A stretch of DNA of 24,635 nucleotides, taken from the IMG/VR virus record IMGVR_UViG_3300020281_000124, positions 1 through 24,635 of that record. The stretch is one strand, 5' to 3'. Of the stretch, positions 1-24,635 are shown one piece after another (within the stretch, counting starts at the first letter, position 1; the number at the start of each line of letters is the position of its first letter). Under the pieces are notes generated by a model. That model was not told the DNA's origin. It did not search any database and saw nothing but the letters and a program-made list of their open reading frames with translations. Origin of the DNA: a virus. The position numbers and the translations under genes were made by a program.

Positions 1-145
1 GCAAAGTCACTGGCACTTTATGAGCTCTTGAATACTGATAAGCCATAAGTACACTGTGAGCTCTATCACCTAACCCTGGTGTTGTATATGGTCTATCTCC
101 ACTTCTCATACTCTTTGAGCGCAATGCTATATTTTTAGATTCCAT
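1..145 (-). CDS. Partial CDS, possible glycosyltransferase, runs off left edge
   Basis: An open frame begins at ATG 145 and leaves the window after 48 codons. The visible N-terminus reads MESKNIALRSK and then contains PGLGDRAHSVLMAYQYSRAH. The GLGDRxHxV stretch resembles the glycine-rich nucleotide-sugar loop seen near the N-terminus of some GT-B glycosyltransferases, which would fit the glycosyltransferase genes just upstream. The start overlaps the end of the preceding gene (stop 135-137), the packing style used throughout the window. The function is an inference from a short motif and context; the protein is too truncated to be sure. Confidence 0.5.
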   Translation of the reverse strand, partial: MESKNIALRSKSMRSGDRPYTTPGLGDRAHSVLMAYQYSRAHKVPVTL

Positions 146-824
146 ATGAAGTACTTAAATTTGTTGAATTGAACTTTACGGGACTTGGTAAAACATATTG
201 AATATTAACATTATAGCTATTTAACATAAAATCAGATTGATCTATACCAAATATGTCAACTGTGTCAAGCATTCTTTCAGCTCCTTTAGGAGTTATTGCA
301 TAAGCTCCAGTCCCAGGAACCATTAAAGAATCTTTCCATATATTTTCTCTATAATATTTAAGTGGATAATTTTGTGGTAAGTCATTAACTCCAAATCCAC
401 CCCATTCATAATCTTTAAACTTATTTAAATTTAATTTGCTTGGTGGTTTAAATACGTACTCTGCGTTTAATATTAAGTACTCATCAAACTGTAAATTACC
501 AGGGTCCATAACACTAATTGCATCGTGCTCAAGAAAAGCCAGTGTTTCATTTTCATCTAATACTCTTTTCCAAAACCTAACATGATTGATTGCACAACTT
601 ACTTTTGCTAAAAATCTGTTGTAGTTTTCTTTTTCAAAGTTATAAAGTCTGCTCTCAGCTATTATATGAAGTTCGTCGAACTCTTCAGTCTTTTCAACGG
701 TATCACGGGTAATACCCTCAACCATTTCTACATCCCAACCATTTCTCTTAAAAGAATTATAAGATTGTTGAGCTTGCTCTTCTGATTGAGCATGACCTTT
801 TATATAAACTATTTGTCCTCTCAA
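135..824 (-). CDS. Glycosyltransferase family 25-like protein
   Basis: A 229-residue protein resembling GT25 (LPS galactosyltransferase-type) enzymes, which move a sugar from a nucleotide sugar onto a glycan or protein. Visible signs are an N-terminal segment on 'misordered names' of the family (IVYIKGHAQS), the motif FLEHDAI at residues 97-103 in the place of the family's acidic metal/nucleotide-binding motif, and GTGAYAITPKGAERML at 171-186 followed by GIDQSDFMLN at 193-202, a pattern characteristic of GT25. It lies at the end of a four-gene glycosyltransferase island and its start overlaps the upstream gene by four bases. It may modify virion or host surface glycans; the substrate cannot be read from sequence. 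Confidence 0.72.
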   Translation of the reverse strand: MRGQIVYIKGHAQSEEQAQQSYNSFKRNGWDVEMVEGITRDTVEKTEEFDELHIIAESRLYNFEKENYNRFLAKVSCAINHVRFWKRVLDENETLAFLEHDAISVMDPGNLQFDEYLILNAEYVFKPPSKLNLNKFKDYEWGGFGVNDLPQNYPLKYYRENIWKDSLMVPGTGAYAITPKGAERMLDTVDIFGIDQSDFMLNSYNVNIQYVLPSPVKFNSTNLSTSYGI

Positions 825-1201
825 TGGCTTTTCTTTTCAGTTATGTTGCTGTTAAAAAATATGTCTGCTCTTTTTTTAGTCTCATGTCGTAAATCATTTA
901 GTTGTGTTATAAGATATGCCACATCGCTTTCTTCACGAGTATATCTTTCAACTGCTTTTCTTTTTCTATCTTCAAGTTCCCATAGCTCTAAGTTAATTGC
1001 TTCGAAAAGACGAAGATAATATCCCCAATCTTGAAAGTCAGGTCTAAGTTCTTTTGTATAGTTCTTAAGCTCTTCTTCAACATCAAGGCCTTTTGACTCT
1101 TTAATAAGAAGAATACTCCACCGATCTAGAAAGTCTCCTACACCAACATTAATTTTAAACGTTGTCGGTACATTTGTAGTAATTGAAGCATCAATTTTCA
1201 T
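821..1201 (-). CDS. DUF6165-like protein of glycosyltransferase clusters
   Basis: A 126-residue soluble, mostly helical protein. The N-terminal motif VGVGDFLDRWSILLIKESK (residues 20-38) matches the 'GELLDKxTILEIK' signature I associate with DUF6165. The central FEAINLELWELEDRKR and C-terminal ending NITEKKSH also fit that family, whose members usually end in a similar 'I-x-E-K-S' tail. DUF6165 genes typically sit beside glycosyltransferases, as here, between a GT8-like and a GT25-like gene, overlapping both by a few bases. No catalytic residues are evident, and the biochemical role of the family is unknown to me. Confidence 0.68.
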   Translation of the reverse strand: MKIDASITTNVPTTFKINVGVGDFLDRWSILLIKESKGLDVEEELKNYTKELRPDFQDWGYYLRLFEAINLELWELEDRKRKAVERYTREESDVAYLITQLNDLRHETKKRADIFFNSNITEKKSH

Positions 1202-1979
1202 TTATTTCCTCCATAAGTTTTTCTACGTTTTCGCCACCGTTTGGTAATTTATCTTTAAGAAAGAAATGTACAAAGTGTGCTTCTTTTATATCATCAACTG
1301 CCGTGTAAAGTGCATTCCACTTCCAATCTAACTTTTTAACTGGTATTCCTTTTACTTTAAACCAGTAGTTTAAAGTCATCTGATCTGATTGCCACTTAAG
1401 TGGACCTACACCATCTACAAAATCTGCTAAGATACTTTGTTCTAAAAATTGTCTAGGATTCATTCCATTTAAAGCTTGTAACATTTTTTTAGAATTGTAT
1501 AACATTACACCAGAATTAAAAAATGCTCCTCCAGTTCTATTATTCCATTCCCAATCGTATTTACTGTAGTTAGACCAAATGCTAGTTGAATATGCTTTTA
1601 TCTTTTCAGCGTACACTTGGTTCATAGGAAGATCACATTCATAAACACTGGCAACTGTTTCACTAGATATTTCATTAAATATATTAGGCGCAGTAGGTCT
1701 AATATAAATGTCAGAATCTATTACACAGCATTTTTTATAGTCTTTAAAATAATCAAATACGTTTTCTTTTTCAAATATAGCCATGTAGCCTAACTTCTTC
1801 CAGCCACCGGTTTTGTCTCTTCTATCTGTTCTAAAAATGTTAGGTGTTATTCTTAACTTCGGTGCAGTTAATATCTTGTAGTGCGCACCTATTTTTTTAG
1901 CATATTCTTTAACTGATTTAGTACAGTGATTATATAATTTTTTTTCTTCACCTAAGTATACTTGATATATTAAGTTCAT
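1191..1979 (-). CDS. GT8-like glycosyltransferase, paralogue 2
   Basis: A 262-residue protein with a GT-A type nucleotide-diphospho-sugar transferase layout. It opens with MNLIYQVYLGEEKKLYNHC, has the DxD metal/nucleotide-sugar motif as CVIDSDIYIRP (D88 and D90), and ends with HFVHFFLKDKLPNGGENVEKL. It is clearly paralogous to the adjacent upstream gene: both share the opening, the F-E-K-E-N-x-F-D-Y block before the DxD, a W-K-W-N-A-L-Y block near the C-terminus and the ending. This points to tandem duplication. The start overlaps the stop of the upstream copy by four bases. Acceptor and sugar donor are unknown. Confidence 0.75.
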   Translation of the reverse strand: MNLIYQVYLGEEKKLYNHCTKSVKEYAKKIGAHYKILTAPKLRITPNIFRTDRRDKTGGWKKLGYMAIFEKENVFDYFKDYKKCCVIDSDIYIRPTAPNIFNEISSETVASVYECDLPMNQVYAEKIKAYSTSIWSNYSKYDWEWNNRTGGAFFNSGVMLYNSKKMLQALNGMNPRQFLEQSILADFVDGVGPLKWQSDQMTLNYWFKVKGIPVKKLDWKWNALYTAVDDIKEAHFVHFFLKDKLPNGGENVEKLMEEINEN

Positions 1980-2803
1980 GTTAACCTTTTCATTAGTTCA
2001 TCTATGTTTTCACCATTATGAGGCAGACTTTGTTTCTTAAAAAAATGTATAAAATATGCTTCTTTTATCTTATCATCTGGAACAGCTGAATATAAAGCGT
2101 TCCATTTCCAACTTAATTCTTGTTGAATCATATTTTCTTTTTTGATCCAGTAATTAAGAAGCGTTTGATCAGTACTCCATTTCCATGCACCCTCACCATC
2201 AACAAATCTTTTAAATTCTGGTCTTTGAATAAAATCTTTACCAGATTGCCGTTTACCATTTGATTGTACTGGTAAGTACATTACAATATGTCTATTCAAT
2301 AACATCATACCCATATTATAAAAATGAGCACCGTGCTGATTCCATTTCCAGTCTACATCAGTTAAACTACCATATTGTGCTTTAGTATATTCGACAAGTT
2401 TTTGTTTATACGAATCTTCTACAGGCGATGTTCTTTCTGCAACTCCTGCAAATTCAGTTTCATGGTTCATTTCGTCGAAGATGTTTGGTGTGTTAGGTCT
2501 TACATATATGTCTGCGTCAATAATACAGATTTGGTCGTACCTATCCCAGTAATCAAATGCATTTTCTTTTTCAAATATAGGTAAGAATCCACCGTGCTGT
2601 TCCCACGCTCTAGGGTGCCGATTAGTAGCAAACACATCGGGTTTTATTCTCATTATAGGTTGAGTCTGTATTACATAGTCAACTTTATTTCTAGGGATTT
2701 CTTTACGATTTATTTCTTCGGCATATTCTTTAACTGACTTAGTACAATGATCATATAAACGAGTTCTATTACCAACGTAAACTTGATATATCAATCTTTT
2801 CAT
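1976..2803 (-). CDS. GT8-like glycosyltransferase, paralogue 1
   Basis: A 275-residue GT-A type glycosyltransferase-like protein. The start MKRLIYQVYVGNRTRLYDHC is followed by the block FEKENAFDYW and the DxD motif in IIDADIYVRP (D96 and D98), expected to bind a divalent metal and nucleotide-sugar. Near the end it has WKWNALYSAVPDD and IHFFKKQSLPHNGENIDEL. It pairs with the next gene as a diverged tandem duplicate, but carries extra residues around 30-45 and 160-185. No membrane segment is visible, so it probably acts in the cytoplasm. Likely role, by inference, is decorating virion proteins or host glycans. Confidence 0.75.
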   Translation of the reverse strand: MKRLIYQVYVGNRTRLYDHCTKSVKEYAEEINRKEIPRNKVDYVIQTQPIMRIKPDVFATNRHPRAWEQHGGFLPIFEKENAFDYWDRYDQICIIDADIYVRPNTPNIFDEMNHETEFAGVAERTSPVEDSYKQKLVEYTKAQYGSLTDVDWKWNQHGAHFYNMGMMLLNRHIVMYLPVQSNGKRQSGKDFIQRPEFKRFVDGEGAWKWSTDQTLLNYWIKKENMIQQELSWKWNALYSAVPDDKIKEAYFIHFFKKQSLPHNGENIDELMKRLT

Positions 2804-2818
2804 GACAAAACCTTTTCA

Positions 2819-3148
2819 TTATTTTTTCTTTGCTAATGCTTGCGCTCCAAAGTATGCCGCGACAATCGCTGCAACTGATACGTAATACACTGCTGCCATG
2901 TCACCTAATATCTTAGCAGCTTGATCTAACGTGAATAAAATACATATTACTACCATAGAAGGATAAAGTAACATTCCCCACAAGGCGAACCACGCCATGT
3001 ACCTTTGGGCATCTTGTTTTTTATCTTCATTCTCCATTCTCATCAATTTTTCTTCCATTTCAAATTCTTCGTCGGTTACTATACCGTCACCATCTTTATC
3101 AAAGTTGGCGTACTTGCTTTCGGGTTCTAGTTTTTTTTGTGCAGCCAT
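2819..3148 (-). CDS. EF-hand membrane protein
   Basis: A 109-residue protein with a single canonical EF-hand loop, DKDGDGIVTDEE at residues 17-28. All calcium-coordinating positions are satisfied (D17, D19, D21, T25, E28). A charged helix follows at about 29-50, then two hydrophobic segments at about 52-72 and 84-104, with a lysine-rich tail. It is expected in the inner membrane with the EF-hand at the N-terminal face. The start is set by a strong AAGGAG site about 8 bases upstream of ATG 3148, inside the end of the previous gene. A calcium-sensing or holin-like role would be speculation. Confidence 0.72.
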   Translation of the reverse strand: MAAQKKLEPESKYANFDKDGDGIVTDEEFEMEEKLMRMENEDKKQDAQRYMAWFALWGMLLYPSMVVICILFTLDQAAKILGDMAAVYYVSVAAIVAAYFGAQALAKKK

Positions 3149-3371
3149 CGCTAAACTCCTTAATTATCTTCGCTATGTTTAAAGCTCTTTTATATCCATT
3201 ACGAAGAGAATTAGACTTATTGCCATTCTTTATAAACCACTTAATAGTATCTATATCAGATCCTTCAGGTATATTGTAATTACGAGTAAGTTCTTCAAAT
3301 AGTGTTCTCAAAAAGAGACATTGCGTGAGCGATATTTCAGTGCCCGAACATTTTTCTAGTTCTATATTCAT
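3099..3371 (-). CDS. Hypothetical protein
   Basis: A 90-residue protein I do not recognise. It is predicted mainly helical, with a basic tail (TKKTRTRKQVRQL) and two cysteines near the N-terminus (C8 and C18). It overlaps the MGME1-like nuclease gene by 35 bases at its start and the EF-hand gene by 50 bases at its end. Such long overlaps are unusual even here. It is kept because the frame is open through the region between the two better-supported genes and there is no other gene to fill it. No membrane segment or signal peptide is visible. Confidence 0.55.
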   Translation of the reverse strand: MNIELEKCSGTEISLTQCLFLRTLFEELTRNYNIPEGSDIDTIKWFIKNGNKSNSLRNGYKRALNIAKIIKEFSDGCTKKTRTRKQVRQL

Positions 3372-4011
3372 GTATAGTATCTTTCAATAGTTTAATCCAG
3401 TTATCCCGATGTTCTACAAACACCTGAGGTTTTTCATGATCGACGTCCATTACAATTACAATATTTGGAACAGACATTCCAGTTCGCTCTTCCCACATTA
3501 CAGAGTACGCAGCTCCTTGAGCAAAGTAACTGTGTATCTTATCTTTTTTCTTTATTCGTTTTGAAGTTTTAAAATCTATAATAGAAGGAACACCATTATA
3601 TTCTGCAATGCAATCGCATCTTCCAGCCACGCCAAGATGTTTACTGTATAGCGGAAGTTCTAAACCAAATATAGTTCCAACTTTATCGAGTGCTGGTTTT
3701 AAATTTTCAAGGCTTTGCCTGATATGAGGTAAAAAATCTGAAGTATCTTCGTTTCTTAAATACTTTTCTACGATAGAATGAACTTTGGTACCACGCCTAG
3801 ACGCTTTGCCGCTGACGATTTCAGCTTGTTCTTCACCAACTCTTTCACGCCAAGCTCTTATGGCGTCTTCACTAAGTATACTTAGAACAGTTGTAATACT
3901 AGGATATTGGACACCATCAGGAGTAGAATAAGTTCTCCCAGATTTGGCAGTGATGCAATCCAAGTCTTCATATCCAATATTAACCGTTTCATGACTGAAC
4001 TTCTTTATCAT
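3337..4011 (-). CDS. MGME1-like PD-(D/E)XK exonuclease
   Basis: A 224-residue nuclease of the PD-(D/E)XK superfamily, resembling the Cas4/RecB/MGME1-type DNA exonucleases common in T4-like phages. Motifs in order: RRGTKVHSIVE with H78 (helical motif), GLELPLY at 116-122, GVAGRCDCI with catalytic D133, IIDFKTSKR with D146 and K148 (the D-x-K core), and YFAQGAAY with Q165. All core residues are present, so it is likely active on DNA ends, in recombination, replication or host DNA breakdown. The start overlaps the 2OG oxygenase gene by 23 bases. Confidence 0.8.
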   Translation of the reverse strand: MIKKFSHETVNIGYEDLDCITAKSGRTYSTPDGVQYPSITTVLSILSEDAIRAWRERVGEEQAEIVSGKASRRGTKVHSIVEKYLRNEDTSDFLPHIRQSLENLKPALDKVGTIFGLELPLYSKHLGVAGRCDCIAEYNGVPSIIDFKTSKRIKKKDKIHSYFAQGAAYSVMWEERTGMSVPNIVIVMDVDHEKPQVFVEHRDNWIKLLKDTIHEYRTRKMFGH

Positions 4012-4537
4012 ATGTTATCATTTCTTTTGGTATATAGTTTATATTTATCACAAATCTATATCGTGCATCTGAATGTGTAGTTCCAGAATGTCTATGATGA
4101 GAATCAAATCTTACTAATCTTCTTGCTTTACTATAAACTTTCGATCCGTCCATAAAATATGTATAACCATTATTGTCATTCACATAGTACACACAAGTTT
4201 TAGCTTTATAAGGAGTATCAGTATGAGGAGGAAATTTTATTATGTCTTTGGTATAAGCGGTAGAATTAACTTTTATCCTTAATATTATGGCGGGATCAAG
4301 TTTTTTTATAATACTATCAACTAAAGAGTAGTACTCACTTTTATGATTACTATCGTTTCTATATAAGAAATGAAAATATTGACTGTTCCAGTATTCATCG
4401 TTTCCATCTGATACTTTATGCGATATGTACCAAGGAAACCTGTTGCTACTTAGTATTTTGAATATATGATCGTTCGTATAGTCTGGTATAAAGTCGTCAA
4501 TGACTTCATACACCGGTTTTATTTTCTTGTTTTCCAT
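3989..4537 (-). CDS. 2OG-Fe(II) oxygenase family protein
   Basis: A 182-residue jelly-roll dioxygenase of the type frequent in marine T4-like phages. The iron-binding triad reads H105-x-D107 in FPPHTDTPYK and H150 in FDSHHRHSG. An arginine near 159-161 (DARYRF) before the final VININYI strand would hold 2-oxoglutarate. The N-terminal YEVIDDFIPDY is the usual opening of prolyl-hydroxylase-like members. It is expected to couple 2-oxoglutarate decarboxylation to hydroxylation of an unknown protein or nucleic acid substrate. It overlaps both neighbours by about 25-30 bases. The family call is firm; the substrate is unknown. Confidence 0.82.
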   Translation of the reverse strand: MENKKIKPVYEVIDDFIPDYTNDHIFKILSSNRFPWYISHKVSDGNDEYWNSQYFHFLYRNDSNHKSEYYSLVDSIIKKLDPAIILRIKVNSTAYTKDIIKFPPHTDTPYKAKTCVYYVNDNNGYTYFMDGSKVYSKARRLVRFDSHHRHSGTTHSDARYRFVININYIPKEMITYDKEVQS

Positions 4538-4769
4538 AATTATATTTAAATATGTCTTTTACAGCGTCTGTTGTTATACAATAAATTGCTTCTGGTGTAT
4601 ATCTATAATTGTAGGATGCAGCTGCTTGTTGATATATTCTCATGTGCATTACACTAACGTATTCTCTACACTCTTTTTCAGTTTCAAAAGATGGACTTTT
4701 AAAAACGTACATAGGTCTTTCGATCTCTACACTAGTCATTAAAAACGATACTATTAAAAAGAATTTCAT
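4506..4769 (-). CDS. Small possibly exported protein
   Basis: An 87-residue protein starting MKFFLIVSFLMTSVEIERP, a short positively charged then hydrophobic stretch that could be a weak signal peptide. The remainder contains two cysteines (in KECREYV and IYCITTD) that could form a disulphide after export. An AAAGG site lies about 10 bases before ATG 4769. I do not recognise the family. The hydrophobic segment is short, so cytoplasmic location is also possible. The start is five bases beyond the stop of the upstream gene. Confidence 0.6.
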   Translation of the reverse strand: MKFFLIVSFLMTSVEIERPMYVFKSPSFETEKECREYVSVMHMRIYQQAAASYNYRYTPEAIYCITTDAVKDIFKYNYGKQENKTGV

Positions 4770-4774
4770 CTGTT

Positions 4775-5005
4775 TTATACCTTTATTGTGTTACCTCTAC
4801 CTGATGCTTTTTTTATTCTTTTCAAATTGTCTTTCCATCCATTATCTGTTTTTGATAATAGACTGCCATGATGTGATATTACGCCTGGGAATTTTAAAAC
4901 TTTTATACAATTGTGCTTTTTAAGATAATCTTGTAATTCATCTGCACTGCATTCAATGTCGTACTCATCACCTTCTTCCAAAGGTTTTACTGTATACTTA
5001 GGCAC
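4775..5005 (-). CDS. Small conserved phage protein, GTG start
   Basis: A 76-residue protein that probably starts at GTG 5005 rather than at an ATG further upstream. GGAAGGA lies about 7 bases before this GTG, and starting here limits the overlap with the preceding gene to eight bases. The product begins PKYTVKPLEEGDEYDIE and ends DNGWKDNLKRIKKASGRGN plus four residues. This layout (opening strand pair, helix, then GWKDxLxRIKK near the end) resembles small T4-like marine phage proteins that start MPTYTF. No zinc-binding cysteines remain. Function unknown. Confidence 0.65.
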   Translation of the reverse strand: MPKYTVKPLEEGDEYDIECSADELQDYLKKHNCIKVLKFPGVISHHGSLLSKTDNGWKDNLKRIKKASGRGNTIKV

Positions 5006-5558
5006 CTTTATATCCTTCCCACCAGTCAGGAGCTGGTCTTTTCCATTCCCATTTAGCAAAATCTTTTGCATAGTGATAGTAGTTACGATACGCTTGAACT
5101 GCATCACCTGGGACTTTACACTCCGGATAATGGCTCATGGCTTGAGCAAATTCAGTCAGTCCAACATGAGGAATGTTTTCTGGAGGAGCAGCAAGAATAA
5201 GACCTAACTTTTCGAAAGTCACGTGCTTTTTATTTCTGCGGTACTCAAACTCTTTAGCCATGGAAGCAAAGTGACCGTAATGCCAGTCATAGTTTTGTTT
5301 GCTAGCCATGGTCCATGTTGTACAAGGATGATGCTTGTGGACTGCTAAATAATATAAATTATCACGGATGTCGCCGAAAGAGTAGTAAGTTTGCATAGTC
5401 TTTCCAGACTTTGACCTACGTTTCTCTGGCTTACCGTCAAGAAGCCTGTGTGCAGTACTTAGCATTTGAGCAGATTCCACAATCATCTTAGGAATATGCC
5501 TATCGCAAAGCATTTGAGCTGCCTTGACTGGATTTTTATCTAGTATAAAAATATTCAT
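4998..5558 (-). CDS. Conserved phage protein of unknown function
   Basis: A 186-residue protein opening MNIFILDKNPVKAAQMLCDR, then HIPKMIVESAQMLSTAHRLL. This N-terminal block is one I recognise as conserved among phage hypothetical proteins, but no function is known to me. The body is rich in aromatic residues and histidines (HKHHPCTTW, YDWHYGHFASM) and ends KWEWKRPAPDWWEGYKGA. The His/Cys/Asp content would allow a metal site, which is only a guess. It is the first gene after a promoter-bearing gap (TTTACA-N17-TATAAT at 5580-5608), with an AAAGGTG ribosome site just before ATG 5558. Confidence 0.7.
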   Translation of the reverse strand: MNIFILDKNPVKAAQMLCDRHIPKMIVESAQMLSTAHRLLDGKPEKRRSKSGKTMQTYYSFGDIRDNLYYLAVHKHHPCTTWTMASKQNYDWHYGHFASMAKEFEYRRNKKHVTFEKLGLILAAPPENIPHVGLTEFAQAMSHYPECKVPGDAVQAYRNYYHYAKDFAKWEWKRPAPDWWEGYKGA

Positions 5559-5579
5559 GTATCACCTTTAAATAATAAT

Positions 5580-5608
5580 ATTATAACATAATTTAGTTCA
5601 TTTGTAAA
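5580..5608 (-). promoter_or_regulatory. Host sigma70-type promoter, tandem with a second weaker one
   Basis: On the minus strand TTTACA (5603-5608) is separated by exactly 17 bases from a perfect TATAAT (5580-5585), about 22 bases before the next start codon. A second candidate, TTTACA at 5633-5638 with TATAAA 18 bases on, lies just upstream and overlaps the end of a small gene. A TATAAATA late-type match (5609-5616) is also embedded here. The -35 flank (TTTACAAATG) is shared with the promoter at 7691-7719. Confidence 0.75.
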
Positions 5609-5623
5609 TATTTATATATTTCT

Positions 5624-5779
5624 TTAAGTTGAAATGTAAACCTCCGGTACTTTTGTTAATTTAATTTGTTTTTCTATGAAATTTTTTCTTTTAAGAATTT
5701 TATTCATTCGATTAATCCTACCTCTCTTTTTTAACTTTGAAGCTTGAATATCTAAATCTTTAACAATTTTTAGTACCAT
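5624..5779 (-). CDS. Small basic hypothetical protein (51 aa)
   Basis: A 51-residue reading frame fills most of the gap between the DUF6433 gene and the next promoter. It starts MVLKIVKDLDIQASKLKKRG and ends TKVPEVYIST. An AAAGGC ribosome-binding sequence lies about 8 bases upstream of ATG 5779. The product is very basic (many Lys/Arg) and predicted helical through about residue 40, suggesting a nucleic-acid-binding or small regulatory role. I do not recognise it. Its stop lies just before the promoter at 5580-5608. Confidence 0.6.
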   Translation of the reverse strand: MVLKIVKDLDIQASKLKKRGRINRMNKILKRKNFIEKQIKLTKVPEVYIST

Positions 5780-5805
5780 TTTACTGCCTTTCTACAATAG
5801 TAGAG

Positions 5806-6222
5806 TCAGTCTTCTAGTAACCCTGGAAAAGCCTCCTCTACTACAGGTCTTGATAGACCTTTTATATTTTGCTTATTAATCATTGCAATAATAATTTTTG
5901 CATCTTCAGGATGCACACCTTCTAAGATTCCTATGAATATTTGCTCTCTCTTATATTTCTGCATCTTGTCACCGGGTCCACCTTTTACAAAGTATTTAAA
6001 CTTCGTATTTTCTCTAAGAAGATTTGTAGGGTGGTGATGAGCTGGAGATGCGGTATATGGAGGAGTACCTGTAGGTAAATTCCATATTACCTTAGAATCC
6101 ATTGAGCCTCTTATAATATCTTTAAGAGCCCAACTTTCGTTTTGTTTAAGTAACTTAATTTTTTCGCCTTTAGTTCGAGCTTTTGTTACTTCTTCTAAGA
6201 CTTCATAAACATACTGTTTCAT
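5806..6222 (-). CDS. DUF6433 family protein
   Basis: A 138-residue protein matching the DUF6433 family of T4-like marine phages. The signature is KDIIRGSMDSKVIWNLPTG followed by TPPYTASPA (about residues 34-60), then FKYFVKGGPGDKMQKYKREQ and a C-terminal VHPEDAKIIIAMINKQ helix ending VVEEAFPGLL. The family is conserved next to replication genes in these phages, and here its start overlaps the RNase H gene by four bases. The biochemical function is unknown to me; a role in DNA metabolism or transcription is only suggested by location. Confidence 0.78.
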   Translation of the reverse strand: MKQYVYEVLEEVTKARTKGEKIKLLKQNESWALKDIIRGSMDSKVIWNLPTGTPPYTASPAHHHPTNLLRENTKFKYFVKGGPGDKMQKYKREQIFIGILEGVHPEDAKIIIAMINKQNIKGLSRPVVEEAFPGLLED

Positions 6223-7082
6223 GAAATAAACTCCTGTACACTTTCAATCAAATTATTACAACGCTTGGCAACTAGGTAATTAAAAGTCTTAAACTTATTG
6301 CTCCAAACGTCTTGTCCTATAAAAGTATTTATAATTTCTTTTCTTAGATCTTGCGGAGTTTCAGTGAGATCAATTAATTTTTTGTTTCTACAATAATTAC
6401 GATACCACGAAGCTGCATATAACAACTCTCCTTCGTCAAGATCTTGTATAATACTATCTATCTTCTTTTTGGACATAGGAGTTTGCCTAAAGCCTTCGAC
6501 AAAAGTATTATCATCAGACAAGATGTTTGGTACTCCATCGCCTTTGTCACCTTTGATAATATGAGTTTGTAAATATAATCTAGGATTCTTTTCTACTAAC
6601 TCTTTTTTAAGAAGAGGCGAATACTGTCTTACAAATTTGTACTTTTGTAATTGCAAGAAATCTCTGTCAGAAGATACTATCATGATCTTTTCATGATTGT
6701 AATCTCTGTTTGGATCTGGATTCATAGTAACTATTGTACCTATAATATCATCGGCCTCGCAACCATCTATATGAATAACCTTATATGGAAAGTTTTCTTT
6801 TATTTCATCTTTTACCATATGAAGTATTCTAAATGCCTCACCCCAATCAAAAGAAGACTTATCTCTATCTTTTTTTCTGCCAGCTTTATACTGTGGAAAA
6901 GCTTTTCTGCGCCAGTTATTTGCGCCGTCAACGGCTATTACAAGTTCGCCGTAATCATCTTTGAATTTAGTACGATACATTCTTAATGAGTTAAGTATCA
7001 TATGTCTTATCATACCTTCGTCAAAGGTTTTATTAATAATAATACTCGCTAAAGCAATGCCACTATAATCAACTATAATCAT
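6219..7082 (-). CDS. rnh: T4-like RNase H (FEN-1 family 5' nuclease)
   Basis: A 287-residue 5'-3' exonuclease/flap endonuclease of the T4 RNase H type, which removes RNA primers and flaps during lagging-strand synthesis. The acidic metal-binding residues are visible in order: D5 (IIVDYSG), D52 (IAVDGANNWRR), E109, D111 and D112 (CEADDIIGT), D139 and D141 (VSSDRDF), and D179 and D182 in the helix-hairpin-helix entry GDKGDGVPNIL. R58/R59 and K60 follow the second motif as expected for substrate binding. Length is close to T4 RNase H (about 305). It overlaps its neighbours by four bases on each side, implying coupled translation. Confidence 0.9.
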   Translation of the reverse strand: MIIVDYSGIALASIIINKTFDEGMIRHMILNSLRMYRTKFKDDYGELVIAVDGANNWRRKAFPQYKAGRKKDRDKSSFDWGEAFRILHMVKDEIKENFPYKVIHIDGCEADDIIGTIVTMNPDPNRDYNHEKIMIVSSDRDFLQLQKYKFVRQYSPLLKKELVEKNPRLYLQTHIIKGDKGDGVPNILSDDNTFVEGFRQTPMSKKKIDSIIQDLDEGELLYAASWYRNYCRNKKLIDLTETPQDLRKEIINTFIGQDVWSNKFKTFNYLVAKRCNNLIESVQEFIS

Positions 7083-7402
7083 GAGTATTCACTCCATGTT
7101 GGATCTGGATATCTAGATTCACGTCTTCTCCAAATATATACATCCCATAGTGTAGCATTTTTCATACCACCTCGAGGATTACCGCCGTAGACAAAACCTT
7201 TGATTGGCTTTCTACCTTTTCTTTCAAGTCTAAATTTATCTCTAGTACTTGAATTTACATTTCTAACAATGGCTTTTACCATATCATATTCTTGCATATC
7301 TTTTGAGTTACACGGATTAAATCTGCCAACCCACGACTTGCTTCGCCTATTAGCAACTTTTTCTGTATTGATATGATCGAACTTTCCTACGAATATACCC
7401 AT
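7079..7402 (-). CDS. Basic hypothetical phage protein (107 aa)
   Basis: A 107-residue, strongly basic protein starting MGIFVGKFDHINTEK. It contains KSWVGRFNPCNSKDMQEYDM, GRKPIKGFVYGGNPRGGMKN and LWDVYIWRRRESRYPDP. The many Arg/Trp/Tyr residues suggest nucleic-acid contact, but no known domain is evident to me. AAAGG precedes the ATG by about 10 bases inside the end of the previous gene, and the gene overlaps rnh by four bases at its end. Its position directly before rnh makes a DNA-metabolism role plausible but unproven. Confidence 0.62.
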   Translation of the reverse strand: MGIFVGKFDHINTEKVANRRSKSWVGRFNPCNSKDMQEYDMVKAIVRNVNSSTRDKFRLERKGRKPIKGFVYGGNPRGGMKNATLWDVYIWRRRESRYPDPTWSEYS

Positions 7403-7403
7403 A

Positions 7404-7658
7404 TTACACGCCTTTCATAATATAATCAAATTTTAAAACTGGCTCGCCAGTAACACCCCAAAACATTTCAGTTTCAGCAAGAGTCTTTTCAGCATCTTCC
7501 TGAGTCATGTAATCAGTATACCTGTCATAAGGTTGTATAAAACCTTCAGACTTATCGATTGAACCGACATACCAGCCGGCTGCTGATGCCATAACAATCG
7601 GCTCAGATATGCCACTAGTATTAAACTTAATATTTTTGGTATCTTTTAATATTTTCAT
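7404..7658 (-). CDS. Hypothetical protein (84 aa), first gene of rnh operon
   Basis: An 84-residue acidic-to-neutral protein with start MKILKDTKNIKFN, middle VMASAAGWYVGSIDKSEGF and a segment DYMTQEDAEKTLAETEMFW resembling a short two-helix unit. I do not recognise the family. ATG 7658 is preceded by AGGAG at 6 bases, and the gene is the first downstream of a clear TTTACA-N17-TATAAT promoter, so it leads the operon that continues through the 107-aa gene, rnh and DUF6433. No membrane segment is seen. Confidence 0.62.
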   Translation of the reverse strand: MKILKDTKNIKFNTSGISEPIVMASAAGWYVGSIDKSEGFIQPYDRYTDYMTQEDAEKTLAETEMFWGVTGEPVLKFDYIMKGV

Positions 7659-7690
7659 AACAACTCCTAATTTTTTATTTTGATAGTTAT

Positions 7691-7719
7691 ATTATACACT
7701 ATTTTTTTGCATTTGTAAA
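7691..7719 (-). promoter_or_regulatory. Host sigma70-type promoter for the rnh operon
   Basis: Minus-strand TTTACA (7714-7719) and a perfect TATAAT (7691-7696) are spaced by 17 bases. The promoter lies 33 bases before ATG 7658. The -35 region continues upstream as GTGAAAACTTGTTTACAAATG, nearly the same as at the nrdJ promoter (GTGAAAAACTTGTTTACAAAG), suggesting a shared control element around the -35 box. Confidence 0.8.
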
Positions 7720-7740
7720 CAAGTTTTCACTTAACTTGTT
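7718..7740. repeat. 8-bp inverted repeat over the end of the GIY-YIG gene and the -35 box
   Basis: AACAAGTT (7718-7725) and AACTTGTT (7733-7740) are perfect reverse complements separated by seven bases. The element covers the last codons and stop of the GIY-YIG gene and touches the -35 hexamer of the next promoter. It could be a weak hairpin limiting read-through or an operator. No U-tract follows on the transcribed strand, so it is not a standard rho-independent terminator. Confidence 0.45.
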
Positions 7741-8132
7741 AAATGTTTTGCGTGTATTCTACAACCAATAAAGTTGTTAAAGTAGTCGTCTCTGAATAAA
7801 ACATTGTTGTCAAACTGTAACTTTGCCTCGTAGTAAGACATTTCTCCTTTGGTCTTACAAAGTTTTAATATCACTCTTTTAAATTTGTCTTGGCCGTTTT
7901 TTTCCACAAGGTTGCGTACTTCATTCGACGACCCGTAATATTCTTTCCAGTTTGATTCGACACGCGTGCGTACGCGTCTCTTACGTGTTTTAGTGATGGG
8001 GAGAGTTTTAGGTTTCCAGAAGTTTTTCTTTCCAATATACTTTTTGTTGGAACTAACTTCGGTAAGTTGATATACGAATCCTTGAAACTCTTCTGGTGTT
8101 GATTCAAATACTGTGTCATTATAATACCACAT
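7731..8132 (-). CDS. SegE-like GIY-YIG endonuclease domain protein
   Basis: A 133-residue protein with the GIY-YIG nuclease layout in the SegE-like form found in T4-type phages. The first element is GFVYQLTE (Y21 of a 'G-F-V-Y' strand) and the second is KKYIGKKNFW (Y32-I33-G34). An arginine/lysine-rich stretch follows at 46-60, with E102 in YYEAKLQFDN as the expected catalytic glutamate. It has no obvious DNA-binding domain beyond this, so it may be a stand-alone nuclease rather than a full homing endonuclease. It lies nine bases after the cytochrome b gene. No clear Shine-Dalgarno sequence precedes ATG 8132, suggesting coupling to the upstream gene. Confidence 0.75.
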   Translation of the reverse strand: MWYYNDTVFESTPEEFQGFVYQLTEVSSNKKYIGKKNFWKPKTLPITKTRKRRVRTRVESNWKEYYGSSNEVRNLVEKNGQDKFKRVILKLCKTKGEMSYYEAKLQFDNNVLFRDDYFNNFIGCRIHAKHLTS

Positions 8133-8140
8133 GCATTTAT

Positions 8141-9394
8141 TTATTCTTTTTTATGAGCAGCGCCTTTTAAAACAAGAGGACTGCTTGCTTCAAATATTGG
8201 AGTTCCTATTCCAATTGGCAAGGGCTTTGTCGGTTCAAATTTTGGAAGTAAAGGTAACAATACTAAAAAATGTATAAAGTAATATGCAGTTGCAATCCTA
8301 CTAAGTGTTACGTATATTCCTTCAGCTGGCATAGCACCGAGATATCCTAGTGCAATACAGTCTACAAACAGTATCCAAAAGAATATTTTGTATAAAGGTC
8401 TAAATTGTGAAGATCTAATAGGTTGCCTGTCTAACCATGGAAGAATAAACAGAACCATTATTGCTCCAAACATTAATAGTACGCCGCCTAACTTATCAGG
8501 AACTGCTCTTAGTATGGCATAAAACGGTAAGAAATACCATTCAGGCACGATGTGAGCTGGTGTTACCATTGGATTAGCCGGAATGTAATTATCTGGATGT
8601 CCCATAAAGTTTGGAAAGAAGAAAACTGCTGCAGCGAAAAAAGTTAAAAATACTCCAAGTCCAAACAAGTCTTTGATCGTATAGTATGGATGGAAAGGCA
8701 GTGTGTCTTGTTTACCTTTTATGTCAATACCAATCGGATTATTACTACCAAATCTATGTAAGGCGACTAGATGTAATATAACTACGCCGACTATTACAAA
8801 TGGCAGTACAAAGTGTAAACTAAAAAATCTATTTAATAAAGCTTGATCAACGCTAAATCCGCCCCATAACCAAGTAACAAACTGTTCTCCTACCAGAGGG
8901 ATAGCGCTAAATAGATTTGTTATGACTGTTGCACCCCAAAAACTCATTTGACCCCATGGCAAGACGTATCCCATAAAAGCTGTGGCCATCATAAGTAAAA
9001 GTATTAATACTCCTAATATCCATAACAACTCTCTTGGTGCTTTATACGAACCATAGTATAATCCTCGAAAGATATGTATGTATGTTACTATGAAAAAGAA
9101 ACTGGCTCCATTCATATGAATGTATCTTATTAACCAGCCGTGATTAACGTCTCGCATTATTCTTTCAACACTGTCAAAAGCATAATCAACATGAGCGGTA
9201 TAGTGCATGCTTAAAACAATACCAGTGATTATCATTATCACAAGTGTGATACCTGATAAGCTACCAAAATTCCACATGTAGTTTAAATTTTTAGGTGTTG
9301 GATATTCAGTTAATTCATGATTTAAAAAAGAAAAGATTCCTAATCGGTAATCAATCCAATTAACTACAGGATTTTTAAATTTAGATTTTGCCAT
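8141..9394 (-). CDS. petB: Cytochrome b of the bc1 complex (complete)
   Basis: A complete 417-residue cytochrome b, the quinol-oxidising membrane core of respiratory complex III. All four haem ligands are present with 14-residue spacing: H93 and H107 in helix B, H194 and H208 in helix D. Qo-site elements are [19 protein letters not shown] (142-160) and P284-E285-W286-Y287. Qi-site H213 and K241-D242 match proteobacterial positions. Eight hydrophobic helices are visible at about 44-64, 92-112, 121-145, 191-212, 243-262, 301-320, 334-355 and 363-383. Length fits alphaproteobacterial cytochrome b. No Rieske protein or cytochrome c1 gene is in the window. The ATG overlaps the stop of a tiny upstream ORF (TAATG), and the gene shares the nrdJ transcript. 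Finding it among T4-like phage genes is highly unusual. Confidence 0.95.
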
Positions 9395-9471
9395 TAAAAG
9401 TCTACGTCTATTCCGTTTATGCTATAAGTTTTTCCGTTAAATCCTTTATCCATTTTTTCTTTGTCAGACAT
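9394..9471 (-). CDS. Possible 25-residue leader peptide upstream of cytochrome b
   Basis: A tiny frame starting at ATG 9471 ([20 protein letters not shown], then five more residues) ends in a stop that overlaps the cytochrome b start as TAATG. It could serve mainly to couple translation into the cytochrome b gene, which has no clear ribosome-binding site of its own. The same frame is open upstream to ATG 9582, but that part lies antisense to no gene and overlaps the better-supported zinc-ribbon gene in another frame. AAGGA is too close to the ATG for an ideal site, so confidence is low. Confidence 0.35.
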
Positions 9472-9481
9472 ATCCTTACTG

Positions 9482-9616
9482 TTAATTCTGACCCATGTAT
9501 TGAACTTCTTCTGCTTCGGCTCTTCTTCCACAGATTGGACAGTGAGTAGGTTCTTTATACGCTGCCACATATGAAGTTTCATCGCATTCTTCGCATTCTA
9601 TCTGGTAATCCTTCAA
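9482..9616 (-). CDS. Small zinc-ribbon protein, TTG start
   Basis: A 44-residue zinc ribbon that begins at TTG 9616, with AAAGGA about 8 bases upstream. The product starts MKDYQIECEECDETSYVAAY and contains the second knuckle THCPICGRRAEAE. The four cysteines (C8, C11, C26, C29) form the CxxC...CPxCG pattern of a zinc ribbon. Similar very short zinc ribbons are common in marine T4-like phages. It overlaps the DUF1289 gene by 38 bases. The pattern makes this frame much more convincing than the longer ATG-started frame on the same strand. It may bind nucleic acid or a protein partner. Confidence 0.72.
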   Translation of the reverse strand: MKDYQIECEECDETSYVAAYKEPTHCPICGRRAEAEEVQYMGQN

Positions 9617-9755
9617 GGATTTGTTCCTTTCTTTTCATCGTAGCTGTCGACCATTCTGCTATCTCTTTTGTTGATCTGCCGCAACCTATGCAAAAATCAT
9701 CTTGCAAAGTACATATTTTTACGCAAGGTGAAACGATTTTAGAAATCGATTTCAC
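9579..9755 (-). CDS. DUF1289 family cysteine-motif protein, probable GTG start
   Basis: A 58-residue protein of the DUF1289 family, with the signature SPCVKICTLQDDFCIGCGRS followed by TKEIAEW. The cysteine set C-x3-C-x6-C-x2-C would bind zinc or possibly an iron-sulfur cluster. The family is common in proteobacteria, where its role is poorly defined. The best start is GTG 9755, with AGGTGG a few bases upstream and only a 17-base overlap with nrdJ. An ATG at 9797 would lengthen it to 72 residues but adds sequence that only mirrors the nrdJ end. A host-like cellular family between nrdJ and cytochrome b is notable. Confidence 0.75.
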   Translation of the reverse strand: MKSISKIVSPCVKICTLQDDFCIGCGRSTKEIAEWSTATMKRKEQILEGLPDRMRRMR

Positions 9756-11955
9756 AGGCGCCACCTGCGCAAGCGGCTGCAGCGAGTGTATCAACATCAG
9801 TATACTTTCTTTCTTTTATATCTTCTTTCCAATCAACTGTTTTTAAAGTTGATTGTATTTTATTCCATTTATGTAACAAGTACGCGTCTTTTAAACAATG
9901 CTCGGCTAACAATGTATCAGAATTTAAATAATTATCAGCAAACTTACCAAATCTTCTTATCCAATCTCTTTTCATTGCGTTCTCTGAAGATTCTAAAGAT
10001 AAGTCTTCGCCAAATCCTTTTGCTGTAGAACAAGCATCCCACAAGTTATTAAAACATTTTAGCGCGTCAACTACCATACCTGATGCAAACACTGCGGCAT
10101 TACCATATTTTTTTACCATATCTTTTGCAGTAATTACGGCAGTATTTGGAGCTTGATTATAGTCTTTATCGCCACTCATAGCTAAAAAAGATATGCCAGC
10201 AAACGAATGTCTATTTTCAAATACGTATTTCTCAACTTCATCCCAGTCATCTACGATAATAGTATTAGATACGTTATGTCTTACTCCTTTATCTGCGCAT
10301 AAGTCTTCATTAGTGCCGGCTTCAACCCAGTGCTTTTGAGCTTTCTTTACGAGTTCAAGATGTTTAACACCTAACAAGTCATCTTTATACATTGAACCTT
10401 TTTTTGGTAATATTGGAAAAGATACGACTACATCAGTTCCACCAGCTGACCAAACAGAATCTTCTACCATATACGGATTAGTTTTCATGATAGCTTGAGT
10501 TATCTCAGATTCTTTATTCATTTGTACATTTCTTATGTACATGTTTGAATGCTCGGCATGAATACCAGAAGCTGTTTGTAATAACACAGAAGCATTACCA
10601 CTTGGCTTTACGCATGTGGTTCTAGCTGCAGAGTTTATTCCAATAATTTGAGCAACTTCTCTATTTACTTCTTTAACGATCTTTGCGCCTTTTTCCAGAA
10701 TATTCTCGTCAAAAAGTATGTCTGGATTATTCATCCATCCTGTGATTGAGACTCCAAGTAAAGCTTCTCTATCAAAAATAAGTTTTGAAGTATCAGTTAA
10801 GAACTTGAAGTCAGTGTACCCTGCTTGTAGGGTACCGAGGATAGACGCAGCACGGCATGCCTTATAAAAGTCTTCCTCGGTATTGCATTTGCCTCCGTTG
10901 ATCTCCGTCAAGTTGCATCCTTGCCAACCTGACTTTTTATTGATCTGTGGATACATACCAATCTCCACACATGGATTTGTAGTATGTTCTGTAGATTCAA
11001 CGAAGACGAACCCGGGTTCGCCAAATTGTTTGACAGATTCCATAATCTTGCCAAACTGTTCTGGAGTAGTTTCATCTCGTACAATAACTGCAGAGTTATT
11101 TGATCTACCCCTTTGTGGATTATCCATGAACCAATTTCCTGTCTTAGCGTTCATCATCTCTTCGTCATCTGGCGAAAAAAGACAAATGGTTGCTGACCTA
11201 CGAACGCCACCTGATAATACGGCGTCAGCCGCGTGCATAGTAATATCATAAGCATTTATAGGTTTAAGATCTATTGGTTCTTTCGAGTCTAATACAATAC
11301 CTTGTAATAAGTGTTCTATTTTATCTAATGACCTACGCAAACCATTTGGCCCAGGTGCTTTGAATCCACCAGATATTTTTGCTCCTTTTGGCCTGATTTG
11401 AGATAAGTCAAAGTAAACTCTACGACCTTCGTATTCTGGAAATTTTCCTCCTCCTACGAAGAATGAAGACATAAGTACATCAAGTGCTGATGCCCAGCCT
11501 TCTATAGAGTCTTCTACTATGTAACCTTTCGCTTGTTTAGTTCTATTTTGAATCTTTGGTAATTTTTTGATGTGATGTCTCTGGACAGAAAAACCTGCCC
11601 CAGCTCCACATAACAAAATGTAAAATACTTCACCAAAGAATTCTGGTCTATTAACATAAGATGAAGTACAATTGTACATTCTCATCTGATGTTTCATTAA
11701 TTGCTCACCGCCAAACTGTAAGGCGCGCTGAGCTCCAAGAACTCTTTGTTCTTTATAAGCAGTACGTGCTTCTTCTAAAAATGGTTGTAACGTATTATTC
11801 TGTACTTTATAATTATTTTCGTGCATATCAATTACACGATCTACCGCTTCATCCCATGTTTCATATCTACTTTCGCTTTCTTTAAAACGAGAGTAGCCTT
11901 CATAAAATTTAGTCTGAGACAAAAAATCCCTTGTGTCAACAATTTGATGCTGCAT
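9739..11955 (-). CDS. nrdJ: Class II (adenosylcobalamin-dependent) ribonucleotide reductase
   Basis: A 738-residue class II RNR of the monomeric ribonucleoside-triphosphate reductase type, about the length of the Lactobacillus enzyme (739). It reduces ribonucleotides to deoxyribonucleotides using adenosylcobalamin, supplying DNA precursors for phage replication. The active-site cysteine pair is C96 (YNCTSSY) and C347 (GCNLTEINGGKC); the radical cysteine C329 and E331 are in TNPCVEIGM. The C-terminal redox pair is C729/C734 in CAGGACEIDF. Other conserved stretches are LLCGAGAGFSVQ (115-125) and SGGVRRSATICLF (248-260). A GAGG ribosome site precedes ATG 11955, and a sigma70-like promoter lies 43 bases upstream. 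It leads the transcript that contains cytochrome b. It depends on host or scavenged cobalamin. Confidence 0.93.
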   Translation of the reverse strand: MQHQIVDTRDFLSQTKFYEGYSRFKESESRYETWDEAVDRVIDMHENNYKVQNNTLQPFLEEARTAYKEQRVLGAQRALQFGGEQLMKHQMRMYNCTSSYVNRPEFFGEVFYILLCGAGAGFSVQRHHIKKLPKIQNRTKQAKGYIVEDSIEGWASALDVLMSSFFVGGGKFPEYEGRRVYFDLSQIRPKGAKISGGFKAPGPNGLRRSLDKIEHLLQGIVLDSKEPIDLKPINAYDITMHAADAVLSGGVRRSATICLFSPDDEEMMNAKTGNWFMDNPQRGRSNNSAVIVRDETTPEQFGKIMESVKQFGEPGFVFVESTEHTTNPCVEIGMYPQINKKSGWQGCNLTEINGGKCNTEEDFYKACRAASILGTLQAGYTDFKFLTDTSKLIFDREALLGVSITGWMNNPDILFDENILEKGAKIVKEVNREVAQIIGINSAARTTCVKPSGNASVLLQTASGIHAEHSNMYIRNVQMNKESEITQAIMKTNPYMVEDSVWSAGGTDVVVSFPILPKKGSMYKDDLLGVKHLELVKKAQKHWVEAGTNEDLCADKGVRHNVSNTIIVDDWDEVEKYVFENRHSFAGISFLAMSGDKDYNQAPNTAVITAKDMVKKYGNAAVFASGMVVDALKCFNNLWDACSTAKGFGEDLSLESSENAMKRDWIRRFGKFADNYLNSDTLLAEHCLKDAYLLHKWNKIQSTLKTVDWKEDIKERKYTDVDTLAAAACAGGACEIDF

Positions 11956-11997
11956 CTTTTCCTCGTGATGTTGGTTTAATTTTTTATTGTTATAACT

Positions 11998-12026
11998 ATT
12001 ATATATTAAAAATCAATCTTTGTAAA
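11998..12026 (-). promoter_or_regulatory. Host sigma70-type promoter for nrdJ-cytochrome b operon
   Basis: Minus-strand TTTACA (12021-12026), a 17-base spacer and a perfect TATAAT (11998-12003) lie in the 79-base gap upstream of nrdJ. The flank GTGAAAAACTTGTTTACAAAG around the -35 box is almost identical to that at 7714-7730. It includes the small palindrome TTGTTTACAA. This is the only promoter-like site before cytochrome b, which lies 2.6 kb downstream with no terminator visible between. Confidence 0.8.
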
Positions 12027-12034
12027 CAAGTTTT

Positions 12035-12253
12035 TCACTCGCCGTCAAAATATTTTTTTATCATTTCTAATACATCGTCATATTTAGCTATTTCCATCAT
12101 CTGTTTTTCGAGCTCTTCCATTACTTGAGGATGCTCTCCAATACCAGCTGGATTATTCATATACACTTGAGCTGTGGCTTTTGCCATGGCAATCTTGCCT
12201 TCAGCATGTTTCTTAAGTGCTTTAATCATTTCATTTTCAAAATCAAAATCCAT
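12035..12253 (-). CDS. Small conserved phage protein (72 aa)
   Basis: A 72-residue acidic helical protein starting MDFDFENEMIKALKKHAEGK, with MNNPAGIGEHPQVMEELEKQ in the middle and KYDDVLEMIKKYF near the end. This layout matches short conserved proteins of T4-like cyanophages that I recall only as hypothetical. It is the last gene before the nrdJ promoter. A GGAG-type site precedes the ATG. It has no membrane segment or cysteines. Function unknown. Confidence 0.7.
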   Translation of the reverse strand: MDFDFENEMIKALKKHAEGKIAMAKATAQVYMNNPAGIGEHPQVMEELEKQMMEIAKYDDVLEMIKKYFDGE

Positions 12254-12257
12254 TTTA

Positions 12258-12839
12258 TTAGTCTCCTACTTTTGCGTTGATTTTTCTGTGTTTATTCCAT
12301 GCAACCCATCCACCTAATCGTAAAGCCCAATAAGCAAGATAGTTTAAGAAATAAAATCCATTGACTTCAATATTAATATCTCTAAATGTTTTATCCATCC
12401 ACTGTTGAGATCTAATACCTATAGTTTTTCCATTTTTTAATAATAGTGTTTCATACTTATATCCATAATCATGAATAAGTCCACCAATCAACAGTACACC
12501 GACCGGTGATAAGAATTGAGCTAAGAACTTTGGTACACTTGCACCATCGAACTTAAACCCTTTTGGTATAACAAAATTTTGTTTATTAATTGAGTAGTTA
12601 AAATCTTTTGCAACTTCCCAATGTCTAGTTCCAAATACCCATAACATAAGTGCTCCCCAGAAACCTTTACCTTTTGTAGCTATTCTGATAGGTTTCATAT
12701 GAGGATAATCTTTATAAGTAAAATTTACTCTGTTATCTATTTTTTTATCAAATAAGTTAATAATGAATCCTAAAATGACTAATATAATGAATATAGTCAT
12801 TGGCCAAAATTGCATAGCCAAACCTATAATGAAATCCAT
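12258..12839 (-). CDS. DUF1353 family membrane-anchored protein
   Basis: A 193-residue protein with an N-terminal membrane segment at about 12-30 followed by a DUF1353-type domain. The domain signature is IPKGFKFDGASVPKFLAQF (91-109), then GGLIHDYGYKYE (119-130) with H123 and D124. DUF1353 proteins occur widely in phages; their function is unresolved, and the conserved His/Asp would suit a metal-binding or hydrolase-like site. Its place directly after the spanin-like pair hints at an envelope or lysis role, which is inference. The start overlaps the preceding stop (TAATG). Confidence 0.72.
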   Translation of the reverse strand: MDFIIGLAMQFWPMTIFIILVILGFIINLFDKKIDNRVNFTYKDYPHMKPIRIATKGKGFWGALMLWVFGTRHWEVAKDFNYSINKQNFVIPKGFKFDGASVPKFLAQFLSPVGVLLIGGLIHDYGYKYETLLLKNGKTIGIRSQQWMDKTFRDINIEVNGFYFLNYLAYWALRLGGWVAWNKHRKINAKVGD

Positions 12840-12994
12840 TACTGTTTCTCCTCTTTAAGAATCCAAATTACTTTGGTGTTAGTATTATCTATAACTTTGT
12901 GTTCTTCGATTTGTTGATTATTTTTATTTAAATTTTCTTTAAATTCATCATATAAGAAAGATGCAATTAAAGAACCCATTATTGATTCAATCAT
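12839..12994 (-). CDS. Small hypothetical protein (51 aa)
   Basis: A 51-residue frame joined to both neighbours by TAATG overlaps (start 12994 in the stop of the lipoprotein gene, stop in the start of the DUF1353 gene), which strongly suggests a real, translationally coupled gene. It begins MIESIMGSLIASFLYDEFKE, a weakly amphipathic or hydrophobic helix, followed by an Asn/Gln/Glu-rich hydrophilic stretch and KVIWILKEEK at the end. It could be membrane-associated, and its place in the lysis-like group would allow a small accessory lysis role. I do not recognise the family. Confidence 0.62.
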   Translation of the reverse strand: MIESIMGSLIASFLYDEFKENLNKNNQQIEEHKVIDNTNTKVIWILKEEKQ

Positions 12995-13353
12995 TACTTT
13001 TTATCTTTAGGCTTTACTGCCTCTTCATAATATATTATAATTTCTTTTTGCTGTTCTATATATCTTTTTATTTCTTCAAAGTTAAGTGCTAAATTTTTAA
13101 ATGATGCTGGATCTAATCCATATATTACAAACTCGCCTATACCAGCTTTTACTTTTTTAATAACTTCAGGTAAATTCTTTTCAGTTATTACAATAATCTT
13201 TGTTTCCAACATTTTAACTGCTTTTGGCTTTTGAGCAATTGCGATAGTTGGAGATATTACTTTTTCAACTGTAACAATTTCTTTTTCTGGTTTCCAACTA
13301 CAACTACTTAGTAGCAGTGTTGATACCATTGAACATGTTAACAACTTCTTCAT
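12994..13353 (-). CDS. Lipoprotein, probable o-spanin (Rz1-like)
   Basis: A 119-residue lipoprotein. MKKLLTCSMVSTLLLSSCSW is a type II signal peptide with lipobox LSSC and lipidated C18. Serine at +2 favours the outer membrane. The mature part has predicted strands and a helix (EEIKRYIEQQKEIIIYYEE) and a lysine-rich end. The gene starts inside the last 50 bases of the upstream inner-membrane coiled-coil gene in a different frame, the classic overlapped arrangement of two-component spanins. It is longer than lambda Rz1 and not proline-rich, so the call rests on topology and gene layout. An unrelated lipoprotein remains possible. Confidence 0.62.
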   Translation of the reverse strand: MKKLLTCSMVSTLLLSSCSWKPEKEIVTVEKVISPTIAIAQKPKAVKMLETKIIVITEKNLPEVIKKVKAGIGEFVIYGLDPASFKNLALNFEEIKRYIEQQKEIIIYYEEAVKPKDKK

Positions 13354-13678
13354 TTATTCTCTTTTCTGTAGCTGCAGGATCTGCGATACTATTTTTGACT
13401 ATATCAGTTTCTGCAAGTATCTTTGCAATCTTTTTATTATTTTCTTCAGCAATAGTTAACTTGTTATTTAAGTCTTTAGTTAACTTAATTTGCTTTTCCA
13501 TATTTTCTTTGAGAGCTTTTATTGTGGAATCTTTTGCCTTAACAGCAACTTCAAGCTTTGCATTATTATCACGTAGTACCGCCATACGTTGCATAGTGTC
13601 ATTATATACAAAATACGCGCCATAGCCTATTCCTCCTAGTATAACTAGGATAAAAACAAGAATGTAAATTCTAGCCAT
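13304..13678 (-). CDS. Inner-membrane coiled-coil protein, probable i-spanin (Rz-like)
   Basis: A 124-residue protein with one N-terminal transmembrane helix (about 4-25, IYILVFILVILGGIGYGAYF), followed by a long predicted coiled coil (about 30-95). This is the N-in, C-out topology of an i-spanin. The small lipoprotein gene overlaps its 3' end by 50 bases in another frame. Together they would bridge inner and outer membranes and fuse them in the last step of lysis. The start overlaps the previous gene's stop by eight bases. The family is inferred from topology, not sequence identity. Confidence 0.62.
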   Translation of the reverse strand: MARIYILVFILVILGGIGYGAYFVYNDTMQRMAVLRDNNAKLEVAVKAKDSTIKALKENMEKQIKLTKDLNNKLTIAEENNKKIAKILAETDIVKNSIADPAATEKRINEEVVNMFNGINTATK

Positions 13679-14471
13679 AATTATCTTCTATGTATTTTCT
13701 AAATCTCTTTAGTAATACTGGCATCTTATCTTTACGTCTTCTCTTGTCGTGAACAGCTGTTGTTTTAATTTTAGGACCCATGTTTTTTGTATCTTGAGGA
13801 ATACCAGCCATAGCAGTAGTCATCTGTTCGCTTGATGCTTTTGCTTGAGCCATAGCCTCTGGAGAAGGAGCTCCTTTTTCGCCTTTCTTACGCATGCGCT
13901 TTCCAGACTTTCTTCTCTTGTTAATGTTATACCATAGTCCTCTATTTTGTTCTTCTATATCTTCTTTTTGCATTTCCTTAGTCTTCTTCTTCATTTTATT
14001 TATATAAGCTCGGTAGATAGCTGCAGCTGCAGTTTTTCCAGCAACTCTTGCTCTCTGTTCCATAGCTATTGCAGCTTGTATCTTATGAGCATGTTTTCTA
14101 CCTGACTTTTTTATTTTGGCCACTGACGCTTTTGCATCAGCCGGAGTTGCAAATTTCAAACCGTGAATCGTACCTTTTGGATTCTCATCTGTATATAAAT
14201 CACTATGTTTATCTGATCCTACTGGTTGTCCTTTTTTTCTTGGTATTCTTTTTGTAGCCTCAAACATATCCGTGCTTGGACTCTTACCAGATTGTTTTAC
14301 TACAGTTAAATCATCTCCTACTAATGGCGAATATTTTTTAGCAGCTGCTTTTGCTTTTGATTCTGAACTGTGCATGCTAAATGTGTACCTAGACTTTGGA
14401 GCGTTTGGATTTACTACAACGTGCGTGTATGGTTTTATCTTAGCACCTTTTTGTCTGCCAGCTACTCTCAT
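13671..14471 (-). CDS. Basic marine T4-like phage protein (266 aa)
   Basis: A very basic 266-residue protein. The first part has a predicted strand pair (YTHVVVNPNAPKSRYTFSMH) and an alanine/lysine helix. The middle has GTIHGLKFATPADAKASVAK then KSGRKHAHKIQAAIAMEQRA. The later RGLWYNINKRRKSGKRMRKK followed by GEKGAPSPEAMAQAK is a motif I recall from small basic proteins of marine T4-like phages. The C-terminus ends VLLKRFRKYIEDNYG. Strong charge suggests DNA or head association. No enzyme motif is seen. It overlaps both neighbours by 4-8 bases. Confidence 0.65.
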   Translation of the reverse strand: MRVAGRQKGAKIKPYTHVVVNPNAPKSRYTFSMHSSESKAKAAAKKYSPLVGDDLTVVKQSGKSPSTDMFEATKRIPRKKGQPVGSDKHSDLYTDENPKGTIHGLKFATPADAKASVAKIKKSGRKHAHKIQAAIAMEQRARVAGKTAAAAIYRAYINKMKKKTKEMQKEDIEEQNRGLWYNINKRRKSGKRMRKKGEKGAPSPEAMAQAKASSEQMTTAMAGIPQDTKNMGPKIKTTAVHDKRRRKDKMPVLLKRFRKYIEDNYG

Positions 14472-14710
14472 TGTCCGTTTCCTCCACCGTTTCCTCCAGA
14501 GCTATTACCTCCATTTCCACCGTTTCCATTACCACCATTGCCGTTTCCATTTCCGTTACCATTTCCGTTACCGTTTTTATTGCCATTTTTCTTTGGTTTC
14601 TTCTCAATAGCAAGATTTATATACGGTCTAAATCTCATGACTCTGACGCCTTTTTTTGGCACGCATGATTTAGTTTTTTTATCGTACTTGTACCCAGGCG
14701 GACATTTCAT
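14468..14710 (-). CDS. Asn/Gly-repeat protein with Cys motif (80 aa)
   Basis: An 80-residue protein of two parts. Residues 1-20 hold CPPGYKYDKKTKSC, a two-cysteine motif typical of small extracellular or chitin-binding-like repeats. Residues 41-80 are almost wholly alternating asparagine and glycine with a few serines. The repeat is encoded by a GGTAACGGAAATGG-type low-complexity DNA tract, so its length may vary between relatives by slippage. The start and stop overlap the neighbouring genes by four bases. It may be a flexible virion or adhesive element. Function unknown. Confidence 0.6.
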   Translation of the reverse strand: MKCPPGYKYDKKTKSCVPKKGVRVMRFRPYINLAIEKKPKKNGNKNGNGNGNGNGNGNGGNGNGGNGGNSSGGNGGGNGQ

Positions 14711-15288
14711 CTTATTAACTCGCTTACAGTTACATACACTTGTCTGTTTGTATTAATGTGTGTTGCTTCGTACACGTCTACGCCGAATACTTCTCCGACT
14801 GGAAAAGATTCATCAAGTATTCTTACTTGATCTTTTGGCCAAACAAGTTCATCACAAGTTTTATTTAATAATTTAGGGGTTGAAACTCTATACAACCCAG
14901 GTGTTAACTGTTTATTATCTAATAAGAACCACTCATTTTTTTCATTTAAAAAATCTAGTAAGTCGACATTTAGTTCTTTACATATTTTTTCTAAGCCTTT
15001 TGTTCCGACTTTTTCTTTAATGAGATAGAGCGCGCTCGCAAAAGATCCGAGTTTAGTTCCTCCCCCTGGAATTTTTGCAACGAGCCTTTTGATGTTAGCA
15101 GCAAGGCGAATAAAAGGAGTATAAGCAGACTTTTTTTCTTCATTATCGAGTCTTACCTTTTTAATTCTCTTTCCATTTTCATCTATGATACCTAGTTTAT
15201 ACGCGTCCCAGTCTTTCCAGTCCATGACCATCATACGTATGAATCTAAAAGTATATCCTAAGTCTGCTGCTTGTTTTAAAAAACCCAT
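14707..15288 (-). CDS. Conserved T4-like phage protein (193 aa)
   Basis: A 193-residue protein opening MGFLKQAADLGYTFRFIRMM, then MDWKDWDAYKLGIIDENGKR. This start is familiar to me from T4-like phages, where it is usually left as a conserved hypothetical or possible structural protein. A Gly-rich turn IPGGGTKLGSFASALYLIKE lies near residues 73-92. The C-terminal half is beta-rich (GEVFGVDVYEATHINTNRQV). No catalytic motif is evident. The start overlaps the upstream stop by one base, in line with a shared late transcript. Confidence 0.68.
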   Translation of the reverse strand: MGFLKQAADLGYTFRFIRMMVMDWKDWDAYKLGIIDENGKRIKKVRLDNEEKKSAYTPFIRLAANIKRLVAKIPGGGTKLGSFASALYLIKEKVGTKGLEKICKELNVDLLDFLNEKNEWFLLDNKQLTPGLYRVSTPKLLNKTCDELVWPKDQVRILDESFPVGEVFGVDVYEATHINTNRQVYVTVSELIR

Positions 15289-15656
15289 TAAATTTTCCTT
15301 AACACGTTAACTACATCAGGGTCCATTGTTATTCCAGTGTACTGATCATTTTTAATATAATTTAAAAATATCAAAAACGGTTTTATAACTGGCCAATGGT
15401 TATCATCTAATTTAAACTCTAAAATATTTAGAGTAGCTTCAATACCGAAGACATTAAAAACCACTATCAAATGATTAAGAATTAGTCTTTCAGGCAACTC
15501 ATCAGTTTCTAAATAACGATTCAATAATCTTTTAATATACTTAAACCTTTTTAAGTCTTCTTGAAACTCGTCTACATCGACTAACTTATTAGTCCTATAA
15601 TGATTAGCCGCGTACAAGAAAAGGTTCTTATCATTTAACTCTTTAAATCTTAACAT
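15288..15656 (-). CDS. Conserved phage protein (122 aa), helical
   Basis: A 122-residue helical protein starting MLRFKELNDKNLFLYAANHY, with RLLNRYLETDELPERLILNH and VVFNVFGIEATLNILEFKLD in the middle. It resembles short helical proteins conserved in T4-like cyanophages (possibly DUF7207, from memory), without known function. The 18-base gap upstream is AT-rich with no strong ribosome site, so initiation may be weak or coupled. No membrane segment is predicted despite several hydrophobic helices. Confidence 0.66.
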   Translation of the reverse strand: MLRFKELNDKNLFLYAANHYRTNKLVDVDEFQEDLKRFKYIKRLLNRYLETDELPERLILNHLIVVFNVFGIEATLNILEFKLDDNHWPVIKPFLIFLNYIKNDQYTGITMDPDVVNVLRKI

Positions 15657-15674
15657 AAAATTATATATTAAGAT

Positions 15675-16004
15675 CTAAATGACTTCTTTGAGTTCCTCAA
15701 TCAAATCAGCTTTATTTTTTCTTCGATCAAGTTCAATACCGTGTTCTCTACCGAGAGCTTCAAGTTCTAACTTAGTCATCGAATCTAAATCAGTGGCTTC
15801 ATCTCCGAACCATTCTTCTTTTGCTTCTTCAGCTGTAGTTGGTGATTCGGTTAAAGTTTGAATTTCTGGTTCTACACCAAAGAACTCGTCTATCTGAGAC
15901 TTTGATATTTTTTGAGCTACTAGTAGCTCTCCAGTTCTCTTATTCTTCCAACCTTGTGGAGTTGGTATCGCGCCTTTCGCCCAATTTGGTGGTTTTATAG
16001 CCAT
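15675..16004 (-). CDS. Small protein with C-terminal HeH/SAP-like domain
   Basis: A 109-residue protein. The N-terminal part (MAIKPPNWAKGAIPTPQGWK, then NKRTGELLVAQK) is a tryptophan-rich segment typical of phage structural or head-associated proteins. The middle is acidic and probably disordered. The C-terminal 35 residues (MTKLELEALGREHGIELDRR and KNKADLIEEL) form the helix-extension-helix pattern of HeH/LEM or SAP-like domains, which often bind DNA or proteins. The gene sits in the late cluster four bases after the previous stop. Confidence 0.68.
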   Translation of the reverse strand: MAIKPPNWAKGAIPTPQGWKNKRTGELLVAQKISKSQIDEFFGVEPEIQTLTESPTTAEEAKEEWFGDEATDLDSMTKLELEALGREHGIELDRRKNKADLIEELKEVI

Positions 16005-16008
16005 TATA

Positions 16009-16737
16009 TTAGTCCTTTTTATTTGTTACTTTATTTACTGCATCTAGCAGTTCATTCATAGTCTTTCCAAATATGCCGTACTTATCATGTTTTTCAACAT
16101 CTTCCATCTTAGCTGTTGGATCTTTTATAGGTGTTGCACTTGGCTTAATATTTCTATCGCCACTTGCCACGTTATCCCCGCCAGATCTCTTCTTGGCTTG
16201 TTTCATCTTTTTGTCGGCTTTATCTTTTTCATTAGCCTCTAAAGATTTTTTAACGTCTAAGTCTGCAGCTCCAGATTTAATTTTATCTTGAGCTCCTTTA
16301 GCCATATCCATAGCTCCTTTAGAAGATTGACTTTTATCAAGTATACCTTCTGGTGTAGTAGCGCTCTTGTAATGCGCTGCTCTGTCGCCTTCAAGCACAG
16401 AAATTAATTTTTCTCTAAAAGTCATTGTACTTTCTTTCATTTTTGGTTTTTCGTGTGTATATCCCATCTTTGAAAATTTTGCATGGTCCATTGGTGTTTT
16501 TGCTGTTACTTCTTTTCCAGTCTTTGGATCATACATCATATGTGGATATTTCACTGCTTCTTTCTGATCAGCAATTTTATTTGCCAAATCTTTTTTCATA
16601 GTAACCGGATGAGTCTTTCCACCAAAGTTGAATTTCTTCTTACCGGCTTTTGCGGCTGCAGCTGCTGCGCCATGGAAGGCGGTTCTTTCATTTGCTGGAA
16701 TCTCCTCAGGTATATGATACTTTATACTTTCTTCCAT
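16009..16737 (-). CDS. Alanine/lysine-rich late protein (242 aa)
   Basis: A 242-residue low-complexity, highly charged protein. ATG 16737 is chosen over ATG 16758 because AAAGGAG lies 7 bases before it, and it avoids overlap with the upstream gene. Features include HGAAAAAAKAGKKKFNFGGK, then YPHMMYDPKTGKEVTAKTPM, and an internal MTFREKLISVLEGD at about 105. That stretch resembles the T4 head-protease target seen at the N-terminus of nearby proteins. The C-terminal half is mostly Lys/Ala/Asp linkers, ending in a helix (MNELLDAVNKVTNKKD). It may be a head-internal or scaffold-like protein. Function unknown. Confidence 0.65.
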   Translation of the reverse strand: MEESIKYHIPEEIPANERTAFHGAAAAAAKAGKKKFNFGGKTHPVTMKKDLANKIADQKEAVKYPHMMYDPKTGKEVTAKTPMDHAKFSKMGYTHEKPKMKESTMTFREKLISVLEGDRAAHYKSATTPEGILDKSQSSKGAMDMAKGAQDKIKSGAADLDVKKSLEANEKDKADKKMKQAKKRSGGDNVASGDRNIKPSATPIKDPTAKMEDVEKHDKYGIFGKTMNELLDAVNKVTNKKD

Positions 16738-16748
16738 GGGATTCTCCT

Positions 16749-17033
16749 TTACATCCATACGTGAGCCACATAGGCTCCAAGTACAGCAACAATTAGTGCC
16801 ATACCAATCTTATTTATAATTCCTACAGTTCTTGAGTTATCGTCAACTGTTTTCTGTATCTCGTCTAATTTTACTGAAAGTTTATTTAATCTTTCTCTCA
16901 TATTCTCGTGATCGTCTTGCAATGCTATTATTTTCTCCTCTGCTCTCGCCAAAGAAATCATAGCATCAGCGAGCTTGTCTATCTTTTGCTCGATCCTATC
17001 TAATCTTGATTCAGTTGTCTCGTTCTGAGCCAT
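16749..17033 (-). CDS. Coiled-coil protein with C-terminal membrane anchor
   Basis: A 94-residue protein starting at ATG 17033 (MAQNETTESRLDRIEQKIDK). An in-frame ATG at 17078 exists but lies only a few bases from a late-promoter-like CATAAATA (17084-17091) and has no ribosome site, whereas AAAGGA lies 10 bases before 17033. The body is a heptad-rich coiled coil to about residue 72, and the C-terminal 20 residues (GMALIVAVLGAYVAHVWM) form one transmembrane helix. The layout matches short tail-anchored proteins common in marine T4-like phages. Role unknown; holin-like accessory or membrane tether are options. Confidence 0.68.
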   Translation of the reverse strand: MAQNETTESRLDRIEQKIDKLADAMISLARAEEKIIALQDDHENMRERLNKLSVKLDEIQKTVDDNSRTVGIINKIGMALIVAVLGAYVAHVWM

Positions 17034-17083
17034 ACTACTGTAATCCTTTAGTATTTGATGTATGAGATCTTTGTCCATAAATA

Positions 17084-17091
17084 TATTTATG
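17084..17091 (-). promoter_or_regulatory. T4-type late promoter variant CATAAATA
   Basis: CATAAATA on the minus strand differs from the T4 late consensus TATAAATA by the first base. It lies in the 120-base gap before the coiled-coil gene and 51 bases upstream of its preferred ATG at 17033. This position is consistent with a short leader carrying AAAGGA. Such AT-rich octamers occur by chance, so the intergenic position is the main support. Confidence 0.45.
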
Positions 17092-17094
17092 TGA

Positions 17095-17151
17095 TGTCAT
17101 AAAATTGACACCAATAAAAATATGACAGTTATTTTTGTCAAAAAATTGACA
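17095..17151. repeat. Two copies of a 16-bp TGTCA-N6-TGACA palindrome
   Basis: TGTCATAAAATTGACA (17095-17110) and TGTCAAAAAATTGACA (17136-17151) match at 15 of 16 positions. An extra TGACA lies between them (17123-17127). The second is a perfect palindrome with TGTCAA/TTGACA arms and a 4-base centre. They fill the largest gap in the late cluster. On the minus strand TTGACA at 17136-17141 is 17 bases from TTTATT, so one copy may double as a -35 box. An operator for a repressor or activator is possible. Confidence 0.6.
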
Positions 17152-17153
17152 GT

Positions 17154-17294
17154 TCATCTTTTTCCTTGACCTCTATACTTTTTAAAACTTCTTCTCTTAT
17201 GCTTATTCATAGTTGAAGTTATTGGCTTGCGTCCAATTGTAGTACCATGCTTCTTTGGTTCATGTACTGAAACTGTACGAAATAACTTTGCCAT
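17154..17294 (-). CDS. Tiny basic protein (46 aa)
   Basis: A 46-residue protein MAKLFRTVSVHEPKKHGTTI then GRKPITSTMNKHKRRSFKKY and a short basic tail RGQGKR. It is extremely basic. The KHGTTIGRKPxTSTMNKHKRRxFKKYRGQG layout is one I recognise from tiny conserved marine T4-like phage proteins. The ATG at 17294 overlaps the upstream stop (TAATG), supporting a real coupled gene. Likely binds nucleic acid or acts within the head; function unknown. Confidence 0.68.
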   Translation of the reverse strand: MAKLFRTVSVHEPKKHGTTIGRKPITSTMNKHKRRSFKKYRGQGKR

Positions 17295-17458
17295 TACTCA
17301 GCTTTCCATATTGTCCATATACCATAAGCGATCGCGAGACCTGCAGCAATCTTTGCTAATGGTGATAAAAATAATATCATAAGACCAAGAGCAACACAAA
17401 CCGCTCCGTCCATAGATGTTCTTTCTTTCATTCTTTCTTTAATCCAATATTTGATCAT
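17294..17458 (-). CDS. Small membrane protein (54 aa)
   Basis: A 54-residue protein that starts at ATG 17458, overlapping the upstream stop (TAATG), and ends overlapping the next start in the same way. The first 16 residues are basic (MIKYWIKERMKERTSM). Then comes a hydrophobic region of about 30 residues (VCVALGLMILFLSPLAKIAA and GLAIAYGIWTIW), which forms one long or two short membrane segments. It ends KAE. Could be a holin-like or other small membrane protein; no family is recognised. Confidence 0.65.
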   Translation of the reverse strand: MIKYWIKERMKERTSMDGAVCVALGLMILFLSPLAKIAAGLAIAYGIWTIWKAE

Positions 17459-17778
17459 TACCACTTTTCCTTATCTGCCCAGTATGCCGCTGACATTTTA
17501 CCTTTAGCTATGTTTTTAGCGTGTCTGGCTTTAAATGATTTGCGTCTTGCTTTTTGTCTATCAGATTCTCCTTTCTTAGGAGCTCCTGCAGTGCTTACGC
17601 CTTGTTGTCCAAACCTTATAGTTTTTATTTTATTTCCATCTTTTGCTACCACAATATGAGAACTAGTCGGATGATTTGGAGTACGTTTTGCTTTATTATA
17701 ACCAGACACTCCTGCAGCTTTAAGTCTTGGATCTTTTTCTTTTTCTAGTATAAATTTTTTAAATCTATCCAAACTCAT
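17458..17778 (-). CDS. DUF6321-like basic phage protein
   Basis: A 106-residue basic protein. RFGQQGVSTAGAPKKGESDR then KARRKSFKARHAKNIAKGKM and SAAYWADKEKW match the DUF6321 signature common in marine T4-like phages (GxxxKxRxxSFxxRHxxNIxxGKxSAAYWAxxxxW). The N-terminus MSLDRFKKFILEKEKD carries the F-x-x-F-I-L-E pattern shared with neighbours and with the T4 capsid-targeting leader, so it may be cut after Glu and packaged. The start overlaps the upstream gene by 14 bases. Function of the domain is unknown. Confidence 0.75.
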   Translation of the reverse strand: MSLDRFKKFILEKEKDPRLKAAGVSGYNKAKRTPNHPTSSHIVVAKDGNKIKTIRFGQQGVSTAGAPKKGESDRQKARRKSFKARHAKNIAKGKMSAAYWADKEKW

Positions 17779-18520
17779 GACCTGCTATCCTTTTCATTTG
17801 TCTATTAAACTCTGCTTGATCTGGTTTTGACTTATACAACTTTTTAGTAAGTGCACTATTTTTCTTACCTTTGATTCTGTACTTGTAACCTTTTTCTTTA
17901 TGTTCAGGATCTGTAGTCTTTACTAGTCTTCTCTTATACTGCGCTTCATAAGACTCTGGTCCTTTTGGAGCATCAGTTTTTCCTCTCATCCCTTCTTTAA
18001 CATTTTCACCGGGTGTTATCTTTTTCATCAGCCTTACAGACTCTGGCGAACCATAATCATACTTATATTCACTCTTTATTTCTTCTCTTCCTTGAGCTTT
18101 ATCTCTAAAAGCTTTTCTCTTTTTTGCTTTTGTGGTTCTTTCAACATCTGTTATCATGGAAGGTTGTTTAACTATCTTTCTTAATTTTTGTAATAATTGC
18201 CCTGGAGTCTTGTCATCCATATACATGTCTGGCAGACCTGCAATTGAAACTTTATAACTACCTTCTTTTTGTACAGCTTTTTTTACTGGTTTTTTAGTTC
18301 TGTCTAGCTCTGGTTTAGTTCTGTTTCTATTAATTTGCGAGAATAACTTTAAATTATTACCAGCTAACTTAGCCTCTTTTTGACTATCACGCTTATCAAG
18401 ATATGCAGCAATAGCCATCTTATGTCTCTTCTCTTTAGACTTACCTTTAAACTGTGGAGCCTTAGACTTTCTAAAGTCTTTTACGTAGTCTCCGGCCGTT
18501 GCATTTTTTCCTAGTGGCAT
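17765..18520 (-). CDS. Basic conserved phage protein (251 aa)
   Basis: A 251-residue very basic protein. The opening MPLGKNATAGDYVKDFRKSK then APQFKGKSKEKRHKMAIAAY is a motif I recall from T4-like marine phage proteins. Much of the rest is Lys-rich linker. A small domain lies at about 92-125 (YKVSIAGLPDMYMDDKTPGQ), with a strand pair and helix, and the C-terminus ends FNRQMKRIAGHEFG. High charge and position in the late cluster suggest DNA binding inside the capsid, which is inference. No enzyme motif seen. Confidence 0.65.
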   Translation of the reverse strand: MPLGKNATAGDYVKDFRKSKAPQFKGKSKEKRHKMAIAAYLDKRDSQKEAKLAGNNLKLFSQINRNRTKPELDRTKKPVKKAVQKEGSYKVSIAGLPDMYMDDKTPGQLLQKLRKIVKQPSMITDVERTTKAKKRKAFRDKAQGREEIKSEYKYDYGSPESVRLMKKITPGENVKEGMRGKTDAPKGPESYEAQYKRRLVKTTDPEHKEKGYKYRIKGKKNSALTKKLYKSKPDQAEFNRQMKRIAGHEFG

Positions 18521-18521
18521 G

Positions 18522-18743
18522 TTACTTTGCTTTCATTGCTGTTTGCATGGCTTTCATTAAGTTATTCATATCTTTTGAAAGAACTTGAATATATCTACCT
18601 CTTTCACCATAATTGATTTGATAACCTATACCACCTTTAAGACGAGTCTTTGTAATTTGTATTCCAAATTTATCATAGACGTCTTCGCCTTCTTCAATTT
18701 TCTCAGGTTGCACAACATCAAGAATTGCTTGTCTTAAACTCAT
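18522..18743 (-). CDS. Small phage protein (73 aa)
   Basis: A 73-residue protein starting MSLRQAILDVVQPEKIEEGE, then a small beta-rich domain (KFGIQITKTRLKGGIGYQIN) and a C-terminal amphipathic helix (KDMNNLMKAMQTAMKAK). I do not recognise the family. The start overlaps the previous stop by four bases. Its second half resembles a strand-strand-helix unit also suggested in the neighbouring 251-residue protein, but the sequences are not clearly related. Confidence 0.6.
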   Translation of the reverse strand: MSLRQAILDVVQPEKIEEGEDVYDKFGIQITKTRLKGGIGYQINYGERGRYIQVLSKDMNNLMKAMQTAMKAK

Positions 18744-19435
18744 TTCATACTCCCTACTTTTTTACGAGTACCAAATGCTTTAGTATCGCCCTTGTCCATC
18801 ATACCTTTCATACCAGCTGCTGGATCTGCTTTACCGTGATAGCCTTGTGCGTACCCTGGTTTTAATTTTTTAATCTTACCGCCTTTGGCTTTGAAAGCAT
18901 CAATTGCTTTTTGATGTGCTGCTTTCTCTGCATCAGACATTCCTTCTTTCTTGGTTAATCTTTTGGTGGCTCTATCAATACCGCGCATTCTCATTGCTGC
19001 TTTACGTTCTGGACTTTTCTTATAGTCTTGTTGTGGATGTGAACCGCCTACTGCACTTATTGCATCAACCTGTCCTTGATCTCTACCTTTAAAGTATGCA
19101 TCTCTTGAAGCTTTACCGATATAATTTGCTGCAGTTCTTTTTGATATTTCTTTGACTGTAGCTTCTCCTACTGACTCTTTTTTCTTCTTCTTACCCTTAC
19201 CACTAAGATCAGAATCGGCACCGTAATAAGTACCTTTACCTTTTCCTATGTACGAGTTGACTCGAGCCATTCCCCACTGCTGTGGTGTAGTCCCTGGTCT
19301 ATGACCTGTTCTCCAAGCTGCCATTCCTCTATTATATACTTTTTTTAAAGTACCGTAAGATATACCGGATTTAGCTGCTTTTTTCTTGAGTCCTTCATTT
19401 TCGAGTATCTCTTCGAATGTTGAAAATTTAAGCAT
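18740..19435 (-). CDS. DUF5824-like basic phage protein
   Basis: A 231-residue protein. The motif KKAAKSGISYGTLKKVYNRG then MAAWRTGHRPGTTPQQWGMA and RVNSYIGKGKGTYYGADSDL (about 17-76) is a highly conserved phage block that I associate, with some uncertainty, with DUF5824. Its compact, Trp/Arg-rich form suggests nucleic-acid or portal/head contact. The rest is basic and low-complexity. The N-terminus MLKFSTFEEILENEG matches the shared F-x-x-I-L-E leader, so head targeting and cleavage after Glu are possible. The start overlaps the nucleotidylyltransferase gene by eight bases. Confidence 0.75.
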   Translation of the reverse strand: MLKFSTFEEILENEGLKKKAAKSGISYGTLKKVYNRGMAAWRTGHRPGTTPQQWGMARVNSYIGKGKGTYYGADSDLSGKGKKKKKESVGEATVKEISKRTAANYIGKASRDAYFKGRDQGQVDAISAVGGSHPQQDYKKSPERKAAMRMRGIDRATKRLTKKEGMSDAEKAAHQKAIDAFKAKGGKIKKLKPGYAQGYHGKADPAAGMKGMMDKGDTKAFGTRKKVGSMK

Positions 19436-20612
19436 TTGTTACACCCCTGTTTTTTAATTTTCTAATTTTGGCTCGATCTAACATGCGTGCATGTTTCATC
19501 TTGTCAACCATTTTTTCTCTTTCTATTTTCTTTTTAGCTAAAGCAACTGCGTCTTCTCCGTACATTCTTCTATATTTAAGTGTATGTACACTTGGCTTAG
19601 TCTTAGCTGTCTTATCGCCCGGAGCTTGTTTATAAGCTGCAGGATTATCATCATCGTACTTACCGTACTTCTTAAAGTGCGCAAGTCTTTTTTTCTTGGT
19701 AGACTTACCTAAACCCTTATAGTATACAGAAGGCTGACTCCCTTTTGCCTTTTTAACATCTTTATCTTGTGCGACTTCTTTTTTTCTTTCTTTCTCTAAA
19801 AGCTCAACAGAGTCAAGCCACTTTCTGTAGTGTTTACCATCTTGCTCAACAATAACATAATTGCTTCCAAGACTGGTAACACGAGCGAGTTGGTCACTGC
19901 CCACGATAGTAACACAATCACCAACACTAAACAGATTTCCTTTAACATATTCCTCCCGTTTTTCTGAAACTGGAGCAAAATTTAGAGTGTTATGGTACTG
20001 CTTAACTTCTTTAAGTCCCATGCCTTTTCTTACTTGATTATACGCTTTTTTCGCTTCGGCGTTTGAAACACTTTTTGGCAACCCCTGAGAGAACTGAGCA
20101 AAGTTTCCTTCTGCTGCAACCTTTCTCATCTTTGATGCTGACATGCCCGAAACATCGTCTGCATCTGGATCCCTTTCTCCAGCTGAAATGGTATTAATTC
20201 TACTAAAGTTATATAAACCGTGCCTTCCTTTAATACCATTATATTTGTTGAGTAAGGTATTAAACTCCATAACTCGATCAGAGCCGACGACCATTGTTAA
20301 GTTCTTATACCCTTCGTTAAATAATCTAGTAGCGACATCAAATACATTTTTAATCTTTTTGTCAAGTATAACTTGTCTTGCATGTTTTGGAAAGAACCTT
20401 CTTACCATCTTTACTTTTTCTTGATAAGGAAGTGGATTCTTCTTCTTATCCTCGCTTTGAGACAAGAATACTTTATATGAGTTCTTTCCAGACTTTTTCG
20501 CTAACTCGTTCATTAGTTTTTCATGACCAGTAGTTGGAGGATTCATTCTACCAAAAGTAAAATAAACAGTTTTTTCTTCTTCAACTAGGTATTGTTTAAA
20601 AGAGTTTATCAT
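19428..20612 (-). CDS. Nucleotidylyltransferase with C-terminal SH3/KOW-like domain
   Basis: A 394-residue protein. Residues about 15-175 form a HIGH-superfamily nucleotidylyltransferase: GRMNPPTTGHEKL (21-33) holds the T/HxGH motif with H30, VVGSDRVMEF (108-117) fits the central strand, and GMSASKMR (156-163) is the S-x-S-x-x-R motif. Such enzymes transfer AMP or CMP, for example in NAD or lipid-precursor synthesis. Residues about 226-272 look like a small beta-barrel (SVGDCVTIVGSDQLARVTSL), SH3/KOW-like. The tail is basic. The N-terminus MINSFKQYLVEEEK matches the leader shared with neighbours. It overlaps the preceding stop by one base. An enzyme delivered in the virion is an inference. 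Confidence 0.82.
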   Translation of the reverse strand: MINSFKQYLVEEEKTVYFTFGRMNPPTTGHEKLMNELAKKSGKNSYKVFLSQSEDKKKNPLPYQEKVKMVRRFFPKHARQVILDKKIKNVFDVATRLFNEGYKNLTMVVGSDRVMEFNTLLNKYNGIKGRHGLYNFSRINTISAGERDPDADDVSGMSASKMRKVAAEGNFAQFSQGLPKSVSNAEAKKAYNQVRKGMGLKEVKQYHNTLNFAPVSEKREEYVKGNLFSVGDCVTIVGSDQLARVTSLGSNYVIVEQDGKHYRKWLDSVELLEKERKKEVAQDKDVKKAKGSQPSVYYKGLGKSTKKKRLAHFKKYGKYDDDNPAAYKQAPGDKTAKTKPSVHTLKYRRMYGEDAVALAKKKIEREKMVDKMKHARMLDRAKIRKLKNRGVTNA

Positions 20613-21913
20613 TAACTTTTTTTCCTCATCACTTCTTTCTTACGAACGTCTTTAAACATTCTTTTTGATAATACTTTAATTCTTCTTTGCAATGCTGGAG
20701 ACTCTAGTCTTTTTTCTATCTCTCTTTTTCTAGCAGGAGTAAGATCTCTTTTTGGTATTCCTCTCGTAATCTTTTGAGCTATAGCATTTCTAGCTTGTCT
20801 ATCAGATCTTCTTTTAAGAACTTTTGTATTAGCCATTCTCTTCTTTGCGCGTCTTCTACCAACTGCAATACGTGCTTTGTTGCGCCTCATGTCTCTTTTC
20901 TTTTTCATTCTTTGAGCCATGGTTAAAGCTTCTTCAACGTTTTCTTCATAGATCTTGTCTATTTCTTTTTTAACTTTAGGATCTTTTAAGAGATCTTTTG
21001 AAATCTTTTGAATAGCCGTTTTCTTATCAATTTGAGATTTCATATTAAATCTCTTATCTCTTATTATCTTTATTGCGGCTTTGACTTGATCTGCTGCAGA
21101 TAAATTCTTTACTGCTTCGTCAACTGATTCTTTTTTATTCTTTTCAGCTTCTTTTGCTTTTCTCTTTGCAATATTAGATGGGTGTAATGGATGTTTTAAA
21201 CCGTATGGAGATTTTGGGTATGGATCTCTTTTCTTTGGTCTACCTCTTAGATCCATAGGATCAACCATTTCTTTATGAATATCCATTCTAGTTCCTGATG
21301 GAGTCTTGACATAATTCTTTACTTTATAGCCATGCTTCTTTGCAAAAGCTTGTCCGTCTTTTTCTTTGTGATAACTCTTCATGTGTAAGTGTAAATGTTT
21401 ATCACCTGGCTTTTTAATCATACTTGGAATTTTCTTAACACTCATACTTCCGTTTGAATGTGTTTGAGCGTCACGATGAGCGTCATCGTGATTAATAGCT
21501 TCATTTGTTTTCTTCGGATACATTCTAAATACTTTAGCACGAGCTTTATCTAAATACTTTTTCTTATTCATCATGTAGTCTCTTGGATTCTTTGCAAGAG
21601 TTTTAGCATGTTTAATTATATCTGTAGGTTTAGTTGGCTTAAGAACTGAAGCTTCTTTCTTAATAACTTCCTTATCAGTCTTGACCATTCTGACTCCGAC
21701 TTTACCATCAGGCTTCGTATATTTCTCTGGTTTTTTATCAGCACTTTGCACAGAGTTATATAAGTCGTCTTTAGCTTGCGTAGCAACTTTCTTGCGCATA
21801 TACTTACTTACGCCTTTTTTACCTTTAACCGGTACTTTTAAATTTGGAAGTTTTTTGTCTTTTTTCATCGACAGTTCGTTCATCAAGTCGAAAAAAGATT
21901 TTAATTGGGCCAT
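20612..21913 (-). CDS. Very basic late protein (433 aa)
   Basis: A 433-residue, extremely Lys/Arg-rich protein. It starts MAQLKSFFDLMNELSMKKDK, a variant of the shared F-x-x-L-x-x-E leader. A small domain lies at about 165-215 (KHLHLHMKSYHKEKDGQAFA, then KKHGYKVKNYVKTPSGTRMD). The C-terminal third (about 330-433) is a series of basic helices (AQRMKKKRDMRRNKARIAVG). The composition suggests a DNA-condensing or head-internal protein, possibly counteracting DNA charge in the capsid. No enzyme motif seen. It shares single-base start/stop overlaps with both neighbours. Confidence 0.65.
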   Translation of the reverse strand: MAQLKSFFDLMNELSMKKDKKLPNLKVPVKGKKGVSKYMRKKVATQAKDDLYNSVQSADKKPEKYTKPDGKVGVRMVKTDKEVIKKEASVLKPTKPTDIIKHAKTLAKNPRDYMMNKKKYLDKARAKVFRMYPKKTNEAINHDDAHRDAQTHSNGSMSVKKIPSMIKKPGDKHLHLHMKSYHKEKDGQAFAKKHGYKVKNYVKTPSGTRMDIHKEMVDPMDLRGRPKKRDPYPKSPYGLKHPLHPSNIAKRKAKEAEKNKKESVDEAVKNLSAADQVKAAIKIIRDKRFNMKSQIDKKTAIQKISKDLLKDPKVKKEIDKIYEENVEEALTMAQRMKKKRDMRRNKARIAVGRRRAKKRMANTKVLKRRSDRQARNAIAQKITRGIPKRDLTPARKREIEKRLESPALQRRIKVLSKRMFKDVRKKEVMRKKS

Positions 21914-23139
21914 CAGTTCCTCCCTGGTTTATCCCATCCTTTTAATATATCTGGCGAAAAGTTTGCGTATGAGAACTCCATACGGTCCACAATTTTCACG
22001 GCATCACCACCAAGCTTGTCAATAGCTACATAACCTTCTTGACCTGTGGTTTGATAACCATTTCTAGTTTTTAAAAAAGTTTCTGTGCTATTTAACTTAT
22101 TAAGTATATTTATAAGTTTTAATTTTGCTAGAACAATAGATTTTTGTAAATCAAACATCATTTGTAAACTTATTTTATTTTGCGGTGAGAAGAATTTTAG
22201 TATTTCGTCTAATTTTTTCTGTTGAGCAGACTTTCCTTTTTCAGTCTTTCTTTTATCTATCTCTTTCTGAAACTTTTGTTTTATATGCAATATTAACTTC
22301 GCAACGTGGGCTTTGGTATTACCAATGACTTGGCCTTTTCGTACAAAAGTATTATTAAACGTTTCAATAAGTTGAGCAATGTCTTGGTTAGCCTCGAGAG
22401 TACGTAAGGTACTACCAGAAATTTTATTAAAAATCCTGCCAGCGTTACTAAGATGTGCATTGACTTCCTCCGTATCTTTCTTTGTCATAGTAAATCTTGT
22501 CATATCTCTTAACATCGCGTCTTGTGACCATACGTTTTTACTATTACGAAACTTACTAGTATCGACTCCATAAGATGCTTTCATAGTTTCAAAAGAGTTT
22601 CCAGTATAAGTGGTATGCCATACTATTCCAATCTTTGCTGCTTTAACTTTCTTTGCCGCTGCAGTTCCAGAAGGCACTGCATAAACTATGGTGTTTGGAT
22701 GAAAGGTTACATACGCCTTGCCTTTTATCTTTTTTGTCTTAATGTCACTTGTATCAAATAAGAAGTCGCCTTGTATAACTCCTTTGATACCAAGATCTGG
22801 TAAGTACTTAAGAGCATTTTTTAATTTTAAATTGAGATCACCATCAGTATCAGCATCGATATCAGCGTTATTCTTGTAAACTTTTGGAGTGGCGTTAAAT
22901 ATCCCTTTCTTAGCAACAAAAAATTTACCATCACGAGGATCAGTGCCACAAAAAATAGCTGGTGCTCCATCCCATTTAACGCTAACGTTTCCATCTTTGA
23001 CTCCTCCTAGCATGTCTCTAAGAGAACGTAGAGCAAGTATAGCTTGTCTCGTTCCGTCGACTCCACCATATAGGACTTTGTCCTCGATATGAGTCATATG
23101 AGTATTTTTTTGTTCTGCTATAAATTCTGCAAAATTCAT
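21913..23139 (-). CDS. DUF6267 family protein with ligase-like KxDG motif
   Basis: A 408-residue protein of the DUF6267 type found in marine T4-like phages. After the leader MNFAEFIAEQKN comes a helical region and VSVKWDGAPAIFCGTDPRDG. K55-x-D57-G58 looks like motif I of covalent nucleotidyltransferases (DNA/RNA ligases, capping enzymes). Possible later motifs are IQGDFLFDTSD (about 141-151) and IGIVWHTTYTG (about 185-195), but the match is loose. The C-terminal half is helical. A ligase or nucleotidyltransferase activity is a hypothesis, not established for the family as far as I know. The N-terminal leader closely matches T4 internal protein leaders (YQEFIAEA). Confidence 0.75.
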   Translation of the reverse strand: MNFAEFIAEQKNTHMTHIEDKVLYGGVDGTRQAILALRSLRDMLGGVKDGNVSVKWDGAPAIFCGTDPRDGKFFVAKKGIFNATPKVYKNNADIDADTDGDLNLKLKNALKYLPDLGIKGVIQGDFLFDTSDIKTKKIKGKAYVTFHPNTIVYAVPSGTAAAKKVKAAKIGIVWHTTYTGNSFETMKASYGVDTSKFRNSKNVWSQDAMLRDMTRFTMTKKDTEEVNAHLSNAGRIFNKISGSTLRTLEANQDIAQLIETFNNTFVRKGQVIGNTKAHVAKLILHIKQKFQKEIDKRKTEKGKSAQQKKLDEILKFFSPQNKISLQMMFDLQKSIVLAKLKLINILNKLNSTETFLKTRNGYQTTGQEGYVAIDKLGGDAVKIVDRMEFSYANFSPDILKGWDKPGRN

Positions 23140-23140
23140 T

Positions 23141-24535
23141 TTATATATCCTTTAAGAATCTCTTAAAATCTGAAGTTAAAAACGCTGTTACGGACGGTTG
23201 AGACGTCCAAGTGCCAGAACCTTTGTATCTCATCGCAATATCTATGGCTGGCATCTTACCAATAGTTAATTGCATTCCTAAAACAGCAGCAGTTCCAGTA
23301 AAAGATTGTCTATCTACTTTTATTTTAGGTTTTTCTTTTTTAAGAAGTTCTGCAACTTTTATTGAGACTGTATCGACTGGTATGACATCAGCTTTTTCAA
23401 CTACTGGACCGCTTTTTAAATATCTACCAACGCCTGTAATTAATACAAAATTAAAATTAAAATTTTCTAATTCTTTTAAATCTGTCTTTAGTACCAATTG
23501 CATGATTTTCTGTGCGATTGTATCTTGTTCTTTTTCAAACATATCTCCAATTCTACCGAAGATACTATCTCGACCTTTTAACTGATCATTAAAGAACTTA
23601 TTTGGTAATCCAGCGACAAGTTGTTTCCATGTTGGTCTTCTCGTGTTACGATCTCTGTTTGCTTTCTTCTGAGAACCAGACGGTACTAATGCTTGAGCTT
23701 CTGCATTCTTAATTACTTTATTAATCATGAAGTCTTGTAGCGTTTCATTATATCTGTCCACAATTTCTTTTGAAGTAAATAAATTAGAAACAGATTTATT
23801 TAGTAGCGTAGGATCTGCAGACGTGCTTCTATCTTTCTTTTTTAGAGAAACTCCATAGAACTTAGCACCTTTTTTAATTACTATGTCAGACGAGTTAAAG
23901 TCTTTCATACCATAAGCGTTTCTCTTAAATTTTTCAATAGTTTTATTCCACACTCTACCAGTAACATAAGCGGTTGTACCTACACCGCCACAATATTTTT
24001 GAAATCCAACTGCAGCTGAAAATGCTTGACAAAAATTAGTATAGTCTCCATCAATGGCATCAAATTCTTTTTGATCGTAATCTTTTACTTTACTTGGAAT
24101 TACTTTTTTAACCTCGTCTACCAAAGCGTCAAGTTCAACTATATCTTCAGGAATTGATCGAGGTAATACCATACAACACAGACCAGCTGTTAATAGTTCG
24201 TTTGGATCAGTTTTGCCTCTCTTACCGTTAGGCTTTGTTTGAACTACTATATCTTTATCAAATTGTTTAACTCTAAATTTATAATCTTTTGTTGCACGAG
24301 TAGACGTGATCTCTATAAATTCATATTCATCTTCATTAGATAAAAATTTATTTACTGCAGTAACATATTGACGTCTTTTATTATCTGGTAATGTTTGAGT
24401 AAGAGTTATAGATTTTCCAGTTTCTTTTTTTATGCTAGTGTCTTCAATATCAAAGCCTGAAACAGCAGATGCAATATCTTTTGCTGCTTTGATAGCAGTT
24501 TCGTTTTCCATCAGATATCTCCTAAACCTTAACAT
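23141..24535 (-). CDS. Phage protein with possible PD-(D/E)XK nuclease fold
   Basis: A 464-residue protein conserved in style with marine T4-like phages. DPNELLTAGL (E113) followed by SSDIVIKKGAKFYGVSLKKK (D217, K232-K234) resembles a PD-(D/E)XK core with the glutamate on helix 1, but this is inferred from pattern only. The start is ambiguous. ATG 24535 gives a leader MLRFRRYLMENE matching the shared F-x-x-Y-L-x-E pattern, but lies only five bases after the TATAAATA promoter, implying a leaderless mRNA. ATG 24511 has AGGAG 7 bases upstream and would remove that leader, giving 456 residues. The longer form is listed because of the leader match. Confidence 0.66.
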   Translation of the reverse strand: MLRFRRYLMENETAIKAAKDIASAVSGFDIEDTSIKKETGKSITLTQTLPDNKRRQYVTAVNKFLSNEDEYEFIEITSTRATKDYKFRVKQFDKDIVVQTKPNGKRGKTDPNELLTAGLCCMVLPRSIPEDIVELDALVDEVKKVIPSKVKDYDQKEFDAIDGDYTNFCQAFSAAVGFQKYCGGVGTTAYVTGRVWNKTIEKFKRNAYGMKDFNSSDIVIKKGAKFYGVSLKKKDRSTSADPTLLNKSVSNLFTSKEIVDRYNETLQDFMINKVIKNAEAQALVPSGSQKKANRDRNTRRPTWKQLVAGLPNKFFNDQLKGRDSIFGRIGDMFEKEQDTIAQKIMQLVLKTDLKELENFNFNFVLITGVGRYLKSGPVVEKADVIPVDTVSIKVAELLKKEKPKIKVDRQSFTGTAAVLGMQLTIGKMPAIDIAMRYKGSGTWTSQPSVTAFLTSDFKRFLKDI

Positions 24536-24540
24536 ACTTC

Positions 24541-24548
24541 TATTTATA
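24541..24548 (-). promoter_or_regulatory. T4-type late promoter TATAAATA
   Basis: An exact match to the T4 late promoter consensus on the minus strand, in a short gap directly after a terminator and before the first gene of the late cluster. By T4 spacing, transcription would start near 24535, giving about 24 bases of leader with AGGAG for ATG 24511, or a leaderless mRNA for ATG 24535. It would be read by host RNA polymerase with phage late sigma and sliding-clamp factors, which are not in this window. Confidence 0.7.
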
Positions 24549-24560
24549 ATAGTTTAGTGT

Positions 24561-24586
24561 TTAAAAAAGCGCCCTTATGGACGCTT
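24561..24586 (-). terminator. Rho-independent terminator
   Basis: On the minus strand AAGCGTCC and GGGCGCTT form an 8-bp stem (one G-T pair) with an ATAA loop, followed by a run of T. It ends the transcript of the gene entering from the right edge, whose likely stop codon lies in the loop. It separates that transcript from the late promoter at 24541-24548. Confidence 0.85.
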
Positions 24587-24635
24587 ATGTATGTTTTCGC
24601 AGATATGTTCTATCTCTGGAAAAACACCTATTCTA
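24575..24635 (-). CDS. Partial CDS, C-terminal end only
   Basis: The last 19 codons of a gene that enters from the right edge, ending in IGVFPEIEHICENIHKRP and a TAA that lies in the terminator loop. The frame is chosen because it stays open to the edge and its stop coincides with the terminator. Too little is visible to identify it. Confidence 0.5.
   Translation of the reverse strand, partial: RIGVFPEIEHICENIHKRP

Follow-up and report, generated by a model that had tools for sequence, protein, structure and literature searches.

The window, i.e. the whole stretch of 24,635 nucleotides of viral DNA analyzed here (IMG/VR record IMGVR_UViG_3300020281_000124, positions 1 to 24,635), probably carries a regulated late promoter, in which a T4-type box is coupled at fixed distance and phase to two 16-bp operators located 41-42 bp (four turns) apart. 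A dimeric protein, most likely encoded by the phage, would bind these operators and gate a lysis or envelope operon. The sites, their spacing and phase, their linkage to the box, the classes of downstream genes and the specificity of the locus within contigs were all computed or directly observed.

Organization of the element in the window

The ORFs on either side are encoded by the minus strand, which is also the strand on which the element is read. Its components and neighbors are the following:

17294..17458, minus strand: upstream ORF of 54 aa, hydrophobic
17154..17294, minus strand: upstream ORF of 46 aa, basic
17136..17151, minus strand: D1, distal palindrome TGTCAATTTTTTGACA (TGTCAAAAAATTGACA as written in the window), centered at about -65.5 from the predicted start
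17123..17127, minus strand: middle half-site, TGTCA (TGACA on the plus strand), weakly conserved
17095..17110, minus strand: D2, proximal palindrome TGTCAATTTTATGACA (TGTCATAAAATTGACA as written in the window), centered at about -24.5 from the predicted start
17084..17091, minus strand: T4-late-type promoter box CATAAATA, 3 bp from D2 (4 bp from D2 to ATAAATA)
17076..17091, both strands: perfect 16-bp palindrome CATAAATATATTTATG, the first half of which is CATAAATA
16749..17078, minus strand: downstream gene of 109 aa, with a C-terminal hydrophobic segment and weakly XhlA/hemolysin-like, whose ATG is at the would-be +1 of a T4-type late transcript

Along the minus strand, D1 (17151-17136) begins 2 bp past the stop codon of the 46-aa ORF and is followed by the middle TGTCA (17127-17123), D2 (17110-17095), 3 bp, CATAAATA (17091-17084) and the ATG at 17078. 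Since the box is half of a perfect palindrome, a late box can also be read on the plus strand. An AT-rich stretch, often ATTATTRTAGG-like in relatives, comes after the middle half-site.

The original prediction had reported two palindromes at 17095-17151, 41 bases apart, with a third half-site between them and a late-promoter-like sequence directly downstream. Both palindromes are indeed exact TGTCAN6TGACA sites at these positions, their starts are 41 bp apart and the late-type box follows D2. The third half-site is present too, though loosely conserved: in relatives this position reads TGTCA, TGACA, AGTCA, AGACA, TTACA or others, and therefore is not a firm half-site. The geometry (about four turns) would also suit two dimers bound on the same face of the DNA, as had been proposed.

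D1 and D2 are the only exact TGTCAN6TGACA sites of the window. First-order Markov simulations of the window (n = 2000) gave a mean of 0.02 exact sites, and none of the 2000 contained two. With up to two mismatches, 11 sites were found versus 11.8 expected; this degenerate motif being at chance level, only exact sites count.

Recurrence of the element at fixed spacing and helical phase

The element consists of D1, 25-26 bp, D2, 4 bp and the late-type box. A scan of IMG/VR with the full pattern (D1, 23-28 bp, D2, then a late box at a distance of 1-7) recovered 50 stretches, versus none with a control pattern carrying reversed half-sites. Together with the window, these represent 51 elements and 37 unique sequences, in which the D1-D2 spacer is 25 bp (19 sequences) or 26 bp (18 sequences). 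When the sequences are counted with six more bases, D2 lies 4 bp from ATAAATA in all 38 unique ones. The loci were collected by exact pattern, which by itself makes their arms invariant, whereas the search did not fix the spacing, the further invariant columns of the alignment (for instance C28, A29 and T32) or the downstream genes. The contigs are related, so that the 50 stretches correspond to far fewer independent events. The boxes of relatives are TATAAATA, CATAAATA, AATAAATA or GATAAATA, and that of the window differs from TATAAATA at its first base.

A second scan, with D2 and the box alone, yielded 87 stretches; 80 of the 87 were listed and 43 of them, being new, were used, which gives 94 elements (51 + 43). 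When D1 is degenerate in the new loci, what often persists is its right arm, together with the middle (A/G)TCAAATTATTA. Several relatives have lost one arm of a palindrome and kept the other. Such one-sided losses fit protein-DNA half-sites better than RNA stems.

Pairs of palindromes were also collected with a pattern that contains no late box, which gave at least 120 stretches. Among the 120 stretches listed, 44 have a 25-26-bp spacer, and ATAAATA occurs within 60 bp downstream in 32 of these 44 loci and is missing from the other 12. Among the matches listed, the nearest ATAAATA is always at 4 bp (26 loci), 15 bp (two loci) or 25 bp (four loci). The loci in which this distance is 15 or 25 bp (L049, L099, L019, L030, L075 and L122) exceed the usual 4 bp by one or two turns. 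These steps of 11 and 21 bp match one and two turns of DNA and, with three spacing classes to go by, suggest phasing. Other D1-D2 spacings account for 76 stretches among the matches listed, and only two of them (L058 and L064), both within tandem repeats, have ATAAATA within 25 bp. Palindrome pairs devoid of a late box occur in other phages. Furthermore, TGTCAN6TGACA pairs or arrays lie at most 2.5 kb from proteins of a cluster to which large terminase subunits belong in L005, L020, L037, L059, L077 and others of 31 loci, which belong to different, diverse phage contigs (GC about 0.3 to 0.6). These terminase-linked arrays may depend on a regulator of the same family or represent a system of their own.

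Distribution among relatives, contigs and genomes

Relatives of the 109-aa protein were also fetched by protein and not by motif, and 80 of the 100 found were retained. Upstream of the gene, the full element is present in 23 of these 80 loci and a single exact palindrome in 10, whereas the other 47 have no palindrome there (L174, which belongs to these 47, has only 6 bases upstream). No exact palindrome was found in the 316,427 bases of these 47 loci. Conservation in close relatives, on which the original prediction was to be judged, therefore holds in part. The arrangement does recur at fixed spacing, and among the 80 retained it is complete in six of the eight closest relatives (97-100% protein identity), but the other two (L129 and L130, 97-99%) lack it and are among the 47 loci devoid of any palindrome. 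A plain ATAAATA is found upstream without palindromes in 11 of the 47 (L185, L186, L188-L192, L196 and L199-L201), and in many element-free loci the gene comes directly after the preceding ORF. Since the gene has relatives with and without it, the element acts like a module that a locus either has or lacks, and the gene can also be served by a plain late box.

In contigs scanned over their full length, exact palindromes are essentially confined to one locus: for instance, a single site in 81,635 bases (G002) or a pair in 43,831 (G013). One further exact site is present in each of G007 and G019, and four are present in G008, which belongs to another phage group. As most contigs are fragments, a single occurrence per genome is established only for the partial elements of the phages Mosig and Melnitz. 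The palindromes lie directly ahead of a late-type box, but being essentially limited to one locus per contig they are not general late operators. The pair at this spacing has 20 scattered matches in a collection of 84,980 species genomes of bacteria and archaea, none of them in a genome titled SAR11 or OM43. A DNA similarity search against named phages returned chance-level matches only.

Genes located downstream of the element

A short predicted membrane or secreted protein is encoded downstream of 82 of the 94 elements. These proteins fall into eight clusters without mutual matches (blastp, E 1e-3). The first downstream protein is XhlA-like with a C-terminal hydrophobic segment (32 elements), belongs to the "MPKISENTGV" (MPKIS) family, with an N-terminal hydrophobic segment (21), or to a signal-peptide family (19), resembles Melnitz gp96 (3), or is another short hydrophobic protein (7). 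Membrane character was assessed from the hydropathy maximum of a single representative of each cluster; signal peptides were recognized by eye. The 12 remaining elements include two followed by an ORF without hydrophobic segment (L299 and L326) and ten without ORF, among which three are cut by the contig end (L012, L068 and L218) and seven are perhaps chance matches (L301, L302, L303, L307, L309, L327 and L329).

Several isolates carry lysis genes as neighbors of these genes, i.e. CRP-823, HTVC027P, HTVC010P, HTVC121P and Mosig. A homologue of the XhlA-like protein (38% identical) is found in Roseobacter phage CRP-823, where its gene immediately precedes that of a holin and lies three genes ahead of an M15 peptidase. 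Homologues of the MPKIS family occur in 45 phage records, of which 40 bear the name of a Pelagibacter phage. These homologues are encoded two genes before an M15 peptidase in HTVC027P, three genes after an M15 peptidase in HTVC010P and four genes before a lysozyme in HTVC121P, and no lysin is annotated near the homologue of HTVC115P. The XhlA profile scores below the Pfam cut-off on the downstream gene of the window. The MPKIS family matches a holin PHROG at 3.8e-5 in a library used without cut-offs, and PHROG holin and spanin scores are weak. Considering these neighbors and weak profile scores, the downstream genes likely function in lysis.

In 26 of the 32 XhlA-type elements, the ATG begins 5 nt downstream of the box, a position that coincides exactly with the T4-type +1. 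The 15-residue N-terminal extension that begins there (18 unique sequences) has no in-frame stop, and stops occur in both other frames in all 18. Differences number 581 at third, 478 at first and 226 at second codon positions. This lack of in-frame stops and the excess at third positions indicate that the extension is coding. Four L019-type elements also have an ATG 5 nt after the box, and three of them precede a gene clustered with the MPKIS family. If the T4 spacing holds, a leaderless late transcript would be implied; an internal start is possible as well.

Partial elements in cultured phages

Mosig EXVC030M, whose host is SAR11, has one exact palindrome in 141 kb (record positions 140374-140389), followed by the middle-like motif TGTCAAATAATTACAG. 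It is flanked by the genes of a signal-peptide protein and of a GTA_holin_3TM protein, the latter scoring 25.8 bits against a cut-off of 24.8. Neither D2 nor ATAAATA comes after it. The only TATAAATA near it (in L281, i.e. Mosig 95000-141461) is 4 bp before the palindrome, the reverse of the usual order, which would place the palindrome over the start site.

In Melnitz, whose host is OM43, the 141 kb likewise contain one palindrome. Positions 21-69 of the element model match there (E 2.5e-4) and correspond to the middle, D2 and a variant box CTAAATA. This partial element precedes gp96-gp98-CsgF-CsgG, and the authors who described the CsgF/CsgG operon proposed that it regulates lysis (Buchholz et al. 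2022, PMC9004378). A partial element thus heads a curli/lysis operon; however, the passages of that paper on lysis control tie it to a glutamine riboswitch, and a search of the text of PMC9004378 found no occurrence of operator, palindrome or inverted repeat.

Melnitz and Mosig both encode gp55 and gp45, which were not found in the partial contigs (the window, G001, G002, G003, G007 and G013). Neither an exact palindrome nor a model match (E up to 1) was detected in HTVC008M, C48C1, DLP6, CRP-823, HTVC027P, HTVC010P, HTVC121P, HTVC202P and HTVC033P. HTVC115P and HTVC023P lack exact palindromes, and their model matches are weak (best E 0.14 and 0.04, respectively).

Proposed mechanism and alternatives

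From these data we infer a protein, its cooperativity, the late timing, the lysis function and the sign of control. A dimeric DNA-binding protein, most likely encoded by the phage, would bind D2 (about -17 to -32) as well as D1 (about -58 to -73), and binding would probably be cooperative across the AT-rich middle. These coordinates come from applying the measure of the T4 late box, which begins at -13; according to the section of PMC2988020 on these promoters, activated complexes reach 13 bp further upstream, a distance that corresponds to the span of the clamp. D1 and D2 would therefore lie on either side of the place where the clamp docks. The bound dimers would gate docking of the gp55/gp33 polymerase and of the gp45 sliding clamp just upstream. 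The promoter would serve an operon of small membrane or secreted proteins resembling a lysis or envelope cassette, and operator occupancy would set the lysis time. A phage-encoded protein is favored because the element is present in phages of both SAR11 and OM43. Comparison of gene contents revealed no convincing candidate for the regulator, several of the compared contigs being fragments. A broader picture, which we put forward tentatively, is a transcriptional lysis clock in marine T4-like phages of streamlined bacteria: one late promoter would be coupled to a looped operator that binds two dimers and surrounds the site of clamp docking, a phage regulator would time the lysis proteins and, in one lineage, the transcript would be leaderless from the ATG of the lysis gene.

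Concerning the sign of control, we lean slightly to repression relieved late, because D2 lies where the polymerase would sit; activation by contact would be nearly as likely. The same element could indeed act with the opposite sign, the dimers touching polymerase, gp33 or clamp from one helix face and forming a site-specific booster for one operon. This is possible rather than probable. Distances of 4, 15 and 25 bp leave D2 and the box in phase on the helix, which is needed more for contact than for steric blocking, and the deviant first base of the window's box also agrees with activation. However, in most elements D2 is centered near -24.5, inside the would-be footprint of the polymerase, and T4 late promoters, as portrayed in the relevant part of PMC2988020, are activated by the sliding clamp without upstream element.

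Alternatively, a host regulator could bind the sites, so that the phage would read host physiology for its lysis decision. This would account for the recurrence of the same half-site in arrays in other phages. Furthermore, PF13545 has matches in two of three alphaproteobacterial genomes tested, one of them over the cut-off, a weak point since all 14 control genomes match too. We nevertheless consider host control unlikely: partial elements are found in phages of hosts as unlike as SAR11 and OM43, and the 20 genome matches to the pair are scattered and include none titled SAR11 or OM43.

A replication origin with iteron-like repeats beside a promoter would also explain an AT-rich locus with repeated sites that is essentially unique in each contig. 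It is very unlikely, given the few classes of downstream genes, the fixed distance to the late box and the constant sign of the GC skew across the window. RNA hairpins acting in a read-through transcript as attenuator or processing signal are highly improbable as well. Each palindrome could fold into a 5-bp stem with a 6-base loop, but RNAalifold detected no compensatory changes (none of the 10 pairs changed on both sides, the arms being nearly fixed by selection), one arm is lost and the other kept in several relatives, positions 16500-17700 have no Rfam match and the sites lie upstream of the predicted start. Lastly, functionless chance palindromes inherited by descent, which would fit the many relatives, some of them very close, that lack palindromes, are hardly credible considering the 50 stretches versus none in the control, the fixed spacing and phase, and the presence of the same arrangement before dissimilar genes.

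Comparison with known systems

CRP recognizes TGTGA-N6-TCACA and CooA recognizes TGTCG-N6-CGACA. Like these CRP/FNR-type operators, the sites described here comprise two 5-bp half-sites and a 6-bp spacer, 16 bp in all. However, the half-site sequence differs, and no CRP-type HTH (PF13545) was found in six phage records (G000, G002, G007, G013, Melnitz and Mosig), four of which are partial contigs. Lambda-type operator arrays likewise place several sites for dimers next to a promoter at intervals of a few turns, whereas here the sites precede late-type boxes of T4-like phages. The Pho box, made of direct TGTCA repeats 11 bp apart, was rejected as a candidate, the repeats being inverted here.

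The element has the same type of 8-bp box as the T4-type late promoter (TATAAATA; gp55, gp33 and gp45), and gp55 and gp45 are encoded by Melnitz and Mosig, its cultured relatives. In the account of PMC2988020, T4 late promoters show no sequence conservation at the -35 position. By contrast, more than 50 bp are conserved upstream at fixed spacing here, at essentially one locus per contig. As T4 late promoters have no conserved upstream element, the element is a variant of the T4-type late promoter. T4 also encodes DsbA, a small DNA-binding protein whose sites overlap two late promoters and are A/T-rich and of low affinity (PMC2988020). DsbA sites are similar in being located at late promoters, but the passages of that paper on DsbA do not describe them as paired palindromes.

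For pelagimyophages, the corresponding section of PMC7029224 reported that attempts to predict middle and late promoters had been unsuccessful. We found no published description of the element in the literature searched, most subscription papers lying outside the search. If one late promoter carries a conserved operator, the clamp-driven late transcription of T4-like phages would gain a further layer of control. In phages of abundant ocean bacteria, the element occupies a position at which the timing of lysis, and with it the burst size, could be set. It also provides a sequence-defined element for testing, with partial versions in two cultured phages.

Other features of the window

The window also encodes a 417-aa cytochrome b of the bc1 complex (PF00033, 5.9e-78; 8141-9394, minus strand), located between phage-type ribonucleotide reductase and exonuclease genes. 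The same gene is found in the related contig G002 (40611-41864). Among 385 alphaproteobacterial genomes, the best match of the window's protein is 80% identical and comes from a 2.0-Mb genome, while identity to 1.2-1.5-Mb genomes is at most 74% among the matches listed. Since its cytochrome b is closest to that of a 2.0-Mb genome, the host of the window is not clearly SAR11. This gene is possibly a respiratory auxiliary gene.

Finally, several ORFs from 17458-24535 (minus strand) have similar short N-termini as judged by eye, for instance MLKFSTFEEILENE, MINSFKQYLVEEE and MNFAEFIAEQ. The capsid-targeting leaders of T4 internal proteins resemble these short N-termini.
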